A DNA stretch of 64,000 nt from Limnobaculum xujianqingii. Lineage in GTDB: Bacteria > Pseudomonadota > Gammaproteobacteria > Enterobacterales > Enterobacteriaceae. Shown here piece by piece: positions 1-64,000 of the stretch. Position numbers and translations under genes: made by a program. Under the pieces are notes generated by a model. It did not search any database. It was given only the letters and a program-made list of their open reading frames with translations, and was not told where the DNA came from. Each line of letters opens with the position of its first letter. Position 1 is the stretch's first letter. The stretch is from the NCBI RefSeq assembly GCF_013394855.1, contig NZ_JABMLK010000001.1, positions 2,127,501 through 2,191,500 on the forward strand, read 5' to 3'.

Positions 1-1171
1 CTAATGCTTTTACCCGATCGATATTTCTCTCACTGATAGTTTCAGCATGATCAAAGAACCAGTGTAATCCGTTAAACGGAACTTCCCGGTTAACCTTCTC
101 AAACACATCCAGCATGCGGCTGATTGATTCATCATAAGTCGCGTGTAAGCGGAACGGCCAGCGATTATCTACCAAATGATGAACTACACGCTCCAGTTCA
201 TCTTCCATACCCGGTGGTAAATCAGGGCGTGGCTGTAGAAAATCTTCAAAGTCAGCAGCAGAAAACACCAGCATCTCACCGGCACCGTTATGGCGATAGA
301 AATCACTACCGCTTCCCGGTTTAAGCATATCTGTCCATTTTTCAAAATCATCCAGCTCCTGTTTAGGCCGCTGAGTGAACAGGTTATAAGCAATACGTAC
401 CGTCAGTTGGTTCTCTTTCTCCAACTGCTCGATAATTTGGTAATCTTCCGGATAGTTCTGAAAACCACCTCCGGCATCAATGGCGCTGGTCAAACCAAGG
501 CGATTAAGTTCACGCATAAACTGACGGGTGGAGTTAATTTGCGCTTCCAGCGGCAATTTTGGTCCTTTCGCCAGTGTGGCATAAAGAATTGTTGCATTAG
601 GACGCGCAATCAACATACCGGTCGGATTGCCTTTATCATCACGCTGAATTTCACCGCCGGGAGGGTTTGGCGTATCTTTGGTATACCCTACTACCTGTAG
701 CGCCGCACGGTTTAGCAATGCGCGATCGTAGAGATGCAAAACAAAAACCGGCGTATCCGGAGCGGCTTCATTCAGCTCTTCCAGCGTAGGCATCCGGCGT
801 TCGGCAAACTGAAACTCAGACCAACCGCCAACCACCCGTACCCACTGAGGCGATGGCGTTCTGGCAGCCTGATCTTTTAACATTCTTAGCGCATCAGCCA
901 GTGAAGGTACCCCTTCCCAGCGTAATTCAAGATTGTAATTCAAACCGCCGCGAATCAAATGAAGGTGGGAATCGTTTAAACCCGGGATCACCGTATGGCC
1001 TTTCAGGTCCACTACTGATGTGCCCTCACCGGCATAACGCATCACTTCTGCGTCACTACCTACGGCAAGAAACTTACCCGCTTTAATCGCAACAGCGCTG
1101 GCAAGAGGTTGAGTGCGGTCAACGGTATGAAACTTACCGTTGGTTAAAATTAGTGATGCATGTTCAGACAT
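1..1171 (-). CDS. YtcJ-like metal-dependent amidohydrolase (partial)
   Basis: The gene starts at ATG 1171 behind a GGGAG ribosome site and runs off the left edge of the window, so only about 390 N-terminal residues are visible and the C-terminus is missing. The reading frame stays open throughout. The N-terminal beta-sandwich leads into a GLNDSHLHL motif (His69, His71), the first metal-ligand pair of the amidohydrolase superfamily, and the layout fits the Amidohydro_3 (YtcJ) group, which hydrolyses amide or similar C-N bonds of small cytosolic substrates. The substrate cannot be told from sequence. It is the last visible gene of a minus-strand operon with the monooxygenase-like gene 21 bp upstream and an isochorismatase-fold hydrolase, suggesting catabolism or detoxification of one small molecule. 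That role is inference. Confidence 0.85.
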   Translation of the reverse strand, partial: MSEHASLILTNGKFHTVDRTQPLASAVAIKAGKFLAVGSDAEVMRYAGEGTSVVDLKGHTVIPGLNDSHLHLIRGGLNYNLELRWEGVPSLADALRMLKDQAARTPSPQWVRVVGGWSEFQFAERRMPTLEELNEAAPDTPVFVLHLYDRALLNRAALQVVGYTKDTPNPPGGEIQRDDKGNPTGMLIARPNATILYATLAKGPKLPLEAQINSTRQFMRELNRLGLTSAIDAGGGFQNYPEDYQIIEQLEKENQLTVRIAYNLFTQRPKQELDDFEKWTDMLKPGSGSDFYRHNGAGEMLVFSAADFEDFLQPRPDLPPGMEDELERVVHHLVDNRWPFRLHATYDESISRMLDVFEKVNREVPFNGLHWFFDHAETISERNIDRVKAL

Positions 1172-1192
1172 AATAATCTCCCTTAATTACTC

Positions 1193-1741
1193 TTATCGGG
1201 CTTTTAGCCATCGAGCAAATATTCGTGTCATCATCGGCATCCAGAAATAGACCATTAATCCGGCGACGGTGGCATCATTCAGAAAGTGACCCGGCAAGGT
1301 CCCTTTCAGTTGAGGAAATAGAAATCCCCATATCAAAGGAACAACCAGAGTTGACGGGAAAATAACCGCAATAGAAATAATGAATTGTTTCCATTGTGCA
1401 GGTTTACTTACCCCTGCCTGAGGCGGTGTAAACCAGAATTCAGCGCCTGGCCGAACTTCTAACACATCATCTCCGGCCAGAATCGGCTTTATATCGACTA
1501 CTAACTGTTTCCGCTCGGCCGACTGCGTCCAGCGGTACAGGTTATCCAGTGAATTAAAGCGGATTAATACCGTGTAGGTTTCGTCATCACCGGATGGACG
1601 TATGACGTTAACCCCCATATGACCTTCGAAATGCTGGGCAACAGGTATAATTCGCTGTAACCATTGCTCATAGTCAGATCGGTGAATAGTGTGAATTTTG
1701 TGGGTAATCACCAGCGTTGCTGGCTCAGAATTCGCCATCAT
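1193..1741 (-). CDS. Antibiotic-biosynthesis-monooxygenase domain membrane protein
   Basis: 182 residues. The first 100 or so look like an ABM-type ferredoxin-like alpha/beta barrel, ending in a conserved-looking stretch with Phe-Trp (residues about 100-105). The C-terminal part has two hydrophobic segments (about 120-142 and 152-172), so the ABM domain is probably tethered to the inner membrane facing the cytoplasm. ABM domains act as cofactor-free monooxygenases or simply as small-molecule binding folds; which applies here is unknown. The gene lies between the hydrolase (50 bp upstream) and the amidohydrolase (21 bp downstream) on the same strand, so co-transcription is very likely. The first two residues are both Met; the start could be either one. 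Confidence 0.75.
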   Translation of the reverse strand: MMANSEPATLVITHKIHTIHRSDYEQWLQRIIPVAQHFEGHMGVNVIRPSGDDETYTVLIRFNSLDNLYRWTQSAERKQLVVDIKPILAGDDVLEVRPGAEFWFTPPQAGVSKPAQWKQFIISIAVIFPSTLVVPLIWGFLFPQLKGTLPGHFLNDATVAGLMVYFWMPMMTRIFARWLKAR

Positions 1742-1791
1742 AAAGAGATTTCCCTAAGAGAAGGGATGGCGCAAAGCGCCATCCGGGTGCA

Positions 1792-2439
1792 TCACTTAGT
1801 GCGAGGCGCGGCTTTGTGTACCAGCGTATAAGCGTAGTCTACGCCCATACCATAAGCACCACTGTGCTCACGAACCAAATCCATCACCGCGTCATAAGTC
1901 TCTTTACGAGCCCAGTCACGCTGGTACTCCAGCAGGACTTGCTGCCAGGTCACCGGCACGGCACCGGCCTGAACCATGCGATCAATCGCACGTTCATGGG
2001 CATCAACAGAAGTACCGCCTGAAGTATCCGTCACAACATAAACTTCAAAGCCTTCTTTTAAAGCCATCAGTGCCGGGAAAGTCAGACAAACTTCCGTCCA
2101 CAACGCTGAAATGATCAGTTTTTTACGACCAGTCGCTTTTACTGCTTCAACAAACGCTTTATCTTCCCATGAATTCATGGAGGTACGTTCGATTGGCTTG
2201 ATTTCCGGATGTACAGCTAAAAGCTCAGGCCAGATATAACCGCTGAAACTTTCGGTTTCAACAGAAGTATAAATGGTCGGCACATTAAAAATTTTCCCCG
2301 CTTTAGCTAAGGCGACGGTATTATTTTTCAACTGCTGGCGGTCGATGTTGGCAACACCAAAAGACATTTGTGGCTGATGATCGATAAAAATGAGGGTTGA
2401 ATTTTTTGGATCAATAAGTTCGTGAATAGACATGTTCAT
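1792..2439 (-). CDS. Isochorismatase-fold cysteine hydrolase, YcaC-like
   Basis: About 215 residues from the chosen start, an ATG at 2439 with AAAGG close in front. An upstream in-frame start (2490) would add an unlikely hydrophobic stretch. The isochorismatase-like fold is clear: Asp20 in FIDHQPQM, a Lys near residue 94, and Cys118 in WTEVCLT form the usual Asp-Lys-Cys triad. The overall pattern matches E. coli YcaC, an octameric hydrolase of unknown substrate. It is the promoter-proximal gene of an operon with an ABM-domain membrane protein and an amidohydrolase. The LysR gene at 3233 is transcribed divergently about 800 bp away and is a possible regulator. Confidence 0.85.
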   Translation of the reverse strand: MNMSIHELIDPKNSTLIFIDHQPQMSFGVANIDRQQLKNNTVALAKAGKIFNVPTIYTSVETESFSGYIWPELLAVHPEIKPIERTSMNSWEDKAFVEAVKATGRKKLIISALWTEVCLTFPALMALKEGFEVYVVTDTSGGTSVDAHERAIDRMVQAGAVPVTWQQVLLEYQRDWARKETYDAVMDLVREHSGAYGMGVDYAYTLVHKAAPRTK

Positions 2440-2836
2440 ACCTTTTTCAAGAAACAAGAATACATGCAGCACTATTAAGAATAGTGCCAAATATTAAGTT
2501 AGCCATAAATTCAGCAACGCTTTACAAAATCATTAATAACTGCTGAATACGTTGACAAGAATACGCTTTAAAAAAGAAAAGGGAATAATCAATATCTTTC
2601 AAAAAATAGATTTCGAAAATAAGAAGATAGATATAACTTATTGTATTAACAGATAATAAAAATGTTTATTATTAAGTTCCGTCAACAGCCCTGAACAACA
2701 ACATCAGCCTGACTGATGAATAATTTCTCAGTAAAAAACAACAAAAACATCAATAAATATCAATATAAACAAAAAGATAGAGAGCGTGCCTTACCTTAAT
2801 CATAAAACATGCCTCTATCCTGTCACTAATCGCTGA
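2440..2836. other. AT-rich intergenic region upstream of the hydrolase operon
   Basis: About 400 bases of AT-rich DNA with no open frame worth calling. It should hold the promoter of the minus-strand hydrolase operon and the end of the transcript from the small gene at 2837-3070. I see no convincing operator or terminator hairpin. Confidence 0.5.
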
Positions 2837-3070
2837 TTAACATACAACAGCACTGATATTCATACCAAAGAAGTCATTACTGTATTTATCTTTATTCATT
2901 TGATATTTCTTTAATGCTGCTTCTGTTCCCTCAGATAATATATGAACATTAGAGACAACAAATCCCTGATACAGTAATGAACTAATAACTTCACCACACT
3001 CTTTATCCTCTAAACATTGAGGAACAATAATTTCATCTTTTAATAAAAAAACGTAATGTTTATTATTCAT
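2837..3070 (-). CDS. Small hypothetical protein (77 aa)
   Basis: I do not recognise this protein. It is preceded by a strong GGAGG ribosome site five bases before ATG 3070, which supports translation. The sequence is soluble-looking, with no signal peptide or membrane segment; it opens with a short beta strand (YVFLLKDEIIV) and has two Cys near residues 19 and 25 and one at the C-terminus. It is isolated between the hydrolase operon (same strand) and the divergent LysR gene, so it may be the first gene of that transcription unit or independent. Confidence 0.55.
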   Translation of the reverse strand: MNNKHYVFLLKDEIIVPQCLEDKECGEVISSLLYQGFVVSNVHILSEGTEAALKKYQMNKDKYSNDFFGMNISAVVC

Positions 3071-3232
3071 ATATCCTCCGCAATCGGTTATAAATGTTCC
3101 ACCTGAATCCGGTTGTCAGTGGTAAGCTTGCTACCGGGTAATGTTTCATCGCGATAAGCGGATTACAGCAAAAGCCTGCTGTTATTTATAATGAATAATT
3201 ATCCTCTGGTGATAACCAACAGGAATGGAATA

Positions 3233-4144
3233 ATGGAAATACGCCAGTTGCATGCGTTTGTGGTGCTTGCAGAATCTCTGAGCTTCAGAGAAGCCGCGCA
3301 AAAACTGTTTATCACTCAACCTGCATTAACCAAACAGATCAAAGCGCTGGAGCAATCGCTGGGAGCGCCTCTGTTTACCCGCGGTCGCCATGGAGCCCAG
3401 TTGTCATCGTTTGGCCAACAGCTGTATGAAAAAGCCAAAGAACTGGTTGTTCAGGCACAAGATTTTAAGCAGTTTGCCCAAGAAAGTGCCCGTCAAATCA
3501 AGGGGAATCTGGCCATTGGCTATGGTTTGTCAGGAATAAAGCTAGTTCCTCAGTTAACCGCTCAGTTCAAAAAACGCTATGACAGCATTAGCATTAAACT
3601 GGTGGATATGACCTCCTCAAAACAGACAGAAGCGCTGTTGGAAAATCAGTTACAGATAGGATTTTTACGCCAGCCGGTACACGCCGGTTTAGAGTGCCGA
3701 ACGCTGTTAACAGAAAATTTGGTTCTGCTGGTTAATCCTCGTTTTTATCCTTCAACCGAGATCAACGCACAAAACTATATTCAGCAACTCAATAAGCTAC
3801 CTTTTATTCAAATAGCCACCGGATTTTGTGCCGGCTTCTCACACCTTTCTCATCAGATTGAAAAATTTCTGCACGCCAACAACCTGGCACCTAAAGTGAT
3901 TCAATATGTTGAGGATATGCAAACCATGCTGGCGCTGGTTTCTACCGGAATGGGGGTTGGAATATTTCAGGGAAGTGCCGTTCATATCGCCCCGGCAGAT
4001 GTGGATATTATTCCTTTATCCGGTGAGCACGCCAGCTGGAGTATGGGAATGTGCTGGAATGCAAAATTTGCCAATCCCGTCAGGGATATCTTTATCAATA
4101 TGGTAATGGAACAACAAAAATCAATAATGGTGGCTAACAGCTAG
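3233..4144 (+). CDS. LysR-family transcriptional regulator
   Basis: About 303 residues from ATG 3233, which has AGGA nine bases upstream; an ATG at 3191 would add 14 residues before the normal MEIRQLHAF start of LysR proteins. Residues 1-60 form the winged helix-turn-helix (AAQKLFITQPALTKQIKALE), followed by a linker helix and a type-2 periplasmic-binding-like effector domain (about 90-295). The target is unknown. The nearest candidate is the hydrolase/monooxygenase/amidohydrolase operon on the opposite strand, with one small gene between. The stop codon overlaps the stop of the convergent usher gene in the bases CTAG at 4141-4144. Confidence 0.88.
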   Translation: MEIRQLHAFVVLAESLSFREAAQKLFITQPALTKQIKALEQSLGAPLFTRGRHGAQLSSFGQQLYEKAKELVVQAQDFKQFAQESARQIKGNLAIGYGLSGIKLVPQLTAQFKKRYDSISIKLVDMTSSKQTEALLENQLQIGFLRQPVHAGLECRTLLTENLVLLVNPRFYPSTEINAQNYIQQLNKLPFIQIATGFCAGFSHLSHQIEKFLHANNLAPKVIQYVEDMQTMLALVSTGMGVGIFQGSAVHIAPADVDIIPLSGEHASWSMGMCWNAKFANPVRDIFINMVMEQQKSIMVANS

Positions 4145-6702
4145 CTACAGGTCTGTTGCACAACATGGATGACGCCCGGTGGAATGCCTTCTGGTAACCG
4201 ATAGCTAACCCGGCAAGACTGCTCATGCTCCTTGCCCCACTGAACCAGCACATCACCATCCTGCTCCAGGCCGCTCAGAAAAACTTGTCCCTTTTCTCCA
4301 ACCAAACTACTTTGGGGCTGTTCTCCGTTTTCCAGCGTTGCCACCGCTCCAAAAGGTACCGGCCCACCTTCGGTGCGCAATAGTGTCATCAGCACCCGAT
4401 ACCCCGGATAAATATCAAATTCAGTAACCACTACTGCCCCTCGGGTTGGAACCGTCGTACGTATCTGCTGGATAAATTGGTCATTTTCCACTTCCCCTAA
4501 TGCGTCCAGCGATATCTGATTTCTGCGATAAGGCTGTACGCCGGGTAATACGCCATAACCCCGGAAATCGGTATAAACACCCGTTTGATTATTTACGTTA
4601 GCATCACTAAAACCTGGCGCTTTAATCAACGCTATCGTCTCCCCCAAAGGCTGAGACAAAGTAATGCCATCCCGATGTATGACCACTCCACCCGCTACGC
4701 CATAATTAAGTTTTTGGTTATAGTCATCATAGCTATAGGCGGTATTGGCTTCGCCATACCCTCCTTTGTAAGTCATCCCCAGATTACCGGTGGTATTACG
4801 ATTGTTATGGTCATAGCCCGTTTGCGCGTTCCAGCTCAGTTTATTTCCCTCTAATCCACTACCGCTTAAGCCAGCATTTTGAGTCATTCCACCCTTTTTG
4901 CTGTTACTGATGTAGTAATTAGCACTGGTTCCTGAGCGCCAACGATCCAGAGGAATGCTGATATTTAGCGCAGAAATCTGGTCACTATCAGTATAAGTGG
5001 CCCCGCTACTCGCGCTGGTATTACGGCTATAGGTGTAGTTCAGGCCAAAACGAATACGATCCCAGCTAAAGTTATAGCCAATACCGGCGGAAGCTGTGCT
5101 GCTATTATTCCAGTAATCTTCATTGATAAAGCTAAGGGAAAGCGCACTGTCGCCTATCTTTTGAGAGACCAATGCCTCCTGACGGTTACGCTGGCGATTT
5201 TGGTAACTTTTACTGTTGTTGTAGCTCTCCAGCACATCTGTCAGGCCATAAAATCCATTGGTGGAGTAACGATACCCCGCCACCGTAACATTGGTGCCGG
5301 TTTGTAAAATGTTCTTGTTATAACGCGCACGGAAGGATTGACCCGTATAGTTTTGAATAAGATGCTCCCCCTGCCTGAGAGCGGATTTAGCCTGAGTAGC
5401 ATCAATAGATAGCGCGCCAAAAATCCCCATGCTTTTACCAAAACCCGCTTGTAACGCATGATATTTACTACCGGCGATCTGGCTACCACCATAGGCTGTC
5501 ATTCCCCAGGGCAAACCATAACTTCCGGTCAATTGAGTAAAGACTGTTGCTTCAATGCTATTGTTGTAAGAACGATATTGACCGGATGTCAGGCTATATT
5601 TCATTACCCCCTCACGTAGCAACATGGCTAATGAAGCATAAGGCACCAGTAGATGCTGCTCGCTTCCATCCGCCTCTTTAATGGTGACATCTAAGTCCCC
5701 GGAGCTACCGGTAGGATAAATATCATTAATTTCAAATGCGCCAGGAGCAACATGCGATTGGTAAATCACATAACCGTTCTGACGAACCGTCACTTCAGCA
5801 TTACTGCGAGCTATCCCTCGTACTACCGGAACATAACCGTTTAAGCTATCGGTAACCATATCATCATCAGACATAATCTGAATGCCGCGAAATGGCACGC
5901 TATCAAACAGATCAGAGGGGGTGTTGCTGTCACCAATCGTCAGCTGGCTTTTCAGGGTGTGGATATCCCGCATAACGTAACTATAAATGGACTCCCACTG
6001 CTTATCCTGATTGCTGCTGTTCCAGGTCGAGTAGTTGCGAAAACGCCATGCGCCAAGATTAATACCTGGCTGTAAGCTAATAAACTGCGAGTCCGCAGCG
6101 GAGTTTGGGCTGACGATATTATGTACCCCGGCCAGACTATAATTAAGCAAAACAGCATTAATACCGTCATCCCAGCGATCTACAGGAACATATCCACTGG
6201 GTACATTGGTAATAGCCTCTGCGGGTAAGCTGATATTTAAACGCTGGGCGCTAAATTGTAATACTGCATGGGCTTGGGGTATGGCCAACAGGTTCATGCA
6301 TGACTCAGTACTGGTTTCGTCTGGCTGTAGTTGAGGATAAATATTAACGTTAATCCCCAATTGCTTAAGATTCTCCAGACTAAAGCAGGGCAGCAGGCTA
6401 CTTTCACCTTCAGAGTTTTCTCGCAGTTGAAAAGGGACGTACCAGGTATCAATCATTTTGTCGTTGATATAGATATCAACATAGTAGGTATCACCCGGCT
6501 GAAACCGATGATTTGTTGATGCATTCGCCTTACTTGAGCCGGCCATATCCCTGGACAGAAAAGCGGGATTAAACGCATCTTCTGCAAAGGTACGGGGTAT
6601 AGTGCATGTGGTTACAATGAGTAACAAAATAAAAACCATAGTCCAATAGCTATGATAAAGCCTGTAATATAACCATCTATTAATCCTTGTATTTCTACTC
6701 AA
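4141..6702 (-). CDS. Fimbrial outer-membrane usher, solitary
   Basis: 853 residues, normal for a chaperone-usher pathway usher. An N-terminal signal (hydrophobic about 20-40, ending near AEDAFNPAFL) is followed by the PapC N-terminal chaperone-binding domain (about 42-185), the 24-strand barrel with plug (about 200-680), and the C-terminal domains ending in a Cys-containing tail. Such ushers assemble pilus subunits delivered by a periplasmic chaperone. No chaperone or pilin gene is visible on either side, so partners must be elsewhere or absent. The longest frame starts with TTG 6702 behind AAGGA; no better ATG exists before the signal segment except Met22. The gene looks intact, without frameshift. 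Confidence 0.9.
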   Translation of the reverse strand: MSRNTRINRWLYYRLYHSYWTMVFILLLIVTTCTIPRTFAEDAFNPAFLSRDMAGSSKANASTNHRFQPGDTYYVDIYINDKMIDTWYVPFQLRENSEGESSLLPCFSLENLKQLGINVNIYPQLQPDETSTESCMNLLAIPQAHAVLQFSAQRLNISLPAEAITNVPSGYVPVDRWDDGINAVLLNYSLAGVHNIVSPNSAADSQFISLQPGINLGAWRFRNYSTWNSSNQDKQWESIYSYVMRDIHTLKSQLTIGDSNTPSDLFDSVPFRGIQIMSDDDMVTDSLNGYVPVVRGIARSNAEVTVRQNGYVIYQSHVAPGAFEINDIYPTGSSGDLDVTIKEADGSEQHLLVPYASLAMLLREGVMKYSLTSGQYRSYNNSIEATVFTQLTGSYGLPWGMTAYGGSQIAGSKYHALQAGFGKSMGIFGALSIDATQAKSALRQGEHLIQNYTGQSFRARYNKNILQTGTNVTVAGYRYSTNGFYGLTDVLESYNNSKSYQNRQRNRQEALVSQKIGDSALSLSFINEDYWNNSSTASAGIGYNFSWDRIRFGLNYTYSRNTSASSGATYTDSDQISALNISIPLDRWRSGTSANYYISNSKKGGMTQNAGLSGSGLEGNKLSWNAQTGYDHNNRNTTGNLGMTYKGGYGEANTAYSYDDYNQKLNYGVAGGVVIHRDGITLSQPLGETIALIKAPGFSDANVNNQTGVYTDFRGYGVLPGVQPYRRNQISLDALGEVENDQFIQQIRTTVPTRGAVVVTEFDIYPGYRVLMTLLRTEGGPVPFGAVATLENGEQPQSSLVGEKGQVFLSGLEQDGDVLVQWGKEHEQSCRVSYRLPEGIPPGVIHVVQQTCS

Positions 6703-6960
6703 TACTAATCATTCCTTGTCTGATAAAATTATTATTTTGATAATGATTCTTAATAATATGCGTTATAAAAGATAATAATAAATTGTTCCAGAAAATGATT
6801 CCCGATTCAATAAAGAATTAATTCATACCATTTAAATTAACAATGCTGTAATAGTTAATTTAAATATAACTCCTGAACAACACACAAAAAACAAACACTA
6901 AATGATAAATAATCTCTTTTTTAATAAATAGATAAGTAGTGTTTTTAAATAAAAGCAAAT

Positions 6961-6990
6961 AAGTAAGCGCCTTATATAAGACACTTACTT
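6961..6990 (-). terminator. Stem-loop terminator of the IprA-like gene
   Basis: A 30-base inverted repeat (arms AAGTAAGCGCCTTAT and its near complement, 13 of 15 paired) lies 13 bases beyond the stop of the regulator at 7003. Read on the minus strand it is followed by a T-rich run. The remaining intergenic DNA (6703-6960) is very AT-rich and presumably holds the usher promoter; I see nothing else in it. Confidence 0.6.
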
Positions 6991-7002
6991 AAAATAATGT
7001 TA

Positions 7003-7617
7003 TTAATATTTAGCAGGCAAATGATTTAATTTAATTAACCGCCCCTTTTTCAGGGTAATATAGCCTCCGGTTTTTAAATCTGATAATACTTTCATAATAT
7101 AGCTGCGAGACAAATTAGTACGTTCCTGAATAAACTCAGCAATATTAATGCTATAGCGTTTTTCCTCTGGCAACTGATTAAGCTGAAATAGCAAGTGACG
7201 AACGACCAGATATGAGCTCTTAGTGTGGGCGTAACTATCGCGCCACAAGAAAACCGCATGATAGTACGACAACACTGCGATAACATCTAACCAACAATGC
7301 TCTTTTTCCACTGCCTGATAAAATGCATTACGTTCAACAAGTTCAATATCGCAAACGCTGTTAGTACGCAAATAGCAAAAACGTTGAAAGGTTTCACTCA
7401 TTGGCAAACCAATAAGTTGACGATTCTCACTTGAGAATAACAATAGATCGTCAGACTTCCTTCTTAATTCAGCTTCACCTTGATAAAAGATAGTGATATC
7501 AGGCCCATCATTAGGAATTATTACCCCTGGCTTAATAAGTTCTCTTTTCCCCATTCCTTGCACTAAGGACATAAGACTAATAATGGTCTCTTCGGGTCTT
7601 TCTGGTATAGGAAGCAT
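7003..7617 (-). CDS. IprA/YaiV-type winged-helix regulator
   Basis: About 204 residues. The N-terminal two thirds resemble a cyclic-nucleotide-binding-like beta-roll, and residues about 140-200 form a Crp/Fnr-type winged helix (IAEFIQERTNLSRSYIMKVL). The arrangement fits the IprA (YaiV) group of enterobacterial regulators, linked in Salmonella and E. coli to hydrogen peroxide resistance. Effector and targets are unknown here. An in-frame GTG at 7620 directly precedes ATG 7617; AGGGA upstream could serve either. It is codirectional with the usher gene about 300 bp downstream, separated by a terminator, so control of the usher is possible but unproven. Confidence 0.75.
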   Translation of the reverse strand: MLPIPERPEETIISLMSLVQGMGKRELIKPGVIIPNDGPDITIFYQGEAELRRKSDDLLLFSSENRQLIGLPMSETFQRFCYLRTNSVCDIELVERNAFYQAVEKEHCWLDVIAVLSYYHAVFLWRDSYAHTKSSYLVVRHLLFQLNQLPEEKRYSINIAEFIQERTNLSRSYIMKVLSDLKTGGYITLKKGRLIKLNHLPAKY

Positions 7618-7943
7618 CACTCTTATCCCTGAATAATGTATTTTTATAATGGGTTCAATTAATAAACATAGTTATCCGAGTATGTCTGAGCTTAATTTAA
7701 CCGAATTAAATAGAATATAAAAGCGTTAAACAATAGAGTGAATTATCTGGCTGTTTATCATTCTGATATCTAAATAACATTCAGCGCTTATTGCCTTAGA
7801 TTCCTTGCCGTGCCTCATATTTATATCACTAGCTACTATTGTGTGTGGTCATTCTGAGATAACATATCAAGAAGAAACAGAATCGATCCTTGCTCAGAAA
7901 CACCATCCCCACAATATTCAGCAGTATTTAAAGGATTATCTAT
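7618..7943. promoter_or_regulatory. Divergent promoter region, regulator / alpha-2-macroglobulin
   Basis: A 326-base gap between two divergent genes. It must contain both promoters. I cannot assign boxes with confidence. A reading frame from 7805 overlaps the start of the next gene and has no convincing ribosome site or protein character. Confidence 0.4.
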
Positions 7944-10900
7944 ATGGATTTACTACGGTTTATATTGCGGCTTCCCTTCACACTTCTGCGAGCGGTTTGG
8001 TGGACTATCAGTGCCATCTTTCGCCTTGTCAGTAAGATTCTGTCCCCCGTTATTGGACGCGTCCATTGGCAATTGCCACGCTGGTCTAAATTCGTTGGAC
8101 AACTATTTACAGCTACGGAAACCTGGGTAAACCGCCATCCTAAAGGAATATCTCTGGCTATCGTTTTGCTTGCTGCCGTGGGAGGTGCTTCTGTTTATGG
8201 CTATCACTGGAACCTTAATCGTCCTAAGCCGATAGAACCAGCACCGATGGTTTATCAACAAACCGATATTCGTGTTATTTCTCCCCGCGCTTATGACTAT
8301 ACATCAGCCAAACCATCACCTCAGCGCGTTACCCTGCGTTTTTCACATTCTTCAGCACCCATTACGCTGGTTGGTAAAGCGATAACACAGGGTATTAGCA
8401 TAACGCCTGCAATAGAGGGTGAATGGAAATGGGAAGATGAAAGAACCCTGGCCTTTACTGCCAGCAAAATTTTACCTATGGGCCAAAAGTATCAGATAAA
8501 ACTGGATGCTGACAAACTGGTTGCTCCGCAAACTAAGCTGAATAACACCAGTTATGATTTCACTACCGTACCCTTTAACTACAACCTGAATCAGGCTGAG
8601 TTTTATCGCGATCCGCAAGATCCACAGAAAAAAAGCGCCATCTTTACCGTGAGTTTTAATGCACCGGTTGATGTGGTCAGTTTCGAAAAACAACTTTCTT
8701 TATCCCTGCTACCTTCCCAACCGCTGAAATACTCGGTGGTTTACGACGATAAAAAAATGAAGGCCTGGGTACATTCAGAATCGCTGTCGTTACCGGATAA
8801 TGCCGGTCAGGTAAAACTGCTGGTTGGTAAAGGAGTAAAATCTACCGTTACTGCTAACCAGATTGAGCAGGCACAAAGTAATTTGGTCAATGTTCCTGGC
8901 CTGTATAGTTTGCAATTAACCGGCGTAAATGCCGTATTGGTCGATACGGATAATGGTAAAAGCGCCAAAGCGCTGATCGTTGAAACCAACGATAATGTTA
9001 ATGATAAAGCCATTAAAAAGTCAGTCACCGCCTGGTTATTACCACAACATAATCCTGAAGATGATAAGCAGAATCTGCAGCCAACCGATTTTTACAGTTG
9101 GAACCTCGAAGTGATTGATGAAAAGGTCATGGCGCAATCTAAAGCTTTGGCCCTCACTTTGAATGATACTGAGCAAGAAAATCAATCTGTCTTCAGCTTT
9201 GCTTTTGATGCACCGGCTAATCGTTCGCTGCTGGTAGAAGTTGAAAACAATATAACCTCTGCCGGAGGTTATAAGCTTAAACAGAAGCAGTATCGGGTTA
9301 TTACCGTACCGGATTACCCTAAAACTTTACGCTTTATGTCGGAAGGCTCCCTGCTTTCGATGCACGGGGAAAAACATATCACCGTTGCCGCTCGCAATAT
9401 GCCGGGTTTACAGCTGGATATTAAACGGGTTATTCCCAGCCAGCTACAACATATCGTCTCATTTAAATACCGTGAGTTTAGCTCTGTAGATTTCCGTCGT
9501 TTAGACAGTGAATATTTTACCGAGCACTTTACTCATCAAACCGCGTTGAAAAACGAGCAGCCGGGTGAAATTAACTATCAGGGTATCGACCTTTCCCGCT
9601 ATCTGACCAACGATCCTAATGCTAAACGCGGCATTTTCCTGCTGACCCTTAGCCAATGGGATCCGGCGAAAAAAGCCAAAAAAGAAGACGTGGAATATGA
9701 CGGTAACGATCCTGATGCGATTGCAGAAGAGTCCGATGAAGAACAGGAAGAGAATCCAACGCTGGATTCACGCTTTGTTGTCGTTACCGATCTGGGAATT
9801 ATCACCAAGAAGTCTCTGGATGGATCTCGTGATGTGTTCGTTCAGTCTATTTACTCCGGCAGCCCGGTTGACGGGGCTAAAGTCTCAGTAGTAGGCAAAA
9901 ATGGTGTTGTACTGTTAAGCCAAACCACCAGCAACGATGGTCATGCACGTTTCCCGTCACTGGAAGAGTTCCGCAATGAACGTTCTCCAGTCATGTTTCT
10001 GGTTGAAAAAGAAGGCGATGTTTCCTTCCTGCCAACTACCGCTTATTACGACCGTGAGCTGGATTTCTCCCGCTTCGATATTTATGGCGAAGAAAACCCA
10101 ACCGACCCAAGAACGTTAAACAGCTATCTGTTCTCTGACCGTGGCGTATACCGTCCGGGCGATACCTTTAATATTGGTTTAATTACCCGTACCGTGGACT
10201 GGAAAACTTCGGTAGAAGGCATTCCTCTACGGGCAGAAATTCGCGATCCACGCGATACCATTATGGGGACAATTCCGCTAACGCTGGATAAAGCCGGATT
10301 TAACGAACTCAGTTACACCACCAGTGAAAACTCACCAACCGGTGACTGGAGTATCTATCTGTATCTGGTGGGTAAAGATAACAGCAGTTCCCGGCTGTTA
10401 GGCAGCACCACCGTTAAAGTGAAAGAGTTTGAGCCAGACAAACTGAAAGTTGAGCTGAAGCTAACGCCAGACCGCCGTCAGGGCTGGGTTAAACCACAAG
10501 AGCTGAAAGCAGCAATTAATGTACAGAACCTGTTTGGTACACCGGCTCAGGATCGTCGGGTAACCTCTAAACTGACATTACGCCCTATTTACCCAAGCTT
10601 TGGCCAGTTCCCGGATTACATGTTCTATGAAAATCGCCACAGTGATGAAGGATTTGATACCGAACTGGAAGAGCAGACCACTGACGCAGAGGGTAATGCA
10701 GATATTCCTTTAGGCATCAACTCTTATGCCGCAGCAACCTATCAGCTACAGCTGGTTTCTGAAGCATTTGAAGCCGGTAGTGGACGTTCGGTCAGTGCCG
10801 CCGCACGAGTTATCGTTTCACCTTACGATTATCTGGTAGGCGTAAAAGCCGATGGCGATCTGGACTATATCCACCACAATGCGGTGCGTCATCTGAACAT

Positions 10901-13900
10901 CATCGCAATTGACCCTCAGTTGGCCTCTATTCCGCTAACGGACGTCAAAGTTTCGCTGGTTGAGCAAAAATATCTGTCGGTCCTGACCAAACAAGACTCT
11001 GGCGTATATAAATATCAGTCCAAGCTGAAAGAAGAGACAATTTCAGAACGGCCAATGTCCATCGCGGCACAAGGTTCTGACTTTACTCTTGATACCAGTA
11101 AGCCGGGCAGCTTTGTCTTAGTGATTAAGGATGCCAACGATAAAGTGCTTAATCGGGTTGACTATACGGTTGCGGGTAATGCCAATATTTCCCGCTCTCT
11201 TGACCGTGATGCCGAACTGAAAATGAAGCTGGACAAGACACAGTACCTGCCGGGTGAAGAGATAGAGATTGCTATCAATGCGCCTTATACCGGTAGCGGT
11301 ATCATTACCATTGAGCGCGACAAAGTGTATAGCTGGCAGTGGTTCCATTCTTCCACGACCAGTTCTATCCAGAAGATTCGCGTACCTGCGGAGATGGAAG
11401 GCAACGGCTATATTAACGTACAGTTTATCCGCGACATTAACTCTGACGAAATCTTTATGAGCCCGCTGAGCTATGGCGTAATGCCGTTTAAAATCAGCCA
11501 TCAGGCTCGTCAGGCGAAAATGACTATCGACTCGCCAAACGTGATTAAACCGGGCGAAACCCTGGCCATCAAAGTCACCACCGATACGCCACAGCGAGTT
11601 GCGGTGTTTGCAGTTGATGAAGGTATTCTGCAGGTTGCTCGCTATCAGTTAAAAGATCCGTTGGATTACTTCTTCCGTAAGCGCGTTCTGAGCGTTGAAA
11701 GTGCCCAGATACTGGATCTGATACTGCCTGAATTTAGCAAGATCATGTCGCTAACCTCAGCACCGGGCGGGGATGCCGCTGAGAGTGTTGACCTGCATCT
11801 TAATCCGTTTAAACGTAAAAGAGATAAGCCAGTGGCCTACTGGTCTGGTATTACCGACGTTAACGGTGAAGTGACCTTTAACTATCCGGTTCCTGACTAC
11901 TTCAACGGCAAGATTCGGGTAATGGCTATTTCTGTTACTCCGGAACGTATTGGCCGTGCGATGAACTACACCACCGTACGCGATGACTTTGTGCTAACGC
12001 CAAATCTTCCAATGATGGTTTCACCAGGGGATGAATTTGACGTCAGTCTGGGAGTAGCCAATAACCTGACAGACCTCAACGGTGCCAAAGCCGATCTGAA
12101 GGTGTCTATTACCCCACCACCTCAGCTACAAATCGTCGGTGAAGCAGAACGAGTATTAACACTGGCAGAGAAGCAGGAAGGGTTGGTTACCTTCCGTCTG
12201 CGCGCTCAGGATAGCCTCGGTAACGCCTCTGTGGTGTTTAAAGCGGCTTATGGTGATAAATCAGCTCAACGCACGGTTAGCCTCTCTCTGCGCCCTGCTA
12301 TGCCATACCGTACCCAAACCGTGATGGGTCGTATGGATGGTTCACAGCAGAGCGTGAAGGATATTCGTCAGATGTTCCCGGCATTTGCTCAGCGCGATGC
12401 CAGTGTAAGCCACTCACCGTTGGTACTGACTAATGGTCTGGCGAAGTACCTTATCGATTATCCGAATAATTGTTCAGAGCAGATCATCAGCCGGGCGGTT
12501 CCTCTGCTGTTCCAGAATAACCATCCGGAAATGCAAGGCACATTAAGCCAGGCTGAAGTTCGCAATCAAATTAAGCAAACTCTGACGGTACTGCTATCAC
12601 GGCAGAATAACCGGGGAGCAATTGGTGGATGGCGCTCAACGCCAAATCCTGATTCGTTTGTTACCCCTTATGCCGTGCAGTATATGCTGGAAGCAAAAGC
12701 TGCTGACTATCCGGTTCCTGAAACACTACTGAAGTCAGCTAACGTTTATCTACGCAGCCTGGCTGCAAATGATGCTTTCCGTAGCCTTGGTGAATTGCGT
12801 TTACGCGCTTTTGCCGCTTATCTGCTCACCAGACAGGGCGAGATCACCACGAATGAATTAGCGGCGATTCAGAGTCGGCTACAAAATAACTATCCGGAAC
12901 GTTGGCAGCAGGACCTGAGCGCGCTGTATCTGGCAAGTGCTTACAAAATGCTGAAAATGGATCAACAGGCCGATCAGTTACTACAACCAACCTGGAAACT
13001 GCTCAGCAAGGCTTATGATAAAGCCTGGTGGACACAAAGCTATCTGGATCCGCTGGTTCAGGACAGCACTCGTCTGTATCTGATTACCCGCCACTTCCCG
13101 GAAAAAGCGGCACAGATTCCGCCACAACTGCTGGAGAATATGGTATTGACGCTGAAGGCAGAGCGCTACACCACCCTCTCTTCCGCCATGAGTATTTTGG
13201 CTCTGGAGCAATACTCATCATTAGTCGCGGCCAATGCCGATGCGACGAATGGATTAACGATTAGCGCCAAAACGGGTCAGGATGGTACAGCACCACAGGT
13301 AATCTCTACCCTGATGGGCTTTATTGCTAAAGCGCAGTTTGCCGAAGGTACACAGGAAGTTCTGTTTGATAACCCGGCGAATAAGGCACCAGCCTGGTAT
13401 GTGGTTACACAATCGGGTTATGACTTACAGGCACCAAAAGAGGCTATCGCCCGTGGGTTAGAAATCACCCGTGATTATACCGATGAGAAAGGTCAGCCGA
13501 TTACTCAGGTCACTCTGGGGCAAAATCTGTATGTTCACCTGAAAATTCGGGCCAACTCCGCAGAAGGTCTGGATAATCTGGCGATTGTTGATTTATTACC
13601 AGGTGGGTTTGAAGTAGTACAGCAAACGCCACAGGCTTCAAACGGTGAAGAAGAGAGTGAAAACACTAACGATGTCTGGTTATCGCCAATCAGCGTAAGT
13701 GGCTCCAGCTGGCAGCCGGAATACAGCGATATTCGTGAAGATCGCGTGCTGATTTATGGTAGTGCAACCAATAAAGTACAGGAATTCATCTATCAAATTA
13801 AGCCAACCAATACCGGTGTCTTTACTGTTCCACCGGCTTATGGTGAAGCTATGTATGACCGTGAAGTTCAGGCGCTTTCTGTTGGCGGTACTACGCTGAC

Positions 13901-13949
13901 CGTTACCCCACCGGCGGCAGAAAATGCCGCCGCCCAACTCTCACAGTAA
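7944..13949 (+). CDS. Alpha-2-macroglobulin family protein (YfhM-like, long form)
   Basis: 2001 residues; AAGGA stands eight bases before ATG 7944. Bacterial alpha-2-macroglobulins are periplasmic traps for proteases, thought to protect the envelope together with the repair enzyme PBP1C, encoded directly downstream. The thioester motif is intact: NNCSEQ with Cys1510 and Gln1513. MG domains fill about 100-1200, the bait region lies in the middle, and a helical complement-like domain surrounds the thioester (about 1480-1780). Unlike E. coli YfhM (about 1650 residues, a lipoprotein), this protein has no lipobox. It has two hydrophobic N-terminal segments (about 6-32 and 69-90), so it is probably anchored in the inner membrane. 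The extra length lies largely at the N-terminus and in an acidic insert near residues 575-605. Confidence 0.93.
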   Translation: MDLLRFILRLPFTLLRAVWWTISAIFRLVSKILSPVIGRVHWQLPRWSKFVGQLFTATETWVNRHPKGISLAIVLLAAVGGASVYGYHWNLNRPKPIEPAPMVYQQTDIRVISPRAYDYTSAKPSPQRVTLRFSHSSAPITLVGKAITQGISITPAIEGEWKWEDERTLAFTASKILPMGQKYQIKLDADKLVAPQTKLNNTSYDFTTVPFNYNLNQAEFYRDPQDPQKKSAIFTVSFNAPVDVVSFEKQLSLSLLPSQPLKYSVVYDDKKMKAWVHSESLSLPDNAGQVKLLVGKGVKSTVTANQIEQAQSNLVNVPGLYSLQLTGVNAVLVDTDNGKSAKALIVETNDNVNDKAIKKSVTAWLLPQHNPEDDKQNLQPTDFYSWNLEVIDEKVMAQSKALALTLNDTEQENQSVFSFAFDAPANRSLLVEVENNITSAGGYKLKQKQYRVITVPDYPKTLRFMSEGSLLSMHGEKHITVAARNMPGLQLDIKRVIPSQLQHIVSFKYREFSSVDFRRLDSEYFTEHFTHQTALKNEQPGEINYQGIDLSRYLTNDPNAKRGIFLLTLSQWDPAKKAKKEDVEYDGNDPDAIAEESDEEQEENPTLDSRFVVVTDLGIITKKSLDGSRDVFVQSIYSGSPVDGAKVSVVGKNGVVLLSQTTSNDGHARFPSLEEFRNERSPVMFLVEKEGDVSFLPTTAYYDRELDFSRFDIYGEENPTDPRTLNSYLFSDRGVYRPGDTFNIGLITRTVDWKTSVEGIPLRAEIRDPRDTIMGTIPLTLDKAGFNELSYTTSENSPTGDWSIYLYLVGKDNSSSRLLGSTTVKVKEFEPDKLKVELKLTPDRRQGWVKPQELKAAINVQNLFGTPAQDRRVTSKLTLRPIYPSFGQFPDYMFYENRHSDEGFDTELEEQTTDAEGNADIPLGINSYAAATYQLQLVSEAFEAGSGRSVSAAARVIVSPYDYLVGVKADGDLDYIHHNAVRHLNIIAIDPQLASIPLTDVKVSLVEQKYLSVLTKQDSGVYKYQSKLKEETISERPMSIAAQGSDFTLDTSKPGSFVLVIKDANDKVLNRVDYTVAGNANISRSLDRDAELKMKLDKTQYLPGEEIEIAINAPYTGSGIITIERDKVYSWQWFHSSTTSSIQKIRVPAEMEGNGYINVQFIRDINSDEIFMSPLSYGVMPFKISHQARQAKMTIDSPNVIKPGETLAIKVTTDTPQRVAVFAVDEGILQVARYQLKDPLDYFFRKRVLSVESAQILDLILPEFSKIMSLTSAPGGDAAESVDLHLNPFKRKRDKPVAYWSGITDVNGEVTFNYPVPDYFNGKIRVMAISVTPERIGRAMNYTTVRDDFVLTPNLPMMVSPGDEFDVSLGVANNLTDLNGAKADLKVSITPPPQLQIVGEAERVLTLAEKQEGLVTFRLRAQDSLGNASVVFKAAYGDKSAQRTVSLSLRPAMPYRTQTVMGRMDGSQQSVKDIRQMFPAFAQRDASVSHSPLVLTNGLAKYLIDYPNNCSEQIISRAVPLLFQNNHPEMQGTLSQAEVRNQIKQTLTVLLSRQNNRGAIGGWRSTPNPDSFVTPYAVQYMLEAKAADYPVPETLLKSANVYLRSLAANDAFRSLGELRLRAFAAYLLTRQGEITTNELAAIQSRLQNNYPERWQQDLSALYLASAYKMLKMDQQADQLLQPTWKLLSKAYDKAWWTQSYLDPLVQDSTRLYLITRHFPEKAAQIPPQLLENMVLTLKAERYTTLSSAMSILALEQYSSLVAANADATNGLTISAKTGQDGTAPQVISTLMGFIAKAQFAEGTQEVLFDNPANKAPAWYVVTQSGYDLQAPKEAIARGLEITRDYTDEKGQPITQVTLGQNLYVHLKIRANSAEGLDNLAIVDLLPGGFEVVQQTPQASNGEEESENTNDVWLSPISVSGSSWQPEYSDIREDRVLIYGSATNKVQEFIYQIKPTNTGVFTVPPAYGEAMYDREVQALSVGGTTLTVTPPAAENAAAQLSQ

Positions 13950-13967
13950 GAGGATAAAACGCTTACT

Positions 13968-16379
13968 GTGAGCCGTTTATGCAACACAATGGGTAGCCGG
14001 GTAGTGAATGCGATACGCAGGCAACTACAACCGGTTACCTTTAAGCGTCACCTGCAAAATCTTCTTATGGGAGTGTTTTTGCTGGCGCTGTTTTGCATCG
14101 GTTTTCGCCTCTGGCCCCATCCCCCGCTTTCGCAAGGCTTACCGCTTTCTACCGCCTATTATGATCGCCATGACTCGCTCCTGCGTTTTTCTCTGGCTAA
14201 TGATGACCGTTACCGACTGTGGACCAAACTGGAAGATATTTCACCGTTGGTGGTGGAAGGCATTCAACTGCACGAAGATCGCTGGTTTAATTATCATCCG
14301 GGGTTTAACCCTTACAGCCTGATTCGCGGCTTCTGGGTTAGCTATATCAGCGGAGGGCGGCAACAGGGTGGTTCAACGCTAACCATGCAGTTAGCCAGAA
14401 TGCACTGGCAGCTCAACACCAAAACTCCTCAGGGTAAACTGGTGCAAATTATACGGGCCATTCAACTGGAACTCAGCTATTCAAAACGCGATATTCTGGA
14501 AGCCTATCTGAACTATGCTCCTTATGGTCGCAATATTGAAAGCATCGGTGCCGCCAGCCTTATCTACTTTGATAAACAACCTAAGGATCTGACGCTGCCG
14601 GAAGCACTAACTCTTGCAGTTTTACCCCAATCCCCCAGTTATCGTATTGATGCCAATACTGGCATTGTTGGAGAAGCACTAACCAAAGCACGCAACCAAC
14701 TTTACCAGCGCTGGCAGGTAGAACATCCAGCAGATAACAGAATGTCAGCCCTGTTTCAATTGCCACTTTCTTTGCGTCAGCCAGAAAAGCTGCCTTTCGT
14801 CGCTCCTCATTTTGTTGAGCAAATACAGCAAAATAAGCAGCGTCGGGCAATAAACAGTCAAAGCGTTACCACCACTCTGGACAGTAACTTACAGCTGCTG
14901 GTAGAAAAACAGGTTAACGCCTTTATTGAGCGCAACCAGAACAAAGGAATACACAACAGCGCAGTTTTATTGGTTGATACGCGGGATATGGGGATCAGAG
15001 CCATGGTTGGTTCTGCCGATTACCATAATCGCAAAATTCAGGGGCAGGTTAATGGAACCAACGCCAAACGCTCCCCCGGTTCAACACTAAAGCCGTTTAT
15101 TTATGCCCTCGGCCTGGAACAAGGTATTCTCCACCCGATGACCATACTGAAAGATGTGCCTTCATCTTTTGGTGCTTATGCGCCAGAAAATTTTGACCGT
15201 CGCTTTCTTGGCCCAATTTCAGCCACAGATGCATTAAACTACAGCCGCAATATCCCCGCGGTTTATATCTCTTCGCGCCTGAAACAGCCTAATCTTTACC
15301 AATTTCTACAGCTGGCTGGCATCTCAAATTTGGCTAGTGAAAAGCATTATGGCTTATCTTTGATTTTAGGCGGTGGTGAAATTACCGCTCAGGAGCTGGC
15401 CCGACTCTATTCCATGTTGGCTAATCGCGGTGAGCTAAAACCTTTGCGTCTGGAACAATCGACACCAACCAATTCATCAGTACGCCTGCTAAGCAATGAA
15501 GCCAGCTTTATCACTCTGGACATGCTGAGCCAGCACCGCAGGCCGGGAGATACACTGGCCCAACAGCCAACCTCGCTGCCGGTTTACTGGAAAACCGGTA
15601 CTTCATGGGGGTTCCGCGATGCCTGGAGCGCCGGAATCTTTGGCCCCTATGTTTTGATCGTCTGGCAGGGAAATTTTGACGGTAAAGGCAATAATGCCTT
15701 TATTGGAGCTGACGCCGCAGCTCCGCTGTTTTTTAATATTATCGATAGTATCCAGGCTGACTATCCGGCATTAAAAGAGCCCGGCCGGGGAATGCCACCG
15801 AACATTAAGCAGGTGGAAATTTGTCTGGCCAGCGGCGATTTACCAACGCCCTGGTGCCAGCGCAAAGGAAAGACCTGGTTTATCCCCGGCAAGTCGCCGA
15901 TTAAGGTGGATACCGTTTATCGACCTGTGATTATCGATAAAGCCAGCGGTCAGGTTGCCTGCCCCCCTTATCGGGATGAAGACGTCACTACCGAAATATT
16001 TGAATTCTGGCCTTCAGATTTAGCTAATGTATTTGCACAGGCCGGATTACCTAAACGTACGCCGCCGTCTTCCGCCCATTGCAAAATAAGTGGTGTAATC
16101 ACTACCGGGCAAGCTCCGCGTATTACATCGCCATTACGCAATACCACCTACACCCTGCGTAATGTTAAGCAACGCAATGACCCTATCGTTTTTAGCGCGA
16201 TTACCGATGCTGATACCAAAGTCATTTACTGGTTTGTTGATGATATCTATCTGGGAAATACCGCCAGTAAACGCACCATTGAATGGCGACCGGTTACCAG
16301 CGGACGCTATCGGGTACGCGCCATAGACGATCGAGGACGAGCAGACAGCAGAACCCTGAACGTTGAGCTGATTAACTAG
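13968..16379 (+). CDS. pbpC: Penicillin-binding protein 1C
   Basis: 803 residues from GTG 13968, with AAGAGGAT upstream; the stop of the macroglobulin gene is 18 bp away, so the two form an operon as in E. coli. A signal anchor (about 30-50) is followed by the glycosyltransferase domain (EDRWFNYHPG and GGSTLTMQLARM near 105-145), the transpeptidase domain with Ser372 in STLK, Ser426 in SRN and Lys542 in KTG, and a C-terminal PBP1C-specific domain (about 700-800). All catalytic motifs are present. It would polymerise or repair peptidoglycan from the periplasmic face. Confidence 0.95.
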   Translation: MSRLCNTMGSRVVNAIRRQLQPVTFKRHLQNLLMGVFLLALFCIGFRLWPHPPLSQGLPLSTAYYDRHDSLLRFSLANDDRYRLWTKLEDISPLVVEGIQLHEDRWFNYHPGFNPYSLIRGFWVSYISGGRQQGGSTLTMQLARMHWQLNTKTPQGKLVQIIRAIQLELSYSKRDILEAYLNYAPYGRNIESIGAASLIYFDKQPKDLTLPEALTLAVLPQSPSYRIDANTGIVGEALTKARNQLYQRWQVEHPADNRMSALFQLPLSLRQPEKLPFVAPHFVEQIQQNKQRRAINSQSVTTTLDSNLQLLVEKQVNAFIERNQNKGIHNSAVLLVDTRDMGIRAMVGSADYHNRKIQGQVNGTNAKRSPGSTLKPFIYALGLEQGILHPMTILKDVPSSFGAYAPENFDRRFLGPISATDALNYSRNIPAVYISSRLKQPNLYQFLQLAGISNLASEKHYGLSLILGGGEITAQELARLYSMLANRGELKPLRLEQSTPTNSSVRLLSNEASFITLDMLSQHRRPGDTLAQQPTSLPVYWKTGTSWGFRDAWSAGIFGPYVLIVWQGNFDGKGNNAFIGADAAAPLFFNIIDSIQADYPALKEPGRGMPPNIKQVEICLASGDLPTPWCQRKGKTWFIPGKSPIKVDTVYRPVIIDKASGQVACPPYRDEDVTTEIFEFWPSDLANVFAQAGLPKRTPPSSAHCKISGVITTGQAPRITSPLRNTTYTLRNVKQRNDPIVFSAITDADTKVIYWFVDDIYLGNTASKRTIEWRPVTSGRYRVRAIDDRGRADSRTLNVELIN

Positions 16380-16380
16380 A

Positions 16381-17547
16381 TTAAGCTTCTGCGCTTTCCC
16401 GTTCAGATTGTTTAACCTTTTCCGGCCAGACCAGAAAACCCGCCAACAGCAGTGCCAGTGCTGCAACATACAGTGCGGGTTCCAGCCGATGAGTTAATGC
16501 AGTAGACAGCGCAGACAACATTGGGCCAACCAACTGCCCCACCGCATAGCCAGTTGTTAGCAACCCCGCCATATAACGGGCATAGTCCGGAGCCAATTCT
16601 CTGCCATACTGCAAAGCGAGCTGAACCACACACAAAAACGCGCCACCAACCAAAGTTGCCCCTATCACCAGTCCACTAATTCCCGGCACCAGTTCAGCAC
16701 AGACAATACCAATAGCCTGTAACCAAAGAGCAATGGCTAAACGAACTGGCGTTGGGGTACTGAAATAGTGGCGAGTCATAATGCCAATGGCAATCCCTAC
16801 CACCGAAGCCGCCCCAAAAACCGGCCAGACAAATTGAGCAAACAGACTATCCGGAAAACGTTGAACTGCCATTTGAGATAAGAACGTAGCCGGGAGAATA
16901 TAACCGAACCCCGCCAGACTGTAACTGAGGACCAGACGTTTGACTTTTCGCGTCATCACTAACGGAGACTGAACAACACCACTGGCTCGATGTAACTCAC
17001 CTTTACGTGGAAAATTGATGGTAACGCAGGCAACTAAAACCAATGCGATACAGCCATAACCAAACCAGGCCGTTTGAGCATTCCAGCTAAAGGTATGGAA
17101 CAATACCGCCAGCATCCCGCTAAGAAAAATCCCTGCTCCCGGCCCGGCAAATACTGCCGCTGCCAGCCCTGGTTTTCCTAACGTTAATAAGCGTTCATTG
17201 GTCCAGGCAGCAACCATCACCAAGCCCCAGCCGCTGGCCCAGCCAATAGCAAAACGAATCAGGCTATGCCAATAAATACCGGATACCACCCCTGACAGCA
17301 GCGTCAGCAACACCGCCCCCCAAACACCACCCCACAAACGATATTCCACATGGCGGGAAGAACGCATGGCATCATAAGAACCGCACAAATATCCCAGATA
17401 GTTAAAAGCCGCGACAATACCCGCCCCAGTGAGAGAAAAATCACCTTCAGCCAACATCAAAGGAACCTGAGGCGTAAAAGCAAAACGCCCAATTCCCATC
17501 GCCACCACCAAAGCAATAAATCCACTGAAAGCAATGCGCAACGCCAT
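16381..17547 (-). CDS. YbfB/YjiJ-family MFS transporter
   Basis: 388 residues with about 12 hydrophobic segments and the GIGRFAFTPQVPLM start typical of the YjiJ/YbfB group of major-facilitator transporters. The substrate of the family is unknown. Its stop lies two bases from the stop of pbpC, so the two genes converge. The upstream 180 bases (17548-17734) are free for its promoter. No functional link to a neighbour is apparent. Confidence 0.85.
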   Translation of the reverse strand: MALRIAFSGFIALVVAMGIGRFAFTPQVPLMLAEGDFSLTGAGIVAAFNYLGYLCGSYDAMRSSRHVEYRLWGGVWGAVLLTLLSGVVSGIYWHSLIRFAIGWASGWGLVMVAAWTNERLLTLGKPGLAAAVFAGPGAGIFLSGMLAVLFHTFSWNAQTAWFGYGCIALVLVACVTINFPRKGELHRASGVVQSPLVMTRKVKRLVLSYSLAGFGYILPATFLSQMAVQRFPDSLFAQFVWPVFGAASVVGIAIGIMTRHYFSTPTPVRLAIALWLQAIGIVCAELVPGISGLVIGATLVGGAFLCVVQLALQYGRELAPDYARYMAGLLTTGYAVGQLVGPMLSALSTALTHRLEPALYVAALALLLAGFLVWPEKVKQSERESAEA

Positions 17548-17734
17548 CGTTGTCTCCCGATATGTTTAAGACAGCGGTATAACTATAGTTGAGATTCGAA
17601 GCAGAAATAGAAACGAAAGGCGAGCATGAGAGGAATATCACTTATTGTTCATTGGGTAGCCATGCTTTCATCTTTCATAGTACGCCAGAATTCAGCCTAC
17701 AACAGAATGGGAATAGCAGTACCCAAATAACAAA

Positions 17735-17755
17735 AAACCAGCTTTAAGCTGGTTT
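17735..17755 (-). terminator. Rho-independent terminator (minus strand)
   Basis: Arms AAACCAGCTT and AAGCTGGTTT form a 10-bp stem; read on the minus strand it is followed by TTTTTTG. It would end the transcript of the M23 peptidase gene (stop at 17968), placing repeat copy 1 inside that 3' untranslated region in antisense. Confidence 0.65.
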
Positions 17756-17776
17756 AGAATTTCTAGCAAAATCAAT

Positions 17777-17934
17777 CGGAGGGAGAGACCGCCGTTGGGG
17801 TCGTAGCAGCTTTAGCTGCCGAAGTGCCCCTAGGCGGGCTAGGCCCGACGCGCTCCAGGCCTAAGTACTGATGGTCTTCCGGCCGGGCATAACGGCAATA
17901 TTTGCAACATCGTTATTACGGCCGGAATATTCTC
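17777..17934 (+). repeat. Dispersed structured repeat, copy 1
   Basis: About 158 bases in two parts. Part one is closed by GGAG (17778) and CTCC (17853). Inside lie helix CCGCC/GGCGG (17789-17793 with 17833-17837), helix GGGG/CCCC (17797-17800 with 17827-17830), TCG/CGA, and an apical hairpin GCAGC-TTTA-GCTGC (17806-17819). Part two is a long hairpin with arms CCGGCCG (17879) and CGGCCGG (17919), followed by AATATTCTC. Copies at 30536 and 55793 keep the helices but change the paired bases. The function is unknown: either a structured RNA or a non-autonomous mobile repeat. Confidence 0.8.
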
Positions 17935-17967
17935 GAAATCAAAAACGTTCTGATTCAAAAAAATATT

Positions 17968-19026
17968 CTAATCCGCCGACTTCTGCGCTCTCATCGTATA
18001 CAGAATCCGTCCTTCACCTAACGACCGGTATTCAATATCACGATTTGGTTTAGCAAATCCGCCTTCTTGTCCCTGATAGCTGGCAAATTGAACATCACGA
18101 GTCTTTGAATTACCAAACGGGTTTCTTCCTGTATTGCCGCTATTACTTGCAACACGGGTATTATCATAGCCACCGTTAGGTAAATTGAAGTTATTCACCA
18201 GAATCAAATCGCTGGAAAGTGGATCCACAGCACGGTCATTGACTCTCAACTCATAGTGCAGGTGAGCACCTGTGCTGCGACCTGTATTACCCGATAATGC
18301 AATCTTCTGGCCACGGCTTACTTTTTGCCCCGGCTGTACCATCAGCTTACTTAAATGCATGTAATACGTTTCGTAGCTGTTCTTATGGCGAATCACAATA
18401 TAGTTACCAGCAGAAGGACTGTATTTAGCAATAACCACTTCACCCTCTCCCGTAGATACTACGGTTGAGCCAATGGGCATTGAAAAATCAATTCCTTCAT
18501 GTGGAGCACGCTTACGTGTAACCGGATTTAAACGAGAAGGATCAAACTGAGATGTCACTTTAAAAGGCTCAGCGGTCGGGTAGCGGAACATCGTGCTACT
18601 ACTAGGACCAGTGGCTAAGCTATATGATTTAGCATCAGCAATTTTAGTTGAAGACAATCTTTCAGATGATACTTTAGCGGTTTTAGTTTTTGCCGTTTTA
18701 GTACTGGTAGATTTAGTTTTCGCCGTTTTAGTTACGGAAACTTTTTTCTCTGATGCTTTGGTTTTTGTACTCTTGGTACCTGACGATTTAGCGGTAGACG
18801 CTGTCTTAGTACCAGAAGTTTTAGTATTCGATGTTTTAGCGTTAGACGTTTTGCTATTAGCCGACTTAACAGAAACTTTCGCTGTTGAAGCTTTAGTTGA
18901 TTTGCTACCAGAACTACTGCTCTGAGAAGCGAAAGAACTACTTGTTACCAATAACAGACAGCATCCAATAGCCTGATAAAATCGCTTATTAGAAACTTTC
19001 TTAATTATATTAAATCCTGCTGACAT
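17968..19026 (-). CDS. M23-family peptidoglycan endopeptidase with Ser/Thr/Lys-rich linker
   Basis: 352 residues; AGGTG precedes ATG 19026. A signal peptide (about 1-33) is followed by a low-complexity Ser/Thr/Lys/Ala linker (about 34-130) built from degenerate TKTAKTKS-like units. Then comes a LytM/M23 domain (about 145-275) with zinc motifs HEGIDFS and HLHYE, both intact, so it is likely an active DD-endopeptidase of the periplasm. The positively charged linker may hold it to the cell wall or cross it. The C-terminal 80 residues are Asn/Gly-rich and of unknown role. The repeat and terminator just downstream belong to its 3' region. Confidence 0.88.
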   Translation of the reverse strand: MSAGFNIIKKVSNKRFYQAIGCCLLLVTSSSFASQSSSSGSKSTKASTAKVSVKSANSKTSNAKTSNTKTSGTKTASTAKSSGTKSTKTKASEKKVSVTKTAKTKSTSTKTAKTKTAKVSSERLSSTKIADAKSYSLATGPSSSTMFRYPTAEPFKVTSQFDPSRLNPVTRKRAPHEGIDFSMPIGSTVVSTGEGEVVIAKYSPSAGNYIVIRHKNSYETYYMHLSKLMVQPGQKVSRGQKIALSGNTGRSTGAHLHYELRVNDRAVDPLSSDLILVNNFNLPNGGYDNTRVASNSGNTGRNPFGNSKTRDVQFASYQGQEGGFAKPNRDIEYRSLGEGRILYTMRAQKSAD

Positions 19027-19403
19027 TGCACCTGTACCCCACTACAAACATCCATTTTATATTGTGGATTCCGAATCAATAATAAACTAAGTGTGCATTG
19101 TGCACTATTCGAGCCAAAATTTGCGTATAATTTTGTAAATATCAGGGATAACCTCAATAAAAATTGAAGTTAGAAAGAGAGTGATAATAAATTTTTTATA
19201 CAGATCAAAGAATAACTTCACCTCTATTTATAATAAAAAATTTCACCATAGAACCGGTTGTTTACTGAAATAACCCCTTAAACAGGTTATAAAATCGCAC
19301 AAAATTGTAGTAATTTAGTAAAATCTTAATATATTTCTACCAAACTGCGATTTTCATATAATTAATCTTAATCAAAACTAATAATCAACAAATGTAATTA
19401 CCT
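19027..19403. other. AT-rich intergenic region
   Basis: 377 bases between two minus-strand genes. It holds the promoter region of the M23 gene (a small imperfect palindrome AGTGTGCA / TGCACT lies near 19091-19107) and the 3' end of the DUF4153 transcript. I see no gene and no clear terminator. Confidence 0.4.
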
Positions 19404-21209
19404 TCATTCGGCTTCCGGATAATAGATTTTAACCGGCTCATTACCGACTACTACATCGTGCCATTGCTTATGTTTTGCTTTCACATTGCCAGATCTCAGT
19501 GCCTGCTCAAAATAGCTAGCATTTACCGTTGTTGGAGGAAAATAAGCATGACCAATATTCCGCCATTCTTCACCCTGTTTAGCAAAAACATGACAGCTGA
19601 TATCGGAATCACGTTCAATATGACACAACAAGTATTCCGATATTCCATCCTGGTTTAAATCCAGTGAATTAACGATACACACATCGCTATCACGTAAACA
19701 TAAATCAACATCAACCTGTTGGTTATTTTGCAGCATTTTCCACCAACTCTCTTCCGGCATTGATGTACTTTTCGCCAGCACCAATTTTTGTTGTATAAAA
19801 TCCGCAGTAAATTTTGGATGTATATCTTTCAATTCTTCAAGTTCGCTATTAACTTCCCAACGGTTATGCTCCATCATCATTTTTTCCAGTCGCTGCTTAC
19901 GTTGCGCATTGTTAACAAACTCGGTGTCCTGATAGAGGAATATCAACGCTTCCTGACCACGTCTACCGGTGTTAAAACGCAATAAAGCTAAATCCAGATT
20001 ATTTGCAGCCACTTTACCAGACAGATAACGACTCATTTGGTCATTAACACTAATACGATAAGGATCAATTAATGGTGTATTAATTAAAATCAACAGTATG
20101 GCACAGCCAGGAAGCAAAATTCGGTTAATCATTCCTAATGGATGTAACCAGCTTCGCTGACTACGCAGCACCGCGATGGCATAACCGCACGAGAAAAAGA
20201 ACGAGACAATGATTACCAGATATCCCCATACTCGTACCGGAGTCCAACCATACTCACTTACACGAATAGAAATAGCGTACAGCGCCAATCCCGCATACAG
20301 AGGTAAAACCAATAAAGAAGCATTTACCATCAACCTGACGGGCGTCGGATATGGCGGTACTTTTAATCCACTTTTATAAACGATATTTGTGGCAATAATC
20401 AGCAGACTAACCATGGTAATTAACAGCGCCGAAGGTGACCAGGTTCCGGATAATGCATCCAGACCAACAAATGGCAAAGTCATGATAAAAATTAGCGCAA
20501 CAAAGGAAAGTACCGGGAGTAGACCTTTAACCATAAGCGTTAAAAGATTACGTACCGCTTTCATCAAATGAGTCTGAAGACGACAGGTTCTAATCGCCAC
20601 CCCGACTAAAAAACCATTGATGGTATAAATAAACAGGTTGTTTCTGAAAAACAGATGACGAAAAAAATGAATCTCCAGCTGTTTAAATAACTCAACGCAT
20701 AACCACAAAATTCCCCAAAAAAGAACAATCAGCAATAGCGTCAAAACAACAGTGATAGCGTTAATACACAGATGGTCATAAATAGTGGCATAGCTAACAT
20801 TCCACTGCTTATTCTTAATCCGCGTCTGTAACCAGGGTAATGCAATAAACATCAGTATGCATAATGAACAGAGGTAAGGCACAACGACACCGTCATATTG
20901 ACTAATGTTATCTACCGCCTCCACATTCCAGTTAACCCAAGTGGCAGTTAATAAAACAACAACTAAACAAATCGCCAAATTCTGCCACAGGAAACGGTCT
21001 TTTAATCTCACAATGGTAAAAGCAAACACCAAAGGCAATACCAGCAATAACGCTTGCCAATACAGGATGGTACTTTGTTGCAACAACAACGAACTGGTGC
21101 TGCTATGGTGGATAAAATAGGTTAGAAATCCCTGCATTATGCAGACAAATATGATGAAAATACGACTCAGTCTGGGTAAAGAATTATCACTCATAATGGC
21201 TGATTCCAT
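19404..21209 (-). CDS. DUF4153-type integral membrane protein
   Basis: 601 residues. The first 390 contain about ten to twelve hydrophobic segments; the last 200 are soluble and lie after a final segment ending near residue 375. The overall plan matches DUF4153 proteins, whose function is unknown. Met6 (21194) is an alternative start; the ribosome site AGGCAG sits close to the first ATG. It is flanked by long AT-rich gaps on both sides, so it is probably transcribed alone. Confidence 0.7.
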   Translation of the reverse strand: MESAIMSDNSLPRLSRIFIIFVCIMQGFLTYFIHHSSTSSLLLQQSTILYWQALLLVLPLVFAFTIVRLKDRFLWQNLAICLVVVLLTATWVNWNVEAVDNISQYDGVVVPYLCSLCILMFIALPWLQTRIKNKQWNVSYATIYDHLCINAITVVLTLLLIVLFWGILWLCVELFKQLEIHFFRHLFFRNNLFIYTINGFLVGVAIRTCRLQTHLMKAVRNLLTLMVKGLLPVLSFVALIFIMTLPFVGLDALSGTWSPSALLITMVSLLIIATNIVYKSGLKVPPYPTPVRLMVNASLLVLPLYAGLALYAISIRVSEYGWTPVRVWGYLVIIVSFFFSCGYAIAVLRSQRSWLHPLGMINRILLPGCAILLILINTPLIDPYRISVNDQMSRYLSGKVAANNLDLALLRFNTGRRGQEALIFLYQDTEFVNNAQRKQRLEKMMMEHNRWEVNSELEELKDIHPKFTADFIQQKLVLAKSTSMPEESWWKMLQNNQQVDVDLCLRDSDVCIVNSLDLNQDGISEYLLCHIERDSDISCHVFAKQGEEWRNIGHAYFPPTTVNASYFEQALRSGNVKAKHKQWHDVVVGNEPVKIYYPEAE

Positions 21210-22093
21210 CTGCCTGAAATAAAGTGAATAACGTATGGTGTTATCGATGACGCTTATTACAACATCCCTGCCTCAAATCAATAACCGTTATTATCACGCA
21301 ACAAAACTTTAAACTTATTTTAGTCGCTTCAATTTAAATAACGTACTGTACTTACGTGATATAGCAACGCAACAGAATGAAATACCCCCTAAAATATCCT
21401 TGTTATTTTGAATAAAAGAATAATAACGATCATAATGACTTGATATGGTTAAAATTTTGATCATTTATTTTGATAATAACTACATGTTAATTATTTCAGA
21501 AGAAAGTTAATCATAAAAATTTAAAATAAAATGATGGGGTCACATAAAATCATTATATAAATCAAATGATTTAATCAGATCAAATATTATTTTTTTGTAA
21601 AACACGATATGTACCGAAGAAATGACAGCAAGAATAAGATTTCATAAACAATAATTTTAAAATTAATTATCACACATTAATCTAACGTCTCTATTTTTAT
21701 CCATATGTGCGTTATTCCTTTCCCCGAAAAAAGCCTCCTTAAGATCAAAATCGCCTAACCTTTTGAGTTACCGGTCTCTTTAGACATAAAATTCTACCAG
21801 GCATCAAAATTGCCATTAATCTATCTGTAGAAAGCCCCTACATTTAATGGTAGCTTATCGATTAATTACATAAACATAAGTTATTTTTATCCCTGGACAA
21901 CGATTGAAAAATTGAAAGGCACAGGATGAAGAACGCTATGGTTATTAAGATGTGTACAGGCCGTACCTGATAGCCAGCGTTATTCTCAGCCAAAGGTTAC
22001 ATTCCGGCTGTTTTGATTTTCAGTGAGATCGTCAACAAGTCCGCACTCTCTAATCGATATGGGATCATTTTTTAGAGGAGGTTGATTTACACC
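21210..22093. other. Long AT-rich intergenic region
   Basis: About 880 bases between divergent genes. It is AT-rich, with several short runs of T and A. The only translatable item I noticed is a 14-codon frame at 21926-21970 with a possible AGGCACAGG site. I do not count it as a gene. It should hold the promoters of the DUF4153 gene and of the large activase gene. The last 20 bases include a strong AGGAGGT (22076-22082). Confidence 0.4.
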
Positions 22094-25000
22094 ATGGCGT
22101 TTTATACACCAGGTCATTATTTTGCCGGAATCGATGTAGGTTCAACCACAGTAAAACTGGTGCTACTCGATCAACAGCAGCAGCTTATTTATCATGACTA
22201 CCAGCGTCACTTTTCTGATATCCGCCAAACGCTGCTCGCTCTGCTCGAACAGGTACAACACAAATATCCAACCATCTCCATCACGCCAGTTATTACCGGT
22301 TCCGGAGGTCTGGCACTATCCGATTTATTAGCTATACCTTTCGAACAGGAAGTGATTGCCAGCTCTAAAACCATCACCACTCTGGTACCGCAAACCGATG
22401 TCGCAATAGAACTCGGCGGGGAAGACGCCAAAATTACCTATTTCGACCATCACAGCGTTGATCAGCGCATGAATAATAGCTGCGCCGGTGGTACCGGGGC
22501 TTTTATCGACCAAATGGCCTCACTGCTGGAAACCGATGCGGCAGGACTGAACCAGTTAGCTAACCAATATCAGACCATTCATCCTATTGCTTCCCGCTGT
22601 GGTGTTTTTGCCAAAACTGACGTTCAGCCATTAATTAACCAGGGGGCAGCAAAAGCGGATATTGCAGCATCAATTCTGCAAGCGATCGTAAACCAAACCA
22701 TTAGTGGGCTGGCTTGCGGTAAACCTATTCGGGGAAAAGTCGCCTTTCTGGGCGGCCCCCTCTATTTTTTAGATAATTTACGTAAGCTATTTATCAAGAC
22801 ACTGCGCCTGAAAAAAGATGATGTTATTTTTCCTGAGCATCCCCAGCTGTTTGTCGCCATGGGCGCAGCATTACTGGCCAGACAGCAGGGAGATAACCTG
22901 CCGTTAACGCAACTTATAGACCGCCTGCGTAGTGCCCAGGAGAACACCGTCAAAGAGGTCGATCTACTTCCTCCATTGTTTAATCACCAGGAAGAAGTGG
23001 AGCATTTCCGCCAGCGCCATGCGAAAGCTAACGTTAAACGTTTACCGTTGGAGAGCTATCGCGGTAACGCCTTTCTCGGTATCGACTCCGGCTCCACCAC
23101 CACAAAAATCGCCATGATTGGTGAACAGGGTGAGCTGCTGTATGACTTCTACGGTAACAATAAAGGCAATCCTCTGAATATTGTGTGTGAAGTCATACAG
23201 GATATATACCGACATCTGCCGGAGCAGGTTACCATCGCTAAAGTCGCTACCACCGGCTATGGCGAGCAACTGATTAAAGCCGCTTTCCGTGCCGATATTG
23301 GAGAAGTAGAAACCGTCGCCCATTATAAAGCCGCAGAACAGCTGTTGCCCGGTGTGGAATTTATTCTGGATATTGGCGGACAGGATATGAAGTGCCTGTA
23401 TATTCGCGATGGCGTTATCAACAGTATTCTACTCAATGAAGCCTGTTCTGCCGGATGTGGCTCTTTCATTGAAATGTTTGCCCGTTCGCTGAAAATCCCG
23501 GTAACGGAATTCTCTCAGCAAGCCCTGCTTGCTACTCACCCGGTGGATTTAGGTACTCGTTGTACAGTATTTATGAACTCCAAGGTGAAACAGGCACAAA
23601 AGGAAGGCGCTACCGTTGCCGATATTTCAGCGGGGCTCTCCTACTCAGTAATCAAAAATGCCCTGTATAAAGTCATTAAATTGAAACAGTTGGACATGCT
23701 GCCGAAGAAGATCATGGTTCAGGGCGGAACCTTCTACAATGAAGCGGTACTTCGTGCCTTCGAAAACCTGACGGAACGCCATGTTACCCGGGTCGATATC
23801 GCCGGATTAATGGGTGCTTATGGCGCGGCTTTAATCGCCAGAGAATCAGGACAGCAAGATAGCCAACCCACCTCTCTGTTACTACCTGATGAACTGATTA
23901 ATTTTGACGTTGAACAGAATAGCGATCGCTGCCGGGAATGTAATAACCAGTGCATGCTAACCATCAATACCTTTGATGATGGTCGGGAGTTTGTTTCCGG
24001 CAACCGCTGTGAGAAAGGGGCTCGAATTGAAATCACTCCCAGCCGACTACCTAATCTGTATGAATATAAAGAACATCGGGTATTCGACTATAAATCGCTG
24101 GCAAAAGAACAAGCACCCAACGGCACGGTCGGAATCCCCCGGGTACTAAACCAGTTTGAGAACTACCCGTTCTGGCATACCTTTTTTACCGAGCTGGGAT
24201 TTCGGGTGGTATTGTCCCCCCCTTCTACCGAGCGCTTGTATCTGAAAGGCATTGAGACTATTCCATCGGAGTCTGCCTGCTACCCGGCTAAACTGGTTCA
24301 CGGTCATATCGAGCATCTGCTTGACCGAAAAGTTGATCGTATCTTCTTTCCTTCAGTGACCTATGAATGGCAAGAGGATAAGGGCAGCGATCACCACTTT
24401 AACTGTCCGGTGGTGAGCACCTACTCCGAAGTTATTCGCACTAACATGGACCCAATAAGCCATGGCGATGTTCCATTTCATAATCCATTCATCAACTTTA
24501 ATCACCTTGAATCCGTGGAGAAGGTACTGTTTGATGAGCTGAAATCGCTGGGGCTTAAACGTAAAGAGGTCAGGAAAGCGGTACAGGCCGCATGGCAAGA
24601 GCTACAGGCAGTACGTGACGATATTCGCAACAAAGGGAAGGAAGTGGTGACGTGGTTGGTGGAAAATAACCTCCCCGGCATCGTTCTGGCTGGTCGCCCT
24701 TATCATGTTGACCCCGGCATCCATCACGGCATTGACCGAATCATTATCGAAGAAGGCATGGCGGTACTAACTGAAGATAGCGTGGCACATTTAGGCGAAT
24801 CTTTACTGCAACGCCCTCTGCGGGTTGTTGACCAGTGGGCTTACCACTCTCGCCTTTATGCTGCAGGAGCCTATGTGGCTGCCAGTCCTCAGTTAGAGTT
24901 GGTGCAGCTCACTTCATTTGGCTGTGGGCTGGATGCATTAACATCCGACCAGGTGGAAGAAGTTCTGAAAGCAGCCAATAAGGTCTATACCCTGATAAAA

Positions 25001-26422
25001 ATTGATGAAGGGGCAAACCTGGGCGCTGTGCGTATTCGTATTCGTTCGTTAAAAGCGGCCATGAGCGCACGCCGCCTGCGTGGTGTTACCGCTACCGATA
25101 CGCCTTATAAATCCAAAAGAAGCGCGTTTACTGAAGAAATGCGTGATACCCACACCATTCTGGCACCACAAATGGCACCAATGCATTTTGATTTGATTCA
25201 GTCGGTGTTTCGTTCTGAAGGATATCGCCTGCACGTGCTACCAACCGTCACTAAATCAGCCATTGAGCAGGGTCTGAAATACGTTAATAACGATGCCTGT
25301 TATCCATGTGTGTTAGTCACCGGCCAAATCGTTGATGCGTTACAAAGCGGTGAGTTCGATGCCGAAACCAGCGCAGCGATTATCACCCAAACAGGAGGAG
25401 CCTGTCGGGCAACTAACTATATCGCTTTTATCCGCAAGGCGCTGGAAGATGCCGGTTTCTCACAGGTTCCGGTCATATCATTAAGCGCCTCCGGTCTGGA
25501 GGAAAACCCCGGTTTTCGCTACAGCTTCAGCATGATAAAAAAAGCGATAATGGCAGTAATTTATGGCGATTTACTGATGCGTACGCTGTTTCGCACGCGT
25601 CCTTATGAAGCTGAAGCTGGCTCGGCACAACGTCTGTATGAGCATTGGAACCAGCGGGTTAAGCAGAATCTGGAAGGCGAAGGCAGTATGGGTCAATTTA
25701 AACAGGATGTAGCAGATATTGTTACTGATTTTGACCAGTTACCTCTGCTGACCGTACGCAAACCGAAGGTAGGTGTCGTGGGCGAGATTCTGGTGAAATA
25801 CCACCCCGGTGCCAATAACGATCTGGTTGGTCAGATTGAATCAGAAGGAGGAGAAGCTGTAGTACCGGATATGCTGGACTTTTTCCTCTCCTGCACTTAC
25901 GGTACGCGCTATGACCGCCAGCAATATGGCCTGAATTTTCTGAGTATGGCACTTAATCAGGCGGCAACGACCACTATTGAATGGATGAGAAAATCCGTTA
26001 ATAAGGCGTTAAAACGCAGCCAGCGATTCAGTGCACCTCCAGCAATTGCCGAACTGGCCTCAATGGCAGAGGAGGTCGTTTCTTTAGGTAATCAGGCTGG
26101 TGAGGGCTGGTTATTGACAGCAGAAATGTTGGAACTGCTGGAAATGGGCGTCAGCAACATTGTTTGCGTTCAGCCATTTGGCTGCCTGCCAAACCATATT
26201 ACCGGCAGAGGTGTAATCAAGAGCCTGAAGCAGCGCTATCCGGCAGCAAATATTTTTGCCATTGACTACGACCCGGGAGCCAGTGAAGTTAACCAGCTCA
26301 ATCGGTTAAAACTGATGATGTCTGTGGCACAAAACGCGATTGATGTTCGGGTTGCGAATAATGAAGGTGAAAAAGGCTTAGGTTTTGGTAATTCTTACCG
26401 GCCTAAACCCTCTACCAGCTAG
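22094..26422 (+). CDS. Fused acyl-CoA dehydratase activase / 2-hydroxyacyl-CoA dehydratase-like protein
   Basis: 1442 residues from ATG 22094. A TTG at 22082 overlaps the AGGAGGT site and is unlikely to be the start. Two ASKHA ATPase modules of the BcrAD/BadFG type come first: GIDVGSTTVK near residue 15 with NCAGGTGAF, and GIDSGSTTTK near 325 with ACSAGCGSF, whose Cys would bridge a 4Fe-4S cluster. A DUF2229 domain follows (about 670-900), then an HgdB-like dehydratase domain (about 1000-1300) with conserved Cys (NNDACYPC). Stand-alone relatives energise 2-hydroxyacyl-CoA dehydratases by ATP-driven electron transfer in anaerobes. The substrate of this fused form is unknown to me. It is probably oxygen-sensitive and cytosolic. 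No ligase, CoA-transferase or ferredoxin gene lies beside it. Confidence 0.85.
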   Translation: MAFYTPGHYFAGIDVGSTTVKLVLLDQQQQLIYHDYQRHFSDIRQTLLALLEQVQHKYPTISITPVITGSGGLALSDLLAIPFEQEVIASSKTITTLVPQTDVAIELGGEDAKITYFDHHSVDQRMNNSCAGGTGAFIDQMASLLETDAAGLNQLANQYQTIHPIASRCGVFAKTDVQPLINQGAAKADIAASILQAIVNQTISGLACGKPIRGKVAFLGGPLYFLDNLRKLFIKTLRLKKDDVIFPEHPQLFVAMGAALLARQQGDNLPLTQLIDRLRSAQENTVKEVDLLPPLFNHQEEVEHFRQRHAKANVKRLPLESYRGNAFLGIDSGSTTTKIAMIGEQGELLYDFYGNNKGNPLNIVCEVIQDIYRHLPEQVTIAKVATTGYGEQLIKAAFRADIGEVETVAHYKAAEQLLPGVEFILDIGGQDMKCLYIRDGVINSILLNEACSAGCGSFIEMFARSLKIPVTEFSQQALLATHPVDLGTRCTVFMNSKVKQAQKEGATVADISAGLSYSVIKNALYKVIKLKQLDMLPKKIMVQGGTFYNEAVLRAFENLTERHVTRVDIAGLMGAYGAALIARESGQQDSQPTSLLLPDELINFDVEQNSDRCRECNNQCMLTINTFDDGREFVSGNRCEKGARIEITPSRLPNLYEYKEHRVFDYKSLAKEQAPNGTVGIPRVLNQFENYPFWHTFFTELGFRVVLSPPSTERLYLKGIETIPSESACYPAKLVHGHIEHLLDRKVDRIFFPSVTYEWQEDKGSDHHFNCPVVSTYSEVIRTNMDPISHGDVPFHNPFINFNHLESVEKVLFDELKSLGLKRKEVRKAVQAAWQELQAVRDDIRNKGKEVVTWLVENNLPGIVLAGRPYHVDPGIHHGIDRIIIEEGMAVLTEDSVAHLGESLLQRPLRVVDQWAYHSRLYAAGAYVAASPQLELVQLTSFGCGLDALTSDQVEEVLKAANKVYTLIKIDEGANLGAVRIRIRSLKAAMSARRLRGVTATDTPYKSKRSAFTEEMRDTHTILAPQMAPMHFDLIQSVFRSEGYRLHVLPTVTKSAIEQGLKYVNNDACYPCVLVTGQIVDALQSGEFDAETSAAIITQTGGACRATNYIAFIRKALEDAGFSQVPVISLSASGLEENPGFRYSFSMIKKAIMAVIYGDLLMRTLFRTRPYEAEAGSAQRLYEHWNQRVKQNLEGEGSMGQFKQDVADIVTDFDQLPLLTVRKPKVGVVGEILVKYHPGANNDLVGQIESEGGEAVVPDMLDFFLSCTYGTRYDRQQYGLNFLSMALNQAATTTIEWMRKSVNKALKRSQRFSAPPAIAELASMAEEVVSLGNQAGEGWLLTAEMLELLEMGVSNIVCVQPFGCLPNHITGRGVIKSLKQRYPAANIFAIDYDPGASEVNQLNRLKLMMSVAQNAIDVRVANNEGEKGLGFGNSYRPKPSTS

Positions 26423-26430
26423 CCATCAAT

Positions 26431-26460
26431 ACCGGTTCAGACATGAGCCGGTTTCTTTTA
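26431..26460 (+). terminator. Terminator after the activase gene
   Basis: Stem ACCGGTTCA / TGAGCCGGT (8 of 9 paired) with a four-base loop, followed by TTCTTTTA, nine bases beyond the stop codon. Confidence 0.75.
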
Positions 26461-26555
26461 ATAATGGAACTGACAGATTGTTCACATAACCTGACGTTGT
26501 CTGAATACTTCTTACCATGGAACGGGGTTTATACCCGCTTAAGGATATTATTATA

Positions 26556-27302
26556 ATGAAAAAGTTTTCCCTGCTGCTGTTGCCGGTTCTACTATCCGGC
26601 TGCGTTGCTTCTGGCCCTTCATCCCCGGCAGTTGAAGCCTCTACCATTGTGCCAAACTCCATCATTCATCTGGACGATAAGATGAATGCCATGAGAAAAA
26701 TTACTCTGACCAATGGGCAAGAGCATCAACTATGGTTTAACTACGATTGCACCAATAAGAAAATCTGGTCGCTATATCGCGATCAATATCAGAACGGCAA
26801 GCTGCAACAGCGCTATTACGGCTATGGTAGCGGTACTCGCACTTCTCAATATACCGCTCCCGTTCTGATTGGCGGCGGCGCAGAGAACCCTCAACAGGAA
26901 GCGGATATTGCCGCCATTTGCCAAATTAAAAGCATGAAAGTTGATTGGGTTACACTGTCTGAAACCAACGCTTTTGATTATCGTCTGTTATTTGACCGAA
27001 AAAATAGCTCACGCAAAGGCGATCTATTAATGGCCAGATTGGGATTTCAATTCAGCAATAGCCAATATATCTCTGCCTATAACGCGCCTTATTCATTAAC
27101 GGTTGAAGACCATATATTTAATTGTAAAACTCAGGAAGATACCGTGGTCGCTACCTTTAATGTTGATCGGGAAAACTTTATTACTAATGCTGATATTGGT
27201 CGTCCATCCCTTACGGCCAGTGATGTTCATCAGGATGCGACTAAAAAACGCTTGATCTCAATGTGTAAAGTAAATGACCTGACCAGTTATAAAAATAAAT
27301 AA
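26556..27302 (+). CDS. Predicted lipoprotein of unknown function
   Basis: 248 residues from ATG 26556, chosen because MKKFSLLLLPVLLSGC is a perfect lipoprotein signal with Cys16 in the lipobox LSGC, and AAGGA lies ten bases upstream. A longer frame from 26517 would bury the signal. The mature protein has no motif I recognise; four or five further Cys are scattered through it. Retention at the inner or outer membrane is not clear from residues after the Cys (VAS, not Asp), which favours the outer membrane. It follows the activase terminator and is probably a single-gene unit. Confidence 0.75.
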   Translation: MKKFSLLLLPVLLSGCVASGPSSPAVEASTIVPNSIIHLDDKMNAMRKITLTNGQEHQLWFNYDCTNKKIWSLYRDQYQNGKLQQRYYGYGSGTRTSQYTAPVLIGGGAENPQQEADIAAICQIKSMKVDWVTLSETNAFDYRLLFDRKNSSRKGDLLMARLGFQFSNSQYISAYNAPYSLTVEDHIFNCKTQEDTVVATFNVDRENFITNADIGRPSLTASDVHQDATKKRLISMCKVNDLTSYKNK

Positions 27303-27467
27303 AATCAGTTTATTAAATGAATAATATTTTTCTCCCGGTTTGGTTCAATTATCGATACATTAAGCCGGGTGAAAAATACCTGTTAAAACTACCTGCATGA
27401 ATAAATGATGTCAGCCAAATGGATTATTATTAGAATATTTAAATAACCATTTTATACGGACGTCAAA

Positions 27468-28199
27468 ATGAATCTCTTCAGAAAACTTTTCGGCAATAAA
27501 GAAAAGTCAGCTGCCTATCAAATACTCCAATTTGAAGGTGAATCTGCCTGTAAAAGCCAGCAGGAATTGCTGGAAAGATACGGCACTATCGCGTTAGAAA
27601 AGCAGAATACCCTGGGCAATATAGTCGAAGACTTATCCTGGGAAACAGACCTGGAAAAAGGCACCATTCAATTCGCCGGCAAGGCTACATTTCCTATGCA
27701 GGTGTTGGGAACTTTGTCCCACTCTTCTGGAACATGGATGTGGGCATGGGCTAACGCTAAGTCAGATATTCCACAAAATTTATTACAGCAATCATTAATC
27801 CTGAAGCAGTATGGTGAAGATAATGGCATTGATATCCTCACTAACCCGGAATTTACCGCAGACGATCGCGATTTGCATGTTATCGGTATGATTGCTTCGG
27901 GCATGTTCAATAACAGTGGTTATTATCTGGCAGACTACGGGCGTGGCATCATGTGCGTCACTATCAAATCAGAAGATATCGATCTGGATTATCACAATAG
28001 CCACCTTGATGCACTTACCACATTTCCCCGAATGATCTCTCTTTACGATATTAACCACCGCCGGGCCCTAATCTGCTATTTAAAGCAAAAAGGTTACCAA
28101 ATCACGGAAAATGGTGCCCAGCTCACCGCTATTCGTAATGATGAAACCATCACAGCATCGTTTGACGATCTTAACCGGTTGTCGCAGCTGAATGGATGA
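27468..28199 (+). CDS. DUF6882-like cytosolic protein
   Basis: 243 residues with no signal or membrane segment. The central block (SSGTWMWAWANAKSDIP, about 85-101), the following LTNPEF and a short region giving YYLADYGRG resemble DUF6882 proteins, small cytosolic proteins of unknown role. The match is from memory of the family pattern. The gene ends with its stop inside the start of a 36-codon frame (28192), so the two may be translationally coupled. Confidence 0.6.
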   Translation: MNLFRKLFGNKEKSAAYQILQFEGESACKSQQELLERYGTIALEKQNTLGNIVEDLSWETDLEKGTIQFAGKATFPMQVLGTLSHSSGTWMWAWANAKSDIPQNLLQQSLILKQYGEDNGIDILTNPEFTADDRDLHVIGMIASGMFNNSGYYLADYGRGIMCVTIKSEDIDLDYHNSHLDALTTFPRMISLYDINHRRALICYLKQKGYQITENGAQLTAIRNDETITASFDDLNRLSQLNG

Positions 28200-28302
28200 T
28201 TACCATAAATTTGAACAACTAAATGCCCGGCAAATACTGCGTGATGCTTTTTTAGATATTAATGGTGAAACTGTTCATCGCTTTGATATCAATAACGATT
28301 AA
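28192..28302 (+). CDS. Possible 36-residue protein overlapping the preceding gene
   Basis: ATG 28192 lies eight bases inside the end of the DUF6882-like gene, in another frame, and opens a hydrophilic 36-residue frame that begins MDDYHKFEQLNARQIL and ends at TAA 28302. The composition (acidic, helix-forming) is protein-like, and the overlap suggests coupling, but I know no homologue. It may be a remnant of a longer gene. Confidence 0.35.
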   Translation: MDDYHKFEQLNARQILRDAFLDINGETVHRFDINND

Positions 28303-28323
28303 ATACTGGCCCACCGCAATATC

Positions 28324-28360
28324 ATATAGCAGCAGAAAATAATCCTCTCTGCTGCTATAT
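28324..28360. terminator. Perfect 13-bp stem-loop
   Basis: Arms ATATAGCAGCAGA and TCTGCTGCTATAT with an 11-base loop, just downstream of the 36-codon frame. It has no T run on either strand, so it is a weak intrinsic terminator or an RNA 3'-end stabiliser. The rest of the gap to 28572 shows nothing clear. Confidence 0.45.
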
Positions 28361-28572
28361 ATCCCACTACCTGCGTACAACCTCAAAATAATGCCTGCAA
28401 AATCTTCAATCTTCTGTAGTGAATAAAAGTGAACCAACGATCTTTTGGTAGCAGTTTCCATTATTTGGTGTATCGTTACACTAAACAGACATACATAACG
28501 GGTAAACATGCCATAAATGATTAAAGGTATGTTTTGCCGACTTAACTGAAGATAAAAACAGGAAACAGGCTT

Positions 28573-29346
28573 ATGTTTAACGATCTCCAAGGTAAACGCA
28601 TTCTTATCACCGGTTCCACTGCGGGTATTGGTTTGGCAGCGGCGAAAGCATTCATCCGTAGCGGTGCGAAAGTGGGTATTAACGGTTCTCGTAATGAAAG
28701 CTGTCAGAAAGCCAGAGAAGAGCTGGCTGCACTGGGTGGAGACGTCGAATTCTTTGTTGTTGATGTATCCAAATCCGAACAGTGCGAAACGCTGGTTAAT
28801 GCTTTCGTTGAACGCTTTGGTGGTATGGATGTACTAATCAATAACGCCGGTGGCTTAGGCGGTCGTCGTGGGTTGGAGGCTATCGATGATGAGTTCTACG
28901 ACCACGTAATGAACCTTAATGCCCGCTCAGCGATGATGGTGACTAAATTTGCCATTCCTCATCTGCGTGCGGCGGCTAAAGCCAGTGGGAAAACCACTTC
29001 GGTAATCAGCAGCTGTTCTATTGCCGGACGCGAAGGTGGCGGTATGGGCGCCAGCCTCTATGCCAGCTCTAAAGCCTGGTTACACAACATGCATCGCAAC
29101 TGGGTAAAAGAGTTCACCAAAGACAACATTCGCTTTAACGTGGTTGCTCCGGGCAGTATTGATACTGCATTCCACAGCGATAAGAGTCAGGAATTAATTG
29201 AAAAAATCAGCTCAACTATCCCAATGGGCCGCTTTGGTACCAGTGAGGAAGTAGCACCAACCTATCTCTTTCTGGCATCTCACGCCTGTAGCGGTTACAT
29301 TACCGGTCAAATTATTGACGTAAATGGCGGTCAGATGGCACCTTAA
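28573..29346 (+). CDS. SDR-family oxidoreductase
   Basis: 257 residues, the standard length of classical short-chain dehydrogenases. The nucleotide-binding motif TGSTAGIG (about 13-20), NNAGG (about 91-95), and a catalytic Ser with the Tyr-x3-Lys motif YASSK are all present. The enzyme would use NAD(P)H on an alcohol or ketone; the substrate is not known. Met1 has a GGAAACAGG-type site. A LacI regulator follows 72 bp downstream on the same strand and may control it. Confidence 0.9.
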   Translation: MFNDLQGKRILITGSTAGIGLAAAKAFIRSGAKVGINGSRNESCQKAREELAALGGDVEFFVVDVSKSEQCETLVNAFVERFGGMDVLINNAGGLGGRRGLEAIDDEFYDHVMNLNARSAMMVTKFAIPHLRAAAKASGKTTSVISSCSIAGREGGGMGASLYASSKAWLHNMHRNWVKEFTKDNIRFNVVAPGSIDTAFHSDKSQELIEKISSTIPMGRFGTSEEVAPTYLFLASHACSGYITGQIIDVNGGQMAP

Positions 29347-29372
29347 GCCGCTATTGATTGGCAAATTAGTAT

Positions 29373-29400
29373 CAACAGCCCGGCTTTTACCGGGCTGTTG
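29373..29400. terminator. GC-rich stem-loop between SDR and LacI genes
   Basis: Arms CAACAGCCCGG and CCGGGCTGTTG form an 11-bp perfect stem with a six-base loop. There is no T run after it. It probably ends or attenuates the SDR transcript ahead of the regulator gene. Confidence 0.5.
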
Positions 29401-29418
29401 GTTATAAACCGGGGATAC

Positions 29419-30456
29419 ATGGCAAACATACGTGATGTAGCACAGCGCGCTGGGGTTTCTGTCAGCACCGTATCTAATCTGCTCAATGGCCGAACGAATC
29501 GTATGAGGCCAGAAACACTGGCGCGAATTGAAGCGGCCATTACCGAGTTACAGTTTTCCCCTAACCGCGCCGCCCGCCAGCTAAAAACCGGACAAGTGAA
29601 CATGCTGGGGTTGTTGGTTCCTTCCATCGTTAACCCCAGTTTTGCTGAATTGGCTCATGAGATAGATATTGCTGCTAAACAGCATGGGTATCGGGTCTTA
29701 TTAGGTAATACATACCGTAATCAGGAAGAGGAACGTACCTTCCTTAACGATCTGCTTTCTCAGGGGATCCGCGGCATGATTGTTGTTTCTACTATGACCG
29801 AGCAGTCCCATTTTCATGATGCGATCGCGCGTGGCTTAGTAATGGTTAATTACGATATGCAAACCCACCCTGACTCACCAGAACGCTCCGTTATCGGTGA
29901 CAATATTTCCATGGATAACTTTCAGGCAGGAAATATTGCAGCTCAACATCTGATAAATCGGGGTTGTCAAAATATCGCCTTTGTCACTGAAAGTGGTAAA
30001 ACCGTGAGTCGAATGAACCGAATCAGCGGTTTTATTCACGCCGCCCAACAGTCTGGTTTGTCAGACCATTATCGCATTATTGAAGGTAAAGCCCGCTCTG
30101 GATATGGTGATGCCGAAATGACCGAATTGGGTAAAGCTTTGGCAAAAACCATTAGCCAGCAAGCAACCCCACCAGACGGTATTGTCGCGGTTAACGATGT
30201 GATGGCCATTGGCCTGATTGCCGGTTTTCGTACCGCAGGTATTCGAGTCCCTGAAGATATCTCCGTTGTGGGTATCGACAATACCTTCCTCACCAGCCTG
30301 ATTACACCGGCATTAACCTCTGTTGCTCCACCGCTCACCGAGATTGCTACAGTGATGGTCGACAGACTTATCGCCCGGCTGGATGATCCCGCCATTGAAG
30401 TAGAAGAATTTTTGTTTTTACCGGAGTTGGTGATTAGAGAATCAGTTGTTGATTAG
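29419..30456 (+). CDS. LacI-family transcriptional regulator
   Basis: 345 residues from ATG 29419 (GGGGAT upstream); MANIRDVAQRAGVSVSTVSN is the canonical LacI start, so the frame from 29398 is not used. The DNA-binding domain (1-55) contains the hinge region, followed by a periplasmic-binding-like core (60-330). The ligand is unknown. The neighbouring SDR gene is the natural candidate target. Repeat copy 2 lies in its 3' region. Confidence 0.9.
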   Translation: MANIRDVAQRAGVSVSTVSNLLNGRTNRMRPETLARIEAAITELQFSPNRAARQLKTGQVNMLGLLVPSIVNPSFAELAHEIDIAAKQHGYRVLLGNTYRNQEEERTFLNDLLSQGIRGMIVVSTMTEQSHFHDAIARGLVMVNYDMQTHPDSPERSVIGDNISMDNFQAGNIAAQHLINRGCQNIAFVTESGKTVSRMNRISGFIHAAQQSGLSDHYRIIEGKARSGYGDAEMTELGKALAKTISQQATPPDGIVAVNDVMAIGLIAGFRTAGIRVPEDISVVGIDNTFLTSLITPALTSVAPPLTEIATVMVDRLIARLDDPAIEVEEFLFLPELVIRESVVD

Positions 30457-30535
30457 TTTTTTAGTTATAAAAAGCCTTTTACTTCATATTGATGAAAAAT
30501 CTGATGCTACAACTTTATACTTCAAAATAGTTAAC

Positions 30536-30693
30536 CGGAGGGAGACCTTTCCGTTGGGGTCGACTTGGCGCAAGCCAACGAAGCGCCCCTAGGAAAGGTA
30601 GGCCCGACGCACTCCATACCTGAGTACAGACGGTTTACTGACCGCTTTCGGTGTATATATAAGCACACTGTTATTACGGTCGGAATATTCTCA
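30536..30693 (+). repeat. Dispersed structured repeat, copy 2
   Basis: Same plan as copy 1. GGAG (30537) pairs with CTCC (30612). Helix CCTTTCC/GGAAAGG (30546-30552 with 30592-30598) replaces CCGCC/GGCGG. GGGG/CCCC (30556 with 30586) and TCG/CGA are kept, and the apical hairpin is TTGGC-GCAA-GCCAA (30565-30578). The distal hairpin uses CTGACCG (30638) and CGGTCGG (30677). It lies after the LacI gene and before a strong terminator, so it would be transcribed as part of that 3' region. Confidence 0.8.
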
Positions 30694-30723
30694 GAGGCTG
30701 ATTTATTATATTTGCTGGCAATT

Positions 30724-30747
30724 AAAAACCCCGCACCGCGGGGTTTT
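30724..30747. terminator. Bidirectional terminator between lacI-type gene and zraP
   Basis: AAAACCCCGC and GCGGGGTTTT form a 10-bp stem with loop ACC; A and T runs on both sides allow termination of the LacI-side and the zraP transcripts. Confidence 0.85.
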
Positions 30748-30775
30748 AAGCTCTAAAACAGCAACCCATCAATAA

Positions 30776-31291
30776 TTAACGGCAACCTCTGCCACCGTAC
30801 ATGCCTTTACCACTGTGCATACCTTTACCACCCATGTGGTCACCCATTCCCATCCCCATGTGGCGACCTGTCATTGGCATACCGGCTTTCGCCATTTCAA
30901 TGTCCATTGCAACGCGATTCTGGTGAAGAGCATTACGTAATTCATCGATTTCTTTACTTACTGCCTGAACCTTTTGCTCATCCAGCGGGTTACTGGTTAA
31001 CAGCGCTTTATACTCGTAGTTTTTAGACATCATTTTCTGACGCAGGTCAGCACTTTTAGTCTGGAACTCATTGAATATTTTCTGGCTGGTAGCTTGTTGT
31101 TCAGGCGTCAGATTAGCCATAAAGCCACGGTGATAACCCTGTCCTGGTTTCATTCCGTTATGTCCCATCATTGGCTGACCATTCATACCCGGTTGAGGTA
31201 CAGTTGCGTTTTGTGCCATAGCAACACCACCAAATCCGGTCAGGGCAGCAAGAGAAAGCACAGCAGCAATAGCAGTTTTATTCAGAGTCAT
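30776..31291 (-). CDS. zraP: Periplasmic zinc-binding stress chaperone ZraP
   Basis: 171 residues, longer than the roughly 140 of E. coli ZraP. A signal peptide (1-26, ending VAMA) is followed by a Met/Gly/His-rich stretch, a CpxP/Spy-like helical hairpin with LTPEQQ (about 61-66), and a Gly/Met/His-rich tail ending GGRGCR; His, Met and Cys could bind zinc or copper. It is divergent from zraSR and has a consensus sigma-54 promoter at 31359-31375. In E. coli ZraP accumulates with zinc and represses the ZraSR system. Confidence 0.92.
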   Translation of the reverse strand: MTLNKTAIAAVLSLAALTGFGGVAMAQNATVPQPGMNGQPMMGHNGMKPGQGYHRGFMANLTPEQQATSQKIFNEFQTKSADLRQKMMSKNYEYKALLTSNPLDEQKVQAVSKEIDELRNALHQNRVAMDIEMAKAGMPMTGRHMGMGMGDHMGGKGMHSGKGMYGGRGCR

Positions 31292-31358
31292 AATTAATTT
31301 CCTTCTGTTGGTATATCAATAAATAAGTGAAACGTCACTCTGTGGTTTAATCTGATAT

Positions 31359-31375
31359 TGCAACTGCCGTGCCAA
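31359..31375 (-). promoter_or_regulatory. Sigma-54 promoter of zraP
   Basis: On the minus strand TTGGCACGGCAGTTGCA matches the sigma-54 consensus TTGGCAC-N5-TTGCA exactly. It ends about 67 bases before the zraP start codon. It stands back to back with a plus-strand element only seven bases away. Confidence 0.9.
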
Positions 31376-31382
31376 TTTTTCT

Positions 31383-31399
31383 CTGGCACGAAAATTGAA
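31383..31399 (+). promoter_or_regulatory. Candidate sigma-54 promoter of zraSR
   Basis: CTGGCACGAAAATTGAA keeps TGGCAC and the -12 TTG with the right five-base spacer, but the -12 GC is GA, so it is weaker than the zraP promoter. It lies 260 bases before zraS, a long leader. Confidence 0.6.
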
Positions 31400-31550
31400 T
31401 AGCTATAAGCACTATTTAAGATAAGCAACCTGACCGTCAAAGCGCATTGCAGCAGGTATTTTCCCCAGTGGCTACGCTTCTATCGGTTAATCAATAAATT
31501 TTAGTGACCAGCGGTTTGAGGTTTGAATGATGAGATATGGTCAGGAAGAT

Positions 31551-31598
31551 CGGGTAATTATTACCCGTTCAGTTTATAGTGTGAGTAATTATTACCCG
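31551..31598. promoter_or_regulatory. Two palindromic ZraR enhancer sites
   Basis: GGGTAATTATTACCC (31552-31566, extended by C and G on the outside) and GAGTAATTATTACCC (31583-31597) are nearly identical palindromes 31 bp apart, about three helical turns. Their location between zraP and zraS and the GAGTAA/TTACYC arms fit binding of the enhancer protein ZraR. This assignment is inference. Confidence 0.7.
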
Positions 31599-31659
31599 CA
31601 TGACATTTTAACCATGTCCGGTTATAACCTTCCTCACGCCAACTATAAGGATACCTGTA

Positions 31660-33459
31660 GTGAAAGCGCTTAAGTGGAGACCGGGGTTACCCGCCATTTT
31701 GCCCTCGTGGTTTTTTATCGGTTCCGTCATTATTCTGATCGCTGTCATTATTACCGTGACTATTAAAGATCTGAACCGGGGGCGTGATATTGAAATTCAA
31801 ACACTGCTGGAAAAAAGCACGGTATTAATACGTGCTTTCGAATCGGGTACGCGAACCGGGATGGGAATGCGCTGGCGTCACGACCAGCGACAAACGCTAG
31901 TGGAAGAGATGGCCTATCAGCCTGGTATTCTGTATATCGCAATTACCGATACCTCTGGCAGAGTTTTAGCCCACAGCGATCCGGATAAAGTAGGTGCACA
32001 ACTTTACACGCCACAGGAAATGCAAAACCTGCACGTTGCCCAAACGGAACAGTGGCGTATTACGCCTTTCGTTGACGAGCAGGACAAACACCAAAGTGCC
32101 TTTGAGGTCTACCGTTTCTTCAAGCCGTTGAAGCGCATGCCAGGCCATCGTATGCATATGGGGAATAAAAGGCCTGATACTTACTGGTCTAATGATATCG
32201 AGGATGAAGATCAGGATCGTAATGTGATCTTTACCGCCTTCGATACCTCCGCATTAGAAGCCTCGCAGGCAAAAGACATCCGCAATACGATAATCTTTTT
32301 ATCTATTCTTGGCCTGTTGGCCTTGGCCAGCATACTGTCGTTATTTTGGGCCAAACGTTACCAGCGATCCAGCCGTCAGTTACAGGACTCCAAAGCTTTC
32401 TCATCAGAGATCATTAGCAACTTACCGATTGGATTAATCACCACCAACGAACACCGACAAATCAGCGTGGTAAACCATACTGCTGAGAAAATTCTGGGCC
32501 ACAGTGCTATCGGGCTTTCTGGTCGTAATATCAAACAGGCGCTTCCTGACAACTGGAATCAACTGGCTGGCAATGAGCATAACCATCAACCAGTCATAGA
32601 ACGTGAAATTGACTATACCCTGACATCAGGCCAGATCATTCCACTCAGTATCAGCGTAGCTAATATCGTTAATGGCAGCGGGAACTTTTTAGGTAACGTA
32701 TTTATCTTCCGGGATATGCGCGAAGTCCGTCAGCTACAGGAAGAGATTCGACGTAAAGAGAAAATGGCAGCTATCGGTAATCTGGCGGCTGGTGTTGCTC
32801 ATGAAATCAGAAATCCACTCTCCTCCATTAAAGGCTTTGCTAAATACTTTGAGGGACGTTCGGAACAAGGTAGTGAAGAGCAAGAACTGGCAAAAGTAAT
32901 GGCAAAAGAAGTTGACCGTTTAAACCGGGTCATAACCGAATTACTGGAGCTGGTTCGCCCAACTGACTTAAGAATTCAGCGGGTGAATATTTGTGAAGTT
33001 ATTGAGCACTCACTTCATCTGATACGACAGGATGCAGAAACCAAACATATCAACATTCTGTTTAAAGCTGAGCCTGATTTACCGCTGGTTGATATCGACC
33101 CGGATCGCTTTACTCAAGCGCTGTTGAATCTTTATTTGAATGCTATTCAGGCCATTGGTAGCAACGGTAGCCTGGAAGTTCATCTGAGCATCAATGCAGC
33201 TTCAGAACTACAACTGGTGGTTAAGGATTCCGGAAAGGGTATTCCTGCTGACAATCTGACCAATATTTTTAACCCCTACTTTACCACCAAAGCCTCTGGC
33301 ACTGGCCTTGGCCTGACCGTGGTTCAAAAAGTAGTGGAGGAACACCAGGGCAAAATCAGTGTTACCAGCCAACTCTCAACAGGCACCAGCTTTGAACTGA
33401 TTATTCCGATAAAACACAGCCCATCAATACAGGAGGCATCTGACCATGACCACTCATAA
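31660..33459 (+). CDS. zraS: Sensor histidine kinase ZraS with extra PAS domain
   Basis: 599 residues from GTG 31660 (AAGGA eight bases upstream), against about 465 in E. coli. TM1 is at about 18-37, the periplasmic sensor at 38-205 (FESGTRTGMGMRW, HSDPDKVG), and TM2 at 209-231. A PAS module (about 245-360) precedes HisKA with His381 in GVAHEIRNPLSSIKG, then HATPase (about 470-590, with GTGLGLTVV). The PAS is missing from E. coli ZraS and explains the length. The protein would phosphorylate ZraR in response to envelope metal stress. It overlaps zraR by 14 bp. Confidence 0.92.
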   Translation: MKALKWRPGLPAILPSWFFIGSVIILIAVIITVTIKDLNRGRDIEIQTLLEKSTVLIRAFESGTRTGMGMRWRHDQRQTLVEEMAYQPGILYIAITDTSGRVLAHSDPDKVGAQLYTPQEMQNLHVAQTEQWRITPFVDEQDKHQSAFEVYRFFKPLKRMPGHRMHMGNKRPDTYWSNDIEDEDQDRNVIFTAFDTSALEASQAKDIRNTIIFLSILGLLALASILSLFWAKRYQRSSRQLQDSKAFSSEIISNLPIGLITTNEHRQISVVNHTAEKILGHSAIGLSGRNIKQALPDNWNQLAGNEHNHQPVIEREIDYTLTSGQIIPLSISVANIVNGSGNFLGNVFIFRDMREVRQLQEEIRRKEKMAAIGNLAAGVAHEIRNPLSSIKGFAKYFEGRSEQGSEEQELAKVMAKEVDRLNRVITELLELVRPTDLRIQRVNICEVIEHSLHLIRQDAETKHINILFKAEPDLPLVDIDPDRFTQALLNLYLNAIQAIGSNGSLEVHLSINAASELQLVVKDSGKGIPADNLTNIFNPYFTTKASGTGLGLTVVQKVVEEHQGKISVTSQLSTGTSFELIIPIKHSPSIQEASDHDHS

Positions 33460-34792
33460 AGCTCATATTCTGGTCGTTGATGACGACCTGAGTCACTGCA
33501 CCATTATTCAGGCACTGATGAAAGGCTGGGGTTATCAGGTTACGCTGGCTCATAATGGCCTTGAAGCGCTGGAGCAGGTCAGGCAAACACCATTTGACCT
33601 GATTTTGACCGATGTCCGCATGTCTGAAATGGATGGTATTGAGGCATTGAAAGCTATCAAAGCCTACAATCCGGCCATTCCTATCCTGATTATGACCGCC
33701 TATTCAAATGTAGAATCCGCCGTAGAAGCTATCAAGGCCGGTGCGTACGACTATCTCACCAAGCCACTGGATTTTGATATGTTGCAGCTAACTATCGAAC
33801 GGGCGCTGGAGCATACCAATCTCAAAACCGAGAACCAGCAGTTACGCCAGCAGCTAACGGTAGACAATCCAAATATGATTGGCCGCAGCCCACAAATGCG
33901 GCGGCTGATGGAAATGGTGGCGATGATTGCCCCCTCAGAAGCAACCGTGTTGATATGCGGAGAATCAGGCACCGGTAAAGAACTGATTGCCCGCTCGGTT
34001 CACGCCTATAGCTTACGCAAAGACCAACCCATGGTGATTGTGAACTGCGCGGCGTTAAGCGAGTCGCTGCTGGAATCAGAGCTGTTCGGTCATGAGAAAG
34101 GCGCATTTACCGGCGCCGATAAGCGCCGGGAAGGTCGTTTTATGGAAGCAGATAAAGGTACACTGTTTCTGGATGAAATTGGTGAGGTCTCACTATTGAT
34201 GCAGGCTAAGCTGTTGCGAGCCATTCAGGAACGGGAAATTCAGCGGGTTGGCAGTAACCAAACTTTGTCGGTTGATGTACGACTGATTGCCGCAACCAAC
34301 CGCGACCTTAAGGCCGATGTGGAAGCAGGAAAATTTCGTCAGGATCTCTACTATCGCCTCAATGTAGTTACCGTCGATACCCCGGCATTAAGAGAGCGCC
34401 GGGAAGATATTCCCCCGTTGGCTATGCACTTTCTGGAGAAGTTTGCTCAGCGCAACCGTAAGTCAGTGAAGGGCTTTACCCCACAGGCTATGGATATGCT
34501 GCTGAAATACAGCTGGCCGGGTAATGTTCGTGAATTAGAAAATACTATCGAACGGGCCGTTATCTTGCTGACCGGTGACTTTATCAGCGAGAAAGAGCTG
34601 CCGTTAAGTATTAATCAGTTTGCAGAAGAACATCTCCACAGCCTCGATTTGGATAAACCCATTCAACCATTGGAACTGGTAGAAAAAGAAGCCATTTTAA
34701 CCGCGCTGGAAAAAACCGGCGGTAATAAAACTGAAGCGGCTAAACAGTTAGGTATTACCCGAAAAACGCTATTGGCGAAACTACAAAAGTAG
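33446..34792 (+). CDS. zraR: Sigma-54-dependent response regulator ZraR
   Basis: 448 residues, full length. The receiver domain (about 7-120) has phospho-acceptor Asp56 in LTDVRM; the AAA+ domain (about 145-370) has Walker A GESGTGKE and the sigma-54 contact loop [13 protein letters not shown]; a Fis-type helix-turn-helix ends the protein (about 410-447). It activates zraP and zraSR with RNA polymerase-sigma-54. Translation is probably coupled to zraS through the 14-bp overlap. Confidence 0.95.
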
Positions 34793-34814
34793 CCAGCATG
34801 ATTGAAGATTGTCC

Positions 34815-34836
34815 GGGGCGCTGATACAAACGCCCC
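34815..34836 (+). terminator. Stem-loop after zraR
   Basis: GGGGCG and CGCCCC pair around a ten-base loop 22 bases after the zraR stop; the following ...TATGTTTTC gives only a weak T run. Confidence 0.5.
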
Positions 34837-34931
34837 TACTCTATGTTTTCATTAGATTTATTCGTGCCAAATGCCACGTTATCCGGTATATATAAACAAA
34901 ACCTAAAAACCTGATCATGGAACCTTACTCA

Positions 34932-35297
34932 ATGCCTCAAATTCATATCACTTATACCCCTAACCTGCCGTCACAATCGCAGTTAGAGTCTTTTGTTATT
35001 CAGATACATAAATCGGTATCACCGCTTATCTCATCTGATGCTACTAACTTTAAAACCTACCTTACGCCAATTGAGAGATCGGTCATTGGTCTGGCAGATA
35101 AAGAAAAAGCCGTGATGCACATTGATTTCAGAATGTTTGCCGGGCGCAGCGCGGCTATTAAACAAGAAGTGGCAAAAACCATTCTGGCTCTGGCGAAAAA
35201 TACCTTTTCACAGCCAAATGGTGTCGAAACAGAAATTACGTTAGAGGTAGGTAATCTGGATAACGATAACTATCATAAAGTTATCGTTAATCAGTAA
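34932..35297 (+). CDS. 5-carboxymethyl-2-hydroxymuconate isomerase-like tautomerase
   Basis: 121 residues from ATG 34932. This start puts Pro directly after the initiator Met (MPQIHITYTPNL), as needed for the catalytic Pro1 of the tautomerase superfamily; a start at 34917 would hide it. Length and the HIDFRMFAGRS segment fit the CHMI (HpaF-like) family, which isomerises a dienelactone intermediate of homoprotocatechuate breakdown. No other hpa genes are nearby, so the true substrate is uncertain. It is convergent with the terC pseudogene. Confidence 0.8.
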   Translation: MPQIHITYTPNLPSQSQLESFVIQIHKSVSPLISSDATNFKTYLTPIERSVIGLADKEKAVMHIDFRMFAGRSAAIKQEVAKTILALAKNTFSQPNGVETEITLEVGNLDNDNYHKVIVNQ

Positions 35298-35322
35298 CAA
35301 TAATGAATTGATACAGAGTACA

Positions 35323-35350
35323 CCGGTAACGCCAAATCAGGAGTTACCGG
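35323..35350. terminator. Stem-loop between convergent genes
   Basis: CCGGTAAC and GTTACCGG pair around a 12-base loop between the stops of the tautomerase gene and of terC. No T run follows, so terminator strength is doubtful. Confidence 0.45.
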
Positions 35351-35357
35351 CATATAT

Positions 35358-36379
35358 CTAGCTGTCGTTTTTAGCAGGAAAAATAAAACTACTCAGAATA
35401 CCGATAGCTAACGCCGCTAATACCACACCAAGGCTAAGGGTTGCGCCTATTTCATATCCATGATGCCATATATGCTCACTGGCATTCAGTGCCAGCTTAA
35501 AGCCAACAAAGAACAGTAAAAAGATAACTGCCTTTTCCAGATGAACCAGATGGTTACGTAACGCTTCCAGCACAAAGTAGAAGGTTCTCAATCCCAACAC
35601 GGCAAACATCATGGCTGAATAGACAATTAACGGTTCACGACTAACCGCAATCACCGCAGGAACGCTATCAAAAGCAAACATCACGTCAGAAATTTCCACC
35701 ACTGCCACGCATAAAAATAGTGGCGTGGCGTAACGAACATTTTTCTTCACGTGAAAAACGAAATCTTTATTTTCAGGACGTGCTAAATCAGCCTCAACTT
35801 CCCCGGCACTCAGCAAAAAGCGATTACCCACTAACTTTGGATAAACAGGGAAAAAGCGCCGTACTAAACGGTTTGCCGGATGACGTGAATAGTCTTCAAT
35901 CTCATCACCATCATGATTGGAGCGTAGCATCATCACCGCGGTGAAGAACACGATAACCGCAAACAGCATCTCCACCCAAGGTCCTAACGCCAATAAACCA
36001 GTCCCAATCGCCACAAAAATACCGCGGAAAACAATGGCACCAATAATGCCCCAGTAGAGCACCCGGTGGCGATACCCGTAGGGATCTTAAACCAGGCAAA
36101 GATAGCCATGATAACAAACAGATTATCAACGGACAGTACCTCTTCCAGCGCATAACCCGTCAGGTACAGGCTGGCGATGTCTGCGCCATGTTGCACATAG
36201 AGAAAACCACCGAATCCGAGGCCGATAGACAGCCAAAACAAACACCAGATTGAGGCGTTTTTCAAGCTAATAGGCTTATCCTTGCGATGTGCAATCAGAT
36301 CGATAGCCAGGGCAGAAACGGCAAGCACAATAAAAACCGTTACGGTTAACGGAGGAAAACCAAGGCTGGTTTGTTCCAT
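35358..36379 (-). pseudogene. TerC/Alx-family membrane protein, single-base frameshift
   Basis: Two overlapping frames together make one TerC/Alx protein of about 340 residues with seven to nine hydrophobic segments: 36379 to about 36075 gives the N-terminal part up to AWFKIPTG, and the frame ending at 35358 continues with YRHRVLYWGIIGAIVFRG. The join needs one extra G on the coding strand in the run ACGGGT; the plus strand has CCC at 36075-36077 where CCCC would restore the frame. The membrane Asp motif LSVDN and the SDVMFAFDSVPA motif of this manganese/metal-export family are both present. Either a recent mutation or a sequencing error in a homopolymer. Confidence 0.85.
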
Positions 36380-36546
36380 GATTTGACGGGCCTTTATTAA
36401 ATTTGAATAAATTAAATACGACGGGATTCATGCCACTGTCGATTATAGCACCGTTGATAAACAGGTGGGGGAAAGAGTTATTAGTCAAAGAACCAACGAA
36501 AAATCAGTATTAAGAGGGGGAAATATCAAGATTTCCCCCATTGATT

Positions 36547-37011
36547 TTACTTCTTATAATTTCCAGCCAGTCGCATTTCCATCTTTCTGCTTCGATGCTT
36601 GATCACCTTCTCTCTTAAGGTGTCATAAGCCAGGTTGAAGATATAGGTATAAGGCAAAAAGAAGAGAAAGAAACCAATCTCCATCATGAATGCCGTTTTA
36701 ACACTCACCCCTAATATTGCCACCACTAACCCCAGACCGATGATGATAAATCCACCTTCAAAACCCAGAGCATGAAAGGTTCGCACTTTGGCGTTGCGAG
36801 TAATGCGACTTGAAAGCCAGAAACGATCGAACAATGCGTTATAAATGACGTTCCAGATCATCGCGGTAGTCGAAAGCACAATTGCCAACGTTCCCATCTG
36901 CAAGATGGAGCGATCCATCAACCACGAAAAAAGTGGTGCAGTAATAATAATGGCAATCACCTCAAAACAGACCGCATGAAAAATACGCTCTGCTAATGTT
37001 TTCTTCTGCAT
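36547..37011 (-). CDS. PACE-family multidrug/biocide efflux transporter
   Basis: 154 residues with four hydrophobic segments arranged as two BTP repeats (RIFHAVCFE at the start of repeat one, RTFHALGFEGG in repeat two). This is the plan of PACE proteins such as AceI, which export chlorhexidine and other cationic compounds or polyamines using the proton gradient. A divergent LysR gene 115 bp away is the usual partner regulator in this family. Confidence 0.9.
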   Translation of the reverse strand: MQKKTLAERIFHAVCFEVIAIIITAPLFSWLMDRSILQMGTLAIVLSTTAMIWNVIYNALFDRFWLSSRITRNAKVRTFHALGFEGGFIIIGLGLVVAILGVSVKTAFMMEIGFFLFFLPYTYIFNLAYDTLREKVIKHRSRKMEMRLAGNYKK

Positions 37012-37126
37012 AAATGACCTGCTTGTTACTTTAAGTTTAAAAAAGGCCGAACTATTCGGAATTGTCGATTATCATCGTTTTTTGGGATATATTAAAAATA
37101 GATACCATCTAAAAAATCGATACATC

Positions 37127-38002
37127 ATGAACTATTCCCCTGAAGCATTAGTCGCCTTTGTTGAAGCCGCCGCACTGGGTTCCTTCTCCGCCGCAGCCCG
37201 TAAGCTCCATAAAAGCCAGTCCACTATCAGTACCGCCATTGCTAATCTGGAAGTTGACCTCGGGCTTATGCTATTTGACCGCAATAGCCGTCACCCGGTA
37301 CTGACACCTCAGGGCCTTAGAGTATTAAATCAGGTAAAAGAAATTCTGAACGCCAGCCAACGCCTTGATGAACTGGCAATTCGGCTTTCTACTCATATTG
37401 AACCACGCCTCAGTTTTGTCTTATCGGATACCTATCAACCAACCCGCCATGAAGAGATCATGCAAAATTTTGAGCGCCGCTATCCTGATATCGAGTTCGA
37501 ATGCCTGATTGCTGAAGATGAAGATGTGATCAACTTACTGCAAACTGGTCGGGCTCATATCGGGCTAATCGAAGTACAAAACAGCTATCCACAGGACATC
37601 GGCTTCTCACGATTGTTGGAACAAACAGAAATGAGTTTGTTTGTGGCAAAGCTGCATCCGTTAGCATCACTAAAGCAGGTGACTAAAGAGCAGCTGGCAA
37701 GTTCACGCCAGCTCTGTCTTAACACCTATCAACGCACCCAGGAACGAATACCTCAGGGCCTTATCTGGTCAGCACCCAGCTACTTAATGCTATTGGAAAT
37801 GGCTGAACAGGGCTTTGGCTGGGCAATCCTTCCCCGCTGGCTGGTTCGTCAGTTCAGTCAACGTCCACTGATTGAGCTTAATGCTCGGGGCTGGCCAAAA
37901 ACCATTTCGGTAGATGCCGTCTGGTCAAAGAACTCTCTACCCGGTCCTGCAGGACGATGGTTTTTGGATCAGCTATTAGATCTGGATAAACAGCCCCTGT
38001 AA
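37127..38002 (+). CDS. LysR-family regulator divergent from the PACE pump
   Basis: 291 residues from ATG 37127, chosen because MNYSPEALVAFVEAAAL is the normal LysR start; a frame from 37082 adds 15 unlikely residues. The helix-turn-helix (SAAARKLHKSQSTISTAIANLE, read in part) and an effector-binding domain (about 90-290) are present. The divergent layout suggests it controls the PACE efflux gene as AceR does for AceI. No good ribosome site is visible in front of the start. Confidence 0.82.
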   Translation: MNYSPEALVAFVEAAALGSFSAAARKLHKSQSTISTAIANLEVDLGLMLFDRNSRHPVLTPQGLRVLNQVKEILNASQRLDELAIRLSTHIEPRLSFVLSDTYQPTRHEEIMQNFERRYPDIEFECLIAEDEDVINLLQTGRAHIGLIEVQNSYPQDIGFSRLLEQTEMSLFVAKLHPLASLKQVTKEQLASSRQLCLNTYQRTQERIPQGLIWSAPSYLMLLEMAEQGFGWAILPRWLVRQFSQRPLIELNARGWPKTISVDAVWSKNSLPGPAGRWFLDQLLDLDKQPL

Positions 38003-38177
38003 GGCGTTGCACAACCAGTTAGCAATAAAATAATCTCGATTAAATATTGAGAAACCATGGATTAATGCCTACTATGCTGCCGTTAATGTCAGCGGTTAAA
38101 GATTATCCACTGAACAATAATGAAACCGGTGCCGACAACAAAGTTCGGTCCGAAACAAAAAATGTGGATAATAATCA

Positions 38178-38639
38178 ATGATTAATACTTATACCTTACG
38201 AAGTGTACGTTACATGCTGGATCTCAGTGATGCTCAGATGGTTCAAATCATTAAACTGGCAGATCTGGATGTCTCTGTAGCTGACATGGCTTGCTGGTTA
38301 AAAAAAGAAGACGAACCCGGCTATAAAGCATGTGACGATCGGGTGATGGGGCATTTTCTTAACGGCCTAATCTTCTTCAGACGTGGTAAAGACGAAAACT
38401 TTCCTGCGCCGGAAATTGAGCCCCGGATAACCAACAACATCGTATTAAAAAAATTGCGTATCGCTTTTGAGCTGAAAGATACCGACCTGCTGGATATTTA
38501 TAAATCTGTAGATTTTCGCGTTTCTAAACCGGAACTAAGCGCAGTGTTCCGCAAACCAGGCCATAAAAACTACCGCGAATGTGGCGATCAATTATTACGT
38601 TATTTCCTGAAAGGCCTCACCAAACGCCTCCGTGGCTAA
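38178..38639 (+). CDS. yehS: YehS family protein (DUF1456)
   Basis: 153 residues made of two similar halves (DUF1456 repeats; LRSVRYMLDLSD and LKKLRIAFELKD at their starts, each closing with a FLNGL/FLKGL segment). The match with E. coli YehS is clear. The function is unknown; the protein is soluble. It stands alone and converges with the TpsB gene. Confidence 0.9.
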   Translation: MINTYTLRSVRYMLDLSDAQMVQIIKLADLDVSVADMACWLKKEDEPGYKACDDRVMGHFLNGLIFFRRGKDENFPAPEIEPRITNNIVLKKLRIAFELKDTDLLDIYKSVDFRVSKPELSAVFRKPGHKNYRECGDQLLRYFLKGLTKRLRG

Positions 38640-38660
38640 TTAGATTCATGGCTCAATATT

Positions 38661-38682
38661 CAGGCCGGGATATCCCGGCCTG
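38661..38682. terminator. Perfect palindrome between convergent genes
   Basis: A 22-base perfect palindrome centred on GATATC, with GC-rich arms CAGGCCGGG and its complement. It fills the gap between yehS and the TpsB gene and would act on both transcripts, though T runs are poor. Confidence 0.6.
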
Positions 38683-38685
38683 ATG

Positions 38686-40413
38686 CTAATTATTGAAGTT
38701 ATAGGTAAAGGTCGCATTAAAGCGAAAACCACGTTTATCACTGTCGCTGGGGACATCTCCCATTGGTCGCGCGCCCTCCAGAGACAGAGAATAGTGCTTA
38801 CTGTCCCCAACGGTAACACCCGCCGCATAGGATGCTAATTTTCTGTCATCCAACGCCCGTTGATTAAAGTAACTTCTGGCAGTATCGACTAATACATAAG
38901 GCTGAATAGTGTTAAGCCAACGACTTTCGCGGCTATACATATAACGCATTTCAAGCTGTCCACCATAACCATAATCACCGCTGGCATCACCGTCCGGATA
39001 TCCCCTGCCATAGCGTAAACCACCAAAACTGACGCGTTCCGGCTCAGGTAAATCATTATCTGACCAGTCGCCCTCCAGACTGGCGCTTAAACGCCACTTT
39101 TCAGCCAGAAGATAAGCCGCATCGTTATTCAATCTCCAGCGGGTAAAAGCAAGATCGGTATCGGGTAAATCACTGTTAGCCATTGAGCCTTCAATACCCT
39201 GCCGTAAATTCAACCGGGTAGACCAGACTCCCTGAGTATATTCCCGGTAACGCGCTAACGATAAATCAGCCGCCGGATAACGCAGCTTAAATCCTTCTTT
39301 TGCCGAGAAAGGATCTCCCAGCAGTCGGCCATGGTATGAGACATCATATTGCTTATCCAGATAGTCCAGACCACCACTTAAGGTCCATTGATTCTGTCGG
39401 GTTAACAGCAAAGGATAATTAAACTGAATACCACTGGTATATTGGGTCTCTTCCGTCTTGCTACCAATATCAACATCCAACTGGGGCAATACCAGGACTG
39501 GCGTATTTTTCTTCGGTTTTTTATTGTAATAGCTTCCTTTCAGCTGTATCTGCAAACCCTCATCATTCAGATACTGTTGGTAGTTCATACCAACATAATT
39601 CTCTTTATTATCATTGCTCCCCAATGGAACCAGGGTCGCAATACCAAGCTGCTCGCCATAAGAAGTCAAACCGCTTAGCGTGCCGTTAATGACTGCCTTC
39701 TGCTGGTCTTTGCGACTATCTACTGTAGAACTCAGATTCCAATAGTGAGGATGGTCTGCTTTGACATCCAGTAACGTAGCGCCATAAATATTGTCTGGAT
39801 TTTTTGCCGATGCACTGACAGTAGTATCCGGCGTTCGGTTCATTAAAATGCTGTAACGTTCGAACCACTCTTGCGTCAGTGGCTTTTGCTCCATAATTTT
39901 ACGCGATAGCCGTTCTAATCGATGGGCAACCGCAGTGTTATCACTTTGAACCCGGCTATTAGCAATATAGCCCTCCACCAACGCCACGCTTAACGTACCC
40001 TGCTGAAAATTGTTTGATGGCAGGTAAGCATAAGAAAGGATATAGCCATCCTGATGATATCTTTCGGTGATGGTTTGCGTCGCTTCAATCAGCTTCTTCA
40101 GCGGAATTTTTTTACCAATAAAATCAGCATAGGGTTTAATTAATGTTTCATTGGTATAGCGTGTTCCGCCAATAAACTGCAGGTGTTTAACGTCGATTAA
40201 GGTTTCCAACGTTAGCCCGGTAGTTGCGGCCTGTTCACCAGAAGCTGGAACCGTAGCCTGTGCTCCTCTGGCTCGTGATACGTCAGGTTTGGCAACTTCA
40301 CTGGCTAATTTTGCCGGATTATTGGGGTCAATCAGCGTTGGCAGAACGTCAGCCCACGCACTGCCCATGCCAGAAGTGAATAAACACAACAGGCCAATTT
40401 GTCTTATTTTCAT
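38686..40413 (-). CDS. ShlB/FhaC/HecB-family outer-membrane transporter (TpsB)
   Basis: 575 residues from ATG 40413; MKIRQIGLLCLFTSGMGSAWA is a good signal peptide. A POTRA domain follows (about 65-145, with VKHLQFIGGTRYTNETLI and a GYILSYAYLP strand) and possibly a second to about 220. The rest is a 16-strand barrel ending in Phe-Asn-Asn. The loop-6 motif GRGYPDGDASG holds the conserved RGY of Omp85/TpsB transporters. It belongs to type Vb secretion. The gene directly upstream encodes a lipobox-bearing Gly/Asn-rich protein, its likely substrate, in place of a normal hemagglutinin-like TpsA. Confidence 0.88.
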   Translation of the reverse strand: MKIRQIGLLCLFTSGMGSAWADVLPTLIDPNNPAKLASEVAKPDVSRARGAQATVPASGEQAATTGLTLETLIDVKHLQFIGGTRYTNETLIKPYADFIGKKIPLKKLIEATQTITERYHQDGYILSYAYLPSNNFQQGTLSVALVEGYIANSRVQSDNTAVAHRLERLSRKIMEQKPLTQEWFERYSILMNRTPDTTVSASAKNPDNIYGATLLDVKADHPHYWNLSSTVDSRKDQQKAVINGTLSGLTSYGEQLGIATLVPLGSNDNKENYVGMNYQQYLNDEGLQIQLKGSYYNKKPKKNTPVLVLPQLDVDIGSKTEETQYTSGIQFNYPLLLTRQNQWTLSGGLDYLDKQYDVSYHGRLLGDPFSAKEGFKLRYPAADLSLARYREYTQGVWSTRLNLRQGIEGSMANSDLPDTDLAFTRWRLNNDAAYLLAEKWRLSASLEGDWSDNDLPEPERVSFGGLRYGRGYPDGDASGDYGYGGQLEMRYMYSRESRWLNTIQPYVLVDTARSYFNQRALDDRKLASYAAGVTVGDSKHYSLSLEGARPMGDVPSDSDKRGFRFNATFTYNFNN

Positions 40414-40445
40414 AATCGATTTCTCGTGGCATACCCAGATATTAA

Positions 40446-40469
40446 AGTGCCCCCACAAATGGGGGCACT
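40446..40469 (-). terminator. Intercistronic hairpin of the TPS-like operon
   Basis: AGTGCCCCCA and TGGGGGCACT form a perfect 10-bp stem with a four-base loop between the substrate stop (40491) and the TpsB start (40413). On the minus strand it is followed by TTTAATAT. It could terminate most transcripts and so keep the transporter below the substrate, or protect the upstream mRNA end. Confidence 0.65.
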
Positions 40470-40490
40470 AAGTATGATTATTAAAAATGA

Positions 40491-41801
40491 CTATTTCCCT
40501 GTCTTATTTTGTGTCCCACCGATGCTGATACCAGCACCTGCCCCAAGACCTGCCGTAACATTACCGACCAGGCTTCCAACCGGGTTGGTATTGGTGCCAC
40601 CCGCAGCATTACCAGAGGTGATACCTCCAACCGTATTGGTTACACCGCTAACTACACCACCAACCAGACCACCAACACTACCTACGTTCCCCGCTGAAGA
40701 ACCACCGCCAGAACCGGTTGCACCAGATGCGGTATTAGTCAGGGTATTAACTACACTGCCCACCACGCCGCCACCAGATGATGCTGAACCAGAAGTCACC
40801 AGGCCACCGGTATCCCCTACCGCTTTCCCTACATTGGCGACCGTATCTCCCAAACCATTTAATGCTGGTGCAGTATTACCAACCTGATTACCCAAATTGG
40901 CAACCGCAGTACCAACCTGACCAAGCACCGTGTTAACTGGCGCACCCAGTCCTGTAGTATCCCCCACTTTTTGGGTGATATTTTCTGTCGTAACAACGAC
41001 TGGGGTAACAACACCGGTTAATGCTGTTGTCACTTTAGCCGTAGTACCTGAAGTCAGATCTTTTGCTAATCCATCACCAACATCAGAAACAACTCCACCA
41101 ACCTTATTAACTACGCCACCTGTGGCATCCAGCACGCCTGTTTTACCAACGGTACCTAATAGTTTGGTATCACCTAAAGCAGCAACCGTATCGCCTAAGC
41201 CAGAAACACCATCACCCAATGAACTCACGGCTTTTGGCACACCGGCAGCGGTATCACCAATAGCATTTGGGTTTGAACCTAACTTACCAACGCCATTTTG
41301 AATGCCGCTACCTACATCGTTAATGGCATTACCTGCGGAATCCACCAGTGATACAGTTCCCTGAACAACAACCCCTCCGGCATCCGGCAATGTCACATTG
41401 CTAACCACATCACCAACACCTTTAACCGTGTCGCCAACGCCATTTACGGCACCACCGACGTCGTTCAGCACATTTCCGGTAGTCGTAGAGGCAGTATCAG
41501 TTCCACCACCACCGTTGTTGCCGCCATTATTTCCGCCGTTGTTGCCACCATTGTTACCGCCGTTATTTCCTCCATTGTTACCACCATTATTTCCAGCACC
41601 GCCATCTCCATTGCCGCCGCCGTTATTTGCATTACCATCATCACCACCAGAACCGCCATTATTGCCAACGTTCTGGTTACCCTTATCTTTTAATGCGGAG
41701 CTGATCGATCCTCCCCCACCCCCACTACACGCCGCAAGAGAACAGGCAAGCATAATTGCCAATGCAATGCTGCTCAGGCGGCCAATATTTGTCCGTCTCA
41801 T
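40491..41801 (-). CDS. Gly/Asn-rich lipoprotein, candidate substrate of the TpsB
   Basis: 436 residues. The signal peptide ends in a lipobox with Cys25 (SLAACSGGGGG). Residues about 45-100 are low-complexity Asn/Gly with NNGG tandem units; they are not collagen Gly-X-Y. From 105 onward come degenerate repeats based on VGDTVxxVGxxV and LGDTV, glycine- and valine-rich, with almost no aromatic or charged residues, suggesting a fibrous or beta-solenoid surface protein. No TPS secretion domain (NPNG-type motifs) is visible. Automated pipelines often label such proteins collagen-like; I do not follow that. The partner transporter gene is 78 bp downstream. Confidence 0.8.
   Translation of the reverse strand: MRRTNIGRLSSIALAIMLACSLAACSGGGGGSISSALKDKGNQNVGNNGGSGGDDGNANNGGGNGDGGAGNNGGNNGGNNGGNNGGNNGGNNGGNNGGGGTDTASTTTGNVLNDVGGAVNGVGDTVKGVGDVVSNVTLPDAGGVVVQGTVSLVDSAGNAINDVGSGIQNGVGKLGSNPNAIGDTAAGVPKAVSSLGDGVSGLGDTVAALGDTKLLGTVGKTGVLDATGGVVNKVGGVVSDVGDGLAKDLTSGTTAKVTTALTGVVTPVVVTTENITQKVGDTTGLGAPVNTVLGQVGTAVANLGNQVGNTAPALNGLGDTVANVGKAVGDTGGLVTSGSASSGGGVVGSVVNTLTNTASGATGSGGGSSAGNVGSVGGLVGGVVSGVTNTVGGITSGNAAGGTNTNPVGSLVGNVTAGLGAGAGISIGGTQNKTGK
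41510..41630 (-). repeat. In-frame tandem repeat coding NNGG units
   Basis: About ten 12-base units encoding Asn-Asn-Gly-Gly; codons vary (AAC/AAT, GGT/GGC/GGA) but the period is kept. Slippage would change the length of the stalk by four residues per step without breaking the frame. Confidence 0.75.
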
Positions 41802-42258
41802 ATAAATAGCCTCTTATTAGGAAACGTCTGATGACGTAATTATAATTTTAGGATCGCTTTTTAATTATTCCAGATTATATGAGATATATTTATTGATATA
41901 ACCGATATTGGTTAAAGACAAATTTTAATATTTTATAAATAAGAAAAAAGCATATGGATACAATACACAAAAATATATCTAAAATTACTTTATGAAATAA
42001 CTGTTAAATATTTTTATTATTAAATATCAAAAAGATAATTAACTAATACAATAGTATTAATATATGCATTAATAATGAATGTTTAATGTATTGAAAGATT
42101 CAAACAGAATGATACTTTATTATAAATATCTTACATAAAGTGAAAGGTTTTAAATATACGAGAATATCATTTGTTAATTAAAAAATGATTAATCTGTTAA
42201 AAATGTTTCAATAATTTTCAGGGCCATCTTTGGCCCTGTTTTAACATTATTTAGTTAA
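41802..42258. other. AT-rich intergenic region with one stem-loop
   Basis: 457 bases, about 80 percent A+T by eye, containing the promoter region of the substrate/TpsB operon. At 42219-42238 the arms CAGGGCCA and TGGCCCTG form an eight-bp stem with loop TCTT; TTTTAA follows on the plus strand, while on the minus strand it would close the PAP2 transcript with only a weak tail. I see no gene here. Confidence 0.5.
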
Positions 42259-42846
42259 CTAATATTTAACCCAACTTTTCTTTATCGGCAAAATAAAAAC
42301 TCGATGATATATCTTCTCTGAATTGGCCAAAAAAGATCTTCCCCATAGCGACCAAATCCATTGTGTCAGGAAACAGGAAATCAACGCCACCATGAAAGCA
42401 CCAGCCATATCCATTGGCCAATGAACACCTAAATAGACTCGAGACCATGCAATCCCCAATGCCCATGCCATAAAGAACATACCAAGGCTTAAAGGGCCCC
42501 AAAGCAGAAACGCCAGTGCAAATGTAAACGCTCCCGTACCATGATTACTTGGAAAAGATGGCGTATTGGCATGGCCTAACAATTGATAACCTGCCCCCTG
42601 AATAAATGGACGGACATGAGGAAAAATAGTTCCTAACGTTTTGGCCAGTATCACACCGAATACCAGAGCAAGCAGCGTTTTTATCACCAACTCCCGACGA
42701 GGTACCCATAACCACGCAATCAACAGAACAACGGGTATAATATTTATCGCCTGTTTTGCTAAAAACATAGCTAACTCAATGACCCATAAGGGAGAGTCTG
42801 GCGTGACATTCATTATCATAAATAATTGATAGTTAAAATTTTCCAT
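42259..42846 (-). CDS. PAP2-type undecaprenyl-diphosphate phosphatase
   Basis: 195 residues with five or six membrane segments and all three PAP2 motifs: KTLGTIFPHVRP, PSNHGTG and SRVYLGVHWPMD (His and Asp intact). The sequence and length match the YbjG/BcrC group, which recycles undecaprenyl pyrophosphate on the periplasmic face for cell-wall synthesis. It lies 15 bp after the second PAP2 gene and is likely co-transcribed with it. Confidence 0.9.
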   Translation of the reverse strand: MENFNYQLFMIMNVTPDSPLWVIELAMFLAKQAINIIPVVLLIAWLWVPRRELVIKTLLALVFGVILAKTLGTIFPHVRPFIQGAGYQLLGHANTPSFPSNHGTGAFTFALAFLLWGPLSLGMFFMAWALGIAWSRVYLGVHWPMDMAGAFMVALISCFLTQWIWSLWGRSFLANSEKIYHRVFILPIKKSWVKY

Positions 42847-42861
42847 ACAATATTCTCTCTC

Positions 42862-43587
42862 TTAATAACCTGATCTGCGCCATGCCGTAATACGCCCCAC
42901 CAGCCAATATCCTCCAAGCTGGCTTAGCCATACCCACCAGCCAGCCCAAAGATTATGAGAAAGAAAATGAGCCCCTCTCATAACTTGCCCATACCCCATA
43001 ACCATTCCAAGAAAAATACCCAGCAACCAATAGCACCAAGCCAGTTTGGGACGTTCCGGATAAAACAAAAAGAACAGTGCCATCACGGCAAACCCACAAG
43101 ATGAGTGACCTCCGGGGAAACACTTTCCCGGTCCGGGGTTCATTCCAGTAGAAACCGATTCAAACAGATGAAGATAAGCAGCCTGACCGCCAAATTCACT
43201 CAGGCTCCAGGGACATGAATGAATGCTGGATGCTTTTAAAATGCCAACTACCGCAGTGCCAATACCAAGCAGTGCCATCGCCACAATTAAACGGGGATTC
43301 TTACGATATATCCCCCAAAACAACGCGATAACAGCAGATGTAATAATCGAGAACTTAAGTAATTTGTGATTAATTAATTCCAGCCAAAAGTTGTCTTTCA
43401 GAGGGAAAGAATGTGTTTCGGCCTGGTACCACTGGGTCGTAATCCAAAAATCGAGTCGATCGTGCCAGGAGAGCCCCAAAAAGAGCACGGCTGCGGCTAA
43501 AAGAAATAGAGCCTGACGTATATAGAAAGAAGATGGTAATACCTGAATACCATTACCAACGATCTGAGTGTGCTTGCTGCCTGTCAT
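42862..43587 (-). CDS. PAP2-superfamily membrane phosphatase (COG3907-like)
   Basis: About 241 residues from ATG 43587, which has AGGG eight bases upstream; an earlier start at 43662 lacks such a site. Six membrane segments and PAP2 motifs GGHSSCGFAV and GQVMRGAHFLSH are visible, with KASSIHSCPWS in the place of the usual K-x6-RP. The group acts on lipid or isoprenoid phosphates, for example lipid A or phosphatidylglycerol phosphate; the exact substrate is unknown. It is first of a two-gene PAP2 unit. Confidence 0.85.
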   Translation of the reverse strand: MTGSKHTQIVGNGIQVLPSSFYIRQALFLLAAAVLFLGLSWHDRLDFWITTQWYQAETHSFPLKDNFWLELINHKLLKFSIITSAVIALFWGIYRKNPRLIVAMALLGIGTAVVGILKASSIHSCPWSLSEFGGQAAYLHLFESVSTGMNPGPGKCFPGGHSSCGFAVMALFFLFYPERPKLAWCYWLLGIFLGMVMGYGQVMRGAHFLSHNLWAGWWVWLSQLGGYWLVGRITAWRRSGY

Positions 43588-43822
43588 TAAATTACCCTGT
43601 CGAGAGTACAACGCGATCTTCACCAACATGGGAACAAAGTGTAGGGAGCAATTCTTAGTCAATTATTAAGTGCTAACTGTTTGACCGGAATTCATTATTA
43701 ATATCGTTCAGGTATCGCATGGAAGGTATGTCGCGAAATGGTTTTTCGGTCTATTCTAAATGCCTGACACTCAATTCTCATTTCATAACATGGTTAATCG
43801 TCTATCAGACTGAGGATGCTAT

Positions 43823-44752
43823 ATGCGAATTCTTATCGTAGGGGCCGGAGCCGTTGGTGGCTATTTTGGCGGCAAGCTGCTGGAATCAGGACAGGATGTG
43901 ACTTTTTTAGTTCGCCCAGCCCGAGCAAAAAAGTTAAAACAAAATGGGTTAAATATTAAGAATCCGGGAAATCAGCTAATCTCACTCCCTTCTCCTCCTT
44001 TAGTCACTACAGAGGAAATTAGCCATCCTTACGATTTGATTCTGCTTAGTTGTAAAGCCTACGATCTGGAAAATGCCATCGATTCACTCTCTCCTGCTGT
44101 AGGCCCGGATACTACCATCCTGCCATTACTCAACGGCATGCGACACATTCAAGTGTTAGAGCAGGCTTTTGGCCGAGAAAAGATACTGGGTGGATTATGT
44201 AATATCGTTTCTACCGTAGAAGCAGATGGCACTATCTATCGTATGACGCCTATCCATAACATCATTTTCGGTGAATTAGACGGGGCTAAAAGCGACAGAA
44301 CCAACCAAATCGCTAACATTTTTAAACAAACTGATTTTCAGTCTGAACATAGCGACAATATTCTACTGGCAATGTGGGAAAAGTGGCTATTTCTTGCCTC
44401 TCTGGCATCCAGTACCTGTCTGATGCGAGCCCCCATTGGTGATATTGTCGCTTCACCAGATGGCAAAACGTTTATTTTAATGTTAATTGAAGAGATAAGA
44501 AGCATAGCACTTAAAGCAGGCTATGCTCCCGGCGTAGAACGAGCACATCAAATGCTAACTGAGCCAGGCTCTAAATTAACCGCATCAATGTATCGTGATT
44601 TGCAAAATGGCTCACGTATTGAAGCTGACCATATTGTTGGCGATCTGCTATTCCGCGCTCAACAGTTTGGTATCGATCCAAATAGCCTGATACGACTACG
44701 AGCAGCCTACACTCACTTGAAATCTTATGAATTACAGCGCCCTACAGTCTAA
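43823..44752 (+). CDS. Ketopantoate reductase (PanE/ApbA) family protein
   Basis: 309 residues, standard for the family. The N-terminal Rossmann motif GAGAVGGYFGG binds NADP(H); a Lys near residue 87 (SCKAYDLENA) and the C-terminal helical domain with a Lys/Asn pair (LNGMRH) fit 2-dehydropantoate 2-reductases. Divergence from PanE suggests a paralogue acting on another 2-keto acid, so I give no symbol. It is flanked by unrelated genes. Confidence 0.85.
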   Translation: MRILIVGAGAVGGYFGGKLLESGQDVTFLVRPARAKKLKQNGLNIKNPGNQLISLPSPPLVTTEEISHPYDLILLSCKAYDLENAIDSLSPAVGPDTTILPLLNGMRHIQVLEQAFGREKILGGLCNIVSTVEADGTIYRMTPIHNIIFGELDGAKSDRTNQIANIFKQTDFQSEHSDNILLAMWEKWLFLASLASSTCLMRAPIGDIVASPDGKTFILMLIEEIRSIALKAGYAPGVERAHQMLTEPGSKLTASMYRDLQNGSRIEADHIVGDLLFRAQQFGIDPNSLIRLRAAYTHLKSYELQRPTV

Positions 44753-44794
44753 ATTCATTAGTTAATATACTCCCTGGTAATCTGCCGGGGAGTA

Positions 44795-45235
44795 TCACCC
44801 TTCCATTCTTAATAATTCATTTTTTGCCGCAACAGCCAAAAAATGGCTGCGGTCACGGTAATCTTCCTGAGTTTTAACCCGCGAATCAATTCGACGAATT
44901 AACACATCCGGTAGAGAAATATTTATACGCTGTGGCTTTCCCTCCAGCTCGGACAAATCAACCTCAATCACGAACCACTGTTGCCCATCAAATTCAGGAT
45001 GTGTTTTCTGATAAACCACCGGGCCAGGATCTTTAATCTGATCCAGAGAATAGCACCCGGATTCAATCATATCAGTGATAGTCAGTAAGATGGCTTCCCG
45101 AGCCATTCCGGCTACATCCTCTACGTGGTCCGCCGCAGAAAAACATCCATAGTTTTCATTACATAACGCAGGTATCGTCAAACCATAAGCAGTTTGCTCA
45201 TCCTGTGGTACTTCAACAGCAATAGAAAATAACAT
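44795..45235 (-). CDS. hicB: HicB antitoxin
   Basis: 146 residues. The N-terminal half has the partially degraded RNase-H-like fold (AYGLTIPALCNENYGCFSAAD), and the C-terminal part has a ribbon-helix-helix (RINISLPDVLIRRIDSRV), the form of HicB that binds DNA. It lies 20 bp after hicA, in the canonical toxin-first order. Confidence 0.92.
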   Translation of the reverse strand: MLFSIAVEVPQDEQTAYGLTIPALCNENYGCFSAADHVEDVAGMAREAILLTITDMIESGCYSLDQIKDPGPVVYQKTHPEFDGQQWFVIEVDLSELEGKPQRINISLPDVLIRRIDSRVKTQEDYRDRSHFLAVAAKNELLRMEG

Positions 45236-45255
45236 ATAGCACCCCCTGATAAAGC

Positions 45256-45438
45256 TTAAATTCCAGCCGCTCTTCTGATCGATTTAATCGTACCCTCAGG
45301 CAAATTCTTTTTAGGATGAGGTACTGGAAATGTTTTTTTCGTTATTGGAGACCACCATATCTGGTGGCTTCCTCCATTATGGCGCCGCCATTCACATCCA
45401 GCGGCCCGAAGGTCTTTTATTAAATCCGATGATTTCAT
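45256..45438 (-). CDS. hicA: HicA mRNA-interferase toxin
   Basis: 60 residues, the full length of HicA. The dsRBD-like fold holds the active His25 in NGGSHQIW, and the start MKSSDLIKDLRAAGCEW is typical. The toxin cleaves mRNA without ribosomes unless bound by HicB. The operator of the pair lies just upstream at 45460-45504. Confidence 0.92.
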   Translation of the reverse strand: MKSSDLIKDLRAAGCEWRRHNGGSHQIWWSPITKKTFPVPHPKKNLPEGTIKSIRRAAGI

Positions 45439-45459
45439 CTATCACCTCCATTTCAATAT

Positions 45460-45504
45460 ACACACGAATACACATCAATGCAATATTTGTGTGTATTCGT
45501 GTGT
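45460..45504. promoter_or_regulatory. hicAB operator
   Basis: Perfect inverted repeat: ACACACGAATACACA (45460-45474) and TGTGTATTCGTGTGT (45490-45504), 15 bases each, spaced by 15. It sits 22 bases upstream of the hicA start and is the expected binding site of the HicB ribbon-helix-helix domain. Confidence 0.85.
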
Positions 45505-45749
45505 AAAAAATTAAACATCACCACTACAACCGCTGTTTAATCTAATGGCATATGCTGATAAATAAGAAGAAAGGGTTAATGCGGATGGAATATGCTCTGC
45601 TTAAAAAGAGAGCTGAGAATGTAACTTGCATATTTTTTTAGAGAGATATCGCAACGGATAAAACGCGATATTCATATTGATACTATTTTGATAAAGATAT
45701 GGACAGACAATCTCAATAAAACCAATAGATAAAAGCGGCTTCAATGAGA

Positions 45750-45803
45750 AAAATCCGACCGAATTAATTGAAAATTTTAATGAAAAAAACGCAATTAATT
45801 CGG
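45750..45803 (-). terminator. Terminator of the ulaABCDEF operon
   Basis: CCGAATTAATTG (45759-45770) and CAATTAATTCGG (45792-45803) form a perfect 12-bp stem; read on the minus strand ATTTTTC follows. It lies 40 bases past the ulaF stop. The rest of the gap between hicA and ulaF (45505-45749) shows nothing clear. Confidence 0.8.
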
Positions 45804-45843
45804 CCAGAAATGTTCATTTCAGATACTGAAAACAGATAGCCTG

Positions 45844-46533
45844 TTATAACTGGCCATAATAAGCATTTGGACCATGTTTTCTCTGGAAATGCTTATTTAA
45901 TAAATAGTTATCTATTGGTCGTATATCAGGGTTAATGCTACAGGCAATCCAGGCCATTTTTGCCACCTCTTCCATAACTACTGCGTTATGTACTGCCTCC
46001 TCAGCATTTTTTCCCCAGCTAAAAGGACCATGCTGATACACAACAATACCTGGCGTGTATAAAGGGTTAGATTCGCCGACTGTTTCAATAATGACTTTTC
46101 CTGTATTGAGCTCGTACGCGTTATTTACCTCATTGGCGGTTAGTGCCCGAGTGCATAGAATATCGCCAGAAAAATAATCCGCGTGTGTTGTACCCAAAGC
46201 GGGTATTGGCATTCCTGCCTGCGCCCAAGCCGTTGCATATGTAGAATGAGTATGAACAATACCACCGAGTTGCTCATAGCGACGGTAAAGTTCAAGATGG
46301 GTAGAAGTATCAGAAGAGGGTTTATAGCGCCCTTCCACAACCTTCCCATGGAGATTGACCGTCACCATATCCTCAACTTTCATCTCTTGATAGGCTACAC
46401 CGCTGGGCTTAATCACCACCAGTTGCCGCTCACGATCGATAGCGCTAACGTTTCCCCAGGTAAAAGTCACCAGTCCATGGCGGGGCAGGTCCATATTTGC
46501 TTCATATACTTGCTGTTTTAACTGTTTCATCAT
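45844..46533 (-). CDS. ulaF: L-ribulose-5-phosphate 4-epimerase UlaF
   Basis: 229 residues of the class II aldolase/AraD family. Zinc ligands are in [15 protein letters not shown] and in the later HGPFSWG segment; THADYF is also conserved. It converts L-ribulose 5-phosphate to D-xylulose 5-phosphate, the last step of the anaerobic ascorbate route. The start ATG overlaps the ulaE stop (ATGA), so translation is coupled. Confidence 0.95.
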
Positions 46534-47390
46534 GCAACAGCCTCCATCAACAAACCCGCATTTAGCATCCGTTGCTTAACCCAATCCCGTGCAGCTTTCA
46601 CTTCTTTCACGGGATCGGCTGCAGTTTCACTCCACATCTCAATTAAGTATGGCCCGCAGTAGCCACTCTCCTTTAATGTTCGGAAACAACGTTCAAAATC
46701 AACAACGCCAGTACCAAAAGGAACGTTTTTAAATACCCCGGGTAATGTGTCCTTAATATGTACAGCAACAATATGACCACTCCCTGCTTTCAGTTCCATC
46801 TGTACATCATTATCCCAGGCAGATAAATTGCCAATATCCGGATAGAGCTGAAACCATGGGTTATTCAAATAGTGGGCATATCCCATCGCTTTGCTGATAG
46901 AGTTCATCAAGGGATAATCCATAATCTCCATCGCCAGAGTCACTTGAGCGCGGCTAGCCATATCAACTGCCAGCTTCAAACCATCCCGAAAGCGCTCACG
47001 GGTTTCATCATTAGCTTGTTGATAATAAACATCATAACCAGCCAACTGAATTACCCGAATACCGACATCCTGCGCTAGTCGTATTGCTTTACGCATGATT
47101 TCTAACCCTTGATTGCGTATAGCATCATCTTCAGAACCAAGGGGAAAGCGACGGTGAGCACTCAAACACATAGAGGGAACGCGTATTCCCGTCATGGCAA
47201 TAGCATTAACCAACGACAAACGCTGCTCGCTACTCCAGTCAAGCCGGGCCAGTCGGGTATCACTTTCATCTACTGACATTTCAACAAAGTCGAACTCCAG
47301 TTCTGCCGCTAACTGCAGACGGTTTAACCAGTCTTCACCTGCGGGTAATGCTTTTTCGTAAATACCTAAAGGCACGGCTTTTTGCAGCAT
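46530..47390 (-). CDS. ulaE: L-ribulose-5-phosphate (xylulose-5-P) 3-epimerase UlaE
   Basis: 286 residues, a TIM-barrel of the xylose-isomerase-like family. The start [12 protein letters not shown] and metal-binding segments ([24 protein letters not shown]) match E. coli UlaE/SgaU. It converts L-xylulose 5-phosphate to L-ribulose 5-phosphate. It is nine bases after ulaD and overlaps ulaF by four. Confidence 0.95.
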
Positions 47391-47399
47391 AGCGTTTCC

Positions 47400-48056
47400 T
47401 TAAGCCCAAATACGGGCGATTGAACGTTTAAACTGGCGGGCAGCCTCTACCGGATCGACGGCATCACGAATGCTACGACCAGCAATAAAGACATGAATAG
47501 GTATCCCTTTAAACAGAGGTAAATCGTCTAATGCCAGCCCTCCGGTCACCGTCACTTTAAAACCCATATCTGATAGCCGTTTAACAGCCTGAATATCTGC
47601 CTGACCCCAGGCTACTCCAGCGGCCTGAGCATCACGACTACGGTGATATACTACTTGTTGAATCCCTGCCTGATACCACTCCTGTGCCTGTTCCCAGGTC
47701 CAGTATCCGGTCAGTTCTATCTGAACATCACCACTAAACTCTTTTGCAACTTCCAGTGCACCTTTAGCCGTATTGATATCCGCACAGCAAATGACCGTAA
47801 CCCAATCGGCATTGGCCTCAAAACACATACGGGAGAGAATCTTACCGGCATCAGCAATCTTGGCATCGGCCAGGATAATTTTATGAGGATAAAGCGCTTT
47901 AAGATCGCGTACGGCACGAACCCCTTCGCCGACACAGAGAATGGTTCCCACCTCGATAATATCAACCTCTTCGGCAATCAGACGGGTAGTTTGGTAAGCA
48001 TGGTCTAATGTCTGGTTATCTAACGCAACCTGTAACATAGGTAAAGGATGATTCAT
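47400..48056 (-). CDS. ulaD: 3-keto-L-gulonate-6-phosphate decarboxylase UlaD
   Basis: 218 residues of the orotidine-decarboxylase superfamily. The metal/substrate motif DAKIADAG (Asp-x-Lys-x2-Asp), Glu36 in IIEVG and the YHRSRD segment with the catalytic His and Arg are intact. It makes L-xylulose 5-phosphate and CO2. It lies third from the end of the ula operon; the 48-bp gap after ulaC is the largest in the operon. Confidence 0.95.
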
Positions 48057-48104
48057 ATTTTTTCCTTTTAAATCAATAAATTTAATGTCATCACTACGGC
48101 GAAC

Positions 48105-48569
48105 CTAAGCATTCACCCTATCGATCAGTGCCAGCACCTCTTCAGAAGTTCGGCAAGCCCGTAAATGTTCAAAATTGGCGTCGTCTTCAAACAGATTAAC
48201 CACCTGCATAATCCCCACTTCCTGATGGGTATGCGCATCAACAGCCGCTAAGGTGATCAAAATATCAACCGGATCATTATCTTCATGATGAAAAACCAGC
48301 GGTTTTTTCAGCGTTACCAGAGCAAAACCCGTTTTCTTTACCCCTTCTTCAGGCCGCCCATGGGGCATCGCCAAACCGGGAGCAATAACAAAATAGGGGC
48401 CAAAACGCGCCACACCATCCAGAATGGCCTGATAATAACGAGGCTCTACAACATCAGCCTTCACCAGTAAATCAACACCAATCTTCACCGCCTCTTGCCA
48501 GTCATCGGCCTCTGCCTGCAGGCAAATAGAGTTATTCTCAGCCAGAGAGTCTCGTAACTTCATACTCAC
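48105..48569 (-). CDS. ulaC: Ascorbate PTS component EIIA (UlaC)
   Basis: 154 residues of the PTS EIIA mannitol/fructose-like family, with the phospho-His in [10 protein letters not shown]. It passes phosphate from HPr to UlaB. It is three bases after ulaB. The reading is complete and matches the expected length. Confidence 0.95.
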
Positions 48570-48572
48570 TCC

Positions 48573-48878
48573 CTATTTCATGTCCTGCGGGAAATGGGTT
48601 TGAATCACTTCCATTAATTTGGGTCCAAAATCGGCGGCTGATAGCATATTTCGCACACCGACCACATGCTTATTACCACTCACCGTGATTTCACTGGCGA
48701 CATGGGTAGAAGCAACAATAATGTCAGCTCCCCCTAACTCTGCTTTGTATTCACCTACCGCACAGCTATTAACCGAATGGTTAACACCTTGCTGCGTCAA
48801 AAACTGATCCACTTTCATTTTCATGATCATCGAGCTACCCTGCCCACAACCACATACTGCAAGAATGCGTACCGTCAT
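48573..48878 (-). CDS. ulaB: Ascorbate PTS component EIIB (UlaB)
   Basis: 101 residues. Phospho-Cys9 sits in the loop [11 protein letters not shown], as in lactose/galactitol-type EIIB proteins. It phosphorylates ascorbate as it enters through UlaA. Neighbours are 18 bp (ulaA) and 3 bp (ulaC) away. Confidence 0.95.
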
Positions 48879-48896
48879 AATTGGTTCTCCTATCAG

Positions 48897-50303
48897 TTAA
48901 CTGGCAGAATTTAATGAAGATTCTGTTAAGCGTTTTTCGGTATCTTCCTCAGCTCGTAGGCTGCGACCGGCAAAAAACATGTAAATCAGAGCAATAACAA
49001 TCACTACCCCCATAAACCACAGGCCCAGCGTTAACCCCTGCATTAGAGGCGGAGCTAAGATAGACCAGTCGGCCATCCCCATCCATGCACTCAACCCTGT
49101 TAACTTAACCGCCCATACGCAGCCAAAAATCTCAATCATTCCCATAACCAGACAGATCTTCAGTGCAGCACGCCATCCACCAAAGTGGTTGGCAAATACA
49201 CCGATAGTGGCATTAGAAAAGAACATGGGAATAAAGCCGGGAATAATCATGATGGAAGAACCTGCTGCTATCAGAATGGCTACCGCAATCAATTGGCCAA
49301 TCGTTCCCCACAGGAAGCCCCAAACCACAGCATTAGGAGCAAAGCTATAAATTGCAGCACAATCGATGGCCAGTACGGCGCCAGGAATCAGCCGCTGAGA
49401 GATTCCATTAAAAGCTTCAGATAGCTCGGCAACAAACATCCGAACGCCCTGAACGATAATGAAGATGGCTACTGCAAACTGAAAACCGGTTTGCAGAATA
49501 TAGATGCTCCAGTGCACCTTCCCTGCCATCTTTTGCACAGTATCAAGACCAAATGAGCAGAGAATGGCACCGAAAAACAGCGTCATCACAATTGCCGTAG
49601 AGACGATATTGTCGTGAAAGATATTCAGCCAGCCCGGAAGTTTTAAATCTTCAACGCTCTCGCCTTTTTTACCCAGATAGGGCGCTATTTTGTAGGCAAT
49701 CCAAGAGGCAAACTGTTGCTGATGACCAATAGAGAATCCACAGTTATCGGTCACTTCCTGAGTTGGTTTGAACATCATATTTGAGGTGATACCCCAATAC
49801 AGAGAAACCAACACTGAGGTGCAAAGAATGGTGGTCCACATCGGGTAACCGAGAATATAGAAGAATACAGCAATCAGCCCAGCCTGCTGAAACATGATAT
49901 GGCCCGTCAGCATGATGGTGCGAATACCCGTCACCCGACGCAGCAACACATAGGTGATATTTAATGCCAGCGCCAACAGCACGGCATAGCCAACCCAGCT
50001 GTAGGCATCCCCCATACGTTCTATTGTTGCCATCATTGAAGCATAGGTATCAGAAATCGCACCGTTAATGCCATAAACCTCCGACATCTTTGCAACGACA
50101 GGCTTAAAAGTGCTGGTCAAAATACCTGACCCAGCCTGCAGTAGCATGAAACCAATGATGGTTTTAATTGTTCCTTTGATGATCACCGTTGCGCTTTTAC
50201 GCAGCAGCAAATAGCCAAGACAAGTCACAATGCCCAGTAACAGCGGAGCATTAGTCATTACCTGATTAAAAAAGATGGTAAAAACGTTATAAAAGGTTTC
50301 CAT
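48897..50303 (-). CDS. ulaA: Ascorbate PTS permease EIIC (UlaA)
   Basis: 468 residues from ATG 50303, chosen for the GGAGTG site seven bases before it and agreement with the [18 protein letters not shown] start of E. coli UlaA; an ATG at 50315 is in frame but poorer. Eleven or so membrane segments; the GYGxx and [14 protein letters not shown] loops of the family are seen. It brings L-ascorbate into the cell as the 6-phosphate with UlaB and UlaC. It is first of the ulaABCDEF operon. Confidence 0.95.
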
Positions 50304-50402
50304 AAAGCACTCCATTCGGCTTTTGGCATACTCGTCACCTCTAATATTTCTAACTTAAGATGTGATATGCGAGCTGTGTTTATAATGCTCGACCACTCTA
50401 AC

Positions 50403-50437
50403 AATCAAATTTAATCACACAAAGATTAAATTTGATT
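50403..50437. promoter_or_regulatory. UlaR operator 1 (ulaA side)
   Basis: AATCAAATTTAATC (50403-50416) and GATTAAATTTGATT (50424-50437) form a perfect 14-bp inverted repeat with a seven-base spacer, about 100 bases before ulaA. A second site with identical spacing lies before ulaG. Assignment to UlaR is inference from position. Confidence 0.75.
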
Positions 50438-50440
50438 ATT

Positions 50441-50456
50441 TGTGAATAAGATCGCA
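50441..50456. promoter_or_regulatory. Candidate CRP site
   Basis: TGTGAATAAGATCGCA keeps TGTGA-N6-TCrCA with one mismatch from the CRP consensus, beside operator 1. The E. coli ula promoters are cAMP-CRP dependent. Confidence 0.5.
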
Positions 50457-50652
50457 ACTTAGTTTTTTGTCGTAATCATTTCATTTACCAATAAATCAAT
50501 ATAATCACTTTCTCCTTTATTTACATACAAATAAATTAAATCCCCCATCCAATCCCCAAAAAACAAGCAGAGAAAACAGACTAAGTCAGGAGATAAATCA
50601 TAAAAAACATGGTTCCCATTCTCATTAGTTAATGATAGATTTATCACAAACA

Positions 50653-50687
50653 ATCTTAATTAATCTTTTTGTGATTAATTTTGATTA
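50653..50687. promoter_or_regulatory. UlaR operator 2 (ulaG side)
   Basis: AATCTTAATTAATC (50653-50666) and GATTAATTTTGATT (50674-50687), 12 of 14 paired, spacer again seven bases. It lies 45 bases before the ulaG start. The gap from 50457 to 50652 shows no clear gene. Confidence 0.7.
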
Positions 50688-50731
50688 ATATGAAATGCAA
50701 CATGCATCAATCATTATTGGGAGTCATCGCC

Positions 50732-51796
50732 ATGAGTAAAATTGCAAATATCACCCGTGAATCCTGGGTTCTGAATACTTTTCCGGAGTGGGGAACCTGG
50801 CTGAATGAAGAAATTGAACAAGAGATTGTCGCTCCAGGAACTTTTGCTATGTGGTGGCTGGGTTGTACTGGTATCTGGTTGAAATCTCAGGGAGAGGCAA
50901 ATATATGTGTCGATTTCTGGTGCGGTACTGGTAAACAAAACCATAGTAGCCCACTGATGAAAACAGGCCATCAAATGCAGCGGATGGCTGGAGTAAAAAA
51001 ACTACAGCCAAACCTGCGTACTGCACCATTTGTGCTCGACCCTTTCGCTATTCGTAAGATCGATGCTGTTTTATCTACCCACGATCATAATGACCATATT
51101 GACGTCAACGTTGCCGCAGCTGTGATGCAAAACTGTGATAGTTCTGTTCCGTTTATCGGCCCACAAACCTGCGTTGATATTTGGGTTGGATGGGGAGTAC
51201 CGCGCGAACGCTGCATAGTGGTAAAACCGGGTGATGTGATAAAGATAAAAGATACAGAGATTCACGCCCTTGATGCTTTTGACAGAACGGCACTGATTAC
51301 TCTCCCCGCAGATGAAAAAGCCGCTGGCGTACTGCCTGATGGTATGGATAAACGGGCCGTTAACTACCTGTTTAAAACTCCCGGAGGTAATCTGTACCAT
51401 AGTGGTGATTCACACTATTCAAACTATTATGCCAGGCATGGTAATGACTATCAGATCGATGTTGCACTGGGTTCTTATGGTGAAAACCCTCGGGGTATAA
51501 CGGATAAAATGACCAGTGCCGATATTTTGCGTATGGCTGAATCACTAAATACTAAAGTAGTTATTCCCTTCCATCATGATATCTGGTCAAACTTTCAGGC
51601 CGACCCTCAAGAAATTCGCGTACTGTGGGATATGAAAAAAGACCGATTGAAATATGGGTTTAAGCCCTATATCTGGCAGGTAGGAGGCAAATTTGTCTGG
51701 CCACAGGATAAGGACGATTTTGAATATCACTACCCACGCGGCTTTGATGACTGCTTTACTATAGAGCCAGATTTACCATTTAAGTCATTCCTGTAA
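50732..51796 (+). CDS. ulaG: L-ascorbate-6-phosphate lactonase UlaG
   Basis: 354 residues from ATG 50732 (GGGAG eight bases upstream), the same length as E. coli UlaG; in-frame starts from 50681 lie inside operator 2. Metallo-beta-lactamase fold with THDHNDHID as the metal motif, and later HSGDSHYSN and PFHHDIW. It opens the lactone of ascorbate 6-phosphate to 3-keto-L-gulonate 6-phosphate. It is divergent from ulaA and followed by ulaR. Confidence 0.96.
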
Positions 51797-51908
51797 TAAC
51801 TTAGCTTTCAGTAGCCGGGCATTACCCGGCTTTCATCCTGTTGGCGATAGGATAAAATGTTTTTTTCAAATATAATCATCAAATCGTCATCAGACATCTG
51901 GATTTTTC

Positions 51909-52664
51909 ATGACAGAATCACAACGACATCAGATTTTACTGGAAATGCTACAACAGACTGGCTTTGTTACTGTAGAGCAAGTCATCGAACGTTTAGATAT
52001 TTCTCCTGCTACCGCGCGCCGGGACATTAATAAACTGGGAGATAGCGGTAAATTAAAGAAAGTGCGCAATGGCGCAGAAGTTATCAGCCAAAATCGCGTG
52101 GCCTGGACGCCAATGAATATTCATCAGGTACAGAACCATGAAGAGAAAGTCCGTATTGCCAAAGCCGCTTCCCGTTTAGTACAACCGGGAGAAAGTGTAG
52201 TGATTAACTGCGGTTCTACCGCTTTTTTATTGGGGCGTGAAATTTGCGGTAAAGATGCGCAAATCATCACCAACTATTTGCCACTGGCAAACTTTTTGAT
52301 TGAGCAAGAGCACGATAGCGTGGTCATTATGGGCGGGCAATACAATAAAAGTCAGGCCATTACCCTTGCCCCACAAGACGGTGATGCATCGCTGTATGCT
52401 GGCCACTGGATGTTTACCAGCGGTAAAGGATTAACGGCTGAAGGTCTGTATAAAACAGATATGCTAACTGCCATGGCAGAGCAAAAAATGCTGAACTATG
52501 TCGGTAAATTAGTGGTACTGGTGGACAGCAGTAAAGTGGGTCAACGAGCAGGAATGCTGTTTAGTCGGGCAGAGCAGATCGATATGGTGATCACCGGTAA
52601 AGAAGCCAACCATGAAGTCATTGAACAGCTTAAAACTCAAGGTGTACAGGTCATATTGGTATAA
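51909..52664 (+). CDS. ulaR: DeoR-family repressor UlaR
   Basis: 251 residues: a DeoR helix-turn-helix ([19 protein letters not shown], about 20-40) and a sugar-phosphate-sensing domain (about 75-240). It represses the ula genes until L-ascorbate 6-phosphate binds. It follows ulaG by 112 bp and may share its transcript. Its probable operators are the two inverted repeats between ulaA and ulaG. Confidence 0.95.
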
Positions 52665-52675
52665 ATCTTGATAGT

Positions 52676-52728
52676 CTCCGGCCTGGCAAATCCATTATAT
52701 CTACAGATTGCTTTACGGCCGGAATACC
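52676..52728 (+). repeat. Solitary distal hairpin of the structured repeat
   Basis: TCTCCGGCC and GGCCGGAATACC flank a 33-base loop right after the ulaR stop. This is the second part of the 17777/30536/55793 element without its first part. It may serve as the ulaR terminator or be a separate mobile unit. Confidence 0.6.
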
Positions 52729-52766
52729 TATTAAAACAGCGCTCCGTCATGTTTTTCTGTATGTAG

Positions 52767-54221
52767 TTAAACCAGAAATAACGTCGCCAGCCCAAGAAAA
52801 ATAAAAAAGCCGCCGGTATCTGTAATGGCGGTAATCATCACGCTGGAACCAATTGCCGGATCTTTCCCCAACCGGTTCATGGTGATTGGAATAGTTACCC
52901 CCATTAAGGCTGCCAGCAGTAAATTCAGTAACATTGCCAGCGTCATTACCCCCCCCATTAACGGGTTACCGTATAACAGCCAGGTGATCCCACCCATGAC
53001 GCCCCCCCAAACGAGGCCGTTAATCACAGCAACACCCAGCTCACGCAACAGCATAAATGGCATATCTTCGGAACGAATATGGTGTAAGGCCAATGCTCGC
53101 ACAATCATGGTAATCGTCTGATTACCGGTGTTACCACCAATACCGGCAACAATCGGCATTAACGTTGCCAACGCTACCAGTTCAGAGATAGTTCCTTCAA
53201 ACAACCCAATTACCCGTGATGCAATAAAAGCGGTACAGAGGTTAATTGCCAGCCAGGCTGAACGTTGACGGACTGAAGTCAGAATCGGGGCAAAAATATC
53301 CTCTTTCTCACTTAAGCCCCCCATACGGCGCAAATCATTGTCACTTTCTTCAATGACCACGTTAACCACATCTTCTACGGTTAAACGCCCAATCAATTTG
53401 TTTTGATGATTCACTACTGCGGCGCTGATCAGGTTATAACGTTCGAAAGCACCAGCCGCCTCTTCAGCATTATCGTCAGGTAAAAAGGTGAGTGGTTCGG
53501 TATGCATCAACGCAGAAACTTTTGTTTCCGGCGTATGCAATAAAATATCGGTAATCAGTAACTCACCCATCAGGCGATTTTCCCTATCGATAACAAACAG
53601 CTTATCGGTAGAGTCCGCAATGGTTTTACGCTTTTGCAAAAAGCGCAGTACTGTAGCTAGTGATATATCATCACGAATGGCTATCAGCTCAAAATCCATC
53701 AGGGCACCGACTTTATCCCTACCCAGATGAATCACTTCACTGATTCTGGCTCGTTGATGTGCATCCAGAGATGCCAATAACTGTTCAACCAGATCGCGAG
53801 GGAGATGACCAGCCAGATAGGCTTGTTCATTCAAATCCAGATGCTGTAGCGCCGACAATAACTGGCGGTCGCTCATATCCTCAATCAGACTATCCCAAAC
53901 GGCATCCGATGCTTCAATCAGCGTTTTACCGCGTTTTTTATCGCTCAACAGAGACCAGATAGCCTGACGTTTGCTCTTTGGCAGTGACTCCAGCAAATCC
54001 GCAAGGTCAGCAGCATGTAGCTTATTGGCCAGCTGTCGAAGCTCATGCACGCCTTTCATCAACGAAGGATCAGACAAACTGGAGGATTGCTTACCGTAAT
54101 CAATCGCCGCCACCAGCAAATGATCGGACAATAAGTGCATTATCCGCTGGCGACTATGCTCCAGTTTTGAACCGGTCATTTTTTCATTATGTACCTGGTT
54201 ACTACTTTCATTTTGCATCAT
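52767..54221 (-). CDS. mgtE: Magnesium transporter MgtE
   Basis: 484 residues. An N-terminal helical superhelix (about 40-150, with LADLLESLPKSKRQAIW), two CBS domains (about 160-290), and a five-helix membrane domain (about 310-484, with GGNTGNQ and ITDTGGFFIFL) are in the standard MgtE order. It is a magnesium-gated channel for Mg2+ uptake. Two Met codons start the frame; the ribosome site is poor. It is isolated and runs towards ulaR. Confidence 0.93.
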   Translation of the reverse strand: MMQNESSNQVHNEKMTGSKLEHSRQRIMHLLSDHLLVAAIDYGKQSSSLSDPSLMKGVHELRQLANKLHAADLADLLESLPKSKRQAIWSLLSDKKRGKTLIEASDAVWDSLIEDMSDRQLLSALQHLDLNEQAYLAGHLPRDLVEQLLASLDAHQRARISEVIHLGRDKVGALMDFELIAIRDDISLATVLRFLQKRKTIADSTDKLFVIDRENRLMGELLITDILLHTPETKVSALMHTEPLTFLPDDNAEEAAGAFERYNLISAAVVNHQNKLIGRLTVEDVVNVVIEESDNDLRRMGGLSEKEDIFAPILTSVRQRSAWLAINLCTAFIASRVIGLFEGTISELVALATLMPIVAGIGGNTGNQTITMIVRALALHHIRSEDMPFMLLRELGVAVINGLVWGGVMGGITWLLYGNPLMGGVMTLAMLLNLLLAALMGVTIPITMNRLGKDPAIGSSVMITAITDTGGFFIFLGLATLFLV

Positions 54222-54562
54222 AAAAATGGTGACTCTACCGCTGTAAATTCATTACCCAAGACCTTACTACTAAGTCATTGTTATCAGGCTGGGCGATCAA
54301 TAGTGCATTACCATAACGCTTTTCAATATAAATAGTAGTGAATGATTGGGATTAATCCGCTTGAAAAGTCAGATTAATTTTTCTCAGGCTGAAAAAGAGA
54401 GCAGATTCTCCTACCCCAAAAGAGGTGAATTGAGCCTTAATGTCAGCAAACCCGATCTATCTCAATAAACATGCATTTATGATGCAATATTCTTGCCTGA
54501 TACCCCTGTTTCACTCTGATTAACCGGATGCCCGTATCCATTGCTGCTTGTGCCAGGTGATT
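54222..54562. promoter_or_regulatory. Divergent promoter region, mgtE / polyferredoxin
   Basis: 341 bases with no open frame of note. It must contain promoters for both genes. I cannot recognise a magnesium-sensing leader or an FNR box with confidence. Confidence 0.35.
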
Positions 54563-55720
54563 ATGAAAAGTCTTCCCCAACACCAGTCAGAATCTGATGT
54601 TCATGTTTTATGTTCAACCGATGACATAGAGCAAGCTGCTTCCCGCTCCCGTATAAAATTGGTTCGCCGTCCGGGTACCGTGGCGGGTAAGCTGCCCTGG
54701 AATGATGTCCGGAATAGCAAGCTTTGGCGACATAGTGCACAGTTTATTTTTGTGCTGATTAATATCTATATCTGTACCACTTTCTACTTTTGGGTAAGAT
54801 TTTATGAGACTGGCGGTGCCACGACGTATGTGCCCCGTCCGGCAGGAATTGAAGGCTGGTTGCCAATAGCAGGTTTGATGAACCTGAAGTACACGTTAGA
54901 AACCTGGAATATCCCCCCCATTCATGCAGCATCAATGCTGTTATTACTGGCTTTTTTATTGATGGCGCTCCTGCTTAAAAAGGCCTTTTGTTCATGGTTA
55001 TGTCCGGTGGGTACGCTATCGGAAATGTCAGGTAAGTTAGGGAAAAAGCTGTTTGGCCAAACGTTCTTACCACCACGCTGGTTAGATATCCCTTTGCGCA
55101 GCTTGAAGTATCTGTTATTGGGCTTTTTTCTGTATCTGGTAATTCCAATGCCAGTAAGAGCTATTCAGGCATTTTTGATGTCTCCTTATGGCTTGATTGC
55201 TGATGTGAAAATGCTGAACTTCTTCCGTTTTATCGGGGAAACTACTTTAATTTCAGTTATTGTGCTGATATTTGGCAGCCTGTTTATTCAAAACCTGTGG
55301 TGTCGTTATCTTTGTCCATACGGTGCATTATTGGGGCTATTTTCGTTATTTTCACCGTTTAAAATTCGCCGTAATGTGGAAAGCTGCATTGACTGCGGTA
55401 AATGCGCCAAGGCCTGCCCTTCACGTATTCCCGTCGATCGCTTAATTCAGGTTCGCACTGTGGAATGTACTGCCTGTATGAGCTGCGTCGAATCCTGTCC
55501 GGCAAAAGATACTTTAGTGTTTTCGGTAGCTAAACCAACGGGAGCTCCGGGTCAAACTCGCGCCAGAGGAATTTCCGGTATGATGGTGGCATTGCTGTTA
55601 ACGCTTATTCTGGGGGGAACCATTGGTTATGCTAAATATGCAGGCCACTGGGAAACCAACCTGCCAGAACAGTTTTACTATCGTTTAATACCTGATAGCC
55701 AGATGCTGGGGCATCCCTGA
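54563..55720 (+). CDS. 4Fe-4S binding membrane protein, NapH/CcoG-like
   Basis: 385 residues from ATG 54563 (AGGTG close upstream). Five or six membrane segments carry the CSWLCPVGTL and CRYLCPYGAL motifs, and a cytosolic ferredoxin domain near residues 275-325 has CIDCGKCAKACP and CTACMSCVESCP, binding two 4Fe-4S clusters. This is the polyferredoxin plan of COG0348 (NapH, NosR, CcoG), which pass electrons between quinol and periplasmic or cytosolic partners. No nap, nos or cco genes are nearby, so the partner is unknown. Confidence 0.85.
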   Translation: MKSLPQHQSESDVHVLCSTDDIEQAASRSRIKLVRRPGTVAGKLPWNDVRNSKLWRHSAQFIFVLINIYICTTFYFWVRFYETGGATTYVPRPAGIEGWLPIAGLMNLKYTLETWNIPPIHAASMLLLLAFLLMALLLKKAFCSWLCPVGTLSEMSGKLGKKLFGQTFLPPRWLDIPLRSLKYLLLGFFLYLVIPMPVRAIQAFLMSPYGLIADVKMLNFFRFIGETTLISVIVLIFGSLFIQNLWCRYLCPYGALLGLFSLFSPFKIRRNVESCIDCGKCAKACPSRIPVDRLIQVRTVECTACMSCVESCPAKDTLVFSVAKPTGAPGQTRARGISGMMVALLLTLILGGTIGYAKYAGHWETNLPEQFYYRLIPDSQMLGHP

Positions 55721-55792
55721 TAGATAAACAAAGCCCGCCGATTAGAGAGCTCTGAGGCTTCTGACAAATCTAATAAATCCGCATTTATGCAT

Positions 55793-55940
55793 ATTCCGGC
55801 CGTAAAAATAATGTGCTTATGTCTGCATCAGTAACGGTCGGTAAACCCTCTGTACTCAGCTACAGAGCGCGTTGGGCCTGGCCGGGTTAGGGGCGCTTCG
55901 TTGGCTTACGCCAAGTCGACCCCAACACCCGTCCCTCCCA
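55793..55940 (-). repeat. Dispersed structured repeat, copy 3 (inverted)
   Basis: The element lies on the minus strand. Its second helix is CGGGT (55927-55931 on the plus strand as ACCCG) paired with ACCCG (55883-55887); GGGG/CCCC, TCG/CGA and the apical hairpin TTGGC-GTAA-GCCAA (55901-55914) are kept, as is the distal hairpin near 55796-55840. It lies in the 3' region of uxaC in the sense orientation. Confidence 0.8.
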
Positions 55941-55996
55941 ACGATTAGCAATCTTAAAGTACTAAACTGAACGATAAAGCTTTGTCATTAATCCTC

Positions 55997-57406
55997 TTAC
56001 TTCAGCTTAAAATAACGCTCTGCATTTCCGTAGCAGATATCTTTAATCATGCTTCCTACCAGTTGATAATCATGAGGGATTTCACCGTTATCCATCCAGC
56101 CACCAACCATATCGCACAGAATGCGGCGGTAATACTCATGGCGGGTATAGGAAAGGAAGCTTCTCGAATCGGTCAGCATACCGACAAACTGGCTTAATAA
56201 ACCCAGCTGTGATAACTGCATCATCTGACGTTGCATACCTTCTTTCTGATCGTTAAACCACCAGCCAGAACCAAACTGTACTTTTCCGGCAATACCACCG
56301 CCCTGGAAATTACCGCACATCGTAGCCAGCACTTCGTTATCTGATGGATTCAGGCAATAAAGAATAGTTTTCGGCAAGTGGTCATCTTTATCCAGCTCGT
56401 TAAGCAAACGGGACAACGGCTCGGCAACCGGGCGATCGCCAATCGAATCAAACCCGGCATCTGCGCCCAATCTGGCAAACATACGTTGGCTATTATTACG
56501 TAATGCGCCAATATGTAACTGCATTACCCAGCCACGCTGATGATATTTACGCCCCAGCCAGACCTGAACCGCCGTACTGAACTGTGCAATCTCTAATTCA
56601 CTTAATGTCTGACCCGACAAACGTTGACGCAAAATACGATCCAGCTCTGAAACTGTAGGAATTTCAGCAAAGCGAACAATCTCGACACCATGATCGGCAG
56701 CAACACAACCATGTGCGGCGAAATGATCCAGACGTTTTTCCAGAGCTTTCAACAAATCAGCAAAGCCGTGAATGCTGATATCGGCAGCTTTTTCTAACAG
56801 CGGAAGGTAATCAACAAACCCGGGTAAATCAATTTTAAAAGCACGATCCGGCCGCCAGCTTGGACATACCCGAATATCAAAACTGTCATCTGCCGCAATG
56901 CCACGATGATATTCCAGAGAATCAATAGGATCGTCAGTGGTACCGACCATTTTTACCTTCATCTGCTGCATAATCCCACGAGCAGAAAACTGAGGTTGTG
57001 CCAGTAATGTATTAGCCTGTTGCCAGACCTGCTCTGCAGTATCAGAACTCAGGCAAATATTACTGATACCAAATGGACGTTTCAGCTCCAGATGAGTCCA
57101 GTGGTAAATTGGGTTTCCTAGAGTTTTAGGTACCACTGATGCCCAGGCCAGATATTTCTCATAATCGCTGGCATCTCCGGTAATCAGACGTTCGTCAATA
57201 CCAGCAGTTCTCAGTACCCGCCACTTGTAATGATCCCCCGCCAGCCAGATCTCTGACAAATTACCAAAGCGGCGATTCTCCATAATATCTTTCGGAGGCA
57301 GATGGCAGTGATAGTCAAAAATCGGTTGAGGAGCGGCATAGTCAAAATAGAGGCGCTGAGCCGCATCGGTGGATAATAAGAAATCATCCGCTAAAAAGTC
57401 TTTCAT
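55997..57406 (-). CDS. uxaC: Glucuronate isomerase UxaC
   Basis: 469 residues, full length. The metal ligands of the amidohydrolase-like fold are in [10 protein letters not shown] near the start; [18 protein letters not shown] and the YYRRIL segment close the C-terminus as in E. coli. It converts D-glucuronate to D-fructuronate (and galacturonate to tagaturonate). The start ATG is two bases after the uxuB stop, so it is the last gene of the dctQM-uxuB-uxaC operon. Confidence 0.96.
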
Positions 57407-57408
57407 GA

Positions 57409-58887
57409 TTAAATACTCCCCTGACTAACCAACCGATGAACGGTATTTTTGGCCCCGTGTTCCATCAGTGCCAGATAGCTGCGACTTACCGCTTCAACAA
57501 AATGAGCGTCCTGTGGCAATGCGGTACCAAACACCTCTTCCACAGCCAATAAACCCTGCACTCTTTCAATACCATCTTTAGTCGAAGTACATACTTGTTT
57601 CAGGCGCTCCGCCATTGGATCCCGAACATCAATAGCCGCTCCCGCATCATCAACTCCGCCAACGTAGCGCATCCACCCTGCAACACCCAACGCCAGACAG
57701 TCAAAATGGCTGTTGTCGGTCAGATGCCAGCGAATCGAATCTAACATCCGCTGTGGTAACTTCTGGGTGCCATCCATCGCAATCTGCCAGGTACGGTGCT
57801 TCAACGAGGGGTTACTATAACGCTCAATCAGACGGTCAGCATAACCCGCCAAATCAACATTTTTCAGGCTCAGCGTTGGTGCCTGCTCTTGTAGCATCAA
57901 CCGATGAGCAGCGGTACGATAAGCGCTGTCCGTCATGCAGTCGTTGATATGTTGATAACCAGCCAGATAGCCTAAGTAGGCTAGGAAGGAGTGGCTGCCG
58001 TTTAGCATTCTCAGCTTCATTTCTTCATAAGGCAGTACATTGTCTACCAGCTCTGCGCCAATAGCTTCCCACTGAGGACGACCGGCAATAAAGTTATCCT
58101 CCACCACCCACTGAATAAAAGGCTCACAGGCGATGCCGCAAGGATCGCTTACTCCTAACGTTTGTTCTATTTCCGCCAGAGTTTCATCCGTAATGGCAGG
58201 AACAATTCGGTCTACCATAGTGCTGGGGAAAGGCACATTTTGGTCTATCCAGTCAGCCAGTTCAGTATTACTGGCTTTGGCTAATCCAATAACCGCTTGC
58301 TTAACAATGTGCCCATTTTCCGGAATATTGTCACAAGACAACACGGTAAAAGGCACTAACCCACGCTCACGGCGACGGCGTAAGGCTTCAATGATAACGC
58401 CAATGGCAGACTTCGGTTGGTGAGGTTGCGCCAGGTCGGCTTTAATTAATGGGTTATTAATATCCAGACCACCTCCACCTGGCAACACACAATAGCCTTT
58501 CTCGGTGATAGTCATAGACACAATAGCTACCTGAGGTTCAGCCATTTTTTCAATAACAGTTTCTATGCCATCCAGCTCAGAATGCAGAGACTTCGTAACC
58601 GAACCAATAATCAATGCCTGATTACTTTCTGCCCCTTTTTCCAATACGCTATACAAGTGATTCTGTTGGCGAAGCGCCTCGATTAATGCCTCCCCCCCAA
58701 ACAGATTCACTTCACAGATCCCCCAATCGCCGCCAGACTGTTGCAATACCCGGTTGGTTAACAATGCCTGATGAGCGCGATGAAACGCACCAAATCCCAA
58801 ATGCACAATACGGCTTTTTAGCTGACGGCGGTCATATGTTGGTCGCTGTATTGCTGTAGGTAACTGGCTGTTATCAATGGTTTTCAT
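57409..58887 (-). CDS. uxuB: D-fructuronate reductase UxuB
   Basis: 492 residues from ATG 58887 (GGGATG upstream). Mannitol-dehydrogenase-family fold: [16 protein letters not shown] binds NAD(H), and [20 protein letters not shown] holds the catalytic Lys. The sequence follows E. coli UxuB more than tagaturonate reductase UxaB, and uxuA and uxuR lie in the same locus. It makes D-mannonate from D-fructuronate. It is downstream of dctM with a hairpin between. Confidence 0.92.
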
Positions 58888-58926
58888 GTTACATCCCATA
58901 ATTTTTCGAATGACGAATGGCGCAGA

Positions 58927-58960
58927 AACGGCGGTCAACCTGCTACCGGAAGCCGCCGTT
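58927..58960 (-). terminator. Intercistronic hairpin between dctM and uxuB
   Basis: AACGGCGG and CCGCCGTT pair around an 18-base loop in the 103-bp gap. No T run follows on the minus strand, so it probably stabilises or partly attenuates the message, keeping transporter and enzyme levels different. Confidence 0.5.
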
Positions 58961-58990
58961 TGTTATCTATTTCAGATTAAATTCCGGTGA

Positions 58991-60295
58991 TTAACCGCCA
59001 TAACCCAGAATAGTTCTTGGTAAATACAGGCTGATCTCCGGAATATAGGTCACCATCATCAGCGTAAATAACAACATGGCGAAGAACGGCAGTAATGGTT
59101 TCAGTACCTTATCAATGGATACATCACCCACGCTGCAACCGACAAACAGCGCACTCCCTACCGGTGGAGTACAAATACCAATACACAGGTTAAAAGTCAT
59201 GATGATGCCAAAGTGAACCGGATCAATGCCCATCTGATTGGCTAATGGTAGGAAAATTGGAGTAAAGATCAGCAGTGCCGGTGTCATATCCATAAACACA
59301 CCGATAATTAGCAAAATAACGTTAATGATCAGCAGAATAATAATTGGATTTTCTGATACCGCATTCAAACCATCGCTAATCATATAAGGAATATCAGCAT
59401 TGGCCATTGCCCATGACATTCCCATCGAAGTACCAATTAGCAGCAATACGATAGAGGTTGTTACCGCAGAATCAAGAATCACTTTTGGTAAATCCGCCAG
59501 CTTCATTTCACGATAAATCATTGATAATCCAATGGTGTATACCACCGCTACCGCTGAGGCTTCTGTCGCAGTAAAAATACCGGCAATGATTCCCCCCATG
59601 ATCACTACAATCAGAGCCAGAGAAGGTAATGCATCTAACATACGATAGAAGGCTTCTGAACAGGTGGCCTTTTCCGGGCGGCCGTATCCTTTACGCTTAG
59701 CAATGATCCCTGCCACGATCATCAAACCAACACCCATCAAAATACCGGGTAAATAACCGGCTAAAAACAGGGCTGAAATGGATGTACCGCCAGAAATAAG
59801 AGAATAAACAATCAGGGTATTAGAAGGCGGAATCAACAGGCCGGTTGGGCAAGAGGTAATATTCACTGCCGCCGAGAACGCCGGATCGTACCCCTCTTTT
59901 TTCTGCATTGGAGACATAACGCCCCCTACTGCTGCTGCCGATGCGACTGCTGAGCCGGAAAGCGCACCAAACATCATATTAGCTAATACGTTGCAGTGGG
60001 CCAGCGGGCCGGGTAAGCGTCCACCCAGTACTTTGGCAAAGTTAATCAGCCGTAGCGCTATTCCGCCCCGGTTCATGATGTTTCCTGCCAGAATAAAAAA
60101 CGGTATGGCCAATAAAGCAAAACTATCCAACCCGGTTGCCATTTTCTGAGCAATAACAGCAATCGCCGGATCGAAAGGGAGCGACAGCATAATAGTCGCC
60201 AGAGAAGCTAAACCGATAGAGAAAGAGATCGGTACACCAATGATTAGCAGGAAAGCGAAAACGCCAAACAGCGTCAAAATAATATCCCATTCCAT
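58991..60295 (-). CDS. TRAP transporter large permease DctM
   Basis: 434 residues with about twelve membrane segments, standard for DctM. Characteristic segments include the LNPSNT-like PPSNTLIVYS and FGIIMTFNLCIGICTPPVG. Together with DctQ and DctP it forms a sodium-driven uptake system. The substrate is inferred to be glucuronate or another hexuronate from the neighbouring catabolic genes. It is 78 bp from dctQ. Confidence 0.93.
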   Translation of the reverse strand: MEWDIILTLFGVFAFLLIIGVPISFSIGLASLATIMLSLPFDPAIAVIAQKMATGLDSFALLAIPFFILAGNIMNRGGIALRLINFAKVLGGRLPGPLAHCNVLANMMFGALSGSAVASAAAVGGVMSPMQKKEGYDPAFSAAVNITSCPTGLLIPPSNTLIVYSLISGGTSISALFLAGYLPGILMGVGLMIVAGIIAKRKGYGRPEKATCSEAFYRMLDALPSLALIVVIMGGIIAGIFTATEASAVAVVYTIGLSMIYREMKLADLPKVILDSAVTTSIVLLLIGTSMGMSWAMANADIPYMISDGLNAVSENPIIILLIINVILLIIGVFMDMTPALLIFTPIFLPLANQMGIDPVHFGIIMTFNLCIGICTPPVGSALFVGCSVGDVSIDKVLKPLLPFFAMLLFTLMMVTYIPEISLYLPRTILGYGG

Positions 60296-60373
60296 GATTA
60301 AGTTACCTTTTTCAATATTTAGTTATTAAACCTGTTAGCTATCCTGCCTCAGGCTACTAATGGAAAAGCACAA

Positions 60374-60868
60374 TTACCCTGCGGTATTGACAGAGGAATG
60401 CGGCGTAAACTTGTTCAGTAAATCGACCAGTGAATAAAAAATAATGGCGATACCGCTGAAAGGAATGGCGAAATAGATATATCCCATTGGAATACCTAAA
60501 GCCGGAGAGAGTTGTTGAGTGCTCAGGGTTTTCTGAACTAAGCCAAGGCCGCCATATACCATGACCAGCCCGGCAAACAGGAGCGTCATTAAAATGATGA
60601 CCACTTCGGAAACCAGCTTGCGTGTGCCGGTCAATTTTTGCGTCAACAAATCAATAGCCAGATGGCGTTTCAGACTTACCGCATAAGCAGCCCCCACCAG
60701 ACCAACCCACATAAACATAAAGCGGGCAATTTCATCCGTTGCTACGCTGGGAGTTCCCAGGCAATAACGAGAAAAGACCTGCCATAAAACGCAAAGGACA
60801 AGAACGCTGGAAATAAGGATCACCGCCCACGCAAGAAATTGGTCAACCATTTTCTTAAGTGTATTCAT
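60374..60868 (-). CDS. TRAP transporter small permease DctQ
   Basis: 164 residues with four membrane segments; the RFMFMWVGLVGAAYAV stretch is typical of DctQ. ATG 60868 has GGGAG eight bases upstream; a TTG one codon earlier is in frame. It is the first gene of the operon dctQ-dctM-uxuB-uxaC and is divergent from dctP. Confidence 0.9.
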   Translation of the reverse strand: MNTLKKMVDQFLAWAVILISSVLVLCVLWQVFSRYCLGTPSVATDEIARFMFMWVGLVGAAYAVSLKRHLAIDLLTQKLTGTRKLVSEVVIILMTLLFAGLVMVYGGLGLVQKTLSTQQLSPALGIPMGYIYFAIPFSGIAIIFYSLVDLLNKFTPHSSVNTAG

Positions 60869-61063
60869 CAAGTTTGACTCCCTACTGGTATTGCTGATTT
60901 AGCCGGACTAACAAATTCATTCTATTTATTTAGCCACAACAGCATGATTTAAATATAGTTACTTTCAATAAGACTAAATTTCACACAAAATTGGTCCGTG
61001 TTATAAGACATTTTTTCTGTTTCTCGATCAATCAATTCGAGCGACCTTATTGCATTTTTGAGA

Positions 61064-61080
61064 TATTGATCAACCAATTT
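61064..61080. promoter_or_regulatory. UxuR/ExuR-type operator between dctQ and dctP
   Basis: TATTGATCAACCAATTT matches the AAATTGGTTGATCAATA-type sites of UxuR and ExuR. A weaker half-like copy, AAATTGGTCCGTG, lies near 60989. The gap 60869-61190 contains both divergent promoters. Confidence 0.7.
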
Positions 61081-61190
61081 GCATTATTATTGTATTTTAT
61101 TTTGACTTTTTACCGCAAAGTGGTCAGCCTGCTGAGCGTACCCTGCTATACCCACTCTGAAAAATACAACAACGACAGAAGGAGAGTTAC

Positions 61191-62165
61191 ATGACACTAA
61201 AGAAGGGCCTGTTGCCTCTAATTATTGGTTCCGTCATGATGGTGGCAGCACCTGCCTACGCTGCAGTTACTATGAAACTCAGCCATAACCACAACCGAAA
61301 TCATCCGGTACAAAAAGCCATGGAACAAATGGCCAGCCGGGTGAAAGAACTGTCCAATGGCAATCTGGTTATCCGCATTTATCCGGATGCACAATTGGGC
61401 GACCAAAGAGAATCACTGGAGTTGGTACAAAATGGCGCGCTGGCCATGGCAAAATCGAATGCTGCCGAGCTGGAAGCTTTTGCCAAAAACTATGGTGCCT
61501 TTAACATGCCTTATCTGTTCACCGATCGTGAACACTACTATCGCGCTATGTTAAGTGAATCAGGCAAATCCATTCTGCAATCCTCACGACCAAATGGCTT
61601 TATCGGTTTGACCTACTATGATGCTGGATCTCGCAGCTTCTACGCTAAAAAAGCCATCAATTCACCGGACGATCTGAAAGGGTTAAAAGTCCGGGTTCAG
61701 CCAAGCCCAAGTGCGGTTGAAATGATTAAACTGTTAGGGGGTAATCCTACTCCTCTGGCATACGGTGAGTTATATACCGCATTGCAACAAGGTGTAGTTG
61801 ACGCCGCAGAAAACAATCTGACGGCACTGACGTTAAATCGCCATGGTGAAGTAACTAAGTTCTACAGCGTTGATGAACATACCTCGATTCCTGACGTGCT
61901 GGTGATTTCAGCCAAAGTCTGGGATGAGTTGTCAGATAAAGACCAAAAAGCCTTACAGCAAGCGGCTGATGAATCCATGATGTTTATGAAAGATTTATGG
62001 GCTAAATCTGATGCGGAAGAGAAAGTAAAAGCCGAGAAGATGGGCGTTCAGTTTATCTATCCGGAAAAGGCCAGCTTCCAGCAGGCAGTTCAACCAATGT
62101 ATGACAGCTTACAGAAAAGTAATCCTGAAGTTTATCAACTGGTTGATTCTATGAAAAAACTTTAA
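61191..62165 (+). CDS. TRAP transporter substrate-binding protein DctP
   Basis: 324 residues with a signal peptide (1-25, ending AYAA); AGGAGAGTT precedes ATG 61191. The two-domain DctP fold and the GLKVRVQPSPSAVEM segment, whose Arg binds the carboxylate of sugar acids, are clear. It would capture a hexuronate in the periplasm for DctQM. It is split from dctQM and placed first in the divergent operon with uxuR and uxuA. Confidence 0.93.
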   Translation: MTLKKGLLPLIIGSVMMVAAPAYAAVTMKLSHNHNRNHPVQKAMEQMASRVKELSNGNLVIRIYPDAQLGDQRESLELVQNGALAMAKSNAAELEAFAKNYGAFNMPYLFTDREHYYRAMLSESGKSILQSSRPNGFIGLTYYDAGSRSFYAKKAINSPDDLKGLKVRVQPSPSAVEMIKLLGGNPTPLAYGELYTALQQGVVDAAENNLTALTLNRHGEVTKFYSVDEHTSIPDVLVISAKVWDELSDKDQKALQQAADESMMFMKDLWAKSDAEEKVKAEKMGVQFIYPEKASFQQAVQPMYDSLQKSNPEVYQLVDSMKKL

Positions 62166-62180
62166 TGGAACGAATCGAAT

Positions 62181-62200
62181 AATTGGTCAACCAGTTAATT
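62181..62200. promoter_or_regulatory. UxuR operator before uxuR
   Basis: AATTGGTCAACCAGTTAATT, close to the site near 61064, lies 16 bases after dctP and 70 bases before uxuR. It suggests autoregulation or a separate uxuR promoter. Confidence 0.65.
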
Positions 62201-62269
62201 GATCTTGTGTTGGATATTGCTACAATTAGCCTGATACCTACCAAGACCATATAACGCTAAGGATATAAC

Positions 62270-63022
62270 ATGTCAGGTGCTAAACGCTCCTATCAAGAAA
62301 TTGGTAAAGCGCTAAAAGCCATGTTGAGCTCAGGTAATTTTCCCGTGGGTTCACGCCTACCGCCAGAAAGGGATATCGCTGCCCAGTTCAGCGTTAGCCG
62401 GGCGGTAATACGCGAAGCATTAATCATGCTGGAATTGGAAAATCTGGTTGATGTGCGTAAAGGCTCTGGGGTTTATGTAATAAACCTGCCTGACGATGTT
62501 AAGCAAGCTCCACAACAGAACAGTGACGATATCGGTCCTTTTGAAATGCTACAGGCGCGGCAACTGCTGGAAAGCAATATTGCCGCTTTTGCTGCCACTC
62601 AACTGGTTAAATCAGATATCGCCGAACTGCGTCAGGCTCTCGAGCAGGAGCGTTCCGCACTGGAAAGTGGGCAAACCAATTATGACGGTGATGAGCTGTT
62701 CCATACCCTGATCGCTAAGGCTACTCAAAACTCGCTGTTGGAAGATATGGTGCAAGATCTGTGGCGCCGCCGCAGAGACAGCGCCATGTGGCAAAAGCTG
62801 CATACCCATATCTCCAATCAGGACTATCGGCGGGCCTGGCTTAGCGATCACAACAAGATCTTGCAGGCATTACAACGCAGAGATCCTCAAGGTGCCCGTC
62901 AGGCTATGTGGCAGCACCTGGAGAATGTAAAACAGAAGTTGATGGAACTTTCTGATTCAGATGACCCCTCTTTTGATGGTTATCTTTTTGAATCAGTTCC
63001 CGTTGAGAATCAGGATCCCTGA
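62270..63022 (+). CDS. uxuR: GntR-family hexuronate regulator UxuR
   Basis: 250 residues of the FadR subfamily. A winged helix-turn-helix (RLPPERDIAAQFSVSRAVIR, about 25-45) is followed by an all-helical effector domain (about 90-230) ending in FDGYLFESVP, as in E. coli UxuR. ExuR is a close relative and cannot be fully excluded. It represses the locus until fructuronate (or glucuronate) binds. It lies between dctP and uxuA. Confidence 0.9.
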   Translation: MSGAKRSYQEIGKALKAMLSSGNFPVGSRLPPERDIAAQFSVSRAVIREALIMLELENLVDVRKGSGVYVINLPDDVKQAPQQNSDDIGPFEMLQARQLLESNIAAFAATQLVKSDIAELRQALEQERSALESGQTNYDGDELFHTLIAKATQNSLLEDMVQDLWRRRRDSAMWQKLHTHISNQDYRRAWLSDHNKILQALQRRDPQGARQAMWQHLENVKQKLMELSDSDDPSFDGYLFESVPVENQDP

Positions 63023-63188
63023 TATCACGGGAAAAGCGAATAACCGCCATGGCAGGCTCTTCTGTCATGGTCAGACAAGCGACATATAGCGCAACGCTGA
63101 TGAGTCGATAAATATAATTTTATGTTTATACGCTATTTATGGCGGGGTTGCTGCTGTCTTTAACACCCTGATTTGAAGGTATTTATAT

Positions 63189-64000
63189 ATGGAACAAACA
63201 TGGCGTTGGTATGGTCCTAATGACCCGGTATCTTTAGATGACATTCGCCAGGCTGGTGCTACCGGTATTGTCACTGCATTGCATCATATTCCAAACGGTG
63301 ACGTCTGGAGTGTTGAAGAGATCGAAAAACGCAAAAAGGTGATTGAAGAGAAAGGATTAGTCTGGTCAGTGGTAGAAAGTATTCCTGTCCATGAAGAGAT
63401 TAAAACTCAGACCGGTAACTATAAGCAGCATATTGCTAATTACCAGCAATCTATTCGTAATCTGGCCACCTGTGGCATTGATACCGTGTGCTACAACTTT
63501 ATGCCGGTATTAGACTGGACGCGTACCGATCTGGAATATGTGTTACCTGACGGTTCCAAAGCGCTACGCTTTGACCAAATCGCTTTTGCTGCCTTTGAAT
63601 TGCATATGTTAAAGCGTCCGGGAGCTGAGGCAGACTACACCGCAGAAGAAGTCATTCAGGCTAAAGCCTATTATGACGCCATGAGTCAGGCTGACATTGA
63701 TAAACTGGTACGCAATATTATTGCTGGTCTGCCGGGTGCTGAAGAAGGCTATACTCTGGATCAATTCCGTAAGCACCTCTCCACCTATGATGGCATTGAT
63801 AAAGCGAAGCTACGCGAGCATATGGCTTACTTCCTGAAGGAGATTGTTCCGGTAGCCGAAGCCTGTGGTTTGCGTCTGGCGGTGCATCCTGACGATCCAC
63901 CGCGTCCAATTCTGGGCCTGCCACGCATCGTTTCCACCATTGAAGATATGCAGTGGTTAAAAGAGACCGTTGATAGTATTCATAATGGTTTCACCATGTG
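63189..64000 (+). CDS. uxuA: Mannonate dehydratase UxuA (partial)
   Basis: The first 270 residues only; the gene runs off the right end of the window. [20 protein letters not shown] and [16 protein letters not shown] are almost identical to E. coli UxuA, including the metal-binding His. The enzyme dehydrates D-mannonate to 2-keto-3-deoxygluconate. The 166-bp gap after uxuR contains its promoter or leader; I saw no further operator there. Confidence 0.96.

Follow-up and report, generated by a model that had tools for sequence, protein, structure and literature searches.

Terminator hairpins as the usual target of an apparently new family of YPAL-like miniature mobile elements in Limnobaculum and other enterobacteria

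De Gregorio and co-workers are said to have found in 2006 that the YPAL repeats overlap transcriptional terminators and, when situated in a 3′ UTR, reportedly raise the level of the mRNAs that carry them (3′-end stability). In the available excerpts of PMC2229807, YPAL occurs in Yersinia and Erwinia carotovora and has target duplications of 3–26 bp, at or beside dyad symmetries; the repeat is also treated for Yersinia pestis in PMC2267715 and PMC5193452, and no mobiliser is named in the accessible portions of this literature. The unit designated RU-2 begins ttcagactgctgacaaa and ends actttgtcaataacctca as printed in the accessible part of PMC2759123. The ERIC/IRU/RU-1 repeats resemble the element described here in being non-autonomous, palindromic and intergenic in enterobacteria but, according to the excerpts available of PMC2229807 and PMC2759123, they measure 127 bp and have TA ends, and by inspection both their ends and their core are unrelated to those of our element. 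Long target duplications, which are a further point of likeness, are described in the available text of PMC10132070 for several members of the IS1202 family (16–28 bp), whose ISAjo2 group differs from our element in ending 5′-TGT...ACA-3′.

The window analysed here, a stretch of 64,000 nt from the genome of Limnobaculum xujianqingii (assembled in two large contigs, 3.03 and 1.69 Mb in length, plus a small third), contains what a preliminary description presented as a three-copy intergenic element, either a structured RNA family or a mobile palindromic repeat. Re-reading the sequence confirmed copies at positions 17777–17934, 30536–30693 and, inverted, 55793–55940, together with their helices (CCGCC/GGCGG, CCTTTCC/GGAAAGG and CGGGT/ACCCG, and the apical GCAGC/GCTGC against TTGGC/GCCAA) and their apical loops (TTTA, GCAA and GTAA). 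The number of copies had been greatly underestimated: a covariance model of the 83-nt core finds 142 matches in the genome at E ≤ 0.01, at least 125 of them with 56 bits or more, and this count is a lower bound, 150 of 1,091 first-look candidates having been scored (a first blastn had already given at least 40 copies). Leaving out the 16 matches below 40 bits resulted in the set of 126 own-genome copies used below.

Copy 1 (+ strand) comprises a core hairpin with P1, P2 and an apical stem closed by the loop TTTA (17774–17856, from sequence, fold and model), followed by a second hairpin region with GGAATAT at its end (17857–17930, from sequence). It adjoins a terminator-like stem-loop, AACCAGCTTTAAGCTGGTT (17736–17754), of which no second copy is recognisable; the congener G002, without the element at this site, has the corresponding stem-loop once. 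The core of copy 2 (+ strand; apical loop GCAA) spans 30533–30615, on the same three lines of evidence, and its second hairpin region, read from the sequence and also with GGAATAT at the end, 30616–30688; the terminator stem-loop AAAAACCCCGCACCGCGGGGTTTT is situated immediately past the copy (30724–30747, from sequence). The core of copy 3 (− strand; apical loop GTAA) was located by sequence and model at 55864–55946, and past this copy there is a degenerate terminator stem-loop, AGCTCTCTAATCGGCGGGCT (55732–55751, from sequence), where element-free congeners show an intact one. Core starts were taken from the model matches, the length of 83 nt being that of the model. The boundaries drawn at first were too narrow, since copies 2 and 3 extend into imperfect terminal inverted repeats, with a probable full extent, judged by eye, of about 30488–30723 (+) and about 55755–55996 (−), respectively. 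None of the three window copies has a recognisable double stem-loop.

Comparison with three congeners (G001, G002 and G003) showed that all of them lack copy 3, whereas copy 1 is found in G003, in a truncated state in G001, and not at all in G002. The site of copy 2 is occupied in G001 by an element whose apical stem differs, and is organised differently in G002. In G003 the element occupies this site in the opposite orientation (window 30536–30693 against L231:12810–13110), and the states of G001 and G003 amount to repeated insertion or inversion at one site.

Aligned flanks of copies from the own genus reveal imperfect terminal inverted repeats, roughly GAYTGATGACAAAG... and ...TTTGTCAGCAGTC, although these are lost in many copies; the complete Limnobaculum unit is about 240 bp long, including the second hairpin (TTACGGYCGGAATAT). 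A cleaner unit, of 132 bp in most copies, is found in other genera, with ends CAGACTGCTGACAAAG and CTTTGTCATCAACCTC (the inverted ends are also written as SAGRYTGMTGACAAAG). Its core hairpin is built alike, as GGGAGAG-stem-GGGGTCG-apical hairpin-CGGAGCGCCCC-stem-CTAGGCCC, and the unit lacks the second hairpin that is present in the window's family of copies. The final base of the right end is variable and often, by eye, the same as the base preceding the left stem-loop, so it was counted as part of the duplication. Tandem arrays were also seen in the flanks of own-genome copies, at C2:100746, C1:3003815 and C1:2073709; their neighbouring units retain the outer stem and the second hairpin and have lost the inner hairpin, as in AATCGTCGGGCCCAGCCCGACGC.

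The terminal sequences of YPAL/RU-2 and of our element are nearly the same (ttcagactgctgacaaa/actttgtcaataacctca against CAGACTGCTGACAAAG/CTTTGTCATCAACCTC), and, as far as the published excerpts go, both share a target duplication of variable length at dyad symmetries or terminators and a palindromic RNA, putative in our element. In contrast, YPAL/RU-2 is given there as 168 bp, against 132 or about 240 bp, and the cores have no detectable similarity in the one pair compared (score 13.0, against a shuffled mean of 14.7). The ranges also differ: whereas the available part of PMC2229807 places YPAL in Yersinia and Erwinia carotovora, a match to our core at E ≤ 0.001 was found in 35 of 392 enterobacterial genomes, belonging to 17 of the 154 genera searched, own genus included, in a survey with stricter filters that lose weak matches. 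Named carriers are Limnobaculum allomyrinae, Pragia fontium and Leminorella grimontii; when 200-bp stretches were sampled, those of the congener G001 agreed fully with L. allomyrinae contigs in 12 of 14 cases and those of G078 with P. fontium in seven of seven. From a class-wide sample of 369 genomes, the own genome alone matches, with none of the other 368 doing so at E ≤ 1e-4. Because ends and targeting are shared and the core is different, we designate the element YPAL-like and do not class it as YPAL. We recognised no description of the family in the literature consulted, which was mostly without subscription papers, so an earlier one may exist.

DNA similar to a window copy was detected in no phage, plasmid or E. 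coli sequence; a copy from genome G407 has similar DNA in two plasmids, from Yersinia frederiksenii and Serratia proteamaculans, and in no E. coli genome. No viral contig matched a search with the core pattern, and a match in Amaricoccus (L068), in which the spacing is shorter, was discounted as fortuitous.

The element has the attributes of a MITE, namely terminal inverted repeats, target duplication, high copy number and no transposase. Of the two natures first proposed for it, that of a mobile palindromic repeat is borne out by copy number, terminal inverted repeats, presence or absence among relatives and a duplicated target; an RNA family is possible as well, with no match in Rfam. Our main reading, to which we assign a probability of roughly 0.8, is that of a non-autonomous, MITE-like element of the YPAL kind that targets terminators and whose folded core is kept by compensatory change. 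As to its parts, we hold it as nearly certain that the element is mobile and directed to terminators.

The evidence for this targeting comes from the flanks. We tried 58 loci from other genera, of which 18 had been hand-picked earlier and the other 40 were model hits chosen regardless of their flanks; 51 loci with credible ends (seven genomes, five genera) were kept, after leaving out those without termini (L064, L256, L262, L277 and L278), L105, which duplicates L271, and L276, with non-credible ends. A direct repeat anchored at the element edges (score ≥ 20) was present in 37 of the 51 copies, compared with 37 of 2,998 mispaired flanks, and in 27 of the 40 loci not chosen by flanks. The repeats measure 15–31 bp, with a mean of 19.7 over the 38 that score at least 16, and 31 of these 38 touch both edges of the element without slack. 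By eye, they are nearly always the stem-loop of the target terminator, as in L258 (AAAAAGGCCGCTGTCGCGGCCT - element - GGCCGCTGTCGCGGCCTCC), and all 38 have at least four A in the left 8 nt or at least four T in the right 8 nt. Terminators are used in either orientation, with 13 showing the A-tract only, six the T-tract only and 19 both. The usual target in the genera examined is thus an intrinsic terminator, whose stem-loop ends up on both sides of the element. The long repeat is absent in 14 of the 51 copies, a few of which show, by eye, about 4–7 bp; one of the short-repeat copies, L103, is inserted in a hairpin loop.

Among own-genome copies, 13 of 115 pass a score of 22, reached by 0.74 % of mispaired flanks, and 102 do not; this test excludes 11 of the 126 copies, in which no hairpin end was recognised on the 3′ side. 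One of the 13 is the tandem array at C2:100746. The own-genome copies look older.

It might be argued that the flanking hairpins are part of the element, or resemble each other by chance, terminators being all palindromic and many own copies lying in convergent intergenic spaces, which may hold two terminators. We find this scarcely credible, because left and right hairpins match within a site and differ between sites, because the mispaired control gave the low figure above, and because empty sites have a single hairpin, which contradicts it at the three sites compared. At C1:2614784 there are two copies of the stem-loop in the window's genome and one in each of G001, G002 and G003; at L258 it occurs twice in G179 and once in G018; and at C1:1175142 it is found twice in the own genome and once in G002, with a decayed copy of the element in G001 and G003. 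The single stem-loop in the element-free relatives settles the direction of change at these three sites.

How a whole stem-loop comes to be duplicated can be accounted for, with what we consider an even chance of being right, by a cruciform step. An enzyme acting in trans would make an ordinary strand transfer with a short stagger of a few nt, spanning the foot of a terminator hairpin that has been extruded into a cruciform, that is, at a four-way junction, and repair would then copy the whole cruciform arm and so duplicate the stem-loop. The duplicated stretch would follow the hairpin because the transfer points, though 15–31 bp apart in the linear sequence, would be close to each other across the cruciform base. 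The short-repeat copies of about 4–7 bp, such as L103, could reflect the same stagger with no arm in between. The correlation between the length of the repeat and the span of the palindrome located by a crude finder is only moderate (r 0.50), less than would be expected from a cruciform step.

Other systems share parts of this behaviour. Group IIC introns also insert beside terminator hairpins, but they comprise a large ribozyme and a reverse transcriptase and are not known to leave a target duplication, and the window has no Rfam match to any intron family. With Cas1-Cas2, two strand attacks, one at either end, lead to duplication of an entire palindromic repeat, comparable to the duplicated stem-loop here, and cruciform-forming sequences have been reported as off-target sites; our element differs in being a unit of fixed composition that brings its own ends. 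Single-strand-type enzymes, as well as group IIC introns, use hairpins, and the terminator target would also agree with attack by such an enzyme on a hairpin in single-stranded DNA, such as the lagging-strand template, instead of on a duplex cruciform. We consider this unlikely, given that duplication of a whole hairpin needs breaks on both strands, that insertions are mixed in orientation relative to the tracts (the 13, six and 19 cases mentioned above) and that, to our knowledge, known single-strand transposition leaves no target duplication. Transcription of the element within 3′ UTRs followed by reverse transcription at a nicked terminator would produce duplications of variable length, in agreement with the variable repeats, the structured, transcript-like core and the 3′ UTR location; nevertheless, terminal inverted repeats with constant ends and the constant 132 bp of most clean copies fit a DNA transposon better, making a route through RNA very improbable.

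The core hairpin is held by compensatory changes, beyond chance. RNAalifold predicted 24 pairs from 31 copies, 14 of them with both sides changed in at least one sequence. Across genomes, an alignment of 50 distinct sequences, all taken from genomes other than the window's, showed pairing in 94.3 % of cells, falling to 38–46 % when partners were slid by 1–3 columns, and two-sided changes in 15 of the 24 pairs; any of five measures was reached in none of 500 shuffles. These figures lean towards the structure tested, which was derived from the window genome's copies and to which the alignment was fitted through the model. Within the own genome (122 of the 126 copies with an ungapped core, 120 of them distinct), the P2 stem has 26 haplotypes, 14 fully paired, and all seven scored positions are paired in 94 of the 122 copies. 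The selection on pairing proposed in the preliminary description is thereby upheld, both genome-wide and across genera. Its three replacements do restore pairing, but their independence cannot be judged from three window copies, since the stem types are sub-family types, and consequently the case for covariation rests on the genome-wide and cross-genus set rather than on them.

Support does not extend to every modelled pair: among the outside rows, 26 of 49 leave the apical pair 32/122 open and 13 of 50 do so for pair 24/131, and in the own genome pair 24/57 is G-G in 37 of 120. As a single sequence, 30536–30693 folds better than shuffled versions (z −2.65, with one of 200 as good), and the longer 30470–30740 is not clearly better (z −1.27, 25 of 200). 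Outside the own genome there are 59 G-U cells against four A-C cells, and position 28/127 is a U-G pair with hardly any variation; for the own genome the excess is not significant (13 against 8, p 0.38). The G-U excess suggests, rather than proves, an RNA on the modelled strand, the cells not being independent events.

From the compensatory changes, the stable loops such as GTAA and GCAA, the nearly invariant U-G pair and the excess of G-U over A-C outside the own genome, one could argue that the family exists first of all as a structured RNA, regulatory or acting in trans, with its core kept because the RNA works and its mobility being secondary. Rfam, a search of which the preliminary description had suggested, gave no family that explains the copies: at gathering score there were no matches in the window nor in 10 loci with copies, and at E up to 5 nothing credible was found in 17600–18000, the best weak match being isrK (E 0.046) on the other strand. 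The sites are also scattered, with duplicated targets and no constant neighbour gene, and vary in presence between congeners, and the pairing could equally serve the recognition of a DNA hairpin by a mobilising protein. An RNA in the first place is, on this balance, a rather improbable explanation, and we retain that of a terminator-targeting mobile element.

The own-genome copies sit at gene 3′ ends. With a crude ORF caller, 73 of the 126 lie between convergent genes, 50 between genes in tandem (22 and 28) and three between divergent genes, and 15 overlap an ORF of at least 80 aa. As background, adjacent gene pairs in the window are convergent in eight cases, divergent in nine and tandem in 24, using 42 of its 43 ORFs after leaving out an overlapping one. 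Read from the sequences, insertion leaves the T-tract beyond the right stem-loop and the A-tract beyond the left one. Since each tract thus remains on the outer side, neither of two convergent genes loses its terminator, which lies past the element, so that insertion would be tolerated and the element would be read within the 3′ UTR. The element would in this way become part of 3′ UTRs, where its folded core may be selected as RNA (mRNA 3′-end stability, by analogy with YPAL), be recognised by the mobilising protein, or both. A YPAL-like effect on mRNA level is a plausible function for the element, although a role as a 3′ UTR RNA is one that we propose tentatively.

The target rule proposed here, insertion at a terminator with duplication of its stem-loop, is an exact one for enterobacterial intergenic repeats that had been loosely described, and offers a possible reason why a genome can tolerate well over a hundred such insertions at the ends of its genes. 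It also implies that there is a mobilising enzyme still to be found, one guided to its target by structure. Through the ends that they have in common, YPAL becomes linked to a wider group, which spans 17 genera or more. It is conceivable, at somewhat less than even odds in our judgement, that these repeats represent a terminator-seeking class, whose enzyme would read the structure of DNA and not its sequence, strike a four-way junction and duplicate one cruciform arm, leaving a working terminator on each far side, with unrelated cores, such as those of our family and of YPAL, sharing the enzyme through their ends. Annotators should note that the strong covariation of such repeats may lead to their being taken for small RNAs.

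The following searches found neither a mobilising enzyme nor an autonomous relative. The exact end motif CTGMTGACAAA occurs at 75 places in G000, G018 and G407, of which 23 are near model hits and the other 52 were read; no autonomous element with the same ends was present at any of the 75. Among the 17 places read in G407, nine are family elements, including shortened units (L107, L116 and L117) and units with inserts in the apical stem (L108 and L120), one (L115) is an unpaired left end and seven are chance-like by eye. The 22 places in G000 and 13 in G018 are also chance-like by eye, most of them, where measured, inside long stop-free stretches. Opposed end pairs more than 300 bp apart, with up to two mismatches, were absent from loci L001–L292. 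In viral contigs, end motifs were found at 25 and 48 loci, with one opposed pair (L358, 1083 bp, two mismatches) that was taken as chance. Model NF033594, which we take to cover the IS1202-type transposase, exceeded its cut-off in none of the 17 carrier genomes, eight of which have weak matches below it; an IS1202-type mobiliser was accordingly rejected.

At L115 (G407:C33), from position 97, the left end TCAGACTGCTGACAAAG is found beside a hairpin, and in the different sequence that comes after it no right end matches; this is possibly a remnant of another cargo with the same ends. The insert in the apical stem of L120 (G407; oriented positions about 160–245) brings the unit, which still lies between two identical stem-loops, to 204 bp, and L108 starts with an insert that is similar; the element may carry other repeats as passengers. 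Finally, L096 (G320) and L101 (G379) contain core hairpin units in which no terminal repeats were seen, preceded by what looks to us like the end of sdhB; in L096, three core units are arranged in tandem, about 95 bp apart.
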